This document shows positions 1-64,000 of a DNA stretch of 64,000 nt, piece after piece. The DNA is taken from NCBI GenBank assembly GCA_025916675.1, contig CP098402.1:925205-989204 (forward strand). The letters run 5' to 3'. Both the position numbers and the translations under genes were made by a program. Under the pieces are notes generated by a model. It was not told the origin of the DNA. It ran no database searches and saw only the letters and a program-made list of their open reading frames with translations. The stretch comes from Phycisphaera sp. GTDB lineage: Bacteria; Planctomycetota; Phycisphaerae; Phycisphaerales; UBA1924. Within the stretch, counting starts at the first letter, position 1; each line of letters opens with the position of its first letter.

Positions 1-2
1 GT

Positions 3-710
3 GGCACAAAGGTACTCTGGGGCGAGCGCGAGACCTACCTCGAGCTGATCCAGATGCGAGCCGACGAGGGGCGAGTGAGCTTCCAATGCGAGAAGCAGAA
101 CGAGCCGGTCGATCCCGAAGAGTGCCTCTTTAGCCAGGCGAGCCTGCGGTATTGGGACGACGATTACCCCGACGTCGCGCGGCTGCTGCGTCGGCTGGGT
201 CCGGGCGTAAAGTTCTACGGCGCGTGCGATCCGAGCCTCGGGAGGAGCGCGAACCGGGGTGATTTCACTGCCATAGTCACGCTGGCCCAGAGCGCCGAGA
301 CCAAGACGCTCTACGTGATCGATGCCGACATCGCGCGGCGTACGCCCGATCAGACGATTGCCCGGATCGTGGCGTTGTCCCAGGCGTACAAGTACCGCGG
401 CTTCGCGTTCGAGTCGAACCAGTTCCAGGAGGTGCTCGCCGAGCAGCTCCGCAAGCGGGCCCGCGAGGCCGGCGTGTCGCTCTACCCCAAGTCGGTGACC
501 AACACGACCCACAAGCAGACACGGATCGAGAGCCTCGAACCGCTCGTGGTGAGCGGGCAACTCCGGTTCAGTCGTCGCCACCAACTCTTGCTCGAACAAC
601 TGCGGCAGTTCCGCCTGGCGGCCCACGATGATGGGCCGGACGCCCTGGAGATGGCCGTCGAAATGGCTCGCAAGCATCGGGTGAGCGGGGGCCAGACGCG
701 GGTGCTGTAG
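3..710 (+). CDS. Phage terminase large subunit, C-terminal nuclease part (5' end outside window)
   Basis: The reading frame is open from the left edge of the window, so the gene begins upstream. The visible part matches the RNase-H-like nuclease domain of phage terminase large subunits, which cut concatemeric DNA during packaging. The expected acidic positions are present: Asp in GACDPSLGRSANRGDFTAI, Glu in FAFESNQFQE and the late Asp pair in HDDGPDALEMA. The ATPase half, if it exists, is not in the window. No capsid or portal gene follows; the next genes are a zinc-ribbon protein and a serine recombinase, so this is probably a degraded prophage or phage-derived element. Confidence 0.8.
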   Translation, partial: GTKVLWGERETYLELIQMRADEGRVSFQCEKQNEPVDPEECLFSQASLRYWDDDYPDVARLLRRLGPGVKFYGACDPSLGRSANRGDFTAIVTLAQSAETKTLYVIDADIARRTPDQTIARIVALSQAYKYRGFAFESNQFQEVLAEQLRKRAREAGVSLYPKSVTNTTHKQTRIESLEPLVVSGQLRFSRRHQLLLEQLRQFRLAAHDDGPDALEMAVEMARKHRVSGGQTRVL

Positions 711-799
711 CCCCGGATGCCACGATGCGAGATTTCTGCCTCGGCTACCCGGGTTTCACCTTGACTTGCTGGTAGCACATACGCTAAGCCACGAGGTGT

Positions 800-1075
800 C
801 CCGGCGATGGTCGCCGGGGCTGCCCTCCGTGGGTTGAGGAGCGCTACCCAGAGATCCTGGCCGCCCAAGGCGGCCGACAACCGAGCGACGCGTAGGCGTC
901 AAGCTGCTGTTTCCCAGGAAACCGCCAACCTGAGCGAGCCGGTCCGCCCGGCCGCTCTTGAACAAGAACGGCGGCACTTGTGCCACGCCCCAGACGGGGG
1001 CGTCGGCCATGTGCTGTGTTCTTGTGCCCCTTGGCGGGGGTCCTGGGAGCGGCCTTGGTTCGACGCTCCCTTTTT
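800..1075 (+). ncRNA. Candidate structured RNA: run of small hairpins ending in a terminator
   Basis: The gap between the terminase fragment and the zinc-ribbon gene holds perfect small-loop hairpins: arms 800-807/811-818 (loop TGG), 859-865/869-875 (loop CAA), 887-891/896-900, and 986-991/997-1002. They end in a GC stem followed by T5 at 1045-1075. The order and spacing suggest a transcript with its own terminator. It did not match tmRNA, 4.5S or RNase P RNA by eye. It could also simply be a GC-rich leader. Confidence 0.3.
1045..1075 (+). terminator. Rho-independent terminator
   Basis: A 7-bp stem (GGGAGCG 1045-1051, CGCTCCC 1064-1070) is followed directly by TTTTT on the plus strand. It lies 41 bp before the zinc-ribbon start and would end transcription coming from the terminase side or from the hairpin-rich stretch. 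Confidence 0.6.
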
Positions 1076-1115
1076 GTTCGAACCCGCCGCCGAGCGTCCC
1101 TCTTGGAGCCAAGCA

Positions 1116-1688
1116 ATGGCCATGAAGCCGTGTCGAGATTGCGGTGCGACAGTCAGCACGAAGGCCAAGGCGTGCCCCAGATGCGGGGCGCGACGCAAAA
1201 AGAGGATGGGCTGCGGGACGATCCTGCTCGCGGTTGTCGGTGCCATCGTGATCGGTGGGGCAGTGCTCGTGGCAGTCGGCCGGATCACCGCCTACCAGCA
1301 GCCAGTGGAAGCCCCCGATCCAACGGTGGACCGATCGATGCATCGTCTAATTGATGCCATCGCGCTGGACGACGACGAAGGAACGGCGAAGCCCGATGCA
1401 CGAATCGTCGCCTTGCTCGAAGATTTGGACGAGTTTCGCTTCACGGCATCGTTTAAGGAACATGGTTTGGGACCTGGGGGTCCGTACCACCAGTGGCTCG
1501 AGCGCGTCGAAGCGATCCAGCACGATGAGGCCGAGCCGTTGTTGGTCCGAGTCGCCGCGAGCGATGGGTTGCCATTCGCGCCCGAGGCGATCCACCGCGG
1601 TTCAAGCAAGCGCTGGTCCGCGGCATCACCTGGCACATCCAGGAACGACAACACGGCGGCCTTAACGCGGAGACCCGCCGCTTGCTGA
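1116..1688 (+). CDS. Zinc-ribbon, single-pass membrane protein of unknown function
   Basis: 190 aa, starting at the ATG behind GGAG (about 9 nt upstream). Residues 1-28 form a zinc ribbon (CRDCG...CPRCG) that is followed at once by a hydrophobic segment (about residues 33-55, ILLAVVGAIVIGGAVLVAV). The rest is an acidic extramembrane region. The last 30 or so residues are low-complexity, and from about 1601 the coding signal moves to another frame that encodes a DUF2924 domain. The native C-terminus may therefore have been replaced by a recombination junction. Function unknown. Confidence 0.6.
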   Translation: MAMKPCRDCGATVSTKAKACPRCGARRKKRMGCGTILLAVVGAIVIGGAVLVAVGRITAYQQPVEAPDPTVDRSMHRLIDAIALDDDEGTAKPDARIVALLEDLDEFRFTASFKEHGLGPGGPYHQWLERVEAIQHDEAEPLLVRVAASDGLPFAPEAIHRGSSKRWSAASPGTSRNDNTAALTRRPAAC

Positions 1689-1960
1689 AATCGGCGATCC
1701 GGCACGCTCCCGATCCCGCCCAGAAACAGGAGACCCGTGCCCGAAAGCGGCGAGTAACCGCCCAGCTCCGGACTGGCAGCGTTCTGATTCGAACCTGGCG
1801 CGGCCGTGAGCACAAGGTCACGGTCCTCGAAGATGGCGAGCGTTTTCGTTACCGCGACACCGAGTACCGCAGCCTCTCCGAGATCGCCCGCGAGATCACG
1901 GGCGCTCGCTGGTCGGGGCCGCGCTTCTTTGGCCTCAAGAAGCTTAAGAACATCGCGTGA
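1601..1960 (+). pseudogene. DUF2924 domain protein, N-terminus missing
   Basis: This frame reads FKQALVRGITWHIQER at the start and ITGARWSGPRFFGL at the end, the typical body and tail of DUF2924 proteins, which often sit beside large serine recombinases in mobile elements. The family's N-terminal part is absent and no normal start codon precedes the domain; the first start-like codon is a TTG at 1682 inside it. The upstream sequence in the same region belongs to the zinc-ribbon gene in another frame, so the two appear to have been joined by a deletion. The recombinase starts 10 bp downstream. Confidence 0.6.
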
Positions 1961-1970
1961 GGATTCAGCC

Positions 1971-3694
1971 ATGAAGACCATCCGTTGCGCGATCTACACC
2001 CGCAAGTCCACCGAGGAGGGGCTCGACCAAGCGTTCAACTCGCTCGATGCCCAGCGCGAGGCCGGGCTGGATTACATCAAGAGCCAGAAGCACGAGGGCT
2101 GGAAGGCAGTCCCGGCGCACTACGATGATGGTGGATTCTCGGGCGGCACTATGAAGCGACCCGGACTTGCGCAACTCATGGATGACATCGACAAGGGAGG
2201 TGTTGATGTTGTTGTGGTGTACAAGGTCGATCGTCTCAGCCGCTCGCTTGGCGACTTCGCCCAGATGATGCAGCTGTTCGACGAGAAGCAAGTCTCGTTC
2301 GTCTCGGTGACGCAGCAGTTCAACACAACGACCTCGATGGGTCGGCTCACGCTGAACATGCTACTGAGCTTCGCCCAGTTCGAGCGCGACGTGGCGGGCG
2401 AGCGCATCCGCGACAAGATCGCTGCGACCAAGAAGAAGGGCTATTGGGTCTGCGGCCAGCCACCGCTTGGCTACCGCCTCCAACGAGACGACGAGCCGCG
2501 AGGGCTCTACGTCATTCCCGACGAAGCGAAACTTGTTCGTGTAATCTTCAACCGTTTCATCAAGCTGAGATCACCGATCGCGGTCGCTGAAGAGCTCAAC
2601 AATGCCGGCCACACCACGAAGCAGTGGACCAGCAGTACCGGTCGCGTTCACGGTGGTAAGCCGTTGACGCAGAAGTACATCCACAAGATCCTCACGAACC
2701 CGACCTATATCGGCAAGGTTACCCACACCCGGAACGGTCACACCGAGATCCATGACGCCGCCACAAGCCCATCATCGATCAAGCGACATGGGATCACGCA
2801 CGCGGCTGCATCAGCGCCAGGGATAAGAACACTCTTCAGCGGTGGACCCATCCGCACCTGCTCAAGGGCAAGCTCCGTACCGAAGACGGCTTCGCTATTA
2901 GCCCGACGAGCATCCACCGGCCACTGGCCAAGTGCGGCACTGCCAACCCCAGCAACGGCCAGAAGCGCATCATCCGCTACTACGTGAGCCAAAAGGCCAT
3001 CAAGCATGGATTCAAGACCTGCCCCATCAAGTCCATCAACGCGGAGCACCTAGACGAGCTCGTCCGCGGAATCGTCTTAGACCACCTCGACCACGGACCA
3101 CTCGACGCCCAACAGGTCGAGGTCCGCGACCACTGGATCCGTACGATCATCAGTCTGGTGACGCTTACCGAGACCACGCTATCGATCTACATTGACAACA
3201 ACCAGATCCACTACCTGCGAGAATACGACTTCGGTACCACGATCGATGCTGCGCCATCTCGTCCGACCTGCTCTTACAAGCCGGAGACGGACAATCACGG
3301 GCACTCGATCCGCCTGAGCCTCAACATCCGGATCAAAAAGCTCGACGGTCGACGCGTGCTTCTCTCGCTCGATGGACGTCACTTGGTCATGTCGTCGAAT
3401 CCCGAACCCAAGCAACACATCGTGAACGCCATAGGCCTCGCGTACCGCTGGCACAACGAACTGGTAAAGAGCGGCCAGCAGATTCGCGAGTTCGCACACT
3501 CGAGCGGTATTGCTCGCACACGAATCCTGAAGCTGCTCCCGCTCGTGAACCTCGGCCCCGAGGTCCTCCGCAATGCACTTACTGGCACCCTTGCGCCGAG
3601 CATCACTCTGAATGACCTGCTCGAAGCTGCCAAGCATCCAGACTGGGCACATCAGGCGCGTGCGCTTGGCCTCGGCCAACAGGTCGCCGGCTAA
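1971..3694 (+). pseudogene. Large serine recombinase (site-specific integrase), frameshifted
   Basis: A resolvase/invertase catalytic domain is at the N-terminus: IRCAIYTRKSTEEGL holds the nucleophilic Ser, followed by YKVDRLSRSLGDF and the recombinase domain (GYWVCGQPPLGYRL). The first frame is good to about 2757. After that the coding sense moves to another frame (HKPIIDQATWDHARGC onward) and runs to 3694 with no stop, which fits loss of one base near 2757. The zinc-ribbon region is degenerate. Such enzymes integrate phages and transposon-like elements. It is inactive unless the shift is a sequencing error. Context: DUF2924 fragment directly upstream, terminase fragment further up. Confidence 0.85.
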
Positions 3695-3872
3695 TTCAGC
3701 GCGAGGACACTGCTCATATCGCCACGAGAGACGCTTGCTCGAATCAAGCCCAAATCGGGATGGTCTGGCAAGTACCGAGCGTCTCTACAACGCCACGAGA
3801 TCGCCGAATTCCCGCGATATTCGGGGGTTTCGCGCGAATTCAGCGGACGCTCTGTAGCCATACAAAATGCGA

Positions 3873-3895
3873 AAGCGGAGAGGGGGGGATTCGAA
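3873..3895 (+). repeat. Perfect 23-bp copy of the tRNA-Ser 3' end (attachment-site candidate)
   Basis: The 23 bases are identical, and in the same orientation, to 63904-63926, which is the 3' end of tRNA-Ser(CGA) plus flank. No tRNA body follows. This is the usual signature of the distal att copy left by an element integrated in a tRNA 3' end. A degenerate third copy lies at about 5793-5811. Confidence 0.6.
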
Positions 3896-4107
3896 ACGGG
3901 GGGATGTTCGGATCGGCCTTGAGACTCTGCAAACGCGGTATGTGCTGTCGTTACAAGCATTTGTGCATTCCGGGCAGTTGCTTTTCGTTGCCGATTCTTG
4001 CCGGTCTTGAGGCGCGCATTTGGAACTCACCCTGGAACTCAGGGCGAGGCGCAGTTGCCCTCCACGCGACAAGATCCATTGGTTCTCGTACACTCGGTTT
4101 TCAACTC
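3896..4107 (+). repeat. Dispersed intergenic repeat, copy A
   Basis: Together with the tRNA-like 23-mer this stretch is similar to copy B (about 5793-5966, same orientation) and copy E (35640-35872, inverted). The best-conserved core is CTTGAGGCGCGCATTTGGAA, then two direct repeats of TGGAACTC at 4021-4028 and 4033-4040. The spacing of the pair (12 bp) is kept in all three copies. I see no protein-coding signal. The organisation resembles integrase arm-type sites next to an att core. Confidence 0.5.
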
Positions 4108-4181
4108 AGACTCCAAACAAAGGCAGGATTCTTGCGCGAAACCTCACCCTACGGATGGATCAGGAAATGGGTACGAGCGCA
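4108..4181 (-). repeat. Solo end of an IS3-family element (relic)
   Basis: Read on the minus strand from 4181 it begins TGCGCTCGTACCCATTTCCT and continues through the leader that precedes orfA in the complete IS at 11247-12530, then stops before the orfA start. No transposase sequence follows, so only the terminus is left. Confidence 0.55.
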
Positions 4182-4188
4182 AACCACA

Positions 4189-4224
4189 CCCCATCCGCCG
4201 ACCGGTGCTGGTCGGCGGATGGGG
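4189..4224 (-). terminator. Strong hairpin downstream of the FG-GAP gene
   Basis: Perfect 15-bp arms (4189-4203 and 4210-4224) enclose a 6-nt loop, 24 bp beyond the stop codon of the minus-strand FG-GAP gene. There is only a weak T-rich tail (TGTGGTTT), so it is a probable but not classical terminator. Confidence 0.5.
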
Positions 4225-4248
4225 GCGTGTGAGACTTGGAGCGTTGGA

Positions 4249-5739
4249 TCAGCAGCCGTCAGCGAACTGGTTCTGGAAATTGAGGAAATCGAAGATGTTC
4301 AGGACTCCGTTGCCGTCGAAGTCGGCGATCGGATCGCCAGCATCGAACGCATTCTGGAACGCAAGGAAGTCGAACAGCGTCAGCTCGCCGTCACCATCGA
4401 GGTCGGCCAAGCTCTGGCAGGACTTTGTGAGATGCAGCAATACAACTGCCCCTCCTGTGACCGGACCGGCACCTGCACCAGCCACGACACTCATCGATCC
4501 GTCGCCACGCAAGTCGCCGACGAAACCCATCGCCCGACCGAATCGGTCGCCATCAACGATCGGGAGTTCGTCGGGATGCGTTAGTTCGCTGATCTTAAAC
4601 CATTCTCGCACGCTGCCGTCGGTCTGGAGGAAACAAACGAATACTGCGCCACGGTCCTCACCACCGTCGTCATCACGGTTGCTTCCGACGATGATGTCGG
4701 GCACTCCGTCACCATCCCAATCGCCGAGGGGCGCGAGTGCCATTCCGAAAATATCATCATCGTTGAGTTCGCCGTCGAATCCGCCTGCACCATCACCGAT
4801 CTCGGTGGCCGCGATCGGTGCGAGTGTCTCATCGAGCATGACGACCCAGAACGCGCCACGATCACGGCCACTCCCGTCATCGAGGAAAGCGCCGACCGCG
4901 AGGTCTGGATGGCCGTCGCCGTTCACGTCCCCGAGCGAGCAGATATGACGCCCGCCGAACGAATCACCAGGAAGGACCGGGACGTCGTCGCCGTCGATCT
5001 TGCGGACCGCCGAGGCTGTACCCGCCGCGGTGAGCGAGATCACGTAGGCAGCCCCTGCTCGGGTGCCGGTGGTGCCATCATTGGGAGCGCCGACGAGAAG
5101 TTCGACCAACCCGTCGCCATCGAGATCGCCGCTGCATCCAGCGGCCTGTCCGAACTGGTCACCGGCCGAGAGGATATCGCCGAGTCCGCCGGCGGAATTT
5201 GAGATCTTACTTGTGATCTTGACCGTCCCATCCGGCTGCATGAATAGCACATAGATCGCCCCTGCGTTGGATCCCCCGTCGTCATCGTTCGGGGCACCAA
5301 TCGCAAGATCCCGCACGCCATCACCGTCGACATCCCCGAGGAGTGCGAGAGAATAACCAAAGAAATCCCCCGGCTCGAGCGTCACGCCCAGATCGCCGGA
5401 GAAGTTCGATATTTTGGTATAGCTGCGCACCGTGCCGTCGGTGCGCATGAACAGGATGTACACCGCCCCGGCATCAACACCCCCGTCATCGTCAGAGCGT
5501 GCTCCGACGGCCATGTCCGGCACGCCATCGCGGTCGAGGTCACCGATCCCGATCGCGGAACGTCCGAATCGATCGCCACCATCCAAGACTCCCAACAACG
5601 CGCCAACGGTACCGTCGATTCGCTGAGCGCCCTGGAGTGTGACCAGCGGTTGGCCTTGGGCTTGCGCCGTACTCGCGAAAACCGATAGCGCAAGCGCTGT
5701 CGACGAAAGAGTCCAGTGTGTGAAGTGCCGAGAATGCAT
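4249..5739 (-). CDS. Secreted FG-GAP (integrin-like) repeat protein with GC-type dockerin tail
   Basis: 496 aa. The start is the ATG at 5739 behind GAGGGAG; an upstream extension in this frame would run into intergenic repeat B. The order is: signal peptide (LSSTALALSVFASTAQAQG), six FG-GAP-type repeats with calcium-binding DxDGDG cores (for example GDVDGDGVRDLAIGAPNDDD) forming a predicted beta-propeller, and a C-terminal pair of EF-hand/dockerin-like motifs (DLDGDGELTLFDFLAFQN and DFDGNGVLNIFDFLNFQN) ending in Gly-Cys. FG-GAP proteins are usually surface or adhesion proteins. The tail is shared with the products at 9231 and 10093 and may be a sorting signal. The gene lies between direct repeat copies A and B. 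Confidence 0.85.
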   Translation of the reverse strand: MHSRHFTHWTLSSTALALSVFASTAQAQGQPLVTLQGAQRIDGTVGALLGVLDGGDRFGRSAIGIGDLDRDGVPDMAVGARSDDDGGVDAGAVYILFMRTDGTVRSYTKISNFSGDLGVTLEPGDFFGYSLALLGDVDGDGVRDLAIGAPNDDDGGSNAGAIYVLFMQPDGTVKITSKISNSAGGLGDILSAGDQFGQAAGCSGDLDGDGLVELLVGAPNDGTTGTRAGAAYVISLTAAGTASAVRKIDGDDVPVLPGDSFGGRHICSLGDVNGDGHPDLAVGAFLDDGSGRDRGAFWVVMLDETLAPIAATEIGDGAGGFDGELNDDDIFGMALAPLGDWDGDGVPDIIVGSNRDDDGGEDRGAVFVCFLQTDGSVREWFKISELTHPDELPIVDGDRFGRAMGFVGDLRGDGSMSVVAGAGAGPVTGGAVVLLHLTKSCQSLADLDGDGELTLFDFLAFQNAFDAGDPIADFDGNGVLNIFDFLNFQNQFADGC

Positions 5740-5792
5740 CGCGTGTCTCCCTCTTTGCGAGAACCAACGCGTTAGTACCATACACATTGCAG

Positions 5793-5966
5793 GAGAAGGG
5801 GGATTCGAAACGGCCAATCCTCGCAGATCGGCCTGAGAGGCCTGTAGATGCCCTATGTCCATAACAGACAAAGAGTTCCGAGTCCGTGTGAATGCGATGC
5901 TTTGCCGGTTCTTGTCGGTCTTGAGGCGCAGATTTGGAACTCATGCTGGAACTCAGCGCTGCGCTC
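5793..5966 (+). repeat. Dispersed intergenic repeat, copy B
   Basis: This has the same layout and orientation as copy A: an imperfect tRNA-Ser-3'-like segment (GGAGAAGGGGGATTCGAA), then the CTTGAGGCGCAGATTTGGAA core, then TGGAACTC repeats at 5935-5942 and 5947-5954. It sits just upstream of the FG-GAP gene, between it and the sigma factor. Copies A and B bracket that gene. Confidence 0.5.
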
Positions 5967-6030
5967 TGACCTGCTTCCTGACCCATTCGTAGGGTGAGGT
6001 CTCGGGCAAGAATCCGGCCTCGCAGTTTGG
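5960..6030 (+). repeat. Solo end of an IS3-family element (relic)
   Basis: It begins TGCGCTCTGACCTGCTTCCT and continues CCATTCGTAGGGTGAGG...CAAGAATCCGGCCTC. This matches the terminal sequence of the complete IS at 11247-12530. It points opposite to the relic at 4108-4181 and carries no transposase sequence. Confidence 0.45.
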
Positions 6031-6135
6031 GTCCTGTTTGATCAATTGGCAAGCGAATGTTCGCAGATGCGGACAACCATCCTGCTTTTCGAGGATAGAG
6101 GCACTGGGGCCTGGACCTCGCAATAATCCCTATCT

Positions 6136-6708
6136 ATGCCAGTACAGCAAGACCACCGAGCTGAAGACCTTCTGCCGGATGTCTATGCCCGCCTTCGGGC
6201 GATCGCCCGACGATCGATGAACGGTGAGCGGGCCGACCACACGCTCGGGGCGACGGCCTTGGTGCATGAGGCTTATCTGCGGTTGGCCGGGCGACCCCAG
6301 CAAGCCGGTGGTTGGGCCAACGAAGCGCACTTCTTCGTGGCCGCGGCCGAAGCGATGCGGCGGGTGCTCGTGGACCACGCGCGTGGCCGCATGCGAATCA
6401 AGCGCGGTGGCGATGGGATGGCCGCCGCGCGAAAGCTGGACCCCTCGACGCTCGAAAACGTCTCCTGCGTGGCCGCCGAAGCCGGGCCGGAGGCGATCTT
6501 GGCCCTTGATGAGGCATTTTCACGCCTCGAACAAGAGGATCCCCGCGGAGCGGCCGTGGTGCGGCTGCGCTTCTATGCCGGCCTGAGCGTGGAACAGAGC
6601 GCGGTCGTGCTGGGCGTGAGTGATCGGACGATCAAACGGGAGTGGGCCTTCGCCCGTGCCCGGCTGTTCGACCTGCTGAGTGTTCCGGCCGAAGAACAGG
6701 AGTCATGA
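6136..6708 (+). CDS. ECF-like RNA polymerase sigma factor (Sigma70-ECF family)
   Basis: 190 aa. The sequence matches the planctomycete-rich sigma-70 ECF group (family of TIGR02999): sigma-2-like HTLGATALVHEAYLRL and FFVAAAEAMRRVLVDHARG, then sigma-4-like VVRLRFYAGLSVEQSAVVLGVSDRTIKREWAFARARL with its helix-turn-helix. It would direct RNA polymerase to a specific regulon. The stop overlaps the ATG of the kinase gene (ATGA), so the two are translationally coupled. In this family the adjacent kinase is commonly the signalling partner; that role is inferred here. Confidence 0.9.
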   Translation: MPVQQDHRAEDLLPDVYARLRAIARRSMNGERADHTLGATALVHEAYLRLAGRPQQAGGWANEAHFFVAAAEAMRRVLVDHARGRMRIKRGGDGMAAARKLDPSTLENVSCVAAEAGPEAILALDEAFSRLEQEDPRGAAVVRLRFYAGLSVEQSAVVLGVSDRTIKREWAFARARLFDLLSVPAEEQES

Positions 6709-8990
6709 CGATGGACGAGCGCAGGTTGACGGTCGACGCGAAGCTCATTTTTGCCGAAGCGATGGAATTGCCCGACGACCAGCGCGAGGCCTACATCGCG
6801 CGCGCCTGCGGTGATCGGTCGGATCTGCGGTCCTTTGTCGAGCGTTTGCTGGCCGCCAACGACCAGGCAGGTAGGTTCATGCACACCCCCACCGGCGGCG
6901 GCCACCCCCCGGCCGGCACAGGGAGCGACCAGCCGGTAGGCGCAGACCGCTCATCGTCAATTCGCCGGCGGGTTGGCTCGTTCGAGTTGGTGCGGCGGAT
7001 TGGCGAGGGGGCGTTCGGTGAGGTCTATCTGGCGAACCAGTTGGAGCCCATCAGGCGCGATGTGGCTGTCAAGTTGTTGCGTGAGGGCCTCGATTCACGG
7101 TACGTGGTCTCGAGGTTCGAGGCCGAGCGTCAGGCCCTGGCGATGCTCGACCATCCGAACATCGCTCGGCTCCTCGACGCCGGCACCAGCGATGACGGGC
7201 GGCCCTTCTTCGCGATGGACCTCGTTCGCGGTACGCGGATCACCGAGCACGCCGACGCGAACCGCTTGAACCTCCGCGAGCGCGTGCGCCTGCTGATCGG
7301 GGCCTGCCGGGGCGTGCAGCACGCCCACGAGGCGGGCCTGATCCACCGCGATCTGAAGCCGGCCAACATCCTGGTCGAAGTTCGCGATGACCGTGCGATC
7401 GCCCGGGTGATCGACTTTGGCATCGCTCGGGCGGTGCGTTCCAGCATCGACGCAACCAACCAGACCTTGCACGGCCAGGTCTTGGGCACGCCCGCATACA
7501 TGAGCCCCGAGCAGGCGCGCGGCGGGGCCGATGTGGACTCACGCGCAGATGTTTATTCGTTGGGCTGCGTGTTGTACGAACTGCTCACCGGCACCACGCC
7601 CCTGGAGGCATCGGAACTCCGCGGGGCGCCCCAAGGCGACCTGCATCGGGCGATCGCCGAGCGCACGCTCACGCTGCCGAGCGATCGCATGCAGGCGATG
7701 GGCGACGGCGTGCGTGCCATCGCACGGCTGCGCAACGTTGAGTCGTCCGGTATCGGGCGTTTGCTCCGTGGCGAGCTCGACTGGATCTGCGCGTGCGCGC
7801 TCGATCGAGAGTCTCAGAATCGCTACGCCACCGCCGGCGCGCTCGCCGACGATCTGGAGCGATGGCTCGACGGGCGGCACATCACCGCGGCACCCAAGCG
7901 ACAGCGGGTAGCCCGGGCACGGCGCCTGGCGATACGCAACGCAACTCGGTTACGCTGGACGGGCGGGATCGCCGCAGTCCTGGCGCTCGGATTCGTGTGG
8001 GGTGCCGGATGGGTGCCCGGAGTTCCGGGGGTTCGGGAACTCATGCAGCGCAGCGTCGAGACCTACTCCAGCGGGCAGCGATACGGATTGCCCCGCGGCG
8101 CGTGGGTGAACGGCATGAGCGTCAACCGAGCGGGTGGGGTGTACTCGCTGGTCGGCGGTGGCCGGGACAACCGTGCCGGGGCCGACCATGCCGTGGTTGG
8201 AGGCGGGCGGGGCAATATCGCGGCGGGAGACGCTGCCACCGTCGGCGGCGGATTCCAGAACCACGCGTTGGATCGCCACAACTCGATCTCGGGAGGTTTC
8301 AAGAACCTGACCAGAGGATCGTCGGCAACCGTCGGCGGTGGCGAGAGCAATACCGCCTCGGCGTACGCGTCGGTCGTCCCCGGCGGGATGCTCAACGAGG
8401 CGAGCGGGTACGCCACCTTCGCGGCGGGTGCGGGCGCGGTTGCATCGGACTTTGGTTCGTTCGTGTGGTCCGACAAGGGGGATCCCAACGAACGCTACTC
8501 CGATGGGGATGAGTCTCAGCCGTCGCAGGGCAGTCGTTCATTTACAGCGCGGGCCCTGGGTGGCTTCCACCTCTTTACCCAGTACGGCACCAAGGCCCTG
8601 CTCCGCCATGGCGAGGGATCCTGGAGCCACAACCTCGCCGACGAATCCCGGGTTGATCGTGAGCCGGTCGATTCAGAAACTGTTCTCGATGCGCTGGCGG
8701 CACTCCAGTTGGAGACCTTCCGCTACCACCAGCAGGACGCCACGCTCGCCGACGGCGAGCCCATCCGGCACCTTGCCCCGGGGGGCGAGGCCTTCCATGC
8801 TGCGTTCGGCCTGGGCATCCCCGACGGTCACGTCACGAGCGCTGACCTGGACGGCGTGGCCCTGGCTGCGATCCAGGGGCTGATCGAGCGGCTTGAACTG
8901 CAACAGCGTCAGATCGAGCTCCAGCAGTCCCAGTTGCGAACACAGTCCGAGCGCATTGCCGAGCTCGAGCGGCGAAACGCGGGCGGCTGA
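6705..8990 (+). CDS. Ser/Thr protein kinase fused to YadA-like head repeats and an S74-like tail
   Basis: 761 aa. The start is the ATG overlapping the sigma factor stop; a second ATG lies at 6711. Residues about 90-370 form a Hanks-type kinase: GEGAFGEVYLA (P-loop), VAVKLL (Lys), HRDLKPANIL (catalytic loop), IDFGIAR (DFG) and MSPEQ. One membrane span follows (about 416-436). The outer part has repeats of the type YSLVGGGRDNRAGADHAVVG and SATVGGGESNTASAYASV, as in trimeric autotransporter heads, then VLDALAALQLETFRYHQQ...GVALAAIQGLIERLE, which resembles the S74 chaperone domain, and a terminal coiled coil. The usual SD-x-LK motif of S74 is degenerate. A cytoplasmic kinase with a beta-helical external sensor is implied. 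Confidence 0.9.
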   Translation: MTMDERRLTVDAKLIFAEAMELPDDQREAYIARACGDRSDLRSFVERLLAANDQAGRFMHTPTGGGHPPAGTGSDQPVGADRSSSIRRRVGSFELVRRIGEGAFGEVYLANQLEPIRRDVAVKLLREGLDSRYVVSRFEAERQALAMLDHPNIARLLDAGTSDDGRPFFAMDLVRGTRITEHADANRLNLRERVRLLIGACRGVQHAHEAGLIHRDLKPANILVEVRDDRAIARVIDFGIARAVRSSIDATNQTLHGQVLGTPAYMSPEQARGGADVDSRADVYSLGCVLYELLTGTTPLEASELRGAPQGDLHRAIAERTLTLPSDRMQAMGDGVRAIARLRNVESSGIGRLLRGELDWICACALDRESQNRYATAGALADDLERWLDGRHITAAPKRQRVARARRLAIRNATRLRWTGGIAAVLALGFVWGAGWVPGVPGVRELMQRSVETYSSGQRYGLPRGAWVNGMSVNRAGGVYSLVGGGRDNRAGADHAVVGGGRGNIAAGDAATVGGGFQNHALDRHNSISGGFKNLTRGSSATVGGGESNTASAYASVVPGGMLNEASGYATFAAGAGAVASDFGSFVWSDKGDPNERYSDGDESQPSQGSRSFTARALGGFHLFTQYGTKALLRHGEGSWSHNLADESRVDREPVDSETVLDALAALQLETFRYHQQDATLADGEPIRHLAPGGEAFHAAFGLGIPDGHVTSADLDGVALAAIQGLIERLELQQRQIELQQSQLRTQSERIAELERRNAGG

Positions 8991-9230
8991 GCCGCGAGGG
9001 CGATGGCCGGTCGTTCGAGTGCGTGGATGGCCGACACGGGCTCAGTGCGGTCGATTCAATTTAATTCTTCATAATGTGGCCCCATGCAACGACGGACATC
9101 GCTTCCTGAAGCGACCGGCCGGTTGTATCGGCATGGGTCGTCTCGCGTGAGGGGTGTGTCCCCACGCTCTAATCTCTACCGAGGCCACCCAGCGGCCTTG
9201 AGGCCACACATATGCCAGAAGGAATCCACC

Positions 9231-10046
9231 GTGCCTCACCAAATGTCTTGTCGCTACGCCGCGCTCGCCCTGACCACAGCTGCGCCTCTCGCCTTGGCCC
9301 AAGCTGGGACGATCGATGTGCCGCTGGACCTCTCGAGCCAGTTCAACATCAACTCGCCGTACGACCCGATCGGCCCCTTGGGTGCATTCGAATCACCCCA
9401 GGGCGTCCCGTTTGAGCTGGGCACCAACCCGGCCCTATTCATGTGGAGCGGCGACTGGACCGATCGCACGACGTGCTGCGCCGTTGCCGAGCTCTCGATC
9501 GACACCGATCTGGCTCGTGCCGAAACCGTGTTCATGCTCATCAACACCGCCTGGGGCCAAGCCGGGCCGACCAGCTACATCTCGGTCGAGTTCTTTGGCG
9601 ATGGTGGTGCCTACCACCGGCACGACCTCGTGGGCAACGTCGACGTTCGAGACTGGCGGATGACGTCGTGGACGAACTTCCTCGACCCCGATGGCATCAC
9701 CGAGAACGCCTGGTCCGGCTCCCACCCCACGTGGGGCGACGTCCGCATCGACATGCAGCGGTTTGATCTTCCCGCCGCGTTCGCCGATCAGACGCTCGAG
9801 CGGATCATCGTGACCGACACCGGTCGGCGCGACTTCCAGCGGGCGCTGGTGACGGCCGCAACGGCCCGGATTTCCAGTTGCAAGGCCGACGTTGATGGTG
9901 ACGGCGAGCTCACGCTCTTCGACTTCCTCGCGTTTCAGAACCTGTTTAGCGCCGAAGACATGGCAGCCGATTGCGACGGCGATGGCGAGCTGACCATCTT
10001 CGACTTCCTTGCGTTCCAGAACGCGTTCGCGGGTGGTTGCGCCTGA
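9231..10046 (+). CDS. Secreted protein with GC-type dockerin tail
   Basis: 271 aa, starting at GTG 9231 behind AGAAGGA. The signal peptide is YAALALTTAAPLALAQA. The middle (about residues 30-215) is a beta-rich domain of unrecognised family containing a CC pair (DRTTCCAVAEL). Its wording (loss or gain of ornament, WGDVRIDMQRFDLP) resembles surface or cell-exterior beta-sandwich domains but I cannot assign it. The C-terminus has two EF-hand motifs (DVDGDGELTLFDFLAFQN, DCDGDGELTIFDFLAFQN) ending GGCA. The gene is followed by a second protein of the same class 46 bp downstream. Confidence 0.75.
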   Translation: MPHQMSCRYAALALTTAAPLALAQAGTIDVPLDLSSQFNINSPYDPIGPLGAFESPQGVPFELGTNPALFMWSGDWTDRTTCCAVAELSIDTDLARAETVFMLINTAWGQAGPTSYISVEFFGDGGAYHRHDLVGNVDVRDWRMTSWTNFLDPDGITENAWSGSHPTWGDVRIDMQRFDLPAAFADQTLERIIVTDTGRRDFQRALVTAATARISSCKADVDGDGELTLFDFLAFQNLFSAEDMAADCDGDGELTIFDFLAFQNAFAGGCA

Positions 10047-10092
10047 TCGACCAGACTTTCTTTTCAATCACATCACACGAAAGGACTTCCAA

Positions 10093-11112
10093 GTGCATAA
10101 CGAAACGAACCATGCTCCGATACGCCCAACAACCCTCTTGGCAGCCGCCGCGATCACCCTCGGATCCGCTGGCACCGCCCTGGCCCAGGACGGCGTGCTG
10201 CACCTCACCTCGGACATCGTGAATTGCTTCTTACAGGAAGACGCCGACACGATCGTCTACCAGGACGGCGCCTGGCAGACGCTGTACAGCCGGCCCTTCT
10301 GCGTACCGGTTCCCGATGGCGATCCCTTGTGCGGGTGCGGGCCGACGGCGCTGGCGGTCGACCAAGACGCCCGGCGGGTCTACTTCACGGACGGCGCGGG
10401 CAGCCAGATCGGCTGGTGGGACAGCAGCGATGGCTCGTTCGAGGCCTCCACCGTGGTGCTCCCCCTGTCACTCACGGCGATGGCATTCAACGGCGCCAAC
10501 GGCATGCTCTACGGCATCGACCGCAACCCGTTGGTCCCCAAGGTCCTGCGGATCGATCCGGACGGATTCGAGACGACCCAGTTGTTCAATTATCTTGGGA
10601 CGGACTACCGCTTCAGAGACCTCAGCTACAACCCCGCCGACGAGACCTTCTACGCCTACAACGACGATCCCTCGACTACCCAGCCCGAGGGCGTGTACAG
10701 CATCGACATGGCCACCGAAGAGATCACCCTGGTGGCCAGCGCGCCGTGCAGCGGGTGCGAACTCGCGCTGGCCGTCTGGGGCGACGACCTCACTCTGTTG
10801 GGCTTGTCGGGCGAAGACTCGTACCAAGGCACGCTCAGCGCTGGCGGGGGCTGGTCGGTCTTTACCCCCTCACCCAGCCCCACCGACGCGCTCGAGCAAC
10901 GTGGCACCGCCGTGGCCGGGTGGTTGACCACGGCGAGCGAGCCGTGCAAGGCCGATCTGGACGGTGACGGCGAGCTTACGCTCTTCGACTTCCTCGCGTT
11001 CCAGAATCTCTTCGGTACCGGCGATGTAGCCGCTGATTTCGATGGCGACGGTGAGCTAACCATCTTCGATTTTCTTGCGTTTCAGAATCTGTTCGCAACG
11101 GGTTGTTCGTAG
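10093..11112 (+). CDS. Secreted beta-propeller-like protein with GC-type dockerin tail
   Basis: 339 aa, starting at GTG 10093 with GAAAGGA about 9 nt upstream. The signal peptide is LLAAAAITLGSAGTALAQ. The body contains repeated short strands typical of propeller-type readouts (VYFTDGAGSQIGWWDSSDG, AFNGANGMLYGIDRNP, LSYNPADETFYAYNDDP). The tail DLDGDGELTLFDFLAFQN ... DFDGDGELTIFDFLAFQN ends in GCS. It is probably co-transcribed with the gene at 9231 and shares its tail. Substrate and partner are unknown. Confidence 0.75.
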   Translation: MHNETNHAPIRPTTLLAAAAITLGSAGTALAQDGVLHLTSDIVNCFLQEDADTIVYQDGAWQTLYSRPFCVPVPDGDPLCGCGPTALAVDQDARRVYFTDGAGSQIGWWDSSDGSFEASTVVLPLSLTAMAFNGANGMLYGIDRNPLVPKVLRIDPDGFETTQLFNYLGTDYRFRDLSYNPADETFYAYNDDPSTTQPEGVYSIDMATEEITLVASAPCSGCELALAVWGDDLTLLGLSGEDSYQGTLSAGGGWSVFTPSPSPTDALEQRGTAVAGWLTTASEPCKADLDGDGELTLFDFLAFQNLFGTGDVAADFDGDGELTIFDFLAFQNLFATGCS

Positions 11113-11176
11113 GCAGCGCGTGATACGGCCCAATCACATTCCGGAATCACAGGATCCCACCCCGCGGGACACACAC

Positions 11177-11205
11177 AAACCCGCCGGGCTATGGCGGTTA
11201 GTTTT
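11177..11205 (+). terminator. Probable terminator after the GC-dockerin gene pair
   Basis: The stem AACCCGCC/GGCGGTT with a 7-nt loop is followed by AGTTTT, 65 bp beyond the stop at 11112. Confidence 0.5.
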
Positions 11206-11344
11206 GCTTCAAACTGCTCCCGGTGACCTGCCCCCGCTTGTTGTACTGCGCTCAAACCCATTTCTTGGTCCAATCGCAGGTTGAAGACTTACGCAGGTGC
11301 GCTTGTCCCCGTTCTTGTACCAGCTCGAGGGTTAGGGATCTGCA

Positions 11345-12163
11345 TCATCCGGCCGGGTCCGCCTGGCCGGATGATACAGCGAATTCCTCGGGGGCCAGGC
11401 TTCCCAAGGCGCTGTGTGGTCTGTCCCGATTGTAATGTAGCCGCCAGGCTGCGATCTTCTCCCTGGCATCGTCAAGTGAAAGAAACCAGTTCTCGTTGAG
11501 GCACTCGGCGCGGATCCGCCCGTTGAAGGCCTCGATCAGCCCGTTGTCTGTAGGCTTTCCGGGCCGGCTGAAGTCCAAGCGCACGCCGTTCAGGTACGCC
11601 CACTGGTCCAGGCGTTTGCTGGTAAACTCGCTGCCATTGTCCACGCGAATCTTCACTGGTAGTGCACCTCGTTTGGCCTTGATCCGATCCAGCACGCGGG
11701 CGACATCGTCGCCACGCAAGCCGCTGGCCACCTCGATCGCCAGGCTCTCGCGTGTGAAGTCATCCACTATCGTCAGCAGGCGGAAGCGGCGGCCATCGAA
11801 GAGCTGATCCGACATGAAATCCATGCTCCAGCTCTCATTGGCGTGAGTCGCCTTGGTCAATTCGGGCCGTGTCACGCCGCTCCGATGCCGACGCGGCTTG
11901 TGCCGGCCAACACAGAGGCCCTCTTCCCGATAGAGCCTGTAGATCCGCTTGCGATTCACACACCAGCCCTCCCGACGAAGCTTGATCCAGATCCGTTGGT
12001 AGCCCCACGTGACATGCACACCCGCGATCTCGCGGATGCGGCTCCGCAGTGTGGCCTGATCGTCCTTGACGCTCTCGTAGCGTTGTGTGGCGCGGGGATG
12101 GCGGAGCACCTCGCACGCACGACGTTCGCTTACGCCATACGCCGACCGCGTCCGCTTCACCAT
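11345..12163 (-). CDS. IS3-family transposase OrfB (DDE integrase core)
   Basis: The catalytic domain of the IS3 transposase. The DDE triad is visible: Asp in WSMDFMSDQL, Asp in IRVDNGSEF, Glu in NGLIEAFNGR. An HTH_21-like region (VTWGYQRIWIKLRREGWCVN) precedes it. There is no independent Shine-Dalgarno. The frame overlaps the end of orfA, and OrfB is normally made as an OrfAB fusion by -1 frameshifting, here in the AAGGGAAAG stretch just before the orfA stop. The coordinate given is the first in-frame ATG. The reading frame is intact. Confidence 0.85.
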   Translation of the reverse strand: MVKRTRSAYGVSERRACEVLRHPRATQRYESVKDDQATLRSRIREIAGVHVTWGYQRIWIKLRREGWCVNRKRIYRLYREEGLCVGRHKPRRHRSGVTRPELTKATHANESWSMDFMSDQLFDGRRFRLLTIVDDFTRESLAIEVASGLRGDDVARVLDRIKAKRGALPVKIRVDNGSEFTSKRLDQWAYLNGVRLDFSRPGKPTDNGLIEAFNGRIRAECLNENWFLSLDDAREKIAAWRLHYNRDRPHSALGSLAPEEFAVSSGQADPAG

Positions 12164-12183
12164 CTCGCGGCGACGACCAGGCC

Positions 12184-12450
12184 TCAGAGCTTTCCCTTGA
12201 GGGCGTCCTGGAGGATGTGCTTGTCGAGACTGAGATCCGCGACGAGCTGTTTCAGCTTGCGATTCTCTTCCTCGAGTGCCTTCAGCCGACGCACCTCGGC
12301 CACGCCCATCCCGGCGAACTTCTTCTTCCACCGATAGAAGGTCTGCTCAGAAACACCCAGCTTCCGGCAGACCTCTCGCACGGGCGTGCCACCCTCGGCT
12401 TGCCTGAGCGCGAACGCGATCTGCTCCTCGGTAAATCTGCTCTTCTTCAT
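12184..12450 (-). CDS. IS3-family transposase OrfA (HTH protein)
   Basis: 88 aa. An N-terminal HTH (FTEEQIAFALRQAEGG ... VCRKLGVSEQTFYRWKKK) is followed by a leucine-zipper-like helix (RLKALEEENRKLKQLVADLS). This is the standard IS3 OrfA, close in style to the IS407 group. It binds the IS ends and forms the N-terminus of the OrfAB transposase. Confidence 0.85.
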   Translation of the reverse strand: MKKSRFTEEQIAFALRQAEGGTPVREVCRKLGVSEQTFYRWKKKFAGMGVAEVRRLKALEEENRKLKQLVADLSLDKHILQDALKGKL

Positions 12451-12571
12451 CGTCCTGGCCTCCAAACAGAGGCCGGATTCTTGCCGAATCCCTCACACTA
12501 CGGATGGACCAGAAAATGGGTACGAGCGCACGACCTAACTATATTGTCGTTCTCCATTTCGGCAAGAAGTG

Positions 12572-13141
12572 TCATTTATTGAATTTTGTTCCGCACTCTG
12601 GACAAACCAAGGCAGTTAGATCAACCAAGCAGTATCCACACTCCATACAACACTTGGCACGCCTGCGACTTCGCCTGACAGAGCATCTTATCGCTACATA
12701 CGTTACGCATACCACAAATGTAGCTGCTACTGTGTTGAGGGCAAATGCAGTTGGAGCAACTGAGCGAGATGCCGCCTTGGACGCATTTACACCTCTCAAA
12801 CTATCGTACACACTGGGGAGTTCTTCGCCTCGTTCTAGATAATCCTGAAGTATCTCTGCTTCTCTGAGGGACATGGGTCGCCATGAAGAGCGAATCGAGT
12901 GGCCGTACCAAACAAATGGATACCCATATTTGAGTGACATGGTAACACCGGCAGAGCCGTCATCAGTATTAAGTTGCGACACTGGGCCACCATGAACTTC
13001 TTTTTCCGATCGCGCCACCTTCGGCTCCAACAAACCTTGGAGGTGCGCCCATCTGGCTATTGCTGTAACACCCAACACGCAAATGACGGCGAGGATATAC
13101 AACCCAAGTGCAGTAGTAGTCGTTTTTTTTAGATTATTCAT
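12572..13141 (-). CDS. Membrane protein with C-terminal zinc ribbon; candidate partner of the RHS protein
   Basis: 189 aa with two hydrophobic segments (about 10-30 and 130-152) and a C-terminal zinc ribbon (CMECGYCLVD...CPECG). Its ATG lies inside the last codons of the RHS gene (8-bp overlap), so translation is coupled. Base composition is more AT-rich than the surrounding genes, like the 3' end of the RHS gene. The position directly behind a polymorphic-toxin-type protein is where immunity genes sit. That role is inferred; no immunity family was recognised. Confidence 0.65.
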   Translation of the reverse strand: MNNLKKTTTTALGLYILAVICVLGVTAIARWAHLQGLLEPKVARSEKEVHGGPVSQLNTDDGSAGVTMSLKYGYPFVWYGHSIRSSWRPMSLREAEILQDYLERGEELPSVYDSLRGVNASKAASRSVAPTAFALNTVAATFVVCVTYVAIRCSVRRSRRRAKCCMECGYCLVDLTALVCPECGTKFNK

Positions 13142-16100
13142 CTGGGCATTCAGCTTCGGCAGCTATGCGCGCACTTTCGGACGAAACGCGACACTTCGAG
13201 TACTCAGCGCGCAAGCTTGCTGGAGGACTTCCAAAGCAACCACCTAGGTTTGCGCTTGCACGGCAAATCATCTCCGCAGCCGCAGCGACCTTCCCTGCCT
13301 CACACAGGCATTTTTCTCTTCCTTCTCCAGTACATGGTGTCGAAGTTATACATGCAGCAGTCGCTTGGTATGCCCAAGCTTCATTACAGAAAGCCATCTG
13401 ATTGCTGCTGGTTTGGTTAGGAACACCCCCGTCTTCAACACCTGCGCAATCATAAATCTCTGTGTTTATCAATTCGTGTATTGCAGTACATTTATCAAGA
13501 TTCGGCAAGGTACCAGGTGCTAGCGGACCAGTGCATACACAGGCGATCACTTCTTCGTCATGGCATGTAACTATCCCGGCGCCCTTACCGTCGGAACAGA
13601 CTTGTTGGCATGTTGCTTGCTCAGGCGTAGGATCTTGTCCTGGCGACACCGGCAATATGCCCTCGTCCGGATCGATAATAGGGAGACAATCACGCAGACA
13701 TTCTCCCTTTCCACCTTGTTGAAAGCAACATTCCATGCAGCTAGTAAAAGTGTCTTTCTTGCTGCAATCTTGTTTCGTGAGCCCGCCCTGCTGTGTCTGT
13801 CCAAGGCCCACACCGACACCACTCGCATTCCCACTGCGGTGGATCATTCTCCCGAGCTCGGTGTGATAGACACCACTGCGCAGGAGGCCGACGGTCACGA
13901 TGTCCTTGCTAAACGTCGCACCCGTCGCGCCCACGGTCGACGCATCCCTACTGAGCACATCCCACCCCATGCTGGCGTTGGTGGTGTAGCCCGCGTCCGT
14001 GGAGTCGACGTCACCGTCGAGGTCCACATCGGCCAGCGCCTGGTGGGACGTCGACCAGCCGGTGATGGCCGTGTCGTCCGAGCCATCGAAGTCGCCGTCG
14101 AAGTCGGTGTCGCCGGCCACCATGCCAAACACTCTCCCGTACGGGCTGAAGTGCGCACGCTCACGCTGCACGGCGGCTTCGTCGATCGTCACGACCGGAT
14201 CCTGCCGCCAGTTCTGCAGCACGTACCACCGCTCGTCCTCGGTCTGGGGGCTTCCGGATGTGAGGAAGGTCCGACGCATGACGACTGAGTCTAGGTTGCT
14301 CGCCCCGCCGTAGCCGTCCAGGCCCGCCTGGTGGTACAGGGTCTCCTCCAAGTAATCGGACCCGTCGTGCCGGCTGACGAGCCGCCAGCGGTCGTCGTAC
14401 ACAAGATGTTCGGTATCGGTGCCATCACCCTCGGTGATCCGCTGGCCCAGCCCGTTGTACCGATACTCGGCCACCACGTTCGCCGTGCCACGCTCGAGGA
14501 TCGTCGCCAGCCGGTTCCACGCGTCGTACTCGTAGTCGTAATCGGCGCCATCGTCGATCAGGTTCCCGTTCTCGTCGTAGTCCAGCGTCAGGTCGTCCGT
14601 CCCGTCGCCGTTCGTGTCCCGCTTGATCCACTCGTTGGCGTTGTTGAAGTGGGCACTGGCACCGCTGAGCACGTTCAGGTCGTTGACGTCGTTCGTGCCG
14701 TCGTCGTCGCGGTCGATCACACGCGTCGCCCAGTTGCCGGTGATGCCAAGCGTCCAATCTCGTTCCTCACGCTGTGTGCCGGTGATCGACGAGCCGTTCC
14801 AATTCCCGCGATCCTCGCCGAGCACGCGGCCGAGGTCGTCGAGCGTGTACGCCCGGTCGTAGTACCGGGTGCCGCTCGTGTTGGCCATCACATTGTCCAC
14901 CGTGGCCTCGATGTCGCCACGCTCGTTGTAGGTCAGGTCCACGTCGTAGAAGTCGAAATCGCTACCGGTCGCCGGGTCGTCCTTCGTCCAGGTCCACGTC
15001 GTCGGCCGGTTGAACCGATCCAGCTGCGTGTAATCACCCAACGAATCGAACCGCTCGCCGTACACGTCCGGCTCGGGAAGCGTCGTCCCCACCAGCCCGC
15101 TCGTGCCCAGGTAGTCGTACGTCGCCACCGTCACCGCACTAAATCCCTTGACCAGGTTCACCTGCGACACGCGCACCAGCGTCTGGTCCAAGCCGCTGCC
15201 GGGCACGATGTAGTTGGCCTTGTACCCCGTGGGGAAGACCATTGTGACGCGGCGGATCGCCTTGCGGCCGCCAGAAGGAACAGCCTTCGCGTAGGTGAAC
15301 TCCACGTCGTGCGCGTTGCCGCTGATCACCGAATCGTGGTCCTGGGCGATCTTGGTCGCGTTGCCCCAGCCGTCATAGCTGTACTTGACCTCGTCGGTCA
15401 CCGTGCCGCTCGTCGCCGCGTCGTACTGGGTCACCGTGTCCAAGAGACCGCGATCCAGGTAGGCCTGCTCCACGCGGCGCACCGCGCCGTCGAAGCCACC
15501 CGCTAGAGTTTCGACGGCCGAGGCCGTCGACCGGCCCAGCACGTCGTAGGTCGTCTCGATGACGTTGCCGGCCTGGTCCTCGCGCCGCACCACCTGGCCC
15601 TGCGCGTTGTACCCGAACGAGACCACGTCCGCGTCGCTCGTATCGATATCCGAGCCCTCGTCGGCCGTGTTGGTCGAGTCGGGATAGACCACCGCGCGCA
15701 GCATCCGACCGGACGCCACCTCGCTCTTGCCGGTGCTCACCGTGCCCTTGGCCACGCCGTACACCCACCGGGTGATCTGGTCATCGGCCGTGCTCGGGTT
15801 CGCCGCCACGTCCTTGGTCCCGTCGGCGTCCTGGTCCACGATCATGCGAGTCCGCAGCCCATCGACATACTCAAACCACGTGATCAGGTCATCGTCGCCC
15901 GTGGCCGAGCTGGGCGTGCCGTTGACGTAGTTCCGCGTCACCTGGGTCTGCCGGCCCAGGTCGTCGTAGGTGAACCGCGTCGTGATGTTCTCGGGGTCGA
16001 CCGAATCCTCCACCTCGCCCTCGTCGTTGTACACCGTGTCGCTCACGATGACGGTCGACACGCCCTGCGCGGGTGCCGCCAGCGCGTCGCGATCGAAGGT

Positions 16101-19100
16101 CGCCCCGCCGTTGGTGCCGTAGAAGGCGCTGGTCACCGGCCGGTCCAGCACGTCGTACCACATCGCGCTGATCTGGATCCGCCCGGTAATGTTTCCACTG
16201 GTGAAGGCCAGCAGGTCGGTGTCCGCCCCGCTGTCCAATTTTCCGGTCGAGCTCGTGTCGTCGTGGTCACGCTGGATAGCCGCCGAGGCGAAGACCAGAT
16301 TCGAGTCGTTCGACTCATACGCGGTGACCGTCTGCTCCATCACGTGGTCGCCGGTGACGTCGTCCGCGTGCGCATACAAGGTATCGTCGGTCTTGCCCAG
16401 CACAAACCGGTCGGTCGCCCGGCCCAGCCGGTCGTACTCGGTCTTGGCTAGCTGCCCGCCCTGCACCTTGATCGTCCGGCCCACCTCGTCATACCACGTC
16501 AGGCTCTCCAAGGTGTCGCTGCTGGCACCGGTCGATTGATTAATCTCGTGCCGCTCGCTCTGCCACACCCGCCCACGCGAGTCGTAGTCCATCTCGCTCA
16601 GGGCGACACGATTACTTGTCACGCTCGTCGGATCACTGGAAACGGTCAGCCCGCTCACCGAGCTGTACGTGCCAGCCGCCAGCGTCCGGCCCAGGTTGTC
16701 CAATTTCACGAGCGAGTGCGGGGCCGCCGCGCTCTGGGTCAGGATCGTCCGGCCACGCACGTCGTGCGTAAACAGCGTGTCACGACGATCCGTTGTGCCG
16801 TCCTCGACAAACGCGGTCGTCTTGGTGACGTAGCTGTTTCCGCCATCGCTGCCGGCGTCGTACACGGTCTCGGACACCTTGACCATGTTGTTCGTGCCCG
16901 AGGTGTCACCGCCCTCGTCGCCGTTGTCGTTCGTCCCGACCTCGCTGGACTCCATCCGGCCCAGCACGTCGTACACCGCACGGCTCACCGTGCCCGTCGC
17001 GTCCTTGGTCCGGATCCGACGACCCATCCCGTCGTACGCGAATGTCGTCTCGTCAAAGTTCGTCCCGGTAACCCCGGCCCCGCTCGCGGGGATCACAAAG
17101 TAGCTCCGGCTCTCCTCGAGCAAGGCGCCCGACTCAGTGTAGAGCGCGGTCGAGTACCGCGACACCGTGCCGTGGCTCACCGCCAGCAGCGGATCGGTAT
17201 CGGTCTCGTCGATCCAGCTCGACAGCCCGGTCGTCGTGCTGCCGCCGCTCATGGCCACTTGCATCGAGGCCACGCCGTTGCCCGCGTGGTCCGCGACCGA
17301 AACGCCCACAGGCCCGTAGTAGGTCGTCGGCCCGCTGGTCACCAGCGGGATGCTCACCGTCACCGGTCGCCGATCGACCAGGACCGTCCGGTACACCTCG
17401 CTCACGTCGCCATCGGGTGCGGTTACCTGCGTGCGCCGCCCCTGGTCGTCGTAGGCGTACGTCGTCGTGACGCCCCAGCCATCGCCGGTCTCGGTGATAC
17501 CAAAGACCCCATTGGGGTCCGCGTCGTACGTGCTCGCCGCGTTCAGCGTCGCGTCGCGGATCGACTCGACCATCAGACCATCCACGTATTCTGTGTAGTC
17601 GTAGATGCCGTCCTCGGCTTTCCGGAACGCCGTGTGCCCGTTCTGACGCACGTACGCGATCAGGGTGTGCGTCGTGTTCTCGCCGTTCTCGGCGGTGACC
17701 ACCGCCGGCAGCGTCGTCGTAATGACCTTCGGGCGGATATACCCGATGTCCGTCGCCGTCCCGCTCCACCAGGTCCGGCCGACCGTCGTCTCGTCGTAGT
17801 CCGCCGCCACGAGCGACGCGGACGTTTCATCATCGGCGAAGACCGCGCGCTGCGCATCAACGAACGGCACATCAAGCGTCGCGCTCCCGATCGTCAGGCT
17901 CCGCGTCTCGTAGTCCATCTGACGCTCGACATACGCCGTCCCCGTCGCGCCATCCTTGAATTCGTAGCCCTCGACGAAGCCGGTCAGCGACCCGCTCGAC
18001 ACGCGATCGACCACCCGCACCAGCCCCGCGCCGTTCGACCGCGTGAAGGCCCCCGTCGAGTGCGTGTACGCCGTGATATTCGCTGGCGTGGCGATCTCGT
18101 CCACCAGCGCGTCGCTCCCGCGCACCGCCAGCGTCGCCCACGTGTTCGTTGGCGAGGCCGAGGGATCCGCGTCGGTCTTCACCTCGCCGAAGACCTGCCC
18201 GCCCTCGTCAAACAGCGTGCTCACCCAAAGCCCGTCGGGCTGCTCCACGATCGCGCGACGCTTCCACGCGTCGTCGTACGGCGACGCCTCGCTCCCATTG
18301 GTCCCGTACGTGATCTCGTGCTCGCCGTTGGCCCCGCCCGAGCAGCCGCACCGGCCGTTGAACCACGCCTTGTCCACCTGGCGGGACGAGTTGTACTCGA
18401 AGTACGCCGCCGCGTACGGCTTCAGCAGGGTCTCGCTCATCCCCAGCGGGGTGTCATTAAAGGTGCTGTCGTCGTAGTCCGCCGCCCGGTACCCCTCGGA
18501 CTCCACGATGTACTGCAACGCGCTCGGGTGCCCAGGGTTCGAGTTGTCGCTGAAGGCGCCCGACCAGTACCGGTAGTATTTCTTGGTCACCAGGCTCTGC
18601 CCGCTCTCGTTGGTCGGCACCGTCACCGTCACCGTCTTCAGGTCGTCCTCGCTGCCGTAGCTCTCGGAGATCCCGTAGTATGTGTACTCGACCAAGCCCA
18701 CCTCGGTGACTGTTCCAGGAGAAGACCAATCGCCGCTCGAACAGATGTCCACCTCCACGCTCGTCAGCATGCCACCCGTATACGTGTAGCTGTACCGCCG
18801 CCCGCCGTTGGAGATCGAGTCGAAGGCCTCTAAGACCCGCCCACTCCCGTCGAAGCCGTTCGTGATCGCCGTCGAACCCGTGGTGTCGTCGCCCACAAAC
18901 GCGGTATCACCATCCGGCCCGATCTTCTTCCACAATTGGCCCGCAGCGACGCCAGCGTCACCGTCGAACCCGAAGAAGACCAAGCGCGTCCCATCGGGCT
19001 GCGTGAGCGTGTACGTGTCCGGCTCGCTCCCCGCACCGGCCGCGTACTGCACCACGCCCGTGGCCCCATTAACCCCCTGGAACTCGTCATCACTCACGCC

Positions 19101-19748
19101 GATCCGCTTGAACGCCGCGTAGCGGTCCGCACCGGCCACCAGATACAGCACGTCCAGATCGTCCGTCGCTCCCTCAAACAACGAGATCTCGGGGTTCGCC
19201 ATCGCCCAGTTGTTGCCCTGCGGGCCCTGGCTCACGTGGTGGCCCGAGTCGTCCTGGCGCGTGTTGTACGTCCGCCCGATCACCCAGCCCCCACCAGGAT
19301 CCGCCGGAAACGCCAGATCCACGTCCGTCACCTGCACCGCGCCGTTGAACAGGTCCACGTACCCGCCCAGCGTGCGTTTGCTGTTGAAGCCAAGGTCCGA
19401 GCCCGAGTGGCCGGGAATGACCCCGCCCATCAGGCCGCCCGCGCGCATCGATCCGTCCAGATGCACGCCACGCTGGCCCGCGCGGGGCGCGAGATCCTGT
19501 ACGCTTGTGGGCGAGGCCTGGTAGGTCACCAGCTGCGCGTCGTAGAGGTTCAAGACGTCATCGGCCAACGAAGAAGATGAGAGCGCAAGCCCCGCGACTA
19601 CCGCGCAAGCGAACGCGCCGGATCCCTTCCAACGGCCGCGAGATCGCACACCCCCCCGGGTGTCGACAGCAGGGCCATTCGCCCTCCCAGCCATCCGCGG
19701 CATGCCACGCAGACCGATTGCCCGACCGTTGGTATTCGCTTGACGCAT
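13134..19748 (-). CDS. Giant secreted RHS/YD-repeat protein with Cys-rich C-terminus
   Basis: 2204 aa. The start is the ATG at 19748 behind GGAGG. A long leader ends in a signal-like segment (ACAVVAGLALSSSSLADD). Dozens of YD/RHS repeats cover roughly residues 150-1950 (for example YDDLGRQTQVTRNYVNG, YDVLGRSTASAVETL). The RHS core follows (YNGLGQRITEGDGTDTEHLV, LQNWRQDPVVTIDE, ERAHFSPYGRV), with two DxDxDGD calcium-binding loops inserted after it. The last 230 or so residues are different: Cys-rich (over 20 Cys, for example SCMECCFQQGGKGECLRDC) and more AT-rich. RHS proteins form a cage around a variable C-terminal toxin, so this tail is a candidate effector domain. It overlaps the membrane-protein gene at 12572. 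Confidence 0.85.
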   Translation of the reverse strand: MRQANTNGRAIGLRGMPRMAGRANGPAVDTRGGVRSRGRWKGSGAFACAVVAGLALSSSSLADDVLNLYDAQLVTYQASPTSVQDLAPRAGQRGVHLDGSMRAGGLMGGVIPGHSGSDLGFNSKRTLGGYVDLFNGAVQVTDVDLAFPADPGGGWVIGRTYNTRQDDSGHHVSQGPQGNNWAMANPEISLFEGATDDLDVLYLVAGADRYAAFKRIGVSDDEFQGVNGATGVVQYAAGAGSEPDTYTLTQPDGTRLVFFGFDGDAGVAAGQLWKKIGPDGDTAFVGDDTTGSTAITNGFDGSGRVLEAFDSISNGGRRYSYTYTGGMLTSVEVDICSSGDWSSPGTVTEVGLVEYTYYGISESYGSEDDLKTVTVTVPTNESGQSLVTKKYYRYWSGAFSDNSNPGHPSALQYIVESEGYRAADYDDSTFNDTPLGMSETLLKPYAAAYFEYNSSRQVDKAWFNGRCGCSGGANGEHEITYGTNGSEASPYDDAWKRRAIVEQPDGLWVSTLFDEGGQVFGEVKTDADPSASPTNTWATLAVRGSDALVDEIATPANITAYTHSTGAFTRSNGAGLVRVVDRVSSGSLTGFVEGYEFKDGATGTAYVERQMDYETRSLTIGSATLDVPFVDAQRAVFADDETSASLVAADYDETTVGRTWWSGTATDIGYIRPKVITTTLPAVVTAENGENTTHTLIAYVRQNGHTAFRKAEDGIYDYTEYVDGLMVESIRDATLNAASTYDADPNGVFGITETGDGWGVTTTYAYDDQGRRTQVTAPDGDVSEVYRTVLVDRRPVTVSIPLVTSGPTTYYGPVGVSVADHAGNGVASMQVAMSGGSTTTGLSSWIDETDTDPLLAVSHGTVSRYSTALYTESGALLEESRSYFVIPASGAGVTGTNFDETTFAYDGMGRRIRTKDATGTVSRAVYDVLGRMESSEVGTNDNGDEGGDTSGTNNMVKVSETVYDAGSDGGNSYVTKTTAFVEDGTTDRRDTLFTHDVRGRTILTQSAAAPHSLVKLDNLGRTLAAGTYSSVSGLTVSSDPTSVTSNRVALSEMDYDSRGRVWQSERHEINQSTGASSDTLESLTWYDEVGRTIKVQGGQLAKTEYDRLGRATDRFVLGKTDDTLYAHADDVTGDHVMEQTVTAYESNDSNLVFASAAIQRDHDDTSSTGKLDSGADTDLLAFTSGNITGRIQISAMWYDVLDRPVTSAFYGTNGGATFDRDALAAPAQGVSTVIVSDTVYNDEGEVEDSVDPENITTRFTYDDLGRQTQVTRNYVNGTPSSATGDDDLITWFEYVDGLRTRMIVDQDADGTKDVAANPSTADDQITRWVYGVAKGTVSTGKSEVASGRMLRAVVYPDSTNTADEGSDIDTSDADVVSFGYNAQGQVVRREDQAGNVIETTYDVLGRSTASAVETLAGGFDGAVRRVEQAYLDRGLLDTVTQYDAATSGTVTDEVKYSYDGWGNATKIAQDHDSVISGNAHDVEFTYAKAVPSGGRKAIRRVTMVFPTGYKANYIVPGSGLDQTLVRVSQVNLVKGFSAVTVATYDYLGTSGLVGTTLPEPDVYGERFDSLGDYTQLDRFNRPTTWTWTKDDPATGSDFDFYDVDLTYNERGDIEATVDNVMANTSGTRYYDRAYTLDDLGRVLGEDRGNWNGSSITGTQREERDWTLGITGNWATRVIDRDDDGTNDVNDLNVLSGASAHFNNANEWIKRDTNGDGTDDLTLDYDENGNLIDDGADYDYEYDAWNRLATILERGTANVVAEYRYNGLGQRITEGDGTDTEHLVYDDRWRLVSRHDGSDYLEETLYHQAGLDGYGGASNLDSVVMRRTFLTSGSPQTEDERWYVLQNWRQDPVVTIDEAAVQRERAHFSPYGRVFGMVAGDTDFDGDFDGSDDTAITGWSTSHQALADVDLDGDVDSTDAGYTTNASMGWDVLSRDASTVGATGATFSKDIVTVGLLRSGVYHTELGRMIHRSGNASGVGVGLGQTQQGGLTKQDCSKKDTFTSCMECCFQQGGKGECLRDCLPIIDPDEGILPVSPGQDPTPEQATCQQVCSDGKGAGIVTCHDEEVIACVCTGPLAPGTLPNLDKCTAIHELINTEIYDCAGVEDGGVPNQTSSNQMAFCNEAWAYQATAACITSTPCTGEGREKCLCEAGKVAAAAEMICRASANLGGCFGSPPASLRAEYSKCRVSSESARIAAEAECPDE

Positions 19749-20273
19749 TGTGTCGCCTCCGACGATAGCTACGGGGATCGCGCCCCGCCCCTTGAGCCAT
19801 TCGCTCGCGGGGGGTTCTCGTTCACACTGGGTTTCCCGAAACAACTCGATCCGGTACACATCTGCACAAACTGATTCGAACAGATTCGTATTGTCACGAC
19901 CACGCGCACGCACCGGAACAACTCGACGGGGGGCAATGATCGCTCACCCACCATTGGAACGCCGAATCCGAGTCCATGCAAGCGGACAAACCCTAGTTTT
20001 GAAGAAAAACTTGCACACCCCCCCGAACGGGCTAGGCACTTCAACGCAGCCGGAAGTCCTCATGCGTTTTGCGCGTAAATGCGCTTGCAACGTGAACCGT
20101 TCCGGGTATAACAGAGATGTTCGCCGCCGGTGTTCTCGCGACGGACCAATCCCGGATGTGTTCAAGACGTGCCACGCGATGCCAAAGTAGAGCATCACAT
20201 GCACCAATTCGAGAACCCCGTATCCACGCCCGCACGCAATGCAATGGAATCGCGGGCCAAATAGGAGAATGCC
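19749..20273. other. Divergent intergenic region (RHS gene / secretion operon)
   Basis: This 525-bp gap separates the RHS gene from the plus-strand secretion operon. Open frames inside it are short and lack family signals. It contains the promoter candidate at 20085-20112 and the AGGAG site of the next gene. Nothing else is recognised. Confidence 0.5.
20085..20112 (+). promoter_or_regulatory. Sigma-70-type promoter for the type II secretion operon
   Basis: TTGCAA (20085-20090), a 16-bp spacer and TATAAC (20107-20112), about 160 bp ahead of the first gene. This is the only good sigma-70 match in the gap on the plus strand. Assignment to the operon is inferred. Confidence 0.45.
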
Positions 20274-21047
20274 ATGACCATCAATCCAACCAAGCTCTGG
20301 CTCCCCGTCGGCAGCGTCACCGCAGCAGCGGGTGCCATGCTCATCGCGGGATTCATCAGCTCGACACCAAAGCCCACAGCCGCCGGGGCCTTCACCGCGC
20401 GGGCCATCCTCCAGATGGTCACGCCCGAGCTGCACGACGTCGATCGCGAGCTGCGCCGTGTCGGGATCACGCCAGAAGCACTTGCGGTGGTTGGTGTCGA
20501 CGCGGTGGGAACGACCGGGATCACGACCAAGGCCGTTACCCACCTGGACGTGACCAACTACACCAGCCTCCGCCAGGCGATGGCCGCTCATGGCTCGGCC
20601 AAAGCCGAGATGCAGCGGCTCCAGCGCGCCTTCCGGGCCGGCACGCCCGGCGAGGCCACACAGCAGCACCTCGACGACGCCATCGCGCTCGAAGCCTCGA
20701 CACGGGCCACGATGGAAGCACGCCAGGGCGACCTGTTCGACGCCGCCACCGACGGGCTGGGCGGGAACATCCTCGCCGATCTGGCCGACATCAAGTCCGA
20801 ACGGGATCTTCGCTATCCCGAGTACTACAAGGTCGCCGATCGGACCCACGCCCAGGCCATCGCCCTCCGCGACGCCCTCAACGGCGTCCGAATCGACGCC
20901 AAGCTCGGGCAGGATCCCTTAGACCACCACCAGACCATCATCAGCGACGAGCTCGCCAAGATCGACGTCGCCGCGGCAAAGACGAGCTTCGACACCAACC
21001 TCGACGCCATCGTCACCGCATGGCAGCTCGTACTCGACCCGGCATAA
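20274..21047 (+). CDS. Membrane-anchored helical protein at the head of the secretion operon
   Basis: 257 aa, starting behind TAGGAG. One N-terminal hydrophobic segment (VGSVTAAAGAMLIAGFI) is followed by a mostly helical, charged region likely exposed outside the cytoplasmic membrane. No known domain was recognised. It lies 22 bp upstream of gspD in the same direction with no terminator between, so it may be an accessory or substrate of the system. Confidence 0.65.
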   Translation: MTINPTKLWLPVGSVTAAAGAMLIAGFISSTPKPTAAGAFTARAILQMVTPELHDVDRELRRVGITPEALAVVGVDAVGTTGITTKAVTHLDVTNYTSLRQAMAAHGSAKAEMQRLQRAFRAGTPGEATQQHLDDAIALEASTRATMEARQGDLFDAATDGLGGNILADLADIKSERDLRYPEYYKVADRTHAQAIALRDALNGVRIDAKLGQDPLDHHQTIISDELAKIDVAAAKTSFDTNLDAIVTAWQLVLDPA

Positions 21048-21069
21048 AGACGCCGGAAAGCAAGATGAA

Positions 21070-23076
21070 ATGAGGCCCGCCATGCGCGGTGAGCGATTGT
21101 GCGCGAATCCGAAACGGTTGGCCCTGCTCCTGCTATGGCTGGCCTGCATGTACTTGGTGATTCTGGCTCCCGCCAGAGCCCAAGACCAGATCGTCCTGCC
21201 AGCGGAAGTCGAGCTCGCTCGCTTGGTCGACCTCTCGGCCGAGCGGATCGGGTTGAGCATCCTGTACGAGCCCCGGCAACTCGCCGGTTCGTTCATGGTG
21301 CGCGGGAGCCACAACCTCGACGATGAAGGGCTCTGGAAGCTCACCAACGAGCTGTTGGTCCAGCAGGACCTCACGACTGTTGCTATCGGCGGCGGCTCCG
21401 AATCGGGCGGCTTGGCCGTGGTACAACTTCGTGAAGCGGCCAAGCGAGCCCGCCCCACAGAACGATGGTCGCTCGTGGAGGAACCGTCTGGTCAACGCCT
21501 TGAGATCACGAGCCCGGGCGATGATTATGCCGGATACGTCGCCATTCTCTACACAATCCAGCACGTGGACCACGACACGCTCGGCGAGTCTCTCGAACCG
21601 CTGCTCAGCAGCGGAGGCCTAGTCACACGCTTGGGCCAGAGCGACCAGATGGTCATCGCGGATCTCCGCGAGCATGTCGCTCGTGTGGCTGGATTGCTCC
21701 AGACCCTGGACGTGCGCACGACCGAGCTTCGGTCCTACGAGCCCCAGCTCTTCTCGCCGGCCGAGGTCGGCAAGGCCGTCCAGCGTTTGCTGGGAAAGGA
21801 GCTACGCGTCGTGCCCGACGAACTCACGGGGACGCTGCTGGTAGAGGCTACTGCGTCGCAGCACGAATCCATCGCGGCCATCGTCGAGCGATTGGATGCC
21901 GAGACGTCGGCCGCCCGGCTCTCGACGCGGACTATTCTCGTGCGGCATCGGCCGGTCGAGGAGATAGTTTCATTAGTGACCAGGCTGCTGGGGGCCGGAG
22001 CGGCGGGCATGCCCGATGCATCACGCGACACGACCTCAACACGTCAACAACTCGCCCCCACGACCCTGACCACCCCCACCGCCGCCGAACGGGCACGACA
22101 AGCCAGCGCGCCGGTTGGTGGTGGGAACGACACCATCCAGATCGATGGCATGATCGTCTCGCTCGTGGCCGATACGGCGACCAGCCGCATCCTGGCGATC
22201 GGCCCACCAGGCGTGCTCGACAAGGTCGCCGCCCTGGTCCATGAGCTCGACCTGCGTCAGCCCCAGGTCATGCTCGACGTGACGCTCGTCAGCCTCACCG
22301 AGAGCGAGACGTTCGACCTGGGCGTCGAGTTGGAGAAGATCGAGATCTCCGGCGACATCCGCATCCGCCTCGCGTCGCTGTTTGGCTTGTCGTCGAGTTC
22401 GAGTGACGGCGGGCGGTCCGCCGGGGATGGCGCGGGCTTCACGGGTGTGGTGCTCGACCCCGGTGATTTCGCTGTGGTGGTCCGCGCGCTCGAAACGGTC
22501 AACGAGGGGCGTTCGCTGAGCCTACCCCGGGTCCTGGTCGACAACGCCGCCACCGCGACCCTGGACGCGGTTCGGGAAGAACCCTTCGTCTCGACCAACG
22601 CGAGCGACACCGTGGCGACTACCAGTTTTGGAGGCTCGGCCTCGGCGGGCACGCAGATCACCGTCACGCCCCGGATCTCCGAGGGCGACCACCTGTTGCT
22701 CGAATACGCCGTCAGCCTGAGCCAATTTGTGGGTGAGTCGGCCAGCCCGGCGGTGCCGCCGCCCCGCCAGGAGAGCAGCATCACATCCATAGCCACGATC
22801 CCCGATGGCCACGCCATCGTGCTGGGCGGTCTTGAAACACTCACGACGGGAGAGGCCGAGAGTCGCATACCGCTCTTGGGCAGTATCCCGTGGCTCGGCG
22901 AGCTCTTCAAGAACCGCTCGCGCTCGGCCGGCAGCACGAAGTTCTACGTGTTCATCCGCCCGACGATCTCTCGTGGCGATGGGTTCGCGTTCCTCAAGCA
23001 CGTCAGCGCGGGCATGCTCCAGGAACTCGAACTCGATGACGGGTGGCCGGTCGTTGAGCCGCAGGTGATCCGATGA
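21070..23076 (+). CDS. gspD: Type II secretion system secretin GspD
   Basis: 668 aa. A signal peptide (LALLLLWLACMYLVILAPARAQ) is followed by N-domains (an STN-like region around residues 40-100; LLVEATASQHESIAAIVERL and ILAIGPPGVLDKVAALVHEL are typical N1/N2-type repeats) and the secretin domain (QPQVMLDVTLVSLTESETFDL; HAIVLGGLETLTTGEAESRI; PLLGSIPWLGELFK). It forms the outer-membrane channel. It is the first core gene of an operon in which nearly every following gene overlaps its predecessor by 1-4 bp. Confidence 0.93.
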   Translation: MRPAMRGERLCANPKRLALLLLWLACMYLVILAPARAQDQIVLPAEVELARLVDLSAERIGLSILYEPRQLAGSFMVRGSHNLDDEGLWKLTNELLVQQDLTTVAIGGGSESGGLAVVQLREAAKRARPTERWSLVEEPSGQRLEITSPGDDYAGYVAILYTIQHVDHDTLGESLEPLLSSGGLVTRLGQSDQMVIADLREHVARVAGLLQTLDVRTTELRSYEPQLFSPAEVGKAVQRLLGKELRVVPDELTGTLLVEATASQHESIAAIVERLDAETSAARLSTRTILVRHRPVEEIVSLVTRLLGAGAAGMPDASRDTTSTRQQLAPTTLTTPTAAERARQASAPVGGGNDTIQIDGMIVSLVADTATSRILAIGPPGVLDKVAALVHELDLRQPQVMLDVTLVSLTESETFDLGVELEKIEISGDIRIRLASLFGLSSSSSDGGRSAGDGAGFTGVVLDPGDFAVVVRALETVNEGRSLSLPRVLVDNAATATLDAVREEPFVSTNASDTVATTSFGGSASAGTQITVTPRISEGDHLLLEYAVSLSQFVGESASPAVPPPRQESSITSIATIPDGHAIVLGGLETLTTGEAESRIPLLGSIPWLGELFKNRSRSAGSTKFYVFIRPTISRGDGFAFLKHVSAGMLQELELDDGWPVVEPQVIR

Positions 23077-24635
23077 CCACCATCACTCGAACGGTGTGCG
23101 AGCAGTTCGTGGAGCTGATCCCGCGCGACTATGCGCGTGAGCATCTGGTGCTTGGCGAGCGCGTTCTCGAGCAGCCCGATGTCCAGGGCCTCGTGGTTCG
23201 CCACGGGCCGGACACGCCCGCCTGCGTGCTGCACAACGTCCAAGTCCGCCTCGGTGAAACCGCCAGCCTCAAACCCGGCGACGCGGAGTCGATCGCCCAG
23301 GCCATCGATACGGCGTACGCCAGTGCCGATCGATCCGAAGCGAGCGATGATGAACTCGACGACGCCATCGTAATCGAAGGGCCTGAGGCCGAGCTCGAAC
23401 AGGCCCTCGCCGAGGCGGATCGCGATCTGCTGGCCACGTCGGGCAAGGCACCGGTGGTCCGCATGGTCGACTGGATGCTCTTCCACGCGGCGACGCATGG
23501 TGCGAGCGATGTCCACGTGCAACCCTTAGAAGATCGAGTCCTTGTCCGAATGCGCATCGATGGAGCCTTGCGCGAAGTCCGGGCCCTGCCCGGCGAACTG
23601 AGCGGGCCCGTGGCGAGCCGGTTGAAGGTCATCGGCCGCATGGACGTGGCCGAGCGGCGCGTGCCCCAAGACGGGCGGGCCACGGTGACCATCGGCACGG
23701 GCGAATCCGCCCGCACGATCGACCTGCGATTGAGTTCGCTGCCCACGGCCTTCGGCGAGCGCGTGGTGGTTCGTCTGCTCGAACCCGATGGTGCGCTCGA
23801 CCTGGAGAACTTCTCGGGCCTGGGCATGCCACCGGATGTCGAACGCCGGTGGCTGGCGGCGTGCTCTCACTCAAGCGGCATCGTGCTCTCGACCGGTCCG
23901 ACGGGCAGCGGCAAGACGACCACGCTGTACGGCACGCTGAGCTGGACCGCCAAGCGTTCGGCCCGCGACCTGAACGTCATGACCATCGAGGATCCGATCG
24001 AGTACGACCTCTCGGGCCCGCACGTGGCCATCAGCCAGGCCCAGATCAACACCAAGAAGGGCGTCACCTTTGCCAGCGGGCTGCGACATATTTTGCGGCA
24101 AGACCCCGACATCGTCATGGTCGGCGAGATCCGCGATCTCGAAACGGCGCAGGTGGCCATCCAGGCCAGCCTCACCGGGCACTTGGTGCTCTCGACGCTG
24201 CATACCTCGGACGCGTCTACGGCGGTGACGAGGCTCGTGGACCTGGGCGTCGAGCCCTACCTCGTCTCGGCCTCGCTCTCGGCGGCGCTCGCGCAGCGCT
24301 TAGTGCGCCGCGTGCATCAAGAGTGCGATGGCAAGGGCTGCGAGGCGTGCTTTGGCAGCGGCCTGCTGGGTCGGGTGGGACTATTCGAGTTGCTGGTTGT
24401 GAACGAAACCCTGCGCGAGCGCATCGCGGCGGGCATCACCGCCAGTGCTCTCCGAAGCGAGGCCAGGGCCGCCGGCATGCGCACGCTCCAGGACGAGGGG
24501 CGTCGATTCATCGAAGCTGGGATCACCACACCGCTCGAAGTGGCGCGCGTGGCATCGGTGGGTGATGAAGATTTTGATACAGTACCTGGGCCAAATAGCG
24601 GGCTGGATACTGAGAAAGAAGGGGCAGTGTCGTGA
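23073..24635 (+). CDS. gspE: Type II secretion ATPase GspE
   Basis: 520 aa; its ATG overlaps the gspD stop. The N-terminal domain binds GspL-type partners. The ATPase core is complete: Walker A GPTGSGKTTTLYG, the Asp-box region MTIEDPIEYDLSG, Walker B DIVMVGEIRDLETA and the His box HLVLSTLHTSD. A short zinc-type cluster (CDGKGCEACFGSG) follows, with three visible Cys instead of the usual four. It is a cytoplasmic hexamer that powers pseudopilus assembly. Confidence 0.93.
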   Translation: MTTITRTVCEQFVELIPRDYAREHLVLGERVLEQPDVQGLVVRHGPDTPACVLHNVQVRLGETASLKPGDAESIAQAIDTAYASADRSEASDDELDDAIVIEGPEAELEQALAEADRDLLATSGKAPVVRMVDWMLFHAATHGASDVHVQPLEDRVLVRMRIDGALREVRALPGELSGPVASRLKVIGRMDVAERRVPQDGRATVTIGTGESARTIDLRLSSLPTAFGERVVVRLLEPDGALDLENFSGLGMPPDVERRWLAACSHSSGIVLSTGPTGSGKTTTLYGTLSWTAKRSARDLNVMTIEDPIEYDLSGPHVAISQAQINTKKGVTFASGLRHILRQDPDIVMVGEIRDLETAQVAIQASLTGHLVLSTLHTSDASTAVTRLVDLGVEPYLVSASLSAALAQRLVRRVHQECDGKGCEACFGSGLLGRVGLFELLVVNETLRERIAAGITASALRSEARAAGMRTLQDEGRRFIEAGITTPLEVARVASVGDEDFDTVPGPNSGLDTEKEGAVS

Positions 24636-25867
24636 CGCTGTGGCGCTACAGGGCGGTGACCACCGGCGGAACGTCACGGCGCGGTGAATTGACCGCCGAC
24701 TCGGCCGTATCCGCGCGCGCATCCCTGCGGCGTGTGGGCCTGACGGTTCTCGATGTCCGCCCCGTCACGGGCGAGGGTTTTGTTATCCCCGCATCGGTCG
24801 CGGGTTCCGTCCACGGAGCACTCCGCGGCAGGCGGCGCGAGACCAAAGCAGAGCTCCTCGACGCACTCGCCACCCTTCTGGCTTCGGGCGTGCCGCTGAC
24901 CGATGGCTTGCAAACACTCGCCGGCTCGCGTGGGCGGCGAACGGCCCTCAGACGCCTGCTGCTCCAGCTCGAAGACGCCGTGCGCTCGGGTGAACCATTA
25001 GCCGATGCGTTCGAGCAGCACGCGGGCTGGTTCGACGCGACCGAGGTCGCCGTGGTCCGGACCGGACAAGCCCGAGGAGAGTTGGCCCACGCGCTGCGGT
25101 CGCTCTCGGACCGATACACCCGCGCCGGTGAACTGACCGGTAAGCTGGCTTCCGCATTGGCATATCCGGCGATCGTGTCGGTCGCGGGCGTGGCGGTCGT
25201 CGTGTTCCTCGCGCTCGGGCCGCTCCCCAAGCTCGTGAGCATCCTCGACCAGGCGGGCGTTCGCCCCCCGGCGTTGACGAGCGCGATCATCACGCTCGGC
25301 GAACTGATCGCTCGTTGGTGGCCCATCGGGATCGCGGTTGGCATCTCGGGTGTTGTGGTTCTTGGCTGGCTCGTTACCACCGTCTCGGCAAGCGAGCGTG
25401 GCTGGCCCGGCCCGGTGCGTCGCTTGGTGCCCTCGGCGATCCGAGGCATGGCCCTGGCAAGGTTCTCTGGCGAACTCCAGTCCATGACCCGCCTTGGCGT
25501 GCCGCTCACCGATGCCCTGCGCGCCACGGCCCAGACCTTCGGCGGACCGCTGACGGCCAGCCTGAAGCGCGGCCTCGAACGCGCCGCCCAACGTGTCGAA
25601 GCGGGCGAGCCGCTCTTTAAGACACTCGACGATCCGTACTGGTTCGAGGACGACATGCGCCGCCTGATCGAAGCGGGAGAGAGCGCCGGTGAACTTCCCG
25701 ACCTGCTCGAACGCTTAGCCGATCGTGCCGAGCGGAAGGCGCGGCGGTTGACTGATCGGCTGGCCGGGCTCATCGAGCCGGCGGCCATCATCATGCTGGC
25801 GGCGATGATCGGCGTGGTCGTGCTCGCGGCGGTGCTGCCGCTGCTCAAGCTGAGAGAGGTGTTGTAA
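24632..25867 (+). CDS. gspF: Type II secretion inner-membrane platform protein GspF
   Basis: 411 aa, GTG start overlapping the gspE stop (GTGA). It has the two tandem T2SSF domains, each ending in a hydrophobic segment (PAIVSVAGVAVVVFLALGPL; IIMLAAMIGVVVLAAVLPLL), with a third span in the middle. The motif LATLLASGVPLTDGLQTLAG and its second-domain partner FSGELQSMTRLGVPLTDALR are diagnostic. It is the assembly platform in the cytoplasmic membrane. Confidence 0.92.
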   Translation: MTLWRYRAVTTGGTSRRGELTADSAVSARASLRRVGLTVLDVRPVTGEGFVIPASVAGSVHGALRGRRRETKAELLDALATLLASGVPLTDGLQTLAGSRGRRTALRRLLLQLEDAVRSGEPLADAFEQHAGWFDATEVAVVRTGQARGELAHALRSLSDRYTRAGELTGKLASALAYPAIVSVAGVAVVVFLALGPLPKLVSILDQAGVRPPALTSAIITLGELIARWWPIGIAVGISGVVVLGWLVTTVSASERGWPGPVRRLVPSAIRGMALARFSGELQSMTRLGVPLTDALRATAQTFGGPLTASLKRGLERAAQRVEAGEPLFKTLDDPYWFEDDMRRLIEAGESAGELPDLLERLADRAERKARRLTDRLAGLIEPAAIIMLAAMIGVVVLAAVLPLLKLREVL

Positions 25868-26319
25868 TGGGCGGAAGAACTACAGGCATCCGTGAACATG
25901 CTCAAGGTCAACCTGCCAGGCACGGCATGACACTCGTCGAAGTCCTGGCGGTCGTTGTCTTGCTCGGTATCCTGGCGGCGACGCTCACTGTCGGCCTGAC
26001 CTCGGCCTTCGGCCAGGGCAAGCGCGAGCTCGCGCGCACCTCAGTCGCCGGTGCCAAGGCCAAGGTCGAGCTCTTCCACGTCTCAACGGGGCGCTGGCCC
26101 GAGAGTTTGCAGGAACTGGTCGACGCCCAGCCCTCGGCCGGGCATTACCTGCCCGTGGACGCGGCCCGCGACCCCTGGGGCACCATGATGCAACTGGTCG
26201 TGCCCGGTCCGAGCGGCCATCCGTTCGAGATTATTAGTCTGGGTGCCGACGGCCGCGTCGGTGGCAATGGCGAGGACGCCGACCTCAGCTCGCTCGATCT
26301 GCGCGAAGGGCAAGGGTAG
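25867..26319 (+). CDS. gspG: Major pseudopilin GspG
   Basis: 150 aa; its start shares one base with the gspF stop (TAATG). The prepilin signal is RHG|MTLVEVLAVVVLLGIL with Glu at +5. Residue +1 is Met rather than Phe. The C-terminal domain matches GspG, including WGTMMQLVVPG...HPFEIISLGADG near the calcium loop (GADGRVGGNGEDADL). It builds the main pseudopilus. Confidence 0.9.
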   Translation: MGGRTTGIREHAQGQPARHGMTLVEVLAVVVLLGILAATLTVGLTSAFGQGKRELARTSVAGAKAKVELFHVSTGRWPESLQELVDAQPSAGHYLPVDAARDPWGTMMQLVVPGPSGHPFEIISLGADGRVGGNGEDADLSSLDLREGQG

Positions 26320-26323
26320 AGCG

Positions 26324-26764
26324 ATGGTGATGGCAATAAGCGGATCGGCCGCACGGCCCAAGGGCTTCACGCTCATCGAGATGTTGGCTACGTGCGCTTT
26401 GGCGGCGCTCGCGATGGCCCTGGGTGCCACGATGCTCAGCGGTGCCGGCGATCCGCTGCCAAGGGCCGAGCAGACGTTCCTCGAAGCGCACGGCATGGCA
26501 CGCCTGACCGCCCTGACCAACGGCCCCGCGATGATGGTCCGTCGCGGTACCCGGTTGGACGTGCTCGACGGCCACGGCACCCTTGCCGTCAGCCGTTCCT
26601 GGCCCGAGTCGGTTGCGATCAAGGGCATGCCCGATGGGCTCCACATCGACCGGCTGGGCCGCTCGCTCGATCATGAGGTTGAGTTCGTGAGCGATGGGCG
26701 CTCGATTGCCATCACGATCCAGGGCGCGACCGGCATCGCGAAGCGCGTGGAAGGCACGCCATGA
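26324..26764 (+). CDS. gspH: Minor pseudopilin, GspH-like
   Basis: 146 aa with the prepilin motif PKG|FTLIEMLATCALAALAMALG near residue 14. The short C-terminal domain is poorly conserved. The assignment to GspH rests on the position between gspG and gspI. It starts 4 bp after gspG and overlaps the next gene by 4 bp. Confidence 0.75.
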   Translation: MVMAISGSAARPKGFTLIEMLATCALAALAMALGATMLSGAGDPLPRAEQTFLEAHGMARLTALTNGPAMMVRRGTRLDVLDGHGTLAVSRSWPESVAIKGMPDGLHIDRLGRSLDHEVEFVSDGRSIAITIQGATGIAKRVEGTP

Positions 26765-27129
26765 ACCGCCGCGCGATGACACTGCTCGAAGTCGTGATGG
26801 CGACGGCCCTCTTGGCCATCGCCGCATCGGGCATCGCCACCGCGATGGCTGGAATCACCAGGTCCAACTCGGACCTCGGGGTTACACAACCCCCTTCGGG
26901 AGTCGCCCGCGTGGCCGACCGCGTCCTGAGCAACCCCGCCGTGTTCCGCTTCGATCCAATCAAGATTGCAGCGGATGGGTCGGGCACCATCGCCATCGAC
27001 GAGACCGGCGAGCCAATCCGACTCGAAATCACCTTCCTCCAGCGCAGCGGTCACGGCGCGTGGCTCGCCTTCTCGTTCGACGGCCAAACGACCGCACGAT
27101 GGATCCGGCTCCCCGAGGCCCAGCCATGA
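26761..27129 (+). CDS. gspI: Minor pseudopilin, GspI-like
   Basis: 122 aa, with ATG overlapping the previous stop. The prepilin-like N-terminus is NRRA|MTLLEVVMATALLAIAAS. Residue -1 is Ala instead of Gly, a tolerated but unusual cleavage site. With GspJ and GspK it would form the pseudopilus tip. Confidence 0.72.
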   Translation: MNRRAMTLLEVVMATALLAIAASGIATAMAGITRSNSDLGVTQPPSGVARVADRVLSNPAVFRFDPIKIAADGSGTIAIDETGEPIRLEITFLQRSGHGAWLAFSFDGQTTARWIRLPEAQP

Positions 27130-27593
27130 GGACCACCCGTGGATTCACGCTCCTCGAGATCCTCTTCGCGCTCGCGTTGACAACGCTCGCACTCGGGGGC
27201 GGCGTGGCCTTCATGCTCCCGCTCGCATCGAGCGTGCCCAGGATGGCCCAGCAGGCCCAGGATGATCTGATTGCCGGCCGCGTCCTGGAGCAGATTGGCC
27301 GGGAACTCCAGGCCGAGCACGAGTCGATGCCACGCCGGCGGGTCTCGATCGAACGCAAGACGCTCACGATCGTCACCCGCGAGCACGGCACTCGGACCGA
27401 ACGCTTCTACCATCAGGAACCCCGGGGCCTGGTCATCGGGCAGGATGGCGGTTCGATCCGCATCGACGCCATCGAGGATTTCACGGCCTCCCTGGAAGCG
27501 GATGGCCGCGTGCTGTCGGTCCGATTCGTGCTCCGCGCACGCGATCCAGGATCGAGCGCGACCCACGTCCACCAGGAGTACGTGCTGCGATGA
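27126..27593 (+). CDS. gspJ: Minor pseudopilin, GspJ-like
   Basis: 155 aa, with ATG overlapping the previous stop. The prepilin motif is TRG|FTLLEILFALALTTLALG. Gene order and length fit GspJ; the soluble domain alone is not diagnostic. Confidence 0.72.
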   Translation: MRTTRGFTLLEILFALALTTLALGGGVAFMLPLASSVPRMAQQAQDDLIAGRVLEQIGRELQAEHESMPRRRVSIERKTLTIVTREHGTRTERFYHQEPRGLVIGQDGGSIRIDAIEDFTASLEADGRVLSVRFVLRARDPGSSATHVHQEYVLR

Positions 27594-28456
27594 TCGTGAC
27601 CGCGCCATCCCGGCGGGCGGCAGCCCTGCTCTTCGTCCTGGCATTCGTCGTGGCGGTTGTTCCCCTGGTCACGCTGGCCGCCACGCGCGTGTCGATTGCG
27701 GCGCAGCGGCACAACTCGCACCACGACGCTGCCCTGGCCAACGATCTCATGGACGCGTCGATGCTCCCCATCCTTGATTGGTTGCGACGAGAGAGCGCCC
27801 AGGTCGTACTGCCACCCGAAGCAGCGCAGCCACGGGTGGCCCTGCTCGACGACACGATACTCATCGACCAGACACTGGTTCGGGTACGCCTGACGGCATG
27901 GGATCTGCGGGGCATGCTTCCGATCGATGTGGCACGCACCGGCTCACCCATGAGCCTGACACTCCCCGAGGACGCCCGACAGCGGATCGACGCGCTGCCG
28001 GATCATCCGAGCGGCCTCGACGCGATCCCCCGCGTTTCCCGGGAGCGATTGGTCTTCCCGACACCGGGCTCATCCGATCCCGCACTTGGCGCTCTGGTCC
28101 ACGCCGGCCGTCGCACCAGAAGCCAGCCTGTAGCGCGGCTCAATGTCAACACAACGCCGATCCCGCTGCTGACACAGGCGATGCGGTTGGCCGGGCGGGG
28201 CGGACTCGACCAGCTCATCCAGAAGCGGACCAGCGGGGAACGCTCCGGGGTACCCCAGTTGGGCGACTCCGAACCCCAGCGCGGCCAACGCGTCGAGCTG
28301 ACCTCGACGAGCAGTGCGTGGGGTATAAGGGTCGACATCACCTCGGGCGCCACCCGCCGCTCGTGGTGGACCCAGTGGACGAGGATCAGCGGCGACTGGA
28401 TGCTCCAACGCCACACACCAATCCTGTGGGAGCCGCATCCGAGGGACATGCAATGA
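27590..28456 (+). CDS. gspK: Pseudopilus tip protein, GspK-like
   Basis: 288 aa, with ATG overlapping the previous stop. It has an N-terminal hydrophobic segment (AAALLFVLAFVVAVVPLVTL) without a clean prepilin motif; the +5 Glu is absent, as is typical of GspK. WDLRGMLPI and ARLNVNTTPIPLL match GspK signature positions. It would cap the pseudopilus. Confidence 0.75.
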   Translation: MIVTAPSRRAAALLFVLAFVVAVVPLVTLAATRVSIAAQRHNSHHDAALANDLMDASMLPILDWLRRESAQVVLPPEAAQPRVALLDDTILIDQTLVRVRLTAWDLRGMLPIDVARTGSPMSLTLPEDARQRIDALPDHPSGLDAIPRVSRERLVFPTPGSSDPALGALVHAGRRTRSQPVARLNVNTTPIPLLTQAMRLAGRGGLDQLIQKRTSGERSGVPQLGDSEPQRGQRVELTSTSSAWGIRVDITSGATRRSWWTQWTRISGDWMLQRHTPILWEPHPRDMQ

Positions 28457-28944
28457 GCCGCCCACTCCGCGAGCGCACCGGCACGGCCATCATCGCGGTG
28501 GGTGGCATCGGCATCCTCCTCGCCGGAGGGTGGTGGTCGACGCGGCCGATACCGCCACGAACACCCACGGCGCAGCTGCTGGCCGATGCGCCGCACGCCG
28601 ATCTCCCGCCGCGCATCCCGCTGGACGCTTCCGTCTTCGACCAGGGGCTGTGGCATGCGCCGAGGGTTACCACCGCGCAACCCGAGCAACCGACAAGGAC
28701 GACTCCGCCACCTCCTCCGCCACCGCCTGCCCCGGCGAACATCGCGCTCACGCTCATCGCGATGGTCCAGAACGGGGACGAGTGGCACGTGGCTCTGTAC
28801 GATCCGGGGGAGCAGGAACTCGTGCTCGCGGCCGCCGGGGATCGCGTCGCCGGCGTGCTCGTCCGCGAGGTCACCGACCGATCCGTCCTGCTGGAACTGG
28901 CTGGCCGCACCCGGCGGCTTGCGCTCGTGGAAGAAGCGCCATGA
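28453..28944 (+). CDS. GspC-like inner-membrane linker protein
   Basis: 163 aa, overlapping gspK. One N-terminal transmembrane helix (AIIAVGGIGILLAGGWW), a Pro-rich linker (TTPPPPPPPPAPANI) and a small C-terminal beta domain (VALYDPGEQELVLAAAGDRV). This layout is that of GspC/PilP proteins, which connect the secretin to the platform. The family call is from layout and position. Confidence 0.6.
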   Translation: MSRPLRERTGTAIIAVGGIGILLAGGWWSTRPIPPRTPTAQLLADAPHADLPPRIPLDASVFDQGLWHAPRVTTAQPEQPTRTTPPPPPPPPAPANIALTLIAMVQNGDEWHVALYDPGEQELVLAAAGDRVAGVLVREVTDRSVLLELAGRTRRLALVEEAP

Positions 28945-29834
28945 GCGATACCGCCACAAGCCCCGCTCCCCCAACAGCACAACCGACCCAATCCCATGTG
29001 AGCGTGCCGGCCACGATGCTGTACACCGCCACCCTGCCGCGTCCACCGGGACGACTCACCCACCGAGTGGTGATCTACGCGGCCGAGGGCCTGCTGCCCC
29101 GCCCGCTGGACGAACTGGCATTGGCGTGGAAGCCAGCCGGGAACTCGCTCATCGTCCTCGCGATCGATCGCGAGCACGCCCAGGCATGGCTTGCTCAGGG
29201 TGCCGCGAGCGCCCAACCGGCCACGCTGCCCCCATCGGTGCTGGAGCATGACCCGAGCGTACAGAACACCCGGTTCGAGTTTCTCCGAGGCCGGCACCTG
29301 CCATCCCAGATCGTCGCGCAACGCCGGCTCAGGCGTGTCTTGGTAATGATGGTCGCGGTCGGCCTTGCGGGCCTGGTCGCATGGGGCGCGCACCGGCGGA
29401 GCGAGGCGATGGTGGCCGAGGCGAAGGGTTTCGACGCGGCGTCATCGGCGTTGGTCAAGCAGGCCCTGCCCAGCATGACCCCGGGCATGGACCCGCAGCT
29501 CGCCCTGACCGGGGAGATCCGCCGTTTGACCGCGATCGCCGACGCCGACCGCATCACCGTCCCCGTCGATGGCCGGTACACCATGACCGCCCTGTTCGAG
29601 CAATGGCCCGGGGACATCACCATGCAGGTCGAGTCGATCGAGGTCGCCGGGGGCCGTGTCAACCTGCATGCCAACCTGGCCACCCGGAGGCGGGCGCTGG
29701 AACTGGCCGGCGTGCTGACCGAACTCACGGGGTTCCAGGCCGAGTTGCCACGTGTGAGAACAGAAACACGCCGAGGCATCGACGTCACGCGCCTCGAATT
29801 GGCGCTGCAACGAAAAGCCCGGGGTGCGCGATGA
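28941..29834 (+). CDS. GspL/PilN-like assembly protein
   Basis: 297 aa, overlapping the previous gene. A cytoplasmic N-terminal half is followed by one membrane span (VLVMMVAVGLAGLVAWGAHR) and a periplasmic ferredoxin-like region (ITVPVDGRYTMTALFEQWP). This corresponds to GspL C-terminal half or PilN architecture; the N-terminal half lacks clear actin-like motifs. It would couple GspE to the periplasmic parts. Confidence 0.55.
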   Translation: MSDTATSPAPPTAQPTQSHVSVPATMLYTATLPRPPGRLTHRVVIYAAEGLLPRPLDELALAWKPAGNSLIVLAIDREHAQAWLAQGAASAQPATLPPSVLEHDPSVQNTRFEFLRGRHLPSQIVAQRRLRRVLVMMVAVGLAGLVAWGAHRRSEAMVAEAKGFDAASSALVKQALPSMTPGMDPQLALTGEIRRLTAIADADRITVPVDGRYTMTALFEQWPGDITMQVESIEVAGGRVNLHANLATRRRALELAGVLTELTGFQAELPRVRTETRRGIDVTRLELALQRKARGAR

Positions 29835-30373
29835 GAACCGGCAAGCTACGGATCACAACAGGGCTCGTGCTCCTCGCATCCATCGGGATCGCGGTGTGGT
29901 TCCTCGTGGGATGGGGGGCGGCCACGACCGTCCGCGACCGGGCCGAAGCGACATTCGTGCGCGTTGGAGAACAAGCGTCCGAGCTCGAAGCCCTGCGGGC
30001 CGAACTCCGCCGCAACCGCATCTCGGCCGCCGGACGCCGGGCCAACGCCCTGGCCGAGGTCGCCGACACGATCGCGGCCTCGGGCCTACCGGAAGACGCG
30101 CTTCGGTCCCTGGATGAGCAGAATGATGTGGACCTGGCCGAGGCGGGCCTGCGCCGCCAGACGCTCAGGCTCGAGCTGGCCTCGATCACACCGGGAGAGT
30201 TGGGCGTGTTCTTCGCTCGCCTGCACGCCGATCGGCCGCACTGGACCGTCACCCGGGTCGAATTGAACAGGCCGAGTCGAGCCGAAGGGAACTCGTACGA
30301 CACGACGGTGCTGATGGTGCGCACGTACCAACCCCGCCAACGTCGCCCCGAACCAGTGGAGGGCTCGCCATGA
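29831..30373 (+). CDS. GspM/PilO-like assembly protein
   Basis: 180 aa, overlapping the previous gene. A short cytoplasmic tail, one membrane helix (LVLLASIGIAVWFLVGWG), a charged coiled-coil region (AEATFVRVGEQASELEALRA) and a compact C-terminal domain. The layout is that of GspM/PilO, which pair with GspL/PilN. Confidence 0.55.
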   Translation: MRTGKLRITTGLVLLASIGIAVWFLVGWGAATTVRDRAEATFVRVGEQASELEALRAELRRNRISAAGRRANALAEVADTIAASGLPEDALRSLDEQNDVDLAEAGLRRQTLRLELASITPGELGVFFARLHADRPHWTVTRVELNRPSRAEGNSYDTTVLMVRTYQPRQRRPEPVEGSP

Positions 30374-30963
30374 GCAACGCATACCGAGTGATCTGGACGG
30401 TTCTGTTGCTTGTGGTGCTCGGCACCGGGCTTGTGGGTTGCAAGAACGCGTCACCGAGCCCGTATGTCGAGCAGCCCCCCATCCAACGGAACACCGAACG
30501 GGCCCAGCAACTCGCCGCTCGTGCGGTGGAACGAATGGAGGACGATCCCGAGGCCGCCGAGGAACTCTTCCGTGACGCTCTTGCCGCCGATCTCTACCAC
30601 GGCCCGTCCCACAACAACCTGGGTGTCCTTTTGCTCGAACGCGGCAAACTCTACGAGGCCGCCAACGAGTTCGAGTGGGCCCGGCGGCTCATGCCCGGCC
30701 ATCCCGACCCCCGCATGAACCTGGCGTTGACCCTTGAGAAGGCCGGCCGGACCGACGACGCCATCACCCAGTATCGACGAGCACTGGAAGTCCATCCCGG
30801 GCATCGTCCGACGGTCCAGGCGCTGACCCGACTGGAGGTCCGGGCTGGCCGCACCACCGACGAGACGCTCGATCGGCTCCGTGTGCTGAGCCTGGAGGGC
30901 GAGAACACGAAGTGGCGAGCATGGGCTCAGGAGCAACTCGCGCTACACGAGGATCTGCCGTAG
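30370..30963 (+). CDS. TPR lipoprotein, last gene of the secretion operon
   Basis: 197 aa, overlapping the previous gene. A lipoprotein signal ends in the lipobox LVGC, followed by two to three tetratricopeptide repeats (NNLGVLLLERGKLYEAANEF, MNLALTLEKAGRTDDAITQY). In analogous systems a TPR lipoprotein acts as a secretin pilotin or assembly factor; that role is inferred from position. Confidence 0.8.
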   Translation: MSNAYRVIWTVLLLVVLGTGLVGCKNASPSPYVEQPPIQRNTERAQQLAARAVERMEDDPEAAEELFRDALAADLYHGPSHNNLGVLLLERGKLYEAANEFEWARRLMPGHPDPRMNLALTLEKAGRTDDAITQYRRALEVHPGHRPTVQALTRLEVRAGRTTDETLDRLRVLSLEGENTKWRAWAQEQLALHEDLP

Positions 30964-31055
30964 TCGCGTTCCGCACGAATGATGCGATCTATGGGTGATG
31001 TTGAAGACCAGCCAAGGCGTAACCCAAGGCCGGCCATGGGCGTATTGCGAACTGG

Positions 31056-31643
31056 ATGTCCACGGACTTGCTCATCCATTCTGGCACCATCACCCGCCTC
31101 CTGGACGCCTCCAAGCGTGGCGATGTTGCCGCGATGGACGATCTCTTCGATCGGGTCTACGAGGAACTCCAGCAGATCGCGCGACGGCTGACTCTGGACG
31201 TACCCGCGAGGGCTGATCTCAACCCGGCCACGCTCGTCAACGCGGCCTGCGAACGGCTTCTGGCAACCGAAAAGCTCAACGCCGAGGACCGGCGGCACTT
31301 CTTCTTCATCTTCGGACGCGCGATGCACGACGTGGTCGTCGAGGAAGCCCGCCGCGCAACGGCGAAGAAACGTACGCCCACTCCCGGACAGCTCCTCCCA
31401 TCGTCCCAGACCGTCCACTTCGACCGCACCACCCTGACGCTCGCCAAGCTCGCGGACCTCCTCCGTGAGTTCCACGAAGTGGACCCAGATGCGGCCCAAG
31501 TCGTGCGACTGCGGTACTTTGCGGGCCGATCGATGCGACAGACAGCCTCAGATTTAGGGATCACCCTTGCATCCGTGCGGGCTCACTGGAGCTATGCCAA
31601 GGCCTGGCTCGGAGAACGGGTGAACGGTTCGCTTGATTCCTAA
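31056..31643 (+). CDS. ECF-like RNA polymerase sigma factor
   Basis: 195 aa of the same Sigma70-ECF group as the gene at 6136: ADLNPATLVNAACERLL and FFFIFGRAMHDVVVEEARRA in region 2, then VVRLRYFAGRSMRQTASDLGITLASVRAHWSYAKAWL in region 4. It is followed by a Ser/Thr kinase gene 93 bp downstream, repeating the sigma/kinase arrangement. Confidence 0.88.
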   Translation: MSTDLLIHSGTITRLLDASKRGDVAAMDDLFDRVYEELQQIARRLTLDVPARADLNPATLVNAACERLLATEKLNAEDRRHFFFIFGRAMHDVVVEEARRATAKKRTPTPGQLLPSSQTVHFDRTTLTLAKLADLLREFHEVDPDAAQVVRLRYFAGRSMRQTASDLGITLASVRAHWSYAKAWLGERVNGSLDS

Positions 31644-31736
31644 TCCCCTGATTTTGGGAATCCATCGCGCACAACCATCCAAACCCCGCGGCGGGGTGGC
31701 GTGTGTATCTGAAGGCGGAGGAGTTCACAGCGCTAA

Positions 31737-33914
31737 ATGGCACAGCACGACGACGAACGCGGGATATTTCTGGCCGCCCTGGCTCTGCCCAGGGACGATC
31801 GCGAGGCCTTCCTCGACGGGGCTTGCCAATCCCCTGAGCTGCGACGACGCATCGACGCCCTGCTCGCCCGGCACGACGAGGGAACCATCGATTTCCTCCA
31901 GGAACGCGAGAGCGACTTAGACCACGAGGCCGTCGAACCTGAGCCGCCCTTCGAGCTCGATGAGTTCAAGATCACGAAAGAACTCGGTCGCGGAGGGATG
32001 AGCATCGTGTACCTTGCGGAGGACACAGTCCTCAAACGCGAGGTGGCGATCAAGACCCTCGCCCCAAACATGGCCAAGTCGGCGAGGCTGCTCGCTGGCT
32101 TCCAACAGGAAGCGGTCCACGTCTCCCGCCTGAAGCACCCCGCGATCGTGCCTGTGTACAGGTTCGGCCGGGATGCGGGCCTGCACTTCATCGTGTCCCA
32201 ATACGTCGAAGGTCAGACGCTCCGGGAACTCATCGATAGACGCATCCAGAGCCAGAAGGAATCCGATCTCCAGCCCGAAGATGATCGATCGTGGCGGCGA
32301 CAGGTCGCCGGAACGCTCGCGACCATCGCCGAGGCCCACGGCGTGGGCATCGTCCACCGCGACATCAAGCCCTCCAACATCATGCAGGCCACGGAGGGCT
32401 CAGCCAGGCTGCTCGACTTCGGCATCGCCGTTCGCAGCTCGGCCAGCCCGTTGCTGGCTTCGCCGCTCGGTGCCGGCAGCGTGTCCTACATGAGCCCCGA
32501 GCACATCCAGGTCGAGGGCACCACGATCGATGGACGCAGCGACGTCTTCTCGCTCGGGGTCGTGCTGTATGAAGCTCTGGCACTGACCCTGCCATTCAAG
32601 GGTAAGGACCACGAGGCTGTGATCGATGCGATTCGCGGATCCAATCCGACACCGGTGCGACGGCTCGCTCCGGGAACACCGCACGATCTCGAAGTTATCT
32701 GCCAGAAGGCCCTCGAAAAGGATCCCGAAGAGCGCTACCAGAGCGCCGCCCATCTTGGGGCCGACCTGCGGTGCTGGCTGAACGGGGTCCCAATTCTGGC
32801 CCGCTCCGAACCGCTGCTCGACAAAGCCAAACGCCATTTTCGTCGGCGTCGAACTGTCGCAACGGCAGTCGTAGCGGTGGTCCTCGCCGCGGGTGGTGCT
32901 GCATCGCTCGCATCGCACCTTGCCGACACGCGGCCACAGGTTCGAATCGGCAACCTCCCGGATGGTGCCAGGGTGTACATCAGTGCGATTGATCGCCGAT
33001 CGGGCGCTGTTGATACCGAGCGGCGTCTGGTCGATGGGAACTTTCGAATCGAACCAGGATTCTACAGGATCATCGTAATTGGGACCGGAGGCGAAACCGC
33101 AGAATTCACGCTATTGCTCGAACACAATTCTACGGAGCGGTTGACGGCCAGAGCCTCTCGCCCAGCCGACGTCGAGCAGGACATGGTTCGCTTCGACCCG
33201 GTCGCAAACCCATTCCAACCAGGCTCAGCCGAAGCGAGCCTGGTGTCAGCAACCCAACCGCTCGGTCCGTTCCTCATCGATCGCTACGAGGTCTCGAATG
33301 CCGAGTACGAAGCGTTCGTCCTGGCGTCCGATACGCCGGTCGCACCACCCCCGCTGTGGGAAGGGCCACGATGCCCTCTGGCCTTGCGAGAGCTGCCTGT
33401 TGTTGGTGTTACCTATGCCGAAGCGCAGGCCTACGCGCAATGGAGGGGCAAGCGGCTGCCGACGGCCAGCGAATGGATGTACGCGGCTCGTGGGCCTGCC
33501 GGACGCGCCTACCCAGCCGGAGCAGCCGCAGCCGAACCACCACGGCTCGGCGTGCGATTTGTTGACGCTCGTGGTTCCGAAACCGCGGGCTACATGCTGG
33601 CGACGTCACCCCTCGCGAAGTCGTACTACCTGCAGTTTGCGGCACCTACCAGAGGCGCCCTTTCCGAGGCGCACCGGGACGACCTGACCCCAGAGGGGCT
33701 GCACTTCATGTACGGGAACGTGCGTGAGTGGACCGAGTCTGTCGCGCCCTGGGGTGAGGAACCCAACTACACCGCGCGACTGACGTGCGGTTACGCCTGG
33801 GAGATGCCGATCCGCCGGTCCACGGAATTGACCAGTATTTCAATCCCCGAACAGCCCGTGTCCGACCGCATCGTCGGCCTCGGGTTTCGTTGTGCCAAGA
33901 GTATCGTGCCCTAA
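31737..33914 (+). CDS. Ser/Thr protein kinase fused to PEGA and FGE/sulfatase-modifying domains
   Basis: 725 aa. The kinase domain (about 80-345) has GRGGMSIVYLA, VAIKTLA, HRDIKPSNIM, LDFGIAV and YMSPEHI. A transmembrane helix lies at about 378-398 (VATAVVAVVLAAGGAASLAS). A PEGA-type domain follows (IGNLPDGARVYISAIDRRSG; IEPGFYRIIVIGTGGETAEF), then an FGE-sulfatase-like domain from about 495 (IDRYEVSNAEYEAFVLA; GVTYAEAQAYAQWRGKRLPT; MYGNVREWTE; GLGFRCAKS). The usual GGSW segment near the catalytic Cys is replaced by LTCGYAWEMP, so the enzyme part may be a binding fold only. Confidence 0.9.
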   Translation: MAQHDDERGIFLAALALPRDDREAFLDGACQSPELRRRIDALLARHDEGTIDFLQERESDLDHEAVEPEPPFELDEFKITKELGRGGMSIVYLAEDTVLKREVAIKTLAPNMAKSARLLAGFQQEAVHVSRLKHPAIVPVYRFGRDAGLHFIVSQYVEGQTLRELIDRRIQSQKESDLQPEDDRSWRRQVAGTLATIAEAHGVGIVHRDIKPSNIMQATEGSARLLDFGIAVRSSASPLLASPLGAGSVSYMSPEHIQVEGTTIDGRSDVFSLGVVLYEALALTLPFKGKDHEAVIDAIRGSNPTPVRRLAPGTPHDLEVICQKALEKDPEERYQSAAHLGADLRCWLNGVPILARSEPLLDKAKRHFRRRRTVATAVVAVVLAAGGAASLASHLADTRPQVRIGNLPDGARVYISAIDRRSGAVDTERRLVDGNFRIEPGFYRIIVIGTGGETAEFTLLLEHNSTERLTARASRPADVEQDMVRFDPVANPFQPGSAEASLVSATQPLGPFLIDRYEVSNAEYEAFVLASDTPVAPPPLWEGPRCPLALRELPVVGVTYAEAQAYAQWRGKRLPTASEWMYAARGPAGRAYPAGAAAAEPPRLGVRFVDARGSETAGYMLATSPLAKSYYLQFAAPTRGALSEAHRDDLTPEGLHFMYGNVREWTESVAPWGEEPNYTARLTCGYAWEMPIRRSTELTSISIPEQPVSDRIVGLGFRCAKSIVP

Positions 33915-33937
33915 CCCAAACATCGCGGAGTTGTACC

Positions 33938-34510
33938 ATGCCGATCCCCCAAGTCGATAAGGCCAGTCTGTCGTTCTGTCTCCGGGTCCTCGACCCCGAA
34001 GCAATGGCCGAGCACTCGGACACGGTGATGGAGAACTTCCGCCAGTTTATTCTCGCGTTCGACCCGAACCTGACCAAGGGACCGCTCTGGCTGGATGTAC
34101 CGTTCAAGGCCCACCACGACTGGGCGGTCGCCCAGGCCAATGGCGGCGGGCAGTACGACCCGGCGACGTTCCAGACCGCGTACGCGTTAGCGGCTTCGGA
34201 AGTCTTTTTTCTGTACGGCGTGGACACTGGAAACGGCTGGGATACATCAAATGGCACGGGGCTGCCGCATCCCGTGCCAGGCGGCTGGGGATCAACATCC
34301 CTCCAAGCCATCCCGTACGGCGCGGCCGGAGCGTACTACGAATGGGAGTATGACAGCAACACCGGCAAATGGGTACGCGTGTGCTACGAAGACTTCGCGT
34401 TGACCGATCCCTCTGGAACCGCGACGGTGTCGCCCGACATCGTGATCGGCGGTATCACCATTGCCATCGTGGGCGTGTCCCTGGCGTATGGGGATGATGC
34501 TACGTTGTGA
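33938..34510 (+). CDS. Hypothetical protein downstream of the kinase
   Basis: 190 aa, starting behind GCGGAG. There is no signal peptide. Aromatic and Gly-rich central sequence (DTGNGWDTSNGTGLPHPVPG; GAAGAYYEWEYDS) and a hydrophobic C-terminus (IVIGGITIAIVGVSLAYG). Family not recognised. The 23-bp gap after the kinase gene suggests co-transcription; it could be an effector of that pathway or a secreted-type peptide precursor. Confidence 0.6.
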   Translation: MPIPQVDKASLSFCLRVLDPEAMAEHSDTVMENFRQFILAFDPNLTKGPLWLDVPFKAHHDWAVAQANGGGQYDPATFQTAYALAASEVFFLYGVDTGNGWDTSNGTGLPHPVPGGWGSTSLQAIPYGAAGAYYEWEYDSNTGKWVRVCYEDFALTDPSGTATVSPDIVIGGITIAIVGVSLAYGDDATL

Positions 34511-34536
34511 ACGAACTGCTGATCGCGACAGCCTTG

Positions 34537-35349
34537 TTATATGAGCATCTCCGTGTCGAGTAGCCCGACTCGATAGAACATTTCGCCCCGAGAATGGACA
34601 CCGAGCTTGCGGTAGATGTTCTTCGCGTGGTCATGCACAGTGTACTTGCTGCAATCGAAATGACGAGCAATTTGCGGCACTGTCTTGCCCATCAGCAACA
34701 ACCGCATGGTGCGCAGCTCTCTCGTCGTGAACATAGATGTGTTTGTGATTCCAAGTGGGAAGGCGGCATCAACGACTCCGATCGCTTTGAACATCACGCA
34801 TCGCAGATAGGACATTGCCAATGGAGTCAGTGAACTAGCTTCTCCGTCCCATAAGACCGCAAGCACATGGCCAGCAGCCCCGGATGACACCACCGCCATC
34901 GACATCGAGGATTCGAATGAACCCTCCGTACTCGCAATGAGCTCAAGGAATTTGGCCCTGTCCGTTGAAGATCCTGCCGGAGCATATGCAGCAGTACCTC
35001 CGGCTTGGATCGCACCTGCGGCACGCAGCGGGATGACTGTCGATCGAGCAAACTCGATTCGCTCGGGATTACTATCACCCTCGGGCTTTGATGCGCCCGC
35101 GCACATCGGGCACCATGAATTTTCGTCCGTCAGTGTTCCGATTACTGCGATCGTACTTGGCGCGTGAGGTGACAACTCGCTCAGTGTTGACGCCAGGACA
35201 TTGGTGATGCCAAGCGAAGGAACCAGCGGGATCTGGGTCATAGACACACAGACCGCGACCGCTTGCTCGAACGAGATCGAGCCATCGGGCCATACGGCCG
35301 AGCCGGTTGGAAACTTGAGATCCGGTTGGAATGGTGCCGCGCGTGACAT
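34537..35349 (-). CDS. LuxR-type transcriptional regulator
   Basis: 270 aa from the ATG at 35349 (GGAG 6 nt upstream); the frame is open further upstream to 35427. The N-terminal 190 residues form a putative sensor domain of unrecognised family. The C-terminus is a LuxR HTH: TTRELRTMRLLLMGKTVPQI, DCSKYTVHDHAKNIYRKLGV. It is convergent with the gene at 33938 and faces the repeat-rich gap on its right. Confidence 0.75.
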   Translation of the reverse strand: MSRAAPFQPDLKFPTGSAVWPDGSISFEQAVAVCVSMTQIPLVPSLGITNVLASTLSELSPHAPSTIAVIGTLTDENSWCPMCAGASKPEGDSNPERIEFARSTVIPLRAAGAIQAGGTAAYAPAGSSTDRAKFLELIASTEGSFESSMSMAVVSSGAAGHVLAVLWDGEASSLTPLAMSYLRCVMFKAIGVVDAAFPLGITNTSMFTTRELRTMRLLLMGKTVPQIARHFDCSKYTVHDHAKNIYRKLGVHSRGEMFYRVGLLDTEMLI

Positions 35350-35568
35350 GTATAGCTCCGAACAAGGGGTTCGTTCGGTCGCTCGCCGTGTGAAAATGAG
35401 CTTTGTGCGCGTAAATATCGACACCATCTAGGCGTAATCAGGCCCCAAAGTAGATGGCAGCGGATTGGTACTCAAGGAACAAGAAACGGCGGCCCGGCCG
35501 AAGCCTAGCCGCCGATGCGATGGCCAAAGGGCTAACACACCTCGGGTGCCATCACCGGCAGAATGATA

Positions 35569-35584
35569 CCCCCTAAATAGGGGG
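35569..35584. promoter_or_regulatory. 16-bp palindrome, first of three related sites
   Basis: CCCCCTAAATAGGGGG: 7-bp arms around AA. The reverse-complement version occurs at 48671 and a close variant at 54686, both upstream of minus-strand genes. Here no gene follows directly. Confidence 0.4.
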
Positions 35585-35639
35585 CACTCATACCCGTTTC
35601 ACAACCATCTTGATAGAGCGGAATTTCGAGCTCAAATCC

Positions 35640-35872
35640 GACCCCCAGCCTGGATTTTGAAGTGAAAAGACGGGTATACCAGGATTCAACGGATCTTGTC
35701 GCATGCGGGTAACTACGCCTCGCCCTGAGTTCCAAGGTGAGTTCCAAATGCGCGGCTCAAGATCAGCAAACAACAGTAACCGTCCAGAATGTGCAAGCAC
35801 TTGCTGCGAAAGCACATGCCGCGTTTGCAGAACTTCAAAGGCCCATCCAGATATCCCCTGGATTCGAATCTA
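35640..35872 (-). repeat. Dispersed intergenic repeat, copy E (inverted)
   Basis: Reverse-complement relative of copies A and B. The pair of repeats reads GAGTTCCA at 35727-35734 and 35739-35746 (12-bp period), and the flanking segments match A over much of its length. The tRNA-like end (CTGGATTCGAATCTA, about 35858-35872) differs from the tRNA-Ser 3' end, so this copy may have targeted another tRNA. Confidence 0.5.
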
Positions 35873-35873
35873 C

Positions 35874-35990
35874 TGCGCTCGTAACCGCTTCCTGGTCTAT
35901 ACGTAGGGTGAGGGACCGAACAAGTGCGCTCGTACCCGTTTCCTGATCCATCTGTGGGGTGAGGAATTGGACAAGAATCTGACCTCCAAG
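35874..35990 (+). repeat. Two tandem IS3-family ends (relic)
   Basis: End sequences start at 35874 (TGCGCTCGTAACCGCTTCCT) and 35925 (TGCGCTCGTACCCGTTTCCT), exactly 51 bp apart. The same 51-bp double end is present at the left of the complete IS (11247 and 11298). No transposase sequence follows. Confidence 0.5.
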
Positions 35991-36341
35991 CTGCGTATTG
36001 CGCACGAGAACGGCCGGGCCCCTCCTGGCTATGTGGGGCCGAGGAGCCCAGCGTTCATTCAGTGCATATCGTCTGATCATGGGTGTTCCGCTCCCCAGAT
36101 GCCGATCCATGCCGTGATCGCGTCCGTGGTTTGTGTCGCTCTGGCAACGCCCCCTGGACTCTTCCTCTCGCTGCTGTTGAACTGACCCGAACCCTGCCAC
36201 CGCGCCCTTGGACGGGTGCAAGCGGCCGCCGGCTTCCGCGGCGTTATCGAGCTGCGCTCGCTCGCCTTGTGCAGCCGGTTTCCCGGCTAAGCCGGGCGGC
36301 TATCGCTTGACCCGCCAACGACGCGGTGGTTCCCGGGGTTC

Positions 36342-36371
36342 ATGTTCAACACCAACGAAAGGAATCGATCC
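36342..36371 (+). promoter_or_regulatory. Conserved leader before a mobile-element gene, copy 1
   Basis: ATGTTCAACACCAACGAAAG followed by GAATCGATCC and the start codon. Nearly the same leader precedes the gene at 37865. It contains the Shine-Dalgarno (GAAAGGA) and an in-frame upstream ATG. Confidence 0.45.
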
Positions 36372-36698
36372 ATGACCAACGAAACCAACCCACCCATCGA
36401 CCACGTCCGGCTCGGGGCCATCCGCGCCGCGATCTGGCGGAACACCGACTCGCAAGGCCGAAGCCGGTACAACGTGACCTTCGAGCGTGGCTACGTCAAT
36501 CAGAAGGGCGACTGGCAGTCGAGCACGTCCTACGGCCGCGACGACCTGCTGACGCTGGCCAAGGTCGCCGACCTGGCCAACACCCGGATCCACGAGATCC
36601 AGACCGAGGACCGTGAGCACGCGGACCACTCTGGCGAGGGTACCGAGCAACAGGACGTGGCTCGGGCCGCCGCGACCCAACGCACCGCGAGCCGATGA
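36372..36698 (+). CDS. Small accessory protein upstream of ArdC-like gene
   Basis: 108 aa, starting behind AAAGGAA. The core (IRAAIWRNTDSQGRSRYNVT, SYGRDDLLTLAKVADLANTR) resembles a small family found next to ArdC genes on planctomycete mobile elements; no biochemical role is known to me. Its stop overlaps the next ATG (ATGA), so it is translationally coupled to the ArdC-like gene. Confidence 0.65.
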   Translation: MTNETNPPIDHVRLGAIRAAIWRNTDSQGRSRYNVTFERGYVNQKGDWQSSTSYGRDDLLTLAKVADLANTRIHEIQTEDREHADHSGEGTEQQDVARAAATQRTASR

Positions 36699-37642
36699 CC
36701 GAGGGACCAACCCTTGGCGGACCGCCGGCTCAGGCCGGCGGTCTCGCTTCGTCCGCGACGCCCAGCAAGGCCGAGCGGACCAAACAGGTTGCCAAGGACG
36801 CGTTGGATGAACTGGCCAACGCACTCGAAGCTGGCAACTCCGAGCAACTCGACGCGTTCCTGGCCGCGATGGCGAGGTTCCACGCCTACAGCAGCCGGAA
36901 CATCCTCCTCATCCTGAGCCAGAAACCCGACGCGACCCGTGTCGCGGGCTTTCGCACCTGGCAGACGCTGGGCCGTCAGGTGAAGAAGGGCGAGAAGGGG
37001 ATCGCGATCCTCGCACCCATGCTCGTTCGCAAGACGGGGCACGCGAAGGAAACCGACGACGGTGACGATCCCGAGCGGATCCTGCGGTTCCGCGTGGTGC
37101 ACGTGTTCGATATGAGCCAGACCGAGGGGGAGCCGTTGCCCGAGCCCGAGCGAGTCAGCGGCGATCCACGCGAACACCTCAATCGTTTGGAGACCTTTGT
37201 TGTCCAGGCGGGAATCGAGCTGGAGTACGCCGATGATCTTGGATCTGCCGAGGGAACTTCCAGCGGTGGCATGATCCGCATCAAGCGTGGCCTGCCGCCG
37301 GCCGAGCGGTTCTCCGTGCTGGTGCATGAGATGGCCCATGAGATCCTGCACCAAGGCGAGGGCGTGGAGCGCCCAGACAAGACGGTAAGGGAGACCGAAG
37401 CCGAGGCGGTGGCACACGTCGTGGGAAGGGCGATCGGGCTCGAGACCCGCACATCCTCGTCGGACTACATCCGCCTGTATCGCGGTGACTCGCGGACGCT
37501 GGCCGATTCGCTCGACCGCATCCAGCGGGCGGCGTGCTCGATCATCGAGGGCATCGGCCCCGGTGATCGGTCGTCGATCGAGAGCAACGCCGCCCCGTCG
37601 ATCGCACGAGCGACCATCGAGTCGAGGCAGCGCACGCGATGA
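36695..37642 (+). CDS. ardC: ArdC-like antirestriction / zincin protein
   Basis: 315 aa. The N-terminal ssDNA-binding ArdC-N domain is recognisable (FHAYSSRNILLILSQKPDAT, AGFRTWQTLGRQVKKGEKGI), followed by a metallopeptidase domain with HEMAHEILH and a downstream acidic region (ETEAEAVAHVVGRAIGL) that can supply the third ligand. ArdC proteins protect incoming plasmid or ICE DNA from restriction. Its place beside a relaxase supports a conjugative or mobilizable element. Confidence 0.85.
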   Translation: MTEGPTLGGPPAQAGGLASSATPSKAERTKQVAKDALDELANALEAGNSEQLDAFLAAMARFHAYSSRNILLILSQKPDATRVAGFRTWQTLGRQVKKGEKGIAILAPMLVRKTGHAKETDDGDDPERILRFRVVHVFDMSQTEGEPLPEPERVSGDPREHLNRLETFVVQAGIELEYADDLGSAEGTSSGGMIRIKRGLPPAERFSVLVHEMAHEILHQGEGVERPDKTVRETEAEAVAHVVGRAIGLETRTSSSDYIRLYRGDSRTLADSLDRIQRAACSIIEGIGPGDRSSIESNAAPSIARATIESRQRTR

Positions 37643-37833
37643 TCCTCGTTGTCACACGCGATCGTGTGGCGTTCTGCACGCGATCGTTCGCGTCCATACG
37701 CCGGTGTGATCCAACGCTCGCGAATCCTGGCACCGCCCGCCGTGCGGTCAAGGGTCGAGCCGTGCCCCGCCGGGGCTGCGCCCCTCTGCGGCCCTTGCCC
37801 GCCCGGCTCGTTGGCGGTGCCGTGGCGGCGAGC

Positions 37834-37864
37834 ATGTTCAACACACCAACGAAAGGACTTCGAT
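37834..37864 (+). promoter_or_regulatory. Conserved leader before a mobile-element gene, copy 2
   Basis: ATGTTCAACACACCAACGAA continuing AGGACTTCGAT into the start of the next gene. Compared with copy 1 it has a 2-nt insertion, which puts its upstream ATG out of frame with the gene. Confidence 0.45.
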
Positions 37865-38140
37865 ATGACTCTCCGAACCAGACCTTCACCCGACGACCTG
37901 CTGACCTGGGAGGTCAGCGTGGTCCGCACCACTCGAGAGACCCATGTGGTCGAGGCGATCGACGACAATCAAGCCTTCGAGTGCTACCTCAAGGGCGACT
38001 CGATCGACATCTTCGAGGACGAGCTGTGCTCCCACTACGAGGGCACGACGCTGCGGGAAGAGCACCAGGAATCGCTCAGCCACTGGGACTTGCTCGAACT
38101 CCTCGACGTCTCGCTTCCACACGCACGCGATGGGAGGTAG
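37865..38140 (+). CDS. Small acidic hypothetical protein
   Basis: 91 aa behind GAAAGGA. Contains WEVSVVRTTRETHVVEAIDD and CYLKGDSIDIFEDELCSHYE. Acidic and soluble. No family recognised. It is followed 2 bp later by the next gene in the same direction. Confidence 0.6.
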   Translation: MTLRTRPSPDDLLTWEVSVVRTTRETHVVEAIDDNQAFECYLKGDSIDIFEDELCSHYEGTTLREEHQESLSHWDLLELLDVSLPHARDGR

Positions 38141-38142
38141 CC

Positions 38143-38652
38143 ATGACCAGCAATGTATCCAAGTACCCCGAGATCGTGCTTGTTTCGAGCGAGGCCGACG
38201 CCGTTGAGATTCTGCCGTTCTACTGCGCCGAGTGGCACTACATCCCAACGCCCTTGCAACCCGGCCAGCCCGAGATCTATGGCGTGTCGGTGCTTCTGGA
38301 ACTCGCTGGCCGTGGCACCGGCAGATTCGACCTCTCGGATCACGAGGTGCAGCAGCGTCTATTGGAGAACGCAGAGTTCGAGCTGATCGATCCCTCGAAG
38401 ACGGTCATACCGAACGAGTACTCGATCAACTGGGACAACGATCTCCGCCATGAAGCATGGCATGAGCCACCATGGCTCGTCCTTCGGTCGGGCGTCTTCA
38501 CGTGCGTCGTCCACCGCGTGACCGATACGGAAGAATTCCACGTCGTGCTGACCGATGTGCCCGAGGCCGACCGAGATCACGAGCACCCGGAGCAAGCATC
38601 ACGGCGTGTATCCGACATGCTCTTCGCACTCAAGCTCCTGCACGAGTTCTAG
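38143..38652 (+). CDS. Hypothetical protein of the mobile region
   Basis: 169 aa, starting behind GGGAGGT. Soluble, acidic, with no recognised motif (EIVLVSSEADAVEILPFYCA; PPWLVLRSGVFTCVVHRVTD). Likely co-transcribed with the 91-aa gene. Convergent with the relaxase operon. Confidence 0.6.
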   Translation: MTSNVSKYPEIVLVSSEADAVEILPFYCAEWHYIPTPLQPGQPEIYGVSVLLELAGRGTGRFDLSDHEVQQRLLENAEFELIDPSKTVIPNEYSINWDNDLRHEAWHEPPWLVLRSGVFTCVVHRVTDTEEFHVVLTDVPEADRDHEHPEQASRRVSDMLFALKLLHEF

Positions 38653-38691
38653 GAGTCCCTTGCCGCCCGCGGTTCAGCTGCGGGCGGCCCT

Positions 38692-39057
38692 TCATCCTTC
38701 CAAGATCTCGATCTCGATCGCGTCGACCGTGCAGTCACTCGCAAACATCCCGTGCTCACCCTTCGCCTGGACGCTCGTCGCCCGGTGTTGGATGATGGCC
38801 CGGTACAGCTCACCGAGCTTGCGTCCCTTGATCGTGACAACGGCTCCGGAGAACACCAATTCGATTCCACTAGATGGATCGAACATGGCCCTCAGGAGCA
38901 TCGAGTACGGGAACGCGGCCCGATCCCCGCCCGCCAGCACGCAGTCGAGCATGGCGGCGTACCGCTCGCCGGCGTCGAACGACGGCTGCTCGTCCTCGAC
39001 GGCGACGCGGGATGATGCTCCCGCGTACCGCTCGATCAGGTCACGGCTATCGCCCAC
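38692..39057 (-). CDS. Hypothetical protein coupled to the relaxase
   Basis: 121 aa, overlapping the end of the relaxase gene by 11 bp, so translation is probably coupled. Contains SMLLRAMFDPSSGIELVFSG and VVTIKGRKLGELYRAIIQHR, a PilZ- or plasmid-accessory-like small domain at best. Unknown function. Confidence 0.6.
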   Translation of the reverse strand: MGDSRDLIERYAGASSRVAVEDEQPSFDAGERYAAMLDCVLAGGDRAAFPYSMLLRAMFDPSSGIELVFSGAVVTIKGRKLGELYRAIIQHRATSVQAKGEHGMFASDCTVDAIEIEILEG

Positions 39058-41878
39058 GGCTCAGTCCCTGACCGGGTCCCTGGCGTTGACGCGAGCGTGC
39101 CCGGCGGCGGCTGCGGACGCGTTCAATCCGTGCGTTCAACGCGGCCCGGATCTTCGTGCCCCGCCGCACGCTGGCGAACAGGGCCAGGGATCGCTGTTGG
39201 TTCTGCGAGTGCGAGAGCTGTCGGTCCGGCAGTGGGGGTGTGAGTGGGGGTGGGGGGCCGCCGACCAGCTCGGTCGCACTCACACGCGATCGATCACGCG
39301 AGACGGACTTCAGCAGTCGGTTCGCATCATCGGTGAAGACGGTGACCGCCTTGCGGCCCCTGGTCACCGACGTGTAGAACTGCTTCTTGTCCGCCGCCCC
39401 GGCCGAATCGCTGGACTGGGCCAGTATGAGGTGGTCGATGGTCCGGCCCTGGGAGCCGAAGCTGGTGACGCAGTAGCCGTGGGCGATGTGGCCGAAGCCC
39501 TTGGGCAGCGTCCAGCCGTTGGTAAGCTTGATCTTGCCATCTCTTGTCAGACCGGTGACCCCGTAGATGGTCCCGTTGTTCAGGCGGTGCTTGCCATCGT
39601 GGGTGCGGCCGTTCTTCGTGATCCTGACCTGGTCGCCCCTGGTGATGCCCAGCGATCGCTTCTCGTACACCTCGAAGCGCTTGGCGAGCTTCAGCGGCAG
39701 CGTGATCTCCTGGCTATCACGCTGCCGTGTCGCCGTCACCGTCCGGGCGGAGACGCCCGTCACCATCACCCGATCCGATCGCCGCGTCCCGCCAGGGATG
39801 TTTTGGTGGAACTCCACCACGTCGCCGGGCCGGTACACGGTCGCGTCGGCCTTCTCGGCCTCGGTGAGCTGCCGGGGGCGGAGTTGCTCGATCACGGAGT
39901 CGCGTTGCCCGATGAGCTTCTCGTCCCGGAGACGCTCGCGGATCTGATCGGTGACCGCCCGTCCCTCGCCGTGCGTGGGGGAGACCACCAGGGCCGTGCG
40001 GCCGCTGGTGACCGTGTCCAGGTAGGTGCCGGCGAGCTCGGTGGCCCGAGTGTCGTCGCCGACCTCGCGGATGGCCCCCATGTCTTTCAGAGCCGCGAAT
40101 CCTCGTTCGAGATCCCCGGCGTTCAGCCGTGAGCACGCCTCGCGGTACGCCTCGTGCTGCTGGCGACGCACGGTCCTGACCTCGGCCGGTGTAATTCCGC
40201 CATGGACTTCCAGCAGCCTCATCGCGTCGCCGCGGGCGACGCTGCTGTGCTGGGCGGTGTCCCCGGTGAGCAGGAGCCGTGCGTCCAGGCGATCGGCCAT
40301 CCTCACCAGCTTCGCCATGTCCGGCGTGCTCAGGAGGCCCGCCTCATCGACCCAGACGACCTGGCCCTTGAGGCGGTGCTGCAGGTCGGTGTTCTGCAGG
40401 ACGCTGGCGACGGTCTGGGCGGTGTCGAATCCGTCGCCACGCAGGACCTCGTGCGTCGCCATGGCGGTGGGGGCCGCCGGCTGGACACGCAGCCCGAGCG
40501 CCTCGATCGCCGAGACGACCTCTTGCATCAGCCGGGTCTTGCCGACGCCGGCCCGGCCGCGGATGGCGACGACGCCGTCGGTCGACTCAAGGACGTGACG
40601 CACGGCGAGTTGTTGTTCCTCGCTCAGCTCGGTGTCCTGGCACTCGTGATGCTTCGCGAGCGGATCGAAGCGTCCCCGGCCCTCGCGGACGGTCTCCAGC
40701 ATCGCCCGCTCTTCCTCGAGCACTCGGGGTGTGGTCACCATCGCCGTGCCATCGATGCTGCCACGCAGCACCTCGCCCTCGGCGACGCGGGCCTCCAGGT
40801 GGGCCCGGGCCGATTCGGGCGTCATCCCGCCGGTTGATCGCTCCATCGTCGCCGCGAGCAACGCCCGCTCGGTGACGGTCGATTGGCGAGCAAGCAGGTG
40901 CTCGGTCGCTGAGCGGAACGCGGTGTCGAGTTCGACTGGTCGGTCACGATCGGTTGGTTGGTCCTTCGCCGTATCGCTCGTGTGTTCCAGTTGCTCCCGG
41001 ATCTCACCGGGCAATCGTTCCCGCCACGCTTGCCGGAGATCTTCCATCGACGCGACCGCCAGCTTGTGCTGCCGCGTCTGGGCCCCGAGCTCGGCCTTCT
41101 GCTCGGCGTTGGTGATGCCACGCTCCTTGGCCAGTTTCTCGATCTCGTCGGTCCGCCGGCTGAAGGCCCGGATGGCCGCCTCGGGGATCCCCGCGATTTC
41201 CCAGCCGCCGCCGCGACGCTCGACGTCGTAGCCAAGGCCAACCAGCTTCTCCTTCAAACGGGCCTGCTGGGCGGCCTGGAAGTACGGGGCGTCGGTCTTG
41301 ATCCTCCCGAGGTCGGCCGCCTTCCAGCGGGATTCCTCCTGATCCCACGTCGCGTTGAACACCACGCAGTGCACGTGGGCCTGGGGGTCGGGGATGCCAC
41401 CGACCGGTCGTGCGGTGAAGTGGGTGAACTCGGCCCAGAGGAGGTTGGAAGTGGGGCGGTTGTGGTCGGCGCCGCCGCGACGCACCCGCGTCTCGGCGTC
41501 CGCCTCCAGCTCCCGCATGGTCTCCCGCACCGACTCGCGGAAGGCCTCGGCGATCCGTCGGTCGCCGCCGAGATCCATCGCGAGGCTCACCGACTTCGGA
41601 ACGCTCCATGTGAGGTCGTAGCCGACGCGTCGCTGGTCCTTGGTGCGGGGCGTGAGCGGCTCCCCCGTTTGGGGGATGCGGTTATCACAGAGCGACTCGA
41701 AGGCGTCCCGGGTGACCAGGCCCGAGAGCCCAAACCGCTCGGCGGCCAGGCCGCCCCATTCGCCCACGACCTCCTGGTCGAGGACCTTCTCGTCGGCGTA
41801 GTACTCGCCGCGGGACAAAGCCTCACGAAAGTACGACTTCGCTCCCTCGGCGGAGACGATGGTGGTCATCCGCAGCAT
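39047..41878 (-). CDS. MobF-family relaxase/helicase (TrwC/TraI-type)
   Basis: 943 aa. The ATG at 41878 gives MLRMTTIVSAEGAKSYF, as expected for this family; the ORF upstream begins at a TTG. The relaxase domain has the tyrosine pair in GEYYADEK and the metal-binding PQAHVHCVVFN. The helicase domain has Walker A RGRAGVGKTRLMQE, Walker B VVWVDEAGLLS and a RecD-type C-terminal domain with VTSFGSQGRTIDHL and FYTSVTRGRKAVTVF. It nicks oriT and unwinds the transferred strand. No type IV secretion genes are in the window apart from the distant TraD-like ATPase at 59675. Confidence 0.92.
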   Translation of the reverse strand: MLRMTTIVSAEGAKSYFREALSRGEYYADEKVLDQEVVGEWGGLAAERFGLSGLVTRDAFESLCDNRIPQTGEPLTPRTKDQRRVGYDLTWSVPKSVSLAMDLGGDRRIAEAFRESVRETMRELEADAETRVRRGGADHNRPTSNLLWAEFTHFTARPVGGIPDPQAHVHCVVFNATWDQEESRWKAADLGRIKTDAPYFQAAQQARLKEKLVGLGYDVERRGGGWEIAGIPEAAIRAFSRRTDEIEKLAKERGITNAEQKAELGAQTRQHKLAVASMEDLRQAWRERLPGEIREQLEHTSDTAKDQPTDRDRPVELDTAFRSATEHLLARQSTVTERALLAATMERSTGGMTPESARAHLEARVAEGEVLRGSIDGTAMVTTPRVLEEERAMLETVREGRGRFDPLAKHHECQDTELSEEQQLAVRHVLESTDGVVAIRGRAGVGKTRLMQEVVSAIEALGLRVQPAAPTAMATHEVLRGDGFDTAQTVASVLQNTDLQHRLKGQVVWVDEAGLLSTPDMAKLVRMADRLDARLLLTGDTAQHSSVARGDAMRLLEVHGGITPAEVRTVRRQQHEAYREACSRLNAGDLERGFAALKDMGAIREVGDDTRATELAGTYLDTVTSGRTALVVSPTHGEGRAVTDQIRERLRDEKLIGQRDSVIEQLRPRQLTEAEKADATVYRPGDVVEFHQNIPGGTRRSDRVMVTGVSARTVTATRQRDSQEITLPLKLAKRFEVYEKRSLGITRGDQVRITKNGRTHDGKHRLNNGTIYGVTGLTRDGKIKLTNGWTLPKGFGHIAHGYCVTSFGSQGRTIDHLILAQSSDSAGAADKKQFYTSVTRGRKAVTVFTDDANRLLKSVSRDRSRVSATELVGGPPPPLTPPLPDRQLSHSQNQQRSLALFASVRRGTKIRAALNARIERVRSRRRARSRQRQGPGQGLSRGR

Positions 41879-42211
41879 GTCGAGATGTCTCAAGCGTTGA
41901 TGGAGAACAAGATTCGGTTCGCCAGATCATCACCGAAGACTGCCACCCGATCAAGGCCAAGTCGCCATCTCAGCAGCAAGTGGGTTCCGCCAGATTCTCT
42001 TCATATTCCGAGAGAAACACATGCATCCGTACCCAAGGCTCTGCAATCTGACCGTGCTCTGAGTCCCACGAGATTCTCCGCATGAGAAGAGTAAATCCTG
42101 CAGGCGTCTCTCCGAAGCGGGGCTTTGGAGGAAGAGATCGCTCGAGAGTTGCGATGCACTTTGTGCTTGGCACGGCGTAGCTGGTTGTGCTATGCACTTC
42201 AGCATTCGGGG

Positions 42212-42319
42212 GCTTCAATCCCCATACTGAACCCGCCGTTGAGGCCGGGCGGCAGTCGCTATGTCCAGGACGTTTCGTCTAAAGGCACTGCGCCCCGCGT
42301 TCAGTATGGGGATTGAAGC
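42212..42319. promoter_or_regulatory. Perfect 21-bp inverted repeat between relaxase and HTH genes
   Basis: Arms 42212-42232 and 42299-42319 are exact reverse complements separated by 66 bp; a smaller GC stem (CCGCC...GGCGG) lies inside the left half. It sits in the 472-bp gap in front of both the relaxase (minus) and the XRE gene (plus, start 32 bp after the right arm). It is a candidate oriT, operator or cruciform. The rest of the gap (41879-42211) shows no gene. Confidence 0.5.
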
Positions 42320-42350
42320 GTCCGGCCACCGGAGTGAGGAAACCAGACGC

Positions 42351-42620
42351 ATGGCGGATCGGCAAGACGCTATCTACGACCACGCATCATTCGAGGATGA
42401 GGTCCGCAAGACGATCGGTAGACGCTTGCGAGAGGTCAGGCAATCCCACTGGATCACACGTGCCCAACTGGCCAAATGCGTGGGTGTGAGCCGCCAGACG
42501 ATCCACAGGTACGAATCTGGACAGAGCCGCATCGCCGCCGAGCGGCTCGTGCTGCTGGCGGTCACTCTGGGGGAGCCGGTCGAGCGTTTCCTGCCGGAAT
42601 TGGGGCTGGCATGTAACTGA
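42351..42620 (+). CDS. XRE-family HTH regulator
   Basis: 89 aa, starting behind GGAGTGAGG. Helix-turn-helix IGRRLREVRQSHWITRAQLA / KCVGVSRQTIHRYESGQSRI fills most of the protein, so it is a stand-alone Cro/CI-type regulator. The perfect inverted repeat just upstream is the obvious candidate for autoregulation. Confidence 0.8.
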   Translation: MADRQDAIYDHASFEDEVRKTIGRRLREVRQSHWITRAQLAKCVGVSRQTIHRYESGQSRIAAERLVLLAVTLGEPVERFLPELGLACN

Positions 42621-42891
42621 CCGGATGTGGCCGCCGAGACCGTGCCTTCCCGCCTGATCCCTGATACCCATGCAGGTTCCTCTCCCCAATGACGCGTCGT
42701 GGCTGTGTCCGGCCTCCTGAATTCCGTGCCATCCGATCATTTGAGCCGGGTTTAGGGTCGAGGGAAATAGACATGTTGAGCAAAGGCTTCGTCGTCGGGC
42801 TGGCCGAGATCCGTGGTTAGACGCGAAACCACACGAACACACATCGTCCGTGATGTCCAGCCCTTTGAAGCCGACGTATGATGGCTTGCCA

Positions 42892-43287
42892 ATGACTGAG
42901 ATCAGCGAGAACACCTTTCGGGCCGCGGTCGATCACGAGACGGCCCAGAGCGTCTCTCAGATGCTGGCGGATACCGAGACGCTTGACGACGTCTGGCACC
43001 TGTACGGCCTCACGCAGGGTGCTTCGGCGACGGGTGAAGATCCCGTTGACACAGGCAAGCGGACATTTGTGCGAAGGCTGCAAGAGCTACGAGCGATCTT
43101 CTGCGCGAACCCGAGCATCCGTGCGATCGTTCATAATCCGGCCCTCGACAAGGAGATTGACCTAGCGACCGTGCTGGCCGGCGTGCTCCTCCACCAGCAG
43201 TATCCTGGCACCCAGGTCGCAGTGATCGCCGTTTTGGTCGCGAAGATCGGAGTCATCCGCCTCTGCTCTGAGACCTACATGCCTTGA
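42892..43287 (+). CDS. Small helical partner of the HEXXH metalloprotease
   Basis: 131 aa from ATG 42892; alternative GTG/ATG at 42850 and 42853, with no strong Shine-Dalgarno at either. It ends with a hydrophobic helix (ATVLAGVLLHQQYPGTQVAV, then IAVLVAKIGVIRLC), a tail style seen in small effector-associated proteins of bacterial conflict systems. Family not firmly recognised. Its TGA overlaps the TTG start of the protease gene, so the two are made together. Confidence 0.6.
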   Translation: MTEISENTFRAAVDHETAQSVSQMLADTETLDDVWHLYGLTQGASATGEDPVDTGKRTFVRRLQELRAIFCANPSIRAIVHNPALDKEIDLATVLAGVLLHQQYPGTQVAVIAVLVAKIGVIRLCSETYMP

Positions 43288-44585
43288 GCGAGCGAACAAC
43301 GGCAAGCTACTTGCTGTCGGTATGGCGACGTATCGCTCCGGATGCGGATCGTTCGCTGGCGATCCACGCCGCAAACGAGTTCTACAAGCGCGAGATCCAT
43401 GACCCGGAGTCGCTCCAGCGACTCGTCGATGCTTTGGGCCGGGCACTCTCTGAGATTCACACGGACTTTGCCCAAGCGTTCGACTACTCCTGGATAATCG
43501 AACCGCACCCAGACCTCTACCATCCAGCGGCGGAGTCTCTGTACCAGTTGCATGTCATCGACTGTGCGGCCACGCTCTGGGACGCGTGTCCGCCCGAGAA
43601 TCGTGAGTCGGAAGCGTTCAGCGACTTGATGGCTCGCTATTCGCGCCTCTGGGGCGGAGTCGGCAGCACGTCGCCGAAGGCCAGAAATGAGGATGGCGTG
43701 CGATTCGTGATTGTCCCGTTCGGCTGGGACCAGCACCTCCACATCGCCCTCGACGGACTAATGGCGTTCTCGCCCTCTTTGATGCCCGAAGACGTGGTTG
43801 TGGTCCGATCAGTCGCCGATCCAGCATTCTCGCCCGAAGATGCGATCCCGTCATGGAATGCCCTCCTCGCGAGGGCCCTCGCGACCGAACTCGGTTGCCA
43901 TGAGCTCTTGACCCCGCTCTGTGTACAGAGATTCGTTGCAGAGGTACCACAGCTCCAGCGTGCGAGTTCCATGCGAAATCGTGTTGATGTTATCGATGTC
44001 CAGTTGTCGAGGTGTTCGCTTGCGATGCTATTCTCGATCGCGCACGAGGTCGGGCATCATCTGAGCGAGGTGTTTCCATCGCTTGAAGGAGAGGACACCG
44101 AGGTGCATGCCGATCGGCTTGCGATGAACGCTCTCTGGGGCTGCCCCGGATCCGCAAGGAGCTTGAAGGGCACCGACGAACCCGACGATACGCTCACGTT
44201 GCTTTCCGGAGGATTGTTCTTTGCTGCCGTTGAGATTGGTGTTACAGCAGAACACGCTGTCCGCTGCTATGTCAACCAGGCGAACACACGTTCCGCATCA
44301 CTGGGAGAGCGGATGACGGCTTGGGTCACGACGATCGAGCAGATTGTGCTCGGCCACCCGGAGTTGCGGTATGCGGCCGACGCTGCGTATGCGATTTATT
44401 CGGCGTCTCGCACCTACAGCGAGGAGTTTGCTCAGTATTTGCTTTCGGTGCTGGGCGATGTGCTTCCGATCGCTCGTGAGATCGTGGATGAGCTGCACAA
44501 GGACAACCCAGATTTGCACGATATCCCGTTGCTCGAGCGCAGGCTCATCGCGGAGGAGGACGAATCCACTTCTCATTTGATGTAG
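43284..44585 (+). CDS. HEXXH-type putative zinc metalloprotease
   Basis: 433 aa, TTG start overlapping the previous stop. Residues around 255 read LFSIAHEVGHHLSEVF, a zincin HEXXH motif, followed by EDTEVHADRLAMNALW about 15 residues later, which supplies a Glu ligand as in gluzincin-like peptidases. No signal peptide, so it acts in the cytoplasm. The N-terminal 200 residues are an unrecognised helical domain. With its small partner it resembles two-gene conflict or defence units; that is inference. Confidence 0.7.
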   Translation: MSERTTASYLLSVWRRIAPDADRSLAIHAANEFYKREIHDPESLQRLVDALGRALSEIHTDFAQAFDYSWIIEPHPDLYHPAAESLYQLHVIDCAATLWDACPPENRESEAFSDLMARYSRLWGGVGSTSPKARNEDGVRFVIVPFGWDQHLHIALDGLMAFSPSLMPEDVVVVRSVADPAFSPEDAIPSWNALLARALATELGCHELLTPLCVQRFVAEVPQLQRASSMRNRVDVIDVQLSRCSLAMLFSIAHEVGHHLSEVFPSLEGEDTEVHADRLAMNALWGCPGSARSLKGTDEPDDTLTLLSGGLFFAAVEIGVTAEHAVRCYVNQANTRSASLGERMTAWVTTIEQIVLGHPELRYAADAAYAIYSASRTYSEEFAQYLLSVLGDVLPIAREIVDELHKDNPDLHDIPLLERRLIAEEDESTSHLM

Positions 44586-44618
44586 AGAGATTTTGGCAAC
44601 GCAGACGCTCGGCAAACA

Positions 44619-45077
44619 TTAGTACCGCAGCACAATCACGAAGAGGAAGAACCACAGGAGGCACAGAAGACCCAGGCTCACACCGCAGAGTTTTAATCCC
44701 CCTTTGTACGCTTCGCTTGTATGTGTCTCTTTGGCAACAGAAGCCGCGATTGGCGCAGACAGGGCATCAGAGACAGAGAGAGATTTCGTGAGAGCATCTG
44801 AGAGCTTCTGTATTCGAGTGGTATGTTAGCACAGATCGTCAAACACAAACATGGTCACGGCAACACCAAAAGCACTAAGCACAGCAAAGAGCACGGTAGT
44901 GCCAGCGAGCAAAGCCGTGATTCCGGCTGAATCACTCTTCTCGAAATAGCCTACTGCCAACAGGCCAGCGTTCAGCGTCCAGAAGAACGCATACCACGTG
45001 AAATACGTGGTGAGTACAGTTCGCAGATGCGTGTTGAGCTGTTCGAGCTGCTTGTGAGCAAAGTCATTGGCGCCCAT
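44619..45077 (-). pseudogene. Small membrane protein split by an in-frame TAA
   Basis: The first 83 codons (from 45077) give two hydrophobic segments (TYFTWYAFFWTLNAGLLAVG; ITALLAGTTVLFAVLSAFGV) and end DDLC-TAA at 44826. The same frame then continues without interruption for 68 codons (HTTRIQKLSDALTKSLSVSD ... LGLLCLLWFFLFVIVLRY) to TAA at 44619, with another membrane segment and no start codon of its own. The simplest reading is one ~150-aa membrane protein carrying a nonsense mutation. The shorter 83-aa product (44826-45077) may still be made. Confidence 0.55.
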
Positions 45078-45191
45078 TGATGGTCCTTGATCAGAGGATT
45101 GTTGGAAAAATCTGCGGTGGGAATCATATCTTGCGTATCGGACTGTGCGCGACCTAGTTAGCAGTGTGGACCAGCCGAAGCTGGGCCATGT

Positions 45192-45392
45192 TCAGAACAG
45201 AGTGGTATCGTTTGGTTTGAGCCGAGGCCCCTGCACTTCCGAGAGCTTGTTGATGCGAACAACTCGTCCAACTTGGTCCTGGCTTTGCCCAGGGAGTCTA
45301 TTGTGGTGCTTCTTGTAGAAATCAATAGCGTGGTGTTCGGGGTATCCCATCGTGCCCGAGATTTGGCAGATTGATACACCGCTGAGCATGCC
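45192..45392 (-). pseudogene. C-terminal remnant of a tyrosine integrase
   Basis: The frame reads GVSICQISGTMGYPEHHAID followed by FYKKHH, which lines up with GVPIRQVAGMLGHSEQRTTE and FYGKHH of the intact integrase at 45910, including the catalytic Tyr. The catalytic domain upstream is missing. A His-to-Tyr change at the MGY position also removes a catalytic residue. It marks an older element in the same spot. Confidence 0.6.
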
Positions 45393-45400
45393 AGCTGATC

Positions 45401-45653
45401 TTGGCGCGCATTGGCGCACAAAGCATGCCGAATACTGCGGAATTGGGCGTCATGGTGACAAGAGAAAGGGCTCAAAACCTAGCTATGCACGCCGCTCCTC
45501 CCCTTACCAAGGGTGCGCTCTACCACTGAGCTACGGCGGCTGGAAACGGCTAGGTATACACGGCAACACTACGGATTGCAAGGACTCCGTGCGATTACCC
45601 GCAGCGGTGCCCACAGAGCCTTCGATCGTGTTCTGGCGCGCGTTTGGCGCGCA
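45401..45653. repeat. Attachment-site region: paired TTGGCGCGC repeats around a tRNA half
   Basis: TTGGCGCGCATTGGCGCACA at 45401-45420 and TGGCGCGCGTTTGGCGCGCA at 45634-45653 flank the half tRNA-Thr at 45499-45540. Pairs of short direct repeats on both sides of a tRNA-derived core are what integrase arm sites look like. The intact integrase ends 257 bp to the right. Confidence 0.5.
45499..45540 (-). pseudogene. 5' half of a tRNA-Thr(GGT), truncated at the anticodon stem
   Basis: Read on the minus strand: GCCGCCGTAGCTCAGTGGTA gives acceptor strand and D-arm, then GAGCGCACCCTTGGTAAGGG gives the anticodon loop TTGGTAA (anticodon GGT, Thr). After GGG the sequence no longer pairs (GGGGA instead of GGGTG), and there is no T-arm or 3' acceptor strand. 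A tRNA split at the anticodon loop is a typical crossover site for tyrosine integrases. Confidence 0.65.
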
Positions 45654-45909
45654 GGGGTGTCCCGGAGACGCGACGCCGATCACGTCTCCAGGTATTCGAC
45701 CTCGCTGGGAACGTGCGTTTCCAGCCTCGTTCGGGTGTTGCCAGTTGGTGTAGTGTGGCAATACGAGCACACTTGCCCGTACCAGATCATCGGCAAGACA
45801 GATCACGATGGTGCCGGGGTTCGTTCTGGATGAGCGTTGGAGATGATCGGTGCCTCGGACGCGAAGGAGTGGGGCGGCGAAAATGTAGCCGCTCAGACTG
45901 CAAGCCCCA

Positions 45910-47025
45910 TCAGTGATCGTGTTTCGGGTCATCCCACCCTGCGGGTACATCCCGATCGGGACCGAACAGCGTGTCGAGGGCGTCCGTCGCGTCCTTGAGG
46001 AAAGCGACGTGGTGCTTGCCATAGAACTCGGTGGTCCGCTGCTCGGAGTGCCCCAGCATGCCCGCGACCTGGCGGATCGGCACGCCGATGGCCAGCATGA
46101 GCGTCGCACCGGTATGACGGAGCGTGTACGGGCTGACGTCCTCGAGCCCCGCCGCCTTGCACGCCGCGGCGAATGACCGTCTGACGTGTGTTACTGGCCG
46201 CCCGAGGTATTCGATCACGTGCCCGGTGTAGGAGTCAGCGATCGCCTCCTCCAGCACGGGCCGCAGCGTCCGCGTGATCGGGACCACGGGCCGGTGCTTG
46301 CGAGTCTGGAGCCCGCCGGTCGCGAGGAAATCGATCCTGTTGCTCTCGAAGTCGATCTGGTTGGCGTGCAGCGTAAGGATCGCCCCGGGCCGCTGGAGCG
46401 TGTGCAACGCGACCATGACGAACCGCAAGAGGTGGTCCTTCTCGCACGCCCCGATCAGGCGGTCGACCTGCCCCGGGAAGAGGAAGTGCTGCCTCGGCGG
46501 TGGCTCGATCACGGATTGGACGTACGGCGGATGGGTGAGCAGCCCCTCCCGCCAGGCGTCGTTCAGTGCGGCCCGCATCACGCGGAGCTCGCGGGACAGG
46601 GTGCCGTTGGAGGCCGCGTACCCCCGGGACCGCAGGTCGCGTCGCCGCCACTCGATGTAGCGATCCTGGGCCGCACGGGTGAGCTCGGCCACCGAGGCGA
46701 TGTCGTGGCTCGTGAGGAAGGCCGTCCAGTGCTTGAGGGCCGTTGCTTCGGCGGTCCCCCGACGCTTGCCGCGGTTCGTGCGTTTGACGTAGGACGTGAG
46801 CAGCCCGATCAGGTCGAGCCGCTCGGGTGGCGTCGGCCCGAGCGAGATCCGGGCCCGGGTGAACTCGACCAGTCGTTCCTTGGCCAGGTCGAGGTCGTTC
46901 GTCTTGGTGCTCCGCCTATGCCACTTGCGTGACCCCGGCCGGCACCAGGTGATGTAGAGGCTCTTGGAGTCCGGTCGCTTGACCAGCTTGTGGCCCTGGT
47001 ACTCCCAGACGGGCTCGTAGAACAT
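45910..47025 (-). CDS. Tyrosine recombinase / integrase
   Basis: 371 aa, starting behind AGGAAA. An N-terminal SAM-like core-binding region (TAEATALKHWTAFLTSHDIA) precedes the catalytic domain with Arg (TLQRPGAILTL), LRHTGATLML (Arg and the His box), MLGHSEQRTTEF (second His) and Tyr in FYGKHH. It integrates and excises a mobile element; the half tRNA-Thr with flanking repeats beyond its 3' end is the likely att site. Confidence 0.9.
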   Translation of the reverse strand: MFYEPVWEYQGHKLVKRPDSKSLYITWCRPGSRKWHRRSTKTNDLDLAKERLVEFTRARISLGPTPPERLDLIGLLTSYVKRTNRGKRRGTAEATALKHWTAFLTSHDIASVAELTRAAQDRYIEWRRRDLRSRGYAASNGTLSRELRVMRAALNDAWREGLLTHPPYVQSVIEPPPRQHFLFPGQVDRLIGACEKDHLLRFVMVALHTLQRPGAILTLHANQIDFESNRIDFLATGGLQTRKHRPVVPITRTLRPVLEEAIADSYTGHVIEYLGRPVTHVRRSFAAACKAAGLEDVSPYTLRHTGATLMLAIGVPIRQVAGMLGHSEQRTTEFYGKHHVAFLKDATDALDTLFGPDRDVPAGWDDPKHDH

Positions 47026-47027
47026 GT

Positions 47028-47186
47028 CGGAGTTTCCTGCTGTTGTTCGAGGTAGCGGTTCAGGATGGCCTCGGTGAAGAAAACCCGAGAGCCGATCCGG
47101 AGGCAGCCCAGGCGGCCGCTCTGGCGTTCGCGGTCGATCGTGCTGCGGTGGACTCGGAGCACCTTCGCCGCTTCGGTGGCCGTCAG
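47028..47186 (-). CDS. Excisionase-like HTH without a normal start codon
   Basis: The frame between the XRE gene and the integrase encodes a clear HTH_17 excisionase domain: LTATEAAKVLRVHRSTIDRE, then RQSGRLGCLRIGSRVFFTEA and ILNRYLEQQQ. No ATG, GTG or TTG precedes it in this frame back to 47609. A CTG overlaps the XRE stop (CTGA, 47186-47183), so either CTG initiation by translational coupling or a -1 frameshift from the XRE frame is needed. In this frame there is no stop before the integrase start, so the C-terminal end given is the end of the domain. Confidence 0.5.
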
Positions 47187-47473
47187 GAGTTCGGGAAGGC
47201 CCGGCTTGTTCGGCTCGGATGGGCCCCCGCGTGTGGGATCAGCCCGGCCACCAGCATCTCCGGCTTGATCCGAAGGGCCTCGGCGAGCCTCACCATCCGT
47301 CCCGCCGTCATCGGGTCCATCCCCGTCTCGTGGCCGTCGAGCTGGTCCGTCGTGATATCCAGCATGGAGGCGACCTGGTGCTGGTCGAGATCGAGCAGTT
47401 CCCTCGCCTGGATCAGGCGTTGGCCGATTAGGAAGTCGAACTCCTGCTCGGCCTTGTAGCTTTTGTTCGTCAT
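47183..47473 (-). CDS. XRE-family HTH regulator (integrase module)
   Basis: 96 aa from ATG 47473 behind GAAAGGA. HTH: FLIGQRLIQARELLDLDQHQ / VASMLDITTDQLDGHETG. The last 20 residues look non-domain, and in another frame the same DNA begins the excisionase-like HTH. It probably controls the integrase/excisionase genes that follow. Confidence 0.75.
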   Translation of the reverse strand: MTNKSYKAEQEFDFLIGQRLIQARELLDLDQHQVASMLDITTDQLDGHETGMDPMTAGRMVRLAEALRIKPEMLVAGLIPHAGAHPSRTSRAFPNS

Positions 47474-47605
47474 GGTCGTGTGTCCTTTCGTTTTCGCCAT
47501 GACGCGCATGTTCGTGGCCCGGAGTCAATCGCAACCGTGCCGTATCAGGTTCGGTTGTGTTCTTTTGTTGCGCGAAGTCCGCGCTCCGGCTCACATCGCG
47601 CCACC

Positions 47606-48097
47606 TCATGATGGGTCCTCCACGCCGGGGTAAGCGATAGTCGGCTCGCCACGCCGGCGGAGGACCTCATTCGCTGTTCGGACAATGCGGCGGACGTCGC
47701 TCGATCGGCCATCGAGCAGGAACACGCCCGTGCGTGTGAACTGGGCCCGGGCACCCAGCACATCGAGGGCCCGCAGCACCGGCAGGCTCAGCGGCCCCTG
47801 GTCGTTCGCGGCGGTGGGATCCTCGTCCGGATAGTCCGGCGACCAGGGCAGCACCATCCGGTGGCACCCATCGGCACCGGTGATGGTCCGGGCGCACCTG
47901 GGCGGGGACGGATCCAGGAAGTCTTCCAGGACAACCTCCTGGTCCGTCAGGTCCTGGATGCGCTGGAGGGTTTGGGGTTGGGGGATCCGCTCGCCGGTCA
48001 GGTATCGCCAGACCGTCGAGCGGCGTTGGACGCCGAGCATCCGTCGGAGCTGCGACGGCGTCATGGATCTCTGGTAGAGATAGTCTGCGAGTTTCAT
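47606..48097 (-). CDS. HTH regulator with unknown C-terminal domain
   Basis: 163 aa from ATG 48097. An N-terminal helix-turn-helix (MKLADYLYQRSMTPSQLRRM / LGVQRRSTVWRYLTGERIPQ) is followed by a short linker with two Cys (RCARTITGADGCHRMVLPWS) and a C-terminal segment of unknown fold. It is the first regulator gene of the minus-strand integrase module. Confidence 0.7.
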   Translation of the reverse strand: MKLADYLYQRSMTPSQLRRMLGVQRRSTVWRYLTGERIPQPQTLQRIQDLTDQEVVLEDFLDPSPPRCARTITGADGCHRMVLPWSPDYPDEDPTAANDQGPLSLPVLRALDVLGARAQFTRTGVFLLDGRSSDVRRIVRTANEVLRRRGEPTIAYPGVEDPS

Positions 48098-48194
48098 ACC
48101 CGCGAGATACCGCAACTCGCGGTTGCACTCAACCGGGCGTTGCCAACCCGATGCGGCAGGGAGAGTGGGGGCGTAAGAAAGCGTGCGGGTGGTG

Positions 48195-48647
48195 CTACCC
48201 GGCGGTGTAGACGCCGCGGGCGACCCGCTTGAAGCGTTTGTCCTTGGTCAGCGTCTGGTTCACCATGACGCGGAAGTTCTGCGGCGTGGACTTGGTCTTG
48301 TACCCGCTCTTCAGCACGGCCTCGGTCGCGTCGGTGACTGACATCTCCCGGCCGCCGAGGACATCCTGCAGGACATCGGCCAGGACGGGACGGCCGCGGC
48401 GTGCCCGCTTCTTGGAGGTCTTACGTTTTGGTTGGCGGGCCTTGCGTGGCGTTGCGGGTGAGGCTTCGAGGTCGGCCAGATGGGCATCGATCTCCTCGAG
48501 CTGGGCCAGGAGGTCGTCGCGTTCGTGCTGGAGGACCTCGCGGCGGCGATCGAGTTCGCCCAGCAGGCTCGAAGTCGTCGCGGCCTTCAGGCTCGATTGG
48601 CGTCGGGTCTTCTTTTTGGTCTTGGGCAAGCGGTCGCTCCTCTTCAT
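48195..48647 (-). CDS. Coiled-coil plus HARE-HTH-like protein
   Basis: 150 aa. A Lys-rich start, a predicted coiled coil (LLGELDRRREVLQHERDDLL), a basic linker, and a C-terminal winged-helix domain of HARE-HTH type (LADVLQDVLGGREMSVTDAT; GYKTKSTPQNFRVMVNQTL). Such domains bind DNA and occur in proteins linked to DNA modification and restriction. The gene has a CCCCCTATTTAGGGGG palindrome 24 bp upstream of its start. Confidence 0.65.
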   Translation of the reverse strand: MKRSDRLPKTKKKTRRQSSLKAATTSSLLGELDRRREVLQHERDDLLAQLEEIDAHLADLEASPATPRKARQPKRKTSKKRARRGRPVLADVLQDVLGGREMSVTDATEAVLKSGYKTKSTPQNFRVMVNQTLTKDKRFKRVARGVYTAG

Positions 48648-49055
48648 GGGATCATAATAATAGGCCAATACCCCCTATTTAGGGGGGATATGGAATCAGG
48701 TTACATGCGATAGCACACCGAACTCGATTGGCGGCTCGATCGTGTGGATTCGGAATGCCATCTATGGAAAAGAGGCCCCTCGGGCTCAGCCCGTCCGGCA
48801 GGTGGCGGTCAGGCTCCGCGATCGACGGGGTGATCGAATGGGGATGAGACACTCGATGCCGCCTGCGCGTGATCGCATCGGGGCCCACGCGGGGGTGAGG
48901 CCCCGACGGCGATCCCGCTCCGGCAGTTCCGACAACTAGAACACATGACTACAAACCACCGGTCAAGTATTTTCAGAAGCAAGGCAATGCCCAAACGGTT
49001 TGCAGTTGTGGGAGAGTAGAATTGCCTCTGCCCACTTTTGATTGTTCTGTGCGCA
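48648..49055. other. Intergenic region before queD
   Basis: 408 bp between the minus-strand HARE-HTH gene and the plus-strand queD. It holds the palindrome at 48671-48686 and otherwise only short frames with no family signal. No clear promoter was identified for queD. Confidence 0.4.
48671..48686. promoter_or_regulatory. 16-bp palindrome upstream of the HARE-HTH gene
   Basis: CCCCCTATTTAGGGGG, the exact reverse complement of the site at 35569. It is 24 bp ahead of the start at 48647, a position suited to an operator. Confidence 0.5.
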
Positions 49056-49439
49056 ATGTCCGATACGTTAACGATGCTGGAAGTCTTCCGCGAGTTCCAT
49101 TTCGACGCCGCCCACAGGCTCGAGAACCTGCCCGAGGGGCACAAGTGCGCCCGCGTGCATGGGCACACGTATCGGCTGACGGTGTACGTGGCGGGCGAGG
49201 TCGACCCCGTCATGGGCTGGATCGTGGACTTCGCCGACCTAAAGCGGATCACCCAGGGCGTCGTCGGCCAGCTCGATCACCGGATGCTGAACGACGTACC
49301 CGGGCTGGAGCAGCCAACGACCGAAAGCGTCATCGTGTGGATCTGGGACCGTCTCAAGCCGGACCTGCCGCACCTAAGTCGGCTTCGGTTGTGGGAGAAT
49401 GCGACTTCAGGGTGCGAGTATACCGGTCGATTACGCTAA
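49056..49439 (+). CDS. queD: QueD-family 6-carboxytetrahydropterin synthase
   Basis: 127 aa. The signature residues of the PTPS/QueD family are all present: zinc ligands in FDAAHRL and HGHTY, the catalytic Cys in HKCARVHGHTY, the DFADLK and LDHRMLND segments, PTTESVIVWIW and the Glu in RLWENATSG. QueD makes 6-carboxy-tetrahydropterin, the second step toward preQ0, the precursor of queuosine and of 7-deazaguanine DNA bases. QueC, QueE and FolE are not in the window and would have to come from elsewhere. Its 3' end overlaps that of the convergent nuclease gene by 4 bp. Next to a DpdA-type gene it suggests a DNA-modification role. Confidence 0.88.
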   Translation: MSDTLTMLEVFREFHFDAAHRLENLPEGHKCARVHGHTYRLTVYVAGEVDPVMGWIVDFADLKRITQGVVGQLDHRMLNDVPGLEQPTTESVIVWIWDRLKPDLPHLSRLRLWENATSGCEYTGRLR

Positions 49440-50446
49440 TTAGTTCGGACGTTGGTACGGTCTATATCACGTTCCTCGCCGTGCAAGTGCGCACGGTAAG
49501 AAGGGCAATCAAATCGCTGCCCACACCCTAGGCACTGTTTCGCAAGCTCCTTGTCGACTCGCTTCGCCAGAGGGAGACTTTGCTTTCGTGCGTCGCCACC
49601 TTCTAAACTCTGAGGATCGGCCTCAAAGGCCAGCATAGTCGAACGAACTGCGCGAGCTTGGGCAAGCGTCCAATCATGGGCACGGCGCACCAATGCCTCA
49701 GTGATTTCAATCGCCAACAACTGTCTGGATGGCTTTGGCTCGTTGACAAAGAAAATGACACAGCGTTTTGGAAGGGTCCCGGCGCGTTCAGCGTAGAGGC
49801 CAGCATATGTCAAGAGCTGAAGAACAAATGCTTCCGAATATTGGGATGCAGCCCGGCTACCCTTATAATCCCAGACCTCGAGGTCGCCCGGCGCAGCCCT
49901 TACGGTGCGTTCTTCAGCATGTCCGCTGAAAGCATTCAGATCAGTCCACTTCCAGGTGTTATCGTAGGTGAGCGGCTGTTGCTGCTGAACAACAAGGTCA
50001 AGTACGCCGGTTAGCAGCATCTTGGTCTTTCCAGCGAAGTCAGCTGCTACTAGTTTTCTGATCGCCCTAAGCTCATACTCCGTATGTTGAGCCCCTTCAA
50101 TTGCGGCTTTAACGGTAGCATGGATCTGTCCGCTTGGATAGATGTTCGACAGTGCACGGCCGACAATCGTGTCCTTGCTAGCAAAGGCTGTTCTGATGCC
50201 ACGAGCCCACAGCACTCTAAAGTGTCGACGCAATTGCGCATCGAGCTCAGTTGCAGTAGCGTGACGTCCCTCAGTGTCATAGAACGCAGCAAGCCACTCC
50301 ATGGCATGATGAACTAGTCTTCCCTCCATCGCCTGAGACTGCTCATACGGATGAAATCCTGCGTATTTCTCATAAGCCCATGACCGGGGGCAACGTCGAT
50401 GAGCCAGTAAATCTCCGGTGTACGAGATCTGGAGTACTTCATTCAT
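49436..50446 (-). CDS. PD-(D/E)XK nuclease of the RecB/Cas4 type with Cys cluster
   Basis: 336 aa. The start ATG overlaps the helicase stop by 8 bp and has AAGGAG upstream. Layout: Cys in HRRCPRSWAYEKY, His in GRLVHHAMEWL, Asp in LLTGVLDLVV, the PD-(D/E)XK core LEVWDYKGSRAASQYSEAFV with QLLTYAGLYAE, and a C-terminal cluster CLGCGQRFDCPSY. One N-terminal plus three C-terminal Cys is the iron-sulphur arrangement of AddB, Cas4 and related nucleases. It is translated with the helicase, so the two probably act as a helicase-nuclease pair. Confidence 0.8.
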   Translation of the reverse strand: MNEVLQISYTGDLLAHRRCPRSWAYEKYAGFHPYEQSQAMEGRLVHHAMEWLAAFYDTEGRHATATELDAQLRRHFRVLWARGIRTAFASKDTIVGRALSNIYPSGQIHATVKAAIEGAQHTEYELRAIRKLVAADFAGKTKMLLTGVLDLVVQQQQPLTYDNTWKWTDLNAFSGHAEERTVRAAPGDLEVWDYKGSRAASQYSEAFVLQLLTYAGLYAERAGTLPKRCVIFFVNEPKPSRQLLAIEITEALVRRAHDWTLAQARAVRSTMLAFEADPQSLEGGDARKQSLPLAKRVDKELAKQCLGCGQRFDCPSYRAHLHGEERDIDRTNVRTN

Positions 50447-52886
50447 TCGAGTACTCCTTAACGATGATCTTTGGAAAATCTGGGTAGCGAACACCCTGTA
50501 GACCAGAAAATAATCGGTGAATGGCAGGATGCAGCTTGCCGTCCCTCTCGCTTGCGGGGTCCAGAAGAATCGTAAGCTGTCGTTTGGCCCTCGTGATTGC
50601 CACGTACACCTCGCGATCACGATCAGCCTCCGCAAGATCAAGTGTCGCCTGCGTTGTCGTCATGGCGTGCCCGTCAATGACTGTGAAGGGCTGTACCCTT
50701 CCGCTAAAAACCTCGGTTCTGAGGACGGGCCCTACGTCAACATCACGCCCCGTCGCAGCGACATAGACCGAATCCCATTCTAATCCCTTAGCTTGGTGAA
50801 ATGTAAGCAGCGGAAGTGAACCGTCCTCAAAGGCTTCTACCTCCGGGTCATCAAGGGTCGTATTTTTCAAGATTGCGCCGAACGTGCCCAGGAAATTCCA
50901 ATACTGACCCGGCCAAAGATACTTGCCATGCTGAAGCTTGAGGTCGATGGCGCCATCAAGTGGCGATCTTGTCCGCCTAGTAGGTGCTGTGTAGTCCTCT
51001 AATAACTGCGTAAAGAGCGCCTGACGGAACAAATCAATGGTAAACCCGCTGGCACGGAAAAAAGGCAGAGTCAGCAGTCGTGACACGAGGCTGTGAAGCG
51101 AGAGCCGAGCCTTTGAACCTTGCGCAATCAAATTGTTCCGTATGCTATCGACGTAATCAAGTACCGCTTGTCGATCTGGCGGCGTAGGTCCGATGCCGGC
51201 GCCGCCATTATTACGAAATTTTTTCTGATAATCCTGATGACCATTTGCAATGGGAAAAGGTGGAGGCGCAGACAAGGCGTGAGTGGCGTGTCCGGAGTTG
51301 TCGTGGGACGCCCATACCATCACGGACCTCCCATCTTTTCCTGCCGGTGCCTTGGTAATCGGGTCAATCAAGTACGACAAGATACCAAAGAGCATGCCAA
51401 AAGGGCTATCTGGTTGACCAGCGACCTTGCTGCGCGGATTGTAGAGGCGCAAACCACGGTTGTTAATAGCGTCCCGTATCATGGATGCGGGGCGAGGGTT
51501 ATCTGACGACCCAAGTTCGCTCGTGCTAAACATGAGCATTGCGGCACTTCCGCATAAATGGCCGTTATCATCAGCAAGTGCAACTGCCTCACTTGCTACT
51601 ACGGCCGCCAATTCGGGCCATGGGCCGGTGAGCAGGCGTACTGGTGCTCCCTTTGGCGCGGACGTTTCCGCGACAATGGTCTTCGAGAGTGATAACGCGC
51701 CTAGTTTGGCCGAGTTACGATACTGCTCGCTAAAGTCAACTATGGTGGCGCTGCTACGATAATTGGTTTGGAGCTTCTCCTGTCGAAATGGTACATTCCG
51801 GGCTCTACAGTGCGGCTCAAGGTCTTGAAAGCAAGAAAGATCAGAGCCTCGAAAACGGTAAACAGCTTGGTCGTCATCGCCAACGACAGTGAGTAGAGTC
51901 GATGGACTTTGAAGCCATCCAGTATGGATGGCAAATTGGATGGGATTGTTGTCTTGAAACTCGTCGACAAATACGTGTGTGAAGTGAGGAGCAAGTGAAG
52001 CCTGTCGTTCTAGGAACCGTTTCTGAATGGTGGGAAAGTCTAGAACATCCTGTTGGTCGAGATATTGTTCCCATCGCTTCTGCAATTGTGATAGATCGTG
52101 CGTCAACCCATTAGGACCGGCGGTCTGCTCGACTCCGTTCAATGAACCAGTAGTCGAACAGCGTGGAATCCAAGTTTCGGTGTGTTGAGCTAGTAGTTCT
52201 TGCAGAAACCTAGCCTTCTGAATCGTTTGTGCTGGCCATTGCTTCGGCGACAGGTAATGCGGGCGGAATAGCGAGAGCAAGGGTTCCGAAGCAATGAGGC
52301 GGTCGCACACACGAGGTGGGCCTTTCCCTCCGCTGAAGCCGAGACTGTGTCGGTGGTCTTTGATCAAGCGAGACTTTGTTTCAAGGTCGGTCATCAACTC
52401 AGTGCCAGAGGCCATGTAAGCCGCGTCATACTCTGCGAGCAAACGATGACACAGGCTGTGCAATGTGCCAATCTGTAAGTCGTGTACTCTTGGATCGGCT
52501 GCCGGAATTGACTTCGCGTGAGCATGCTTTAAAAGTTGATCACATCGTTCAACGAGCCGAACCTGGAGTTCGGTAGCTGCCCGCTTCGTGAAGGTTGTGA
52601 CTAAGAGCGTGTTTGCAGGAGTGCCGCGAACAAAAAGGTCGTACAGCACACGCCAAGCCAGCATCTCCGTTTTTCCCGATCCAGGGCCCGCCAGTATTTG
52701 CAGTACGCGGTCGTCCTCGTCAATGTGAATGATGCGACGTTGAGGTGAATCATCGGGAAGCGGAGTGCGACCGGCTTCGACTAGCACGGAATCAAGCAGC
52801 GAGAAGAAGTTGGAGCGTGACACAGTGTTCTTTGCACTGTGGTGCATCGGCGACGTAGCGGTTGTTGATGTTAAAGGTATAGTCAT
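50439..52886 (-). CDS. UvrD/Rep-family superfamily 1 helicase
   Basis: 815 aa; ATG at 52886 overlaps the DpdA stop (ATGA). SF1A motifs: I (ILAGPGSGKTEMLAWRV), Ia (LVTTFTKRAATEL), II (VFVDEFQDNN), III (VVGDDDQAVYRFRG), IV (LQTNYRSSATIVDFS), V (LLTFHQAKGLEWDSVYVAAT), VI (YVAITRAKRQLTILLD). It has no fused nuclease; that function is supplied by the next gene. Base composition is visibly more AT-rich than the flanks, which points to horizontal acquisition. Confidence 0.9.
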   Translation of the reverse strand: MTIPLTSTTATSPMHHSAKNTVSRSNFFSLLDSVLVEAGRTPLPDDSPQRRIIHIDEDDRVLQILAGPGSGKTEMLAWRVLYDLFVRGTPANTLLVTTFTKRAATELQVRLVERCDQLLKHAHAKSIPAADPRVHDLQIGTLHSLCHRLLAEYDAAYMASGTELMTDLETKSRLIKDHRHSLGFSGGKGPPRVCDRLIASEPLLSLFRPHYLSPKQWPAQTIQKARFLQELLAQHTETWIPRCSTTGSLNGVEQTAGPNGLTHDLSQLQKRWEQYLDQQDVLDFPTIQKRFLERQASLAPHFTHVFVDEFQDNNPIQFAIHTGWLQSPSTLLTVVGDDDQAVYRFRGSDLSCFQDLEPHCRARNVPFRQEKLQTNYRSSATIVDFSEQYRNSAKLGALSLSKTIVAETSAPKGAPVRLLTGPWPELAAVVASEAVALADDNGHLCGSAAMLMFSTSELGSSDNPRPASMIRDAINNRGLRLYNPRSKVAGQPDSPFGMLFGILSYLIDPITKAPAGKDGRSVMVWASHDNSGHATHALSAPPPFPIANGHQDYQKKFRNNGGAGIGPTPPDRQAVLDYVDSIRNNLIAQGSKARLSLHSLVSRLLTLPFFRASGFTIDLFRQALFTQLLEDYTAPTRRTRSPLDGAIDLKLQHGKYLWPGQYWNFLGTFGAILKNTTLDDPEVEAFEDGSLPLLTFHQAKGLEWDSVYVAATGRDVDVGPVLRTEVFSGRVQPFTVIDGHAMTTTQATLDLAEADRDREVYVAITRAKRQLTILLDPASERDGKLHPAIHRLFSGLQGVRYPDFPKIIVKEYSNE

Positions 52887-54616
52887 GGTCGGCAGGAGCA
52901 GATAGCAATGTTCTGATAGAGGGCAAATGTATTGTGCGCTCCTCGCCGCTTGTTCCGGTTCAGCCCCCGGAACACCAGCCCATGGACGCCAATGTCTGTG
53001 CAAACGCCGCAGTTGCACATCTCCCACGGCCGTGCCAAGAGGGTCTTGCGATACGCTGGCTCCATTGAGCCAGCCGAGTATTCCCCCCTTGACAACAGCT
53101 CGTCGTACTCCAGCACGGCGTCAAGGCACTTGTCCACACCGACCCGCCGCGATTGGTACTGCTTCAGGGCCGTGAGTGCCCGTTTCTCCAGCCGGCGGAC
53201 CTCGTCCATCGGCACGCCCGACGCTTCGAGGCGCTTGGCGGTCCGTGGATCGTGCGAGGGCGGTACGCGGATAGCGGCGTACCAGTTGCCATCGGCACCC
53301 ATGTAGTTCTGATCCGAGCGAAGCCAAGCCTTACGGAAGTACGTCGCGCTATCGAAGCTGTTGACGTTGCACTCGCGGAACGTGGCTTGGAGCTTGGGTC
53401 GGTAGATGCCCATGAGGTGCCACCAAGGTGGATCGCGCAGTTCTCCCATCTTCTTGGCGACAGCTTTGACCACGGCCTCGATCTCCGCATCCGACTTTGG
53501 CACCAGCCCACCAAGGGCGACGCGGCGGTATCCCATCTCGGCATACTCGGCCACCGTTTCGGCGTATCCGCGAGGCGAGAGTGCTTGGACAATGCCAACG
53601 GGATGGAAGCGGCACTCTCGCACGCGCCACGCGGCGAGGAATGCCTCGGCGTTCTCTTTGGTGATCCGGACGCGGCGGCGGCGTTGGCTCTCGCTCAGCT
53701 CGACGCGTTTGCCGTCTCGCATGATGAACGGCACGGGGATGTGGTCCACGCTTGCTCCGAGGTCGAAGCCGTAGAGCTCGTAGGTGGCCACGGCCCGCTC
53801 GACGGACATGGTCGGGTTGTCCTCATTGACATAGCTGAAGGCCCCGCAATCGCCGAACGCCCACTGGTCCTCGGCCAAGCCGAAGTGCTCGCGGACCTGC
53901 TTGGGCGAGAGCGTCTCGGCCGAATCGGGTTCGAGCGCACGAAGAATGCCTTTCGTGCCGAAGCTCTGTGCGAGGCTGACAAGGATGCCATCGGCAAGGC
54001 GGTGGGGGGCGACGAGTTGCGAGCAGTGGACCTCGTTGCGCTCCGCTCGGTTCTTCGTGGAGAACTCGTCTCGGTTGAAGTCGAACTCCGCATCGACGAA
54101 GTCGTCCCAGTCTGGAAGGAAGTAGGCCGGGCGGCCCGGATAGCTTGGCGAGTCAACAGTACGGGGACCTGTTTCGATGGCCGAGGTCCGAAGCGTCTTG
54201 CTCAAGTAGCTGAGCTTCATGCCGATGGGACCTTCGGCGACCTGCACGGTCTTGACGTTAGGCCAGAGGCGATCCACGGACGGACGGATGGCACCCATGT
54301 AATTCTTGCCGAGGACCAGCTCGATACGGCCGTGCTCGGGCTGCCATTGGGTTAGCGTCTTACCGACGCCTTGGCTCAACTGAGTAGCCCGAGCACGTGT
54401 CATTCGATTGTCGTAGGTCTCGATCGGCGTGAGCCCGCCTATGAGCCCGTGCTCGGCTGACAGCACGGCGACCGACAAGTCCTTGGGCCAAGCGTGCGTC
54501 CGCAGGAACGAACGCATCACGCGATACATCGGCCCGTCATACAAGTCGATCGCCGGCAGCTTCCCGCCGGTCTCACGCTTGGTCGCCGAGCATCCGAGCA
54601 CCACGAGTCGCCGCAC
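52883..54616 (-). CDS. dpdA: DpdA-type tRNA-guanine-transglycosylase-like protein with N-terminal DUF6884 domain
   Basis: 577 aa from GTG 54616, which has GGAGG 6 nt upstream; a weaker GTG at 54676 adds 20 residues. N-terminus (1-150): DUF6884-like (LVVLGCSATKRETGGKLPAI, VAVLSAEHGLIGGLTPIETY). C-terminal 400 residues: TGT fold with FGDCGAFSYVNEDNPTMSVE (position of the TGT DSGGF loop), FDLGASVDHIPVPFIM, YRRVALGGLVPKS, WWHLMGIYRP and the TGT zinc site CNCGVC...H. DpdA enzymes insert 7-deazaguanine bases into DNA. It is coupled to the UvrD-like gene. I consider the DpdA call good; a tRNA substrate is less likely given helicase and nuclease partners. Confidence 0.82.
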   Translation of the reverse strand: MRRLVVLGCSATKRETGGKLPAIDLYDGPMYRVMRSFLRTHAWPKDLSVAVLSAEHGLIGGLTPIETYDNRMTRARATQLSQGVGKTLTQWQPEHGRIELVLGKNYMGAIRPSVDRLWPNVKTVQVAEGPIGMKLSYLSKTLRTSAIETGPRTVDSPSYPGRPAYFLPDWDDFVDAEFDFNRDEFSTKNRAERNEVHCSQLVAPHRLADGILVSLAQSFGTKGILRALEPDSAETLSPKQVREHFGLAEDQWAFGDCGAFSYVNEDNPTMSVERAVATYELYGFDLGASVDHIPVPFIMRDGKRVELSESQRRRRVRITKENAEAFLAAWRVRECRFHPVGIVQALSPRGYAETVAEYAEMGYRRVALGGLVPKSDAEIEAVVKAVAKKMGELRDPPWWHLMGIYRPKLQATFRECNVNSFDSATYFRKAWLRSDQNYMGADGNWYAAIRVPPSHDPRTAKRLEASGVPMDEVRRLEKRALTALKQYQSRRVGVDKCLDAVLEYDELLSRGEYSAGSMEPAYRKTLLARPWEMCNCGVCTDIGVHGLVFRGLNRNKRRGAHNTFALYQNIAICSCRP

Positions 54617-54685
54617 GTTGGGCCTCCGTTGCGGTCGGATACAGTGTACCTTGCAATAGCGTTTCCACTGCGCCACAATGTTGTA

Positions 54686-54701
54686 CCCCCCATTTGGGGG
54701 G
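54686..54701. promoter_or_regulatory. 16-bp palindrome upstream of the dpdA operon
   Basis: CCCCCCATTTGGGGGG, a variant of the sites at 35569 and 48671. It lies 70 bp ahead of the dpdA start and between dpdA and the gene at 54710. Confidence 0.5.
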
Positions 54702-54709
54702 GCAACCGT

Positions 54710-55663
54710 TCACTTCTCGAATATTGCCAACACGTCCATAGCTGGCCCAGACTTTAGCGTGCCCACGAGACGGATGCCATGCTTGTACCCGCGTCGGATG
54801 AACTGGTAAGCGAACGTGCCCGTGTCGTACGAACCATCCGGGACGACATGGATGTGGAGCGTGTTGCCATCGGCATCGAGCGGGAGCCTGTAGTCGATCC
54901 ACTGGATCCTACCAAGTTTGGTTGAGGCCGATTCAACGACTTCAATGGCGTCAATCTCGGAAAAGTGCTCGGCATAGAATGCCCAGTACTCTTTCTCGAG
55001 GCCGCGACGCTTTTTCACGTCTTGCTCTCGCTCAGGGTACTTCGGCGGAGTCAGCTTGCCTAGCCGCTTGAGGAGGTCGAGGTAGAGAAGCTGCATGCTT
55101 CCATCGGCAAATTCCGCAGCTGTCGGGATGAGCATCAGTGGGAACGAATTGGTGAGCAAACCTCCAAAATCAAGAAAGACCAGTTGCTTTGGGGAGGCGG
55201 CGAGCAGTTCTGATTCGTGGGTCGCGATCGAGTGTGGTGACTGCGGCGCGAGCAATCGGTGGTTGTGCTCTGCAAAGTAGACCAACGCGATCTGAGCCAG
55301 CTTGCGTTCGGGAGTCGAGATCGGCTGCAACTCGATGGTCTGCGCCTTTGCACGGGTAACTTTGGCTGTCGCGTCCGCATGGGCCTTGACTTCGCCTTCA
55401 CCTTCCCCGATGCGAAGGAGTTTCAGCAAACTCCCGAACCCTAACTTGACGCGGCCCTCAAGACCACCGGTCGCGCTGCCTTCCAAACCTCGCTCGATCG
55501 TGACCTTGCGCCCAACTTCCGTGTTCGCCGGTCGCACGATGGCCTCGTAGAGCCGGTCGATAGCTTTGCGATCGATGAACAGCGGCGCGTCTTGGAGCCA
55601 GGCCAGATTGCCGGTCTCGTCAACAAGTTGGGAATCTTCGGTTGGATTCGGCCTTTTTGCCAT
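54710..55663 (-). CDS. Unrecognised protein upstream of dpdA
   Basis: 317 aa from ATG 55663; a GTG at 55708 would add 15 residues. It reads like one folded cytoplasmic protein (PLFIDRKAIDRLYEAIVRPA; QLVFLDFGGLLTNSFPLMLI; GYKHGIRLVGTLKSGPAMDV). The N-terminal part recalls DUF6414-type proteins, but weakly. It lies 93 bp upstream of dpdA in the same direction, so it may belong to the same functional unit. Confidence 0.6.
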   Translation of the reverse strand: MAKRPNPTEDSQLVDETGNLAWLQDAPLFIDRKAIDRLYEAIVRPANTEVGRKVTIERGLEGSATGGLEGRVKLGFGSLLKLLRIGEGEGEVKAHADATAKVTRAKAQTIELQPISTPERKLAQIALVYFAEHNHRLLAPQSPHSIATHESELLAASPKQLVFLDFGGLLTNSFPLMLIPTAAEFADGSMQLLYLDLLKRLGKLTPPKYPEREQDVKKRRGLEKEYWAFYAEHFSEIDAIEVVESASTKLGRIQWIDYRLPLDADGNTLHIHVVPDGSYDTGTFAYQFIRRGYKHGIRLVGTLKSGPAMDVLAIFEK

Positions 55664-55747
55664 TGCCGAGTGTAGGCCGAACAAGCAATCTTTGCGTGCG
55701 TCAACCACCCTACCCTGTGATGTTAGCCGAACGCCGCTCGCGAACTG

Positions 55748-56443
55748 TCAGCAGAGCAATCTCCAGTTGGGATCAAAGGCGACTCTGGCGTCGGCATCGG
55801 TGGTGTACTTTGCTGCTGTCCATCGGACTTCCGGCAGCGTGTACTGCCCCGGATCGTCGAACGGCAGGAACGGCAACTGGCACGACAGCAGCGTCATGCC
55901 ATGGTCGGCGGTGCTGAACGTGTGGACGACGCTGCGGGTGAACGCGAACACATCGCGTTCGCGGGCGGGGATAGTGCGGACGTGGTTTCCCGTAAAAGCA
56001 TGTAGTGGCTCATCGGTCACATGGAAGTAGCCACGGCCCTCCAGCACGATGATGAACCGGTCCGAGTGCTCGTGGGCATGCATGGGCAGATCGCGGGCGT
56101 TGGCCTTCCAGTGCAGCTTGGCGAGGGCGTCGCGTCGGTCGGGATGGACGAGCTCATTGCCACGCCAGACGGCCCCGCCGACGTGGTCGCTGCCCTCGAA
56201 CGGGAACCGGAGCTCGATGGGGTGGTCAGCCTCCAGTTGGGCTACGAGGCGAGAAAATGAGACGCCCCGGCCGGTGCCTCGAACGCGGCCGAGGGCGGCG
56301 CAAGGTCCGTCGGAGTGTGCCCCAAGATCTTCCAGGACTTCTTGTGCCGCGTCCAGAAGGGCTTCGAGAATACCGATGCCCCGTGGTTGGCCCGGACGCT
56401 CTGGGTTGAGTTGGATCGGGTCGAGTTCGATGGCGTGCCGCAT
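55748..56443 (-). CDS. Cupin-domain protein
   Basis: 231 aa, start behind GGAGGAA. The C-terminal cupin has its metal-binding pattern in MHAHEHSDRFIIVLEGRGYF and RSVVHTFSTADHGM. The N-terminal 100 residues are unrecognised. It is divergent from the XRE regulator gene at 56524, with direct repeats in the shared 80-bp gap. Confidence 0.75.
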   Translation of the reverse strand: MRHAIELDPIQLNPERPGQPRGIGILEALLDAAQEVLEDLGAHSDGPCAALGRVRGTGRGVSFSRLVAQLEADHPIELRFPFEGSDHVGGAVWRGNELVHPDRRDALAKLHWKANARDLPMHAHEHSDRFIIVLEGRGYFHVTDEPLHAFTGNHVRTIPARERDVFAFTRSVVHTFSTADHGMTLLSCQLPFLPFDDPGQYTLPEVRWTAAKYTTDADARVAFDPNWRLLC

Positions 56444-56460
56444 TGCTATTCCTCCATGTC

Positions 56461-56484
56461 ACGAATAGTATGGTAACGAATAGT
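56461..56484. promoter_or_regulatory. Direct repeat ACGAATAGT x2: operator candidate
   Basis: ACGAATAGT at 56461-56469 and 56476-56484 (15-bp period) in the gap between the divergent cupin and XRE genes. This spacing is common for operators of small XRE controllers. Confidence 0.5.
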
Positions 56485-56523
56485 CGGTAGACTTCTAGTC
56501 ACCTTGGCCAGACGCTGTTCGCC

Positions 56524-56763
56524 GTGGCCAAGGGCGGTTTTGTCATCCGGTTTGGAGAGATGGTGCGGCAGCGCCGGGAAGCTCTGGAGCTGTCCCAAGA
56601 GGAACTGGCGAGCCGTGCCGGGTTGCACAGAACCGCGATAACGATGATCGAGCGGGCCAAGCGATCGTCTACGCTCGAGACCATCGAGAAGCTGGCCCTA
56701 GCCCTCCAGATCCAGCCGTCTGAGCTCATCCCGGACATCGAATTACGCCGGGGTCGCCGCTAG
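56524..56763 (+). CDS. Small XRE-family controller protein
   Basis: 79 aa, GTG start. It consists almost entirely of an HTH_3 domain: FGEMVRQRREALELSQEELA / SRAGLHRTAITMIERAKRSS / LETIEKLALALQIQPSEL. Size and fold match controller (C) proteins of restriction-modification systems and prophage Cro-type regulators. It likely acts on the adjacent repeats to control itself and the cupin gene. Confidence 0.8.
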   Translation: MAKGGFVIRFGEMVRQRREALELSQEELASRAGLHRTAITMIERAKRSSTLETIEKLALALQIQPSELIPDIELRRGRR

Positions 56764-56803
56764 CCCTTTACGAGCCCTGGCTGGGTGTGGTACACCGGCT
56801 GGA

Positions 56804-57394
56804 ATGACCGCTCAGTCCAACCTCGATTTTTGCTTCCGTATCGACGTGCTCTTGGAGGAGTACCGGGCGCTCTATGGCCTTGCCCAGTTCCGCATGGCCG
56901 CGCTCGACCGTCGTGTACCGCTCGCGGGCACGGCCCTGGCCCTATCACTCGGCGGGGCGTTCGTCTCGCCCTTGTCCGTCCAGATCGTGGTGCTGGTCGT
57001 GCTCCCAATCGCCGTGGCGTGGCTGGTCCGCACCACGATCAACCACGCTCGCTCCTTCGAAGATGCACTTCGACGCATCGAGCAGATCGAGCGGCATGTT
57101 AACCAGATCGCGGGAGAGCCACTGCTCGCCTTCCAGTCCTCGCACCCAAGCCGGGGCGAGGCGGTGGGGGGCCGGACGGGGCGAGAGTCGGTGTTGGCGG
57201 TGGTCCTGGCGTCGACCGGATCGCTGGTCGCGTGCCTCGCTCTGGTGGCATCGCTGCACCACGAAGATACTCCGTGGCGTCTTCTCTACCTCCTTGTGCC
57301 GGTGGGCACGTCCGTGATGCTCGCACACGAGTTGCGGCAACTGGAGCGGTACACGTATCGGACACGAGAAGCCCGGTCCGCCGAAGAGGCCTAG
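56804..57394 (+). CDS. Multi-pass membrane protein of unknown function
   Basis: 196 aa. Two hydrophobic hairpins (LAGTALALSLGGAFVSPLSV; IVVLVVLPIAVAWLV, and VLAVVLASTGSLVACLALVA; LLYLLVPVGTSVML) with a cytoplasmic helical loop between (NHARSFEDALRRIEQIERHV). The layout is reminiscent of 2TM/4TM effector proteins of defence systems, without family-level evidence. It follows the XRE gene by 40 bp and ends 4 bp into the integrase 3' end. Confidence 0.6.
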   Translation: MTAQSNLDFCFRIDVLLEEYRALYGLAQFRMAALDRRVPLAGTALALSLGGAFVSPLSVQIVVLVVLPIAVAWLVRTTINHARSFEDALRRIEQIERHVNQIAGEPLLAFQSSHPSRGEAVGGRTGRESVLAVVLASTGSLVACLALVASLHHEDTPWRLLYLLVPVGTSVMLAHELRQLERYTYRTREARSAEEA

Positions 57395-58521
57395 CGACCC
57401 CGTCGATCCTCGGCCATCCGGATCATGGCCGCCTCGCTCTCGGCGTCGTGCAGGTGGTAGTAGAGGTCCAGGATGCTGCTGGAGCTGTGGCCCATCCAGG
57501 CCAGGGCCATGCGGTAGGGGATCGATGAGTTCGCACACGAACTGGCGAAGTGGTGCCGGAGCGAGTGGGTCTTGTACGAGCGGCCGTAGCCGAGCTTGAT
57601 GCACAGCCGCTTGATCTGGGCGAGCAGGGTCCGGGCCCTCAACTCCGGCAGAACCAGATCGTCATCTCTGGGTAAGGCGTCGAGCACCGGCCGGATCTTC
57701 GGATCGATCGGGACGAACCTCGCCTCCCGGTCCTTGGTCGACCCCGATGATCCACCACGATGGACGTGCAGCATGCCGAGCTCGCCCATCTCAAGATGCA
57801 CATCGGACCAGTGGAGCTGTTCCAGTTCTCCCACGCGGAGCCCGGTGTACGCCAGGATCGCGATCGCCGCGTGCGTGACGCCCTCGCAGCGACCCAGCAT
57901 GCCCTCGACCTGCTGGGTCGTGAAGCACGGCTGGGGCTTTGGCCGCGCGGTGGGCAGCCGGGCGCTCGCGAGCGAGGTCGCGGGAGCCAGCCGCTGGAGC
58001 CACGCCCACTTGAACATCTGCTTGCACACGGTGAGCGTGGTGTAGTTGGACTTGGACGCGTAGCTCGTCCCCTGCTTGTGGGTCTGCTGGCGGAGCCAGG
58101 CCCCGAACTTGGCGTACGCCTCCGCGTCGAACCGGTCCGCCCTGGTGATGCCCGATTCGCGGCAGAACCGCCGCAGCTTGTCGAACTCGGCCGTGTACTT
58201 GGCCCGGGTCTTGGGCGCGAGATCGCGATCTCGGTTGTACGCCTCGTAGCGGTCGATGAGCTGGACGATCGTGGTGCGTGACGGCGGCGTGCGCCGCTCG
58301 CCCGCGTCCAGACGCTTCTGGATCTCGATGGCCCGGCGCCGGGCCTCGCGTTTGTTCGTCGTGCCCAGGCCCTGGAACCGCCGGCTCCCCGCCTCGGCGT
58401 AGACCGCCGAGTACGCCCTGGCCACGCGGCGTACCGGCCCGTCGGCGGTGTTCCTGTAGTGGACCTTGCGGCCGATGGTCACACTGGTGCCATCGACGAC
58501 CTCGCGATCGACAAGCTTCAT
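57391..58521 (-). CDS. Tyrosine recombinase / integrase of the right-hand element
   Basis: 376 aa. N-terminal core-binding domain (TIVQLIDRYEAYNRDRDLAP; YASKSNYTTLTVCKQMFKWA) and catalytic domain with LAYTGLRVGELEQL (Arg I), HSLRHHFASSCA (His-x-x-Arg), WMGHSSSSILDLYYH (His and Tyr). It is the closest integrase to tRNA-Ser at the right edge, so it is the best candidate for integration into that tRNA. Confidence 0.92.
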   Translation of the reverse strand: MKLVDREVVDGTSVTIGRKVHYRNTADGPVRRVARAYSAVYAEAGSRRFQGLGTTNKREARRRAIEIQKRLDAGERRTPPSRTTIVQLIDRYEAYNRDRDLAPKTRAKYTAEFDKLRRFCRESGITRADRFDAEAYAKFGAWLRQQTHKQGTSYASKSNYTTLTVCKQMFKWAWLQRLAPATSLASARLPTARPKPQPCFTTQQVEGMLGRCEGVTHAAIAILAYTGLRVGELEQLHWSDVHLEMGELGMLHVHRGGSSGSTKDREARFVPIDPKIRPVLDALPRDDDLVLPELRARTLLAQIKRLCIKLGYGRSYKTHSLRHHFASSCANSSIPYRMALAWMGHSSSSILDLYYHLHDAESEAAMIRMAEDRRGR

Positions 58522-58601
58522 GGTGCGTCCGTGTTGTTGGAAGGACGGCGAGCGTGCCGTCCTTCGTGTCTGATGTGAAGGGGCCGTTGCCGATCGGACC
58601 C

Positions 58602-58853
58602 TCAGTTCCTGAAGTACTCGCGGATGAGCCGGTCCCGCCAGAAGCGCAGCGGCTTGCCGCGCTTGACCGAACTGGTGAGCTGCCCCCGGCTGACCATGTG
58701 GTAGACGGTGGACTTGCTGACCCGAAGCAGCCTCGCGGCCTCGTCGGGCGTCAGGATCGGCGGGAAGCGGTCGGGGTCGATCGCCGAGTCAATCTCGTCC
58801 CGGCCGATCGCCCGCCGCCGCAAGGGACCTTTGTCGTGCCGTTCCTCGGGCAT
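58602..58853 (-). CDS. Excisionase-like HTH_17 protein
   Basis: 83 aa from ATG 58853; in-frame GTGs lie just upstream. HTH_17/MerR-like: ILTPDEAARLLRVSKSTVYH / MVSRGQLTSSVKRGKPLRFW. It is located 80 bp upstream of the integrase on the same strand, the usual place of a recombination directionality factor, and ends the minus-strand transfer module. Confidence 0.8.
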   Translation of the reverse strand: MPEERHDKGPLRRRAIGRDEIDSAIDPDRFPPILTPDEAARLLRVSKSTVYHMVSRGQLTSSVKRGKPLRFWRDRLIREYFRN

Positions 58854-58855
58854 GA

Positions 58856-59641
58856 TCACCACCTGAGGACTTGCGTCGAAACCGTGTCCCTCGCCTCATT
58901 GGCGGGGATCTGCGCCAGGCCTTCGGCCTCGCGCTCCTGCGACGCCGATCGCTCGCCGGCCATCGTGTCGGCCATCGACTGCTGCTCCAGCTCGCGATCG
59001 GTGATCTGCATGATCTGGAGCCGCGTCTTGGCCAGGATCAGGGCGGCATCGCACACCATGCACAGGGCGACGAGCACCAGCACGCCGCTGATCGCCCACA
59101 GATCTCGCGGTGCCGGCAGCACGGTCTGCTCGATTGCGAAGACGACCACCGCGAGCAGGAGGATGACCGCCGGCTCCCCGACGAGGTTCATCCACAAGGC
59201 CGGGCTCTTCGTCCTGCCGAACACCGTGAGCCAGAGGGGGGCGAGCAGGGCGTGGGCGGACCCGAGGTCCTGGGAGTGGATCGGCCGCTTCGAGCCTCGG
59301 AAGAACCGGACGATCGCGATGATCGCCTGGCACGCCACCGATAGGAACACGATGTTCTGGAAGATGAACAGCGGGGCTTGCCAGCGGGTGTCCTGGTAGG
59401 CGCCGCAGGCGGTGCTGAGGATGAAATACGCCAGCGGGTACCGCCAGAGCGCGACCGCGGTCCCAACGCGCCATCGCATGAGGCAGAGCACCCACGCCCC
59501 TGCGGACGCGGTGATCAGCCGGAACAGCGAGATAATCCCCTGGCCCAGGGCGAAGACGCCCTTGCCCACGGCCTTGACAGCTTGCGTGTTGCCCTGGATC
59601 TCCTTGAGCGAGCCCATCATACTGAATTCCTGATCCTGCAT
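58856..59641 (-). CDS. Integral membrane protein of the transfer module
   Basis: 261 aa with about five hydrophobic segments (GAWVLCLMRWRVGTAVALW; NIVFLSVACQAIIAIVRFF; PAVILLLAVVVFAIEQTVL; LWAISGVLVLVALCMVCDAA) and a soluble Glu-rich C-terminus. No family recognised. It lies between the TraD-like ATPase and the excisionase, so a role in DNA transfer is possible. Confidence 0.65.
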   Translation of the reverse strand: MQDQEFSMMGSLKEIQGNTQAVKAVGKGVFALGQGIISLFRLITASAGAWVLCLMRWRVGTAVALWRYPLAYFILSTACGAYQDTRWQAPLFIFQNIVFLSVACQAIIAIVRFFRGSKRPIHSQDLGSAHALLAPLWLTVFGRTKSPALWMNLVGEPAVILLLAVVVFAIEQTVLPAPRDLWAISGVLVLVALCMVCDAALILAKTRLQIMQITDRELEQQSMADTMAGERSASQEREAEGLAQIPANEARDTVSTQVLRW

Positions 59642-59674
59642 CGAGTATCTCCTGCGTTGTGGAATGCGTGCGGC

Positions 59675-61159
59675 CTACTCCGGCCGATACTGGTTGAACG
59701 CGACCTTGATCGAGGGGCGGCCGGTGGCCCGCCACGTCCGGCCCGAGACCGAGCAGAACGCCTCGGTCTGCCAGTTGCAAGCCGGACCGCCGCGGGCCAG
59801 CTTGAGCAGCTCGATGGCCGGTACGTCGTCGTGCAGGTCCAGCGAGAAGTTGGCATTGCGGCCACCCGAGCCACCACTCGCACCAGACGACCCCGCGCTG
59901 CCCTCGCGTTCGGACATGCCGTGGCTGACGCGGGCCTGCCACGACTTGGCGAAGACCTCGCTGGCGTACCGCAGGGTTTCGGGGTCCGAGGTAGCCCCGA
60001 AGAACTTGACCGCAGGCAGGCCGAGGATCGCATCGGCGGCGGCGCGGGGATCGGGCCCGCCCGAGCACGCGGCGCGGATGTTTCCCACGCACTGGGTGGC
60101 CAGGACCATGCAGCCGAGCCGGTCCCGGGCCGTCCGCATGAAGGCCGGATCGTCCTCGGGATCGAGGAACTCCTGGAACTCGTCGGCGACCAGCACGACG
60201 GGCCGCGACGCATCGCTCATGGGCCGGCGCAGGATCGCTCGCTGGATCGCCGTCAGCCAGATGCGTTGGATGGTGGCCCCGACGGCCCCGTACAACTGGA
60301 GCGGCGCATCGAGGACGAGCACCGGCGAGCGAGCGAAGCAATCCGCGGGGGTCCACGTATCCGGCGTGCCGCACAGCGCCTCGCCGATGGGGCCACGGAT
60401 CAGCGGGTCGAGGGCCGACGAGATCGTGGCAACGGTGGATGCCCTCGTGCGTTCGGGCGTGGTGGGGGCGGTCACGAGCAGGAAGCGGCCGGCGGTCTCC
60501 AGGTCCGCCGCCTCGGCCGGCCCGAGCTTCTTCCGGCTGGCCACTCGCAATGCCGCGAACGCCGGGCACCGGTTCTGCCAAGCGGGATCGTGGACCTCTT
60601 CCAGGCTTGCTGGCAGGGCCTGCAGCGTCTCGTAGATCAGCCGGTAGCTCAGCGGCACCCCGGCGATGACGAAGATCGTCGCGACATTCCTCGTGTATCG
60701 CTCGGCGTCCGACCGCCAGAAGCCGTCGACTCCGGATCCACCGGCACCGCCCTGGCGACGCAGTGGCAGGGTGATCAGCCGCGTCAGGTCCTCGACCAGG
60801 CCGCCGCCGGCATCCTCGCGGAACTGCTCGAAGGCCAGCGGGTTGAACCGGTCGACGCCGATGGCCACGCGACGCACCGGCCTGCCCCAGCTGGCGGCGA
60901 GGTGCGTCCAGTAGTCGGGATCGCTGGGCTTGACCGAGACGTGGACCAGCGAGCAGCCCAGGGCGTGGGCCCCGCCGACGAGGTGGGCGAGCACGCCCGA
61001 GGTCTTGCCCGAGCCGCTGTCGCCCAGGACCAGCACGCCCCCGCCCAGGATGTCGCGCACGCTGAGGCCGTCCTCGCGGCGGTTGAAGTTGAGCAGGAGT
61101 TGGTCCAGGTCGAATCCGGGGCTTGCAATCGGGCTTATCTTGCGACGACGCCAGCGCAT
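59675..61159 (-). CDS. TraD/VirD4-type coupling ATPase
   Basis: 494 aa from ATG 61159 behind GGAGG. Walker A GDSGSGKTSGVL (about 43-54); Walker B RPVVLVADEFQEFLD; the DXE-type region is followed by CMVLATQCVGNIRAACSG, as in type IV coupling proteins. A Gly/Ser-rich linker (EREGSAGSSGASGGSGGRNA) precedes the C-terminal segment. It has no N-terminal transmembrane helices; the neighbouring membrane protein at 58856 may supply the anchor. It would deliver DNA to a conjugation channel. Confidence 0.8.
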   Translation of the reverse strand: MRWRRRKISPIASPGFDLDQLLLNFNRREDGLSVRDILGGGVLVLGDSGSGKTSGVLAHLVGGAHALGCSLVHVSVKPSDPDYWTHLAASWGRPVRRVAIGVDRFNPLAFEQFREDAGGGLVEDLTRLITLPLRRQGGAGGSGVDGFWRSDAERYTRNVATIFVIAGVPLSYRLIYETLQALPASLEEVHDPAWQNRCPAFAALRVASRKKLGPAEAADLETAGRFLLVTAPTTPERTRASTVATISSALDPLIRGPIGEALCGTPDTWTPADCFARSPVLVLDAPLQLYGAVGATIQRIWLTAIQRAILRRPMSDASRPVVLVADEFQEFLDPEDDPAFMRTARDRLGCMVLATQCVGNIRAACSGGPDPRAAADAILGLPAVKFFGATSDPETLRYASEVFAKSWQARVSHGMSEREGSAGSSGASGGSGGRNANFSLDLHDDVPAIELLKLARGGPACNWQTEAFCSVSGRTWRATGRPSIKVAFNQYRPE

Positions 61160-61395
61160 GCCCGGATCCTCCTTCGACCTCGATTGCCAGACGAAGATGG
61201 CCCGGCCGGGTGGGGGCACACCCGGCCGAGCCGGTGGAGGGGATCTGAAGGGCTGGGAGTTTGGGAATCCGCACGAAGACCACCGCTCGCGCGGCGTCGC
61301 ATCCCCGGAAGCGGGGGGGCGTGCCCTGTTCTCGCGTGCGACTCGCCATGACCAACCCGCTTCCTTGATCTGAAGCTCTCGTTCCCGCGATACCG
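61160..61395. other. Divergent promoter region
   Basis: 236 bp between the divergent coupling-ATPase gene (minus) and STAND-type ATPase gene (plus). It holds GC-rich palindromic stretches but no clear -35/-10 pair. The regulator on the right could bind here. Confidence 0.35.
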
Positions 61396-63768
61396 ATGAG
61401 CATTCTGCCGGAAGAACGACCCAGCGAGCGGACAGAAATGGGACAAGAAGCGGACAATCGAGCGGCCAAGCGGACACCGACGCCGGCCAACCCGGTGGTA
61501 AGCGCGGCCGTCATCGAGCCGCAGGTGGGTTACACGGTCGATCCCCAGCGGCTCAAGCGGCTGCGGGGCACGCGCACCATGGTCGAGCTGGTGGCCGGCA
61601 TCGCCGGCTTCTCGAGTGACAAGTACCGCAAGATCGAATCGGGCAAGACCAGGACCGTCGTCGGGTCCGATCTGTGTGCCATCGCCGGCAAGCTGGGCGT
61701 GCCGCCGACGGCGCTGCTGTCGATGGACCATCCGGATCGCACCATGTTGCCCGGTCGGGCCGAATCCGCAGTATCTCTACCGGTGATGACCAGCGGCCAG
61801 GCCCACAACGTTGAGCGTGTGATCGAAGGGCTTGACCAGGACGTGCGCATCCAGACGCTGACCGGACCACGAGGCGTGGGCAAGTCGACCGTCGCCATGC
61901 ATCTCATTACAGAAACGCAGAGGCGCCTGGACACTCGTGCTCGATTCGCTTCGCTGCTCGACCAATGCCAGCCCTGGGAGCTCTGGCGATCCCTGGGCGT
62001 CCAGAGCATCGGCCGTGATGCCGACTCGGGCCGGACCCGCGTCGAGGTCATCGATGCGCTCCGCGACGACACGGCCGTCCTAATCCTCGACGTCGATGGC
62101 ACGCCCTGCCCCTCGACCATCGAGCAGATCGAGACGATCACGCGGTTCTGCGATGGCCTCAATATCGTCGTGGCAGCGGAGCGTGCATTGGATCTCCCGG
62201 GTGAACGCGTGGAACCGATCGAGCCGGTCCGTTTCGACCCGAAGATGGTGTCGAGCGCGGACGATCTCGGCGAGAGCGACGCGTGGCAGCTCGTCGTCGC
62301 GGAGTTACCACGCGATCGCGCATCGAATCTGCTCGATGGGGTCCGGTTCCCAGAGCTCGTCTCATTGCTCGGCTTGGGCGACGGCACGCCAGGGTGGTTC
62401 GTCGCGGTGGGACGAGAGCTCCGTGAGCACGAGCCGGGGGACATCGCGCGGCGCATCGCCACGCGCGAGTTGTCGTTCTCATCGGGTGCCGATCGCACGT
62501 GGGACCAGCGCGTCCGGCGGGCGAGCGAGTCGATCTCGATCGATCAGCTCTCGGTGCTGGCCATCCTGCCACGGTCGTTCGTGCTCGAAGACATCCGGGG
62601 CCTCGCCGGCCTGGGCACATCGGAGATCGAGCGGATCCTCGGGATCGCGCAGGACCACTGGCTCATCGAGAAGAACGGCGATCGGTTCATCATCCCACGC
62701 GCGGCACAGCAAGCGTGCGCGAGGCTGGGCGGCTCCGCACACCAGCGCGCGATCGACGGACTGCTGGCCAGGCTCCCGGCCCACGACGCGCCGCCGCAGG
62801 AACTCGCCGCCTTCGATGTGCATGGCCACATGGCGGCGCTGCACCTGGCTGCCATCGGGGCCAGTGAGGGGCAGATGCCGGACCTGGCCAAGCGGATCAT
62901 CGCGTTGCTGATCCCCGCGTGCATGAGGCCGACGCGATGGAGCGAGGTCACGGCGATGGCCGTCGATCTTGAGCGCCGCCTGGCGGATATCGAGGGCATC
63001 TCAACGGTGCCCATCGCACGATGGGCGGGCACCGGGGCATTGGTGACGGGCGACCTCGATGCCGCGAGGTACTGGGCCGGGCGGTGCGTCGAGCGAGCCA
63101 CGAAGAACGTCGAGCGGGCGGCCGGACTGAACGTGCTCGCGGCGTGTCGCCTGAGTGGGAAGGACCTGTCGCGATCCGACCTCGACGACTCGCTGGCCGA
63201 CTGGATCGAGGCTCGCCGCCTGTACGACGAGGTCGACGACACGATGAGCGTCCTGACCATGGATGCAAATATCGCGATTGTCTACGAGTCGGTCGGGGAT
63301 CTGGACGCGTCCCTCGAATCAACGAGCAATTGGTCCCAGATCGGAGGTATCCTCCATGTCCAACTGGCGATCACGAGGGCTCGCGTGTTGTTGCGAGTTG
63401 GACGGACGGACGAAGCGATCGAGATCATCACGGCGATCAAAGACGATGACGCCCTCGCGAATCCGATGGCGTCGATCGCGTTCGTCACGCTGCTCGCGTT
63501 TGCCGTACTTGCACGCGAGGGCGTCACCCTTCCCCGGTCGCGTCTCGACGGGCGGCAGGGGTCTGGGTCTGCGGACTATTCGCTGGCTGCCGAGGCCCTG
63601 GCCCGGTCCAAGCTCATCGCGATGCTCGAAGGGATCGACCCAGGCCTGCTCGACCGCATCGATTGGGCGTGGGTGGAATCCACGGTCACGCCGCGTGCGA
63701 TCACCGAGTTGCAAGACGCGGGCGACGTGTCCGGCTTGGCTCGTCGTGTGCTGAAAACGCAGGCGTGA
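61396..63768 (+). CDS. XRE-HTH / STAND-type ATPase with TPR-like C-terminus
   Basis: 790 aa. Residues 48-108: Cro/CI-type HTH (RLKRLRGTRTMVELVAGIAG, FSSDKYRKIESGKTRTVVGS). Residues 150-430: P-loop NTPase of STAND/AAA type, with Walker A GPRGVGKS (157-164) and Walker B TAVLILDVDG (226-235). The C-terminal half is helical and TPR-like (AGTGALVTGDLDAARYWAGR; LARSKLIAMLEGI). Such proteins act as regulated switches, either as transcriptional activators or as phage sensors. It is the last gene before tRNA-Ser and divergent from the transfer module. Confidence 0.75.
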   Translation: MSILPEERPSERTEMGQEADNRAAKRTPTPANPVVSAAVIEPQVGYTVDPQRLKRLRGTRTMVELVAGIAGFSSDKYRKIESGKTRTVVGSDLCAIAGKLGVPPTALLSMDHPDRTMLPGRAESAVSLPVMTSGQAHNVERVIEGLDQDVRIQTLTGPRGVGKSTVAMHLITETQRRLDTRARFASLLDQCQPWELWRSLGVQSIGRDADSGRTRVEVIDALRDDTAVLILDVDGTPCPSTIEQIETITRFCDGLNIVVAAERALDLPGERVEPIEPVRFDPKMVSSADDLGESDAWQLVVAELPRDRASNLLDGVRFPELVSLLGLGDGTPGWFVAVGRELREHEPGDIARRIATRELSFSSGADRTWDQRVRRASESISIDQLSVLAILPRSFVLEDIRGLAGLGTSEIERILGIAQDHWLIEKNGDRFIIPRAAQQACARLGGSAHQRAIDGLLARLPAHDAPPQELAAFDVHGHMAALHLAAIGASEGQMPDLAKRIIALLIPACMRPTRWSEVTAMAVDLERRLADIEGISTVPIARWAGTGALVTGDLDAARYWAGRCVERATKNVERAAGLNVLAACRLSGKDLSRSDLDDSLADWIEARRLYDEVDDTMSVLTMDANIAIVYESVGDLDASLESTSNWSQIGGILHVQLAITRARVLLRVGRTDEAIEIITAIKDDDALANPMASIAFVTLLAFAVLAREGVTLPRSRLDGRQGSGSADYSLAAEALARSKLIAMLEGIDPGLLDRIDWAWVESTVTPRAITELQDAGDVSGLARRVLKTQA

Positions 63769-63791
63769 GCGCCGTTGCGGAGAATCTCTAG

Positions 63792-63845
63792 GAACCCAGC
63801 GCGAGGCGCGAAAAACGCCGATTTTGGTACCCACTTGGAACCCAG
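63792..63845. repeat. GGAACCCA direct repeats next to tRNA-Ser
   Basis: GGAACCCA at 63792-63799 and 63838-63845, and GGTACCCA at 63827-63834. The first is followed by GCGCGAGGCGCG, close to the GGGCGAGGCGCAG that follows the TGGAACTC pair in copy A. The cluster lies about 60 bp from the tRNA 3' end and looks like integrase arm sites. Confidence 0.45.
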
Positions 63846-63906
63846 GGGTGTTTTGTCCTTGCAAAACGGCTCTGAGAGACTCTCAAGCAGGCTTTTCTTG
63901 TACAAG

Positions 63907-63993
63907 CGGAGAGGGGGGGATTCGAACCCCCGATGACCCGAAGGCCATACCGGATTTCGAATCCGGCGCGTTCAGCCGCTCCGCCACCTCTCC
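63907..63993 (-). tRNA. tRNA-Ser(CGA)
   Basis: The acceptor stem GGAGAGG pairs with CCTCTCC. The anticodon loop TTCGAAA is closed by CCGGA/TCCGG, giving anticodon CGA (codon UCG). A long variable arm and the T-arm GGGGGTTCGAATCCCCC are present. No CCA is encoded. The 3' end is the sequence repeated at 3873, and the right edge of the window cuts just beyond the 5' end. Confidence 0.93.
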
Positions 63994-64000
63994 GGGATGG

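What the first reader, a model, noticed from the sequence alone, without database searches (positions are those of the whole stretch)
49056..55663. DpdA-type DNA transglycosylase coupled to a UvrD helicase and a RecB/Cas4-like nuclease, with queD beside it
Seen: dpdA (TGT fold with CxCxxC...H zinc site, DUF6884 N-terminus), then a UvrD/Rep helicase, then a PD-(D/E)XK Cys-cluster nuclease, each overlapping the next (ATGA; 8 bp). queD is convergent by 4 bp and an unrecognised 317-aa gene lies upstream. Known: DpdA family enzymes put 7-deazaguanine derivatives into DNA, and described bacterial dpd islands pair dpdABC with a different set of helicase and restriction genes. Inference: this may be a variant modification/defence system in which the helicase-nuclease pair restricts unmodified DNA, without a visible dpdB/dpdC. 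The lower G+C of the helicase gene fits recent acquisition.
Basis: partly seen in the sequence, partly recalled or inferred. Interest (0 to 1): 0.85.

Follow-up and report, generated by a model that had tools for sequence, protein, structure and literature searches.

The report
Compact 7-deazaguanine DNA modification–restriction cassette
A mobile five-gene cassette in a planctomycete bacterium appears to mark the cell's own DNA with an unusual base and to pair that mark with an interchangeable DNA-unwinding and DNA-cutting pair, a new small variant of a known anti-virus defence.

Summary
The transglycosylase is a DpdA (DNA-modifying), not a tRNA enzyme. The order dpdA–UvrD–PD-(D/E)XK recurs in 10 of 10 distinct loci found with this DpdA type, in Planctomycetota and in contigs labelled Desulfobacterales and Thermoanaerobaculia. 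No dpdB or dpdD–K was detected in those loci. Two points are new. First, the DUF6884 N-terminus is DpdC-like, so dpdA is probably a DpdC–DpdA fusion. Second, helicase and nuclease travel as a pair that is exchanged beside a conserved dpdA: the DpdAs of two loci are 70% identical while their effectors are 25–27% (AU p 7e-60 and 1e-39). One effector clade also sits beside a DISARM operon. A same-genus genome has the empty site: 40 bp where the window has 6,820 bp, spanning queD to the 317-aa gene. The host encodes the rest of preQ0 synthesis and its own tRNA TGT. Best reading: a minimal Dpd-like modification–restriction system with a swappable effector. Modification and restriction are inferred, not shown. 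New variant of a known kind.

The parts
48930..55749 (.). whole cassette: 6,820 bp present in the window and missing (40 bp instead) in same-genus genome G003
   Evidence: blastn flanks 76-77% identical and contiguous in G003 contig C108
49056..49439 (+). queD, 6-carboxytetrahydropterin synthase (preQ0 supply), convergent with the nuclease gene
   Evidence: PTPS 127.6 bits, TIGR03367 104.7 bits (cut-off 89.25)
49436..50446 (-). RecB/Cas4-like PD-(D/E)XK nuclease with a C...CxxCx5C cluster (C19, C305, C308, C314; H46, D150, D193, K195, Q210, Y214 of the RecB-type site; roles by recalled motif knowledge)
   Evidence: these residues are invariant in 16 of 16 family members
50439..52886 (-). UvrD/GajB-like SF1 helicase; Walker A and DExQD motifs invariant in 16 of 16, C-terminal motifs in 15 of 15 (Halobaculum left out, its gene is split)
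52883..54676 (-). dpdA: fused DUF6884 (DpdC-like) + DpdA transglycosylase (GTG start 54676, or 54616 where L053 DpdA begins)
54200..54604 (-). DUF6884 domain (aa 25-159); C29 and K33 of the CxxxK motif and LSA 72-74 invariant in 10 of 10
52907..54124 (-). DpdA domain (aa 185-590); D276, D442 and C554, C556, C559, H581 invariant in 10 of 10 (catalytic and zinc roles by recalled TGT homology)
54710..55663 (-). 317-aa accessory protein, no known family; homologues directly upstream of dpdA in L055 and downstream of the nuclease in L058
54686..54702 (.). C6/G7 inverted repeat just before the dpdA start
   Evidence: RNA fold z only -1.67
45910..47025 (-). tyrosine recombinase on one side of the cassette (possible carrier element)
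   Evidence: Phage_integrase 65.3 bits
57391..58521 (-). tyrosine recombinase on the other side
   Evidence: Phage_integrase 69.2 bits

Best explanation
It is a minimal Dpd-type DNA modification–restriction cassette. Host FolE2, a QueE-like enzyme and QueC plus the cassette's extra QueD make preQ0 (genes shown, activity inferred). The DpdA domain exchanges guanine for preQ0 in DNA, and the fused DUF6884 domain, a DpdC relative, converts it to 7-amido-7-deazaguanine (inferred from family). The helicase and the Cys-cluster PD-(D/E)XK nuclease act as a translocating helicase–nuclease that destroys DNA lacking the mark (inferred). The pair is a plug-in module that can be replaced as a unit without changing the modification gene (supported by phylogeny). 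The 317-aa protein is an optional factor, perhaps for specificity or in place of DpdB (weakly inferred).
For: DpdA over the equivalog cut-off, nearest solved structure 7ui4. Triplet in 10 of 10 loci; helicase and nuclease adjacent, same strand, in 16 of 16. Key residues invariant. DUF6884 related to DpdC: HHalign probability 86%, E 5e-6; fused N-termini of four cyanobacterial and one Paenibacillus DpdA against DpdC 97.7%, E 1.5e-12; nuclease control 0.8%. The cassette has an empty site in the same genus; DpdA is in 1 of 101 genomes (the window's own; none of 100 relatives). Host preQ0 genes. Pair exchange; third-position G+C. Among plasmids, 4 of 72,556 records hold a relative of a related (clade I, L055) nuclease, and all 4 carry dpdA or a DpdA-like TGT within 10 kb.
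Against: No base analysis and no phage or transformation assay exist here. DpdB, thought to help insertion in canonical Dpd, was not found. The match of the window's own DUF6884 to DpdC is weak (PADLOC E 0.0058; HHalign 86%); one of two verified canonical DpdCs matched DUF6884 only below its cut-off and the other matched no Pfam family; other DUF6884 proteins may bind DNA lesions instead (PMC11701544). 13 of 17 other DpdA loci lack the pair. For the window the exchange of the pair is less certain than for L025/L026: AU p 0.028 for the helicase, 0.107 for the nuclease, long branches.
Confidence: 0.66

Rival explanations
1. The helicase and nuclease serve the modification itself: they open or repair DNA so that the DpdC-DpdA fusion can exchange bases (taking the place of DpdB), and there is no restriction.
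For: No DpdB detected in 10 of 10 loci; helicase directly downstream of dpdA in 10 of 10.
Against: Clades of the same pair sit beside operons that have dpdB (L047, L052) and beside DISARM (L048), where DpdB or a methyltransferase is already there for the marking. The RecB-type site is kept in 16 of 16.
Confidence: 0.12
2. Inverse logic: DpdA marks incoming or replicating foreign DNA and the helicase-nuclease attacks the marked DNA.
For: Modification-dependent restriction that recognises 7-deazaguanine DNA exists (GrwAB, PMC12137116, passages read).
Against: Marking and attacking in one cell would need strict targeting, and no targeting factor is seen; the described Dpd logic protects self (PMC12839542, PMC11888242, passages).
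Confidence: 0.07
3. dpdA-queD is a self-camouflage gene set of a mobile element, and the helicase-nuclease is an unrelated defence that only clusters with it.
For: The cassette lies between integrase genes and has an empty site; L060 is on a contig classed as viral.
Against: Same order, overlapping or closely spaced genes in 10 of 10 loci, on contigs labelled with three phyla.
Confidence: 0.09
4. The transglycosylase acts on tRNA.
For: Shared TGT fold and zinc-site pattern.
Against: DpdA 7ui4 E 8.8e-88 against TGT 2.2e-4; separate tRNA TGT in the genome, 451.6 bits.
Confidence: 0.02

Closest known systems
Dpd system (dpdA-K), e.g. Salmonella Montevideo
   Same: DpdA enzyme, DpdC-related domain, queD beside it, mobile island
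   Different: DpdC-like domain fused to DpdA; no dpdB found; no dpdD-K found, one UvrD helicase and one PD-(D/E)XK nuclease in their place
Bradyrhizobium 41S5 and Rhizobium WYJ-E13 plasmid dpd operons (L052, L047)
   Same: Same helicase-nuclease family beside dpdA
   Different: Separate dpdC, dpdB kept, queE, queD and queC alongside
Scytonema NIES-4073 Dpd locus (L045)
   Same: DUF6884 fused to DpdA, plus UvrD-nuclease pair
   Different: Also carries dpdB, dpdJ-like and dpdK-like genes and an SNF2-type helicase
DISARM with UvrD-nuclease pair beside it, Nostoc N6 (L048)
   Same: Helicase 72% and nuclease 67% identical to the Scytonema Dpd pair
   Different: Annotated drmA, drmC, DUF1998 and a DNA methyltransferase; no DpdA in the stretch searched
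BRIGADE (PMC12458937: abstract, passages and section 8 read)
   Same: Predicted 7-deazaguanine genes with PLD or sometimes PD-(D/E)xK nucleases
   Different: Built on YprA-family SF2 helicases and reported only in halophilic archaea; the cassette's one helicase is UvrD-type
Gabija (GajB helicase) and AddAB/AdnAB
   Same: UvrD-family helicase (PADLOC RTasHel 115.8 and GajB 103.3 bits; UvrD, PcrA, AddA and AdnB-type chains)
   Different: Gabija's nuclease is GajA (TOPRIM, also in PMC10952713 passages); AddAB nucleases are fused to helicase chains (recalled)

Membership tests
Dpd system | DpdA DNA-guanine transglycosylase | tested here: met
   NF041059 339.7 bits, cut-off 200; 7ui4 E 8.8e-88
Dpd system | DpdB (DGQHR/ParB-like ATPase) | tested here: not met
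   no tblastn match in the window and 9 loci; found in 6 of 8 control loci with same-locus queries left out; only a 27-bit DGQHR match (cut-off 58.85) elsewhere in the genome
Dpd system | DpdC (preQ0 to ADG) | tested here: inconclusive
   fused DUF6884 domain related to DpdC, activity unknown; no separate dpdC found, but tblastn is a weak test for it (controls at 39-218 bits)
Dpd system | restriction operon dpdD-dpdK | tested here: not met
   no match to dpdD-K of Enterobacter or dpdJ-K of Paenibacillus in the window and 9 loci; matches in 5 of 8 controls with same-locus queries left out
Dpd system | preQ0 biosynthesis available | tested here: met
   QueC 240.7 bits; a QueE-like radical-SAM gene overlapping it (TIGR04508 47.6 bits, below its cut-off 240; CxxxCxxC seen); FolE2 303.9 bits, no FolE-I; three PTPS genes
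Dpd system | 7-deazaguanine derivatives in DNA and restriction of unmodified DNA | not testable with these tools
   needs LC-MS and plating assays
BRIGADE | YprA-family SF2 helicase(s) | tested here: inconclusive
   no YprA model was used; no dpdJ-like match in the window, and the only helicase in the cassette is UvrD-type
Gabija | GajA OLD/TOPRIM nuclease partner | tested here: not met
   partner nuclease is PDDEXK_1, 55.6 bits
tRNA-guanine transglycosylase | groups with tRNA TGT | tested here: not met
   TGT Pfam 19.8 bits, below cut-off 26.3
Cas4 | Cas4 equivalog | tested here: not met
   TIGR00372 14.9 bits, cut-off 65; shares only the RecB-type site and Cys cluster

The most novel reading that the evidence does not exclude
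If so, the effector cannot be reading the chemistry of the mark directly; it must sense absence of modification through a shared cue such as unhindered translocation or free DNA ends.
Probability: 0.38. Interest if true: 0.87.

Novelty: new variant of a known kind. Interest (0 to 1): 0.74.

Why it matters
Canonical Dpd restriction uses up to eight genes (dpdD–K) whose division of labour is hard to resolve. A three-to-five-gene version would be the simplest setting in which to ask how 7-deazaguanine marks protect DNA. Exchange of the effector pair beside a constant modification gene, and its sharing with DISARM, make testable the open question whether such effectors recognise the mark itself. 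The GATOR-GC survey required dpdA and dpdB together, and the eight phyla it lists for dpd islands do not include Planctomycetota (PMC11888242, passages), so by its design it would miss this type.

Tried and rejected
tRNA modification was rejected. DpdB elsewhere in the genome was rejected: the 27-bit DGQHR match is a 508-aa protein far away, below the cut-off. The AlphaFold model of the 317-aa protein is poor (pLDDT 42.6) and was not searched; no relative of this protein was found in plasmids. The DpdA model is moderate (68.1); no row for the DUF6884 part appeared in the fold lists, so its fold was not confirmed by structure. The fused window-type DpdA was not found over 80% of its length in plasmids (0 of 78 matching records) or phages (0 of 6). 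Relatives of the window's own nuclease were sought in viral contigs (none), in plasmids (1 record, Halobaculum) and in 392 genomes of the phylum (4 with a match: itself, G183 and two weak ones): the origin of this effector clade is unknown. The viral search with the helicase gave 14 weak matches (24–38% identity), not followed. No PDB relative of the nuclease was found by profile (none at 0.01; two with E 0.22 and 2). The PADLOC and Pfam scans of 98 flank ORFs (98 of the 123 listed) showed only the best 25 of 238 and of 56 families, so absence of Dpd genes rests. In one search five of the 8 control loci had supplied queries themselves; with same-locus queries left out 7 of 8 still rang and L029 gave nothing, as before. 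Of the seven 'DpdC' sequences only two were confirmed as DpdC by PADLOC; five were taken by position. The AU groups were named after seeing the identity tables. Direct repeats bounding the cassette: none convincing. DpdA loci without the pair: 13 of 17 other loci (L030 is only 4.3 kb); these 17 are 3 genome loci and 14 of the 17 plasmid hits with a DpdA-domain match of standard type in the first 17 rows (H8, H9, H16 not fetched; 38 of 78 records not listed). L057 and L059 are the same genomes as L026 and L025 (contig length, 99.8–100% identity) and were counted once. Contig L054 (6.6 kb) ends at the nuclease and L058 holds little upstream, so queD may be missed there. L056 is on a 21-kb MAG contig and may be mis-binned. 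Literature: in searches of the held open-access library no listing or passage that I read describes dpdA with a UvrD/PD-(D/E)XK pair; most hits were seen as listings only. The key primary papers (recorded in reference lists as Thiaville 2016, Yuan 2018, Gedara 2023) and a 2024 review are not held, so 'not in print' is not claimed.
Full report
OBSERVATION. queD 49056–49439 (+) runs into the nuclease gene (ATG 50446, stop 49436); that gene overlaps the helicase (ATG 52886, stop 50439) by 8 bp; the helicase start overlaps the dpdA stop as ATGA; the 317-aa gene (ATG 55663, stop 54710) lies just upstream of dpdA. QueD, PD-(D/E)XK, UvrD, DUF6884 and DpdA models all exceed their curated cut-offs, and the 317-aa protein matches nothing.

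THE TRANSGLYCOSYLASE IS A DpdA. The DpdA equivalog model scores 339.7 bits against a cut-off of 200. A profile of ten window-type DpdAs finds the solved DpdA 7ui4 at E 8.8e-88 and an archaeal tRNA TGT only at 2.2e-4. The predicted model (pLDDT 68) aligns to 7ui4 with Z 19.1, rmsd 6.3 Å over 382 residues at 30% identity, ahead of tRNA TGTs at Z 16.6 or less. D276, D442 and the CxCxxC...H set are invariant in 10 of 10; that these are the catalytic and zinc residues is by recalled TGT homology. The host has its own tRNA TGT (451.6 bits).

THE N-TERMINUS IS DpdC-LIKE. Pfam places DUF6884 at residues 25–159. The Pfam paper calls DUF6884 a distant relative of YaaA (PF03883) with CxxxK and LSAxxG motifs (PMC11701544, passages). 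DpdC is described as DUF328/PF03883 (PMC12839542, section 36 read), and GATOR-GC lists DUF6884 'e.g., dpdC' (PMC11888242, passages). Here, a canonical DpdC from Enterobacter (PADLOC DpdC 470 bits) matches DUF6884 at E 6.2e-5, under the cut-off; a second canonical DpdC (Bradyrhizobium, 213 bits) matches no Pfam family. Fused N-termini of two cyanobacterial DpdAs match DpdC models at 4e-11 and 1.4e-7. Profile–profile comparison against seven DpdCs (two confirmed by PADLOC, five by position) gives 86% and E 5e-6 for the ten window-type N-termini, 97.7% and 1.5e-12 for five other fused N-termini (four cyanobacterial, one Paenibacillus), and 0.8% for an unrelated control. The direct match of the window protein to DpdC models is weak (E 0.0058). 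C29 and K33 of the CxxxK motif are invariant in 10 of 10; the G of LSAxxG is not.

CONSERVED TRIPLET. DpdA alone was the search key. The phylum survey found 7 of 392 genomes over the cut-off; 4 of them, the window's own included, align with the window protein from the DUF6884 domain on. A scan of the held genome contigs (84,980 species) with the alignment of these four returned 7 loci and a viral-contig scan 1; two of the seven repeat survey genomes. In all ten distinct loci (window, L027, L053–L060) dpdA is followed on the same strand by UvrD and PD-(D/E)XK genes. queD is beside in 4 of 10 and the 317-aa gene in 3 of 10; some contigs are short. tblastn with dpdB, dpdC, dpdD–K, queC and queE proteins found none in the window or the nine loci. 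With queries from the same locus left out, 7 of 8 control loci rang, dpdB in 6 of them; dpdC is caught only weakly by this test. Of 17 other DpdA loci examined, 4 also have the helicase–nuclease pair and 13 do not. In plasmids a nuclease of effector clade I (from L055) has relatives in 4 of 72,556 records: three carry dpdA and the fourth, Halobaculum, a DpdA-like TGT with queC, queD, queE and folE, each within 10 kb.

THE EFFECTOR PAIR IS A MODULE THAT IS EXCHANGED. Helicase and nuclease genes are adjacent and co-directional in 16 of 16 loci, and the nuclease residues H46, D150, D193, K195, Q210, Y214 and C19, C305, C308, C314 are invariant in 16 of 16. L025 and L026 have DpdAs 70% identical (clade support 100/100) but helicases 27% and nucleases 25% identical. 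The effector data reject the L025+L026 clade (AU p 6.9e-60 and 1.2e-39), helicase and nuclease moving together; the groups were named after seeing the identity tables. The window and L053 show the same pattern: DpdA 66% (99/100), helicase 30% over 349 residues, nuclease 24% over 291. Here branches are long and the tests are weaker (p 0.028 and 0.107), so fast divergence is not excluded. Composition agrees with replacement: third-position G+C is 0.53 and 0.51 for the pair, 0.78 for dpdA, 0.82 for queD, 0.68 for the 317-aa gene. One effector clade holds L025, the Scytonema Dpd locus, Halobaculum and a Nostoc DISARM operon; the Nostoc and Scytonema helicases are 72% and the nucleases 67% identical.

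MOBILITY. DpdA is found in 1 of 101 genomes, the window's own, so in none of its 100 relatives. In G003, of the same genus, the DNA homologous to window 48929 and 55750 is contiguous save 40 bp, where the window has 6,820 bp; that interval holds the five genes whole. Two tyrosine recombinase genes lie outside it. Gain by the window or loss by G003 cannot be told apart from this pair alone; rarity favours gain.

SUPPLY OF preQ0. The host encodes QueC (240.7 bits) and, overlapping it, a QueE-like radical-SAM protein (TIGR04508 47.6 bits, under its cut-off of 240; ORFs), FolE2 (no FolE-I) and three PTPS-family genes, of which the cassette's queD is the best match.

MECHANISM. Shown: gene content, intact motifs, conserved linkage, exchange of the pair, an empty site, an available pathway. 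Inferred: that DpdA inserts preQ0 into DNA; that the DUF6884 domain converts it; that helicase and nuclease form a translocating degrader stopped by the mark; that the 317-aa protein is accessory. The most informative inference is that, because clades of one effector family stand beside both 7-deazaguanine and methylation systems, the effector may not read the mark's chemistry itself. In Scytonema and Nostoc, however, the pair stands beside other restriction genes and may be an add-on.

KNOWN OR NEW. By the membership tests it is not a canonical Dpd system (no DpdB, no dpdD–K found), and it does not fit BRIGADE or Gabija as described. It works like Dpd. I call it a new variant of a known kind. 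No listing or passage that I read in nine searches of the held papers describes this arrangement, but the primary Dpd papers are not held.

Noticed in passing
L059:14862-15752: Between nuclease and queD of the G183 locus lies a gene with Nmad3 (nucleotide modification associated domain 3, 42 bits), possibly a further modifying step.
   Followed up: no
L051:6159-7082; L072:15167-16114; L073:14245-15168: Loci with long DpdAs in two cyanobacteria and a Paenibacillus carry a second, shorter TGT-like gene; it may be a partner subunit of DpdA.
   Followed up: partly
L027:4381-7701; L059:18511-21702; L060:15644-18487: A large homologous gene, probably the type IIG restriction-methylation enzyme that three flank ORFs match, lies within 10 kb of 3 of 10 window-type loci.
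   Followed up: no
window 35569, 41662, 48671, 54686: Short perfect C5-6/G5-7 inverted repeats: 5 matches (two overlapping) against 0.93 expected; one sits just before dpdA and one about 260 bp outside the left edge of the cassette.
   Followed up: partly
L100 (G003 contig C108): The carrier region of the same-genus genome lacks the dpd cassette but holds about 7.7 kb of other DNA near the window-equivalent of 57 kb, suggesting a cargo hotspot.
   Followed up: no
plasmid collection: Relatives of the Enterobacter DpdC occur on 2,912 of 72,556 plasmids, 2,490 of them conjugative, mostly enterobacterial; only 10 records cover 80% of it in one place.
   Followed up: no
L052, L074, L080-L082, L084: Alphaproteobacterial plasmids share a dpdB-dpdA-dpdB-queE-queD core (queC in five of six) with differing neighbouring helicase and nuclease genes.
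   Followed up: partly
L030 (G324): DUF6884 and DpdA similarity lie in two separate open frames (251 and 430 aa) on one strand, apparently a two-gene version of the fusion.
   Followed up: partly
L028:1364-3658 (G203): This canonical-type DpdA starts a 764-aa open frame, so it seems to carry a C-terminal extension of about 350 aa of unknown nature.
   Followed up: no
window 43284-44585: 433-aa protein with an HExxH motif and a weak peptidase_U41 match.
   Followed up: no
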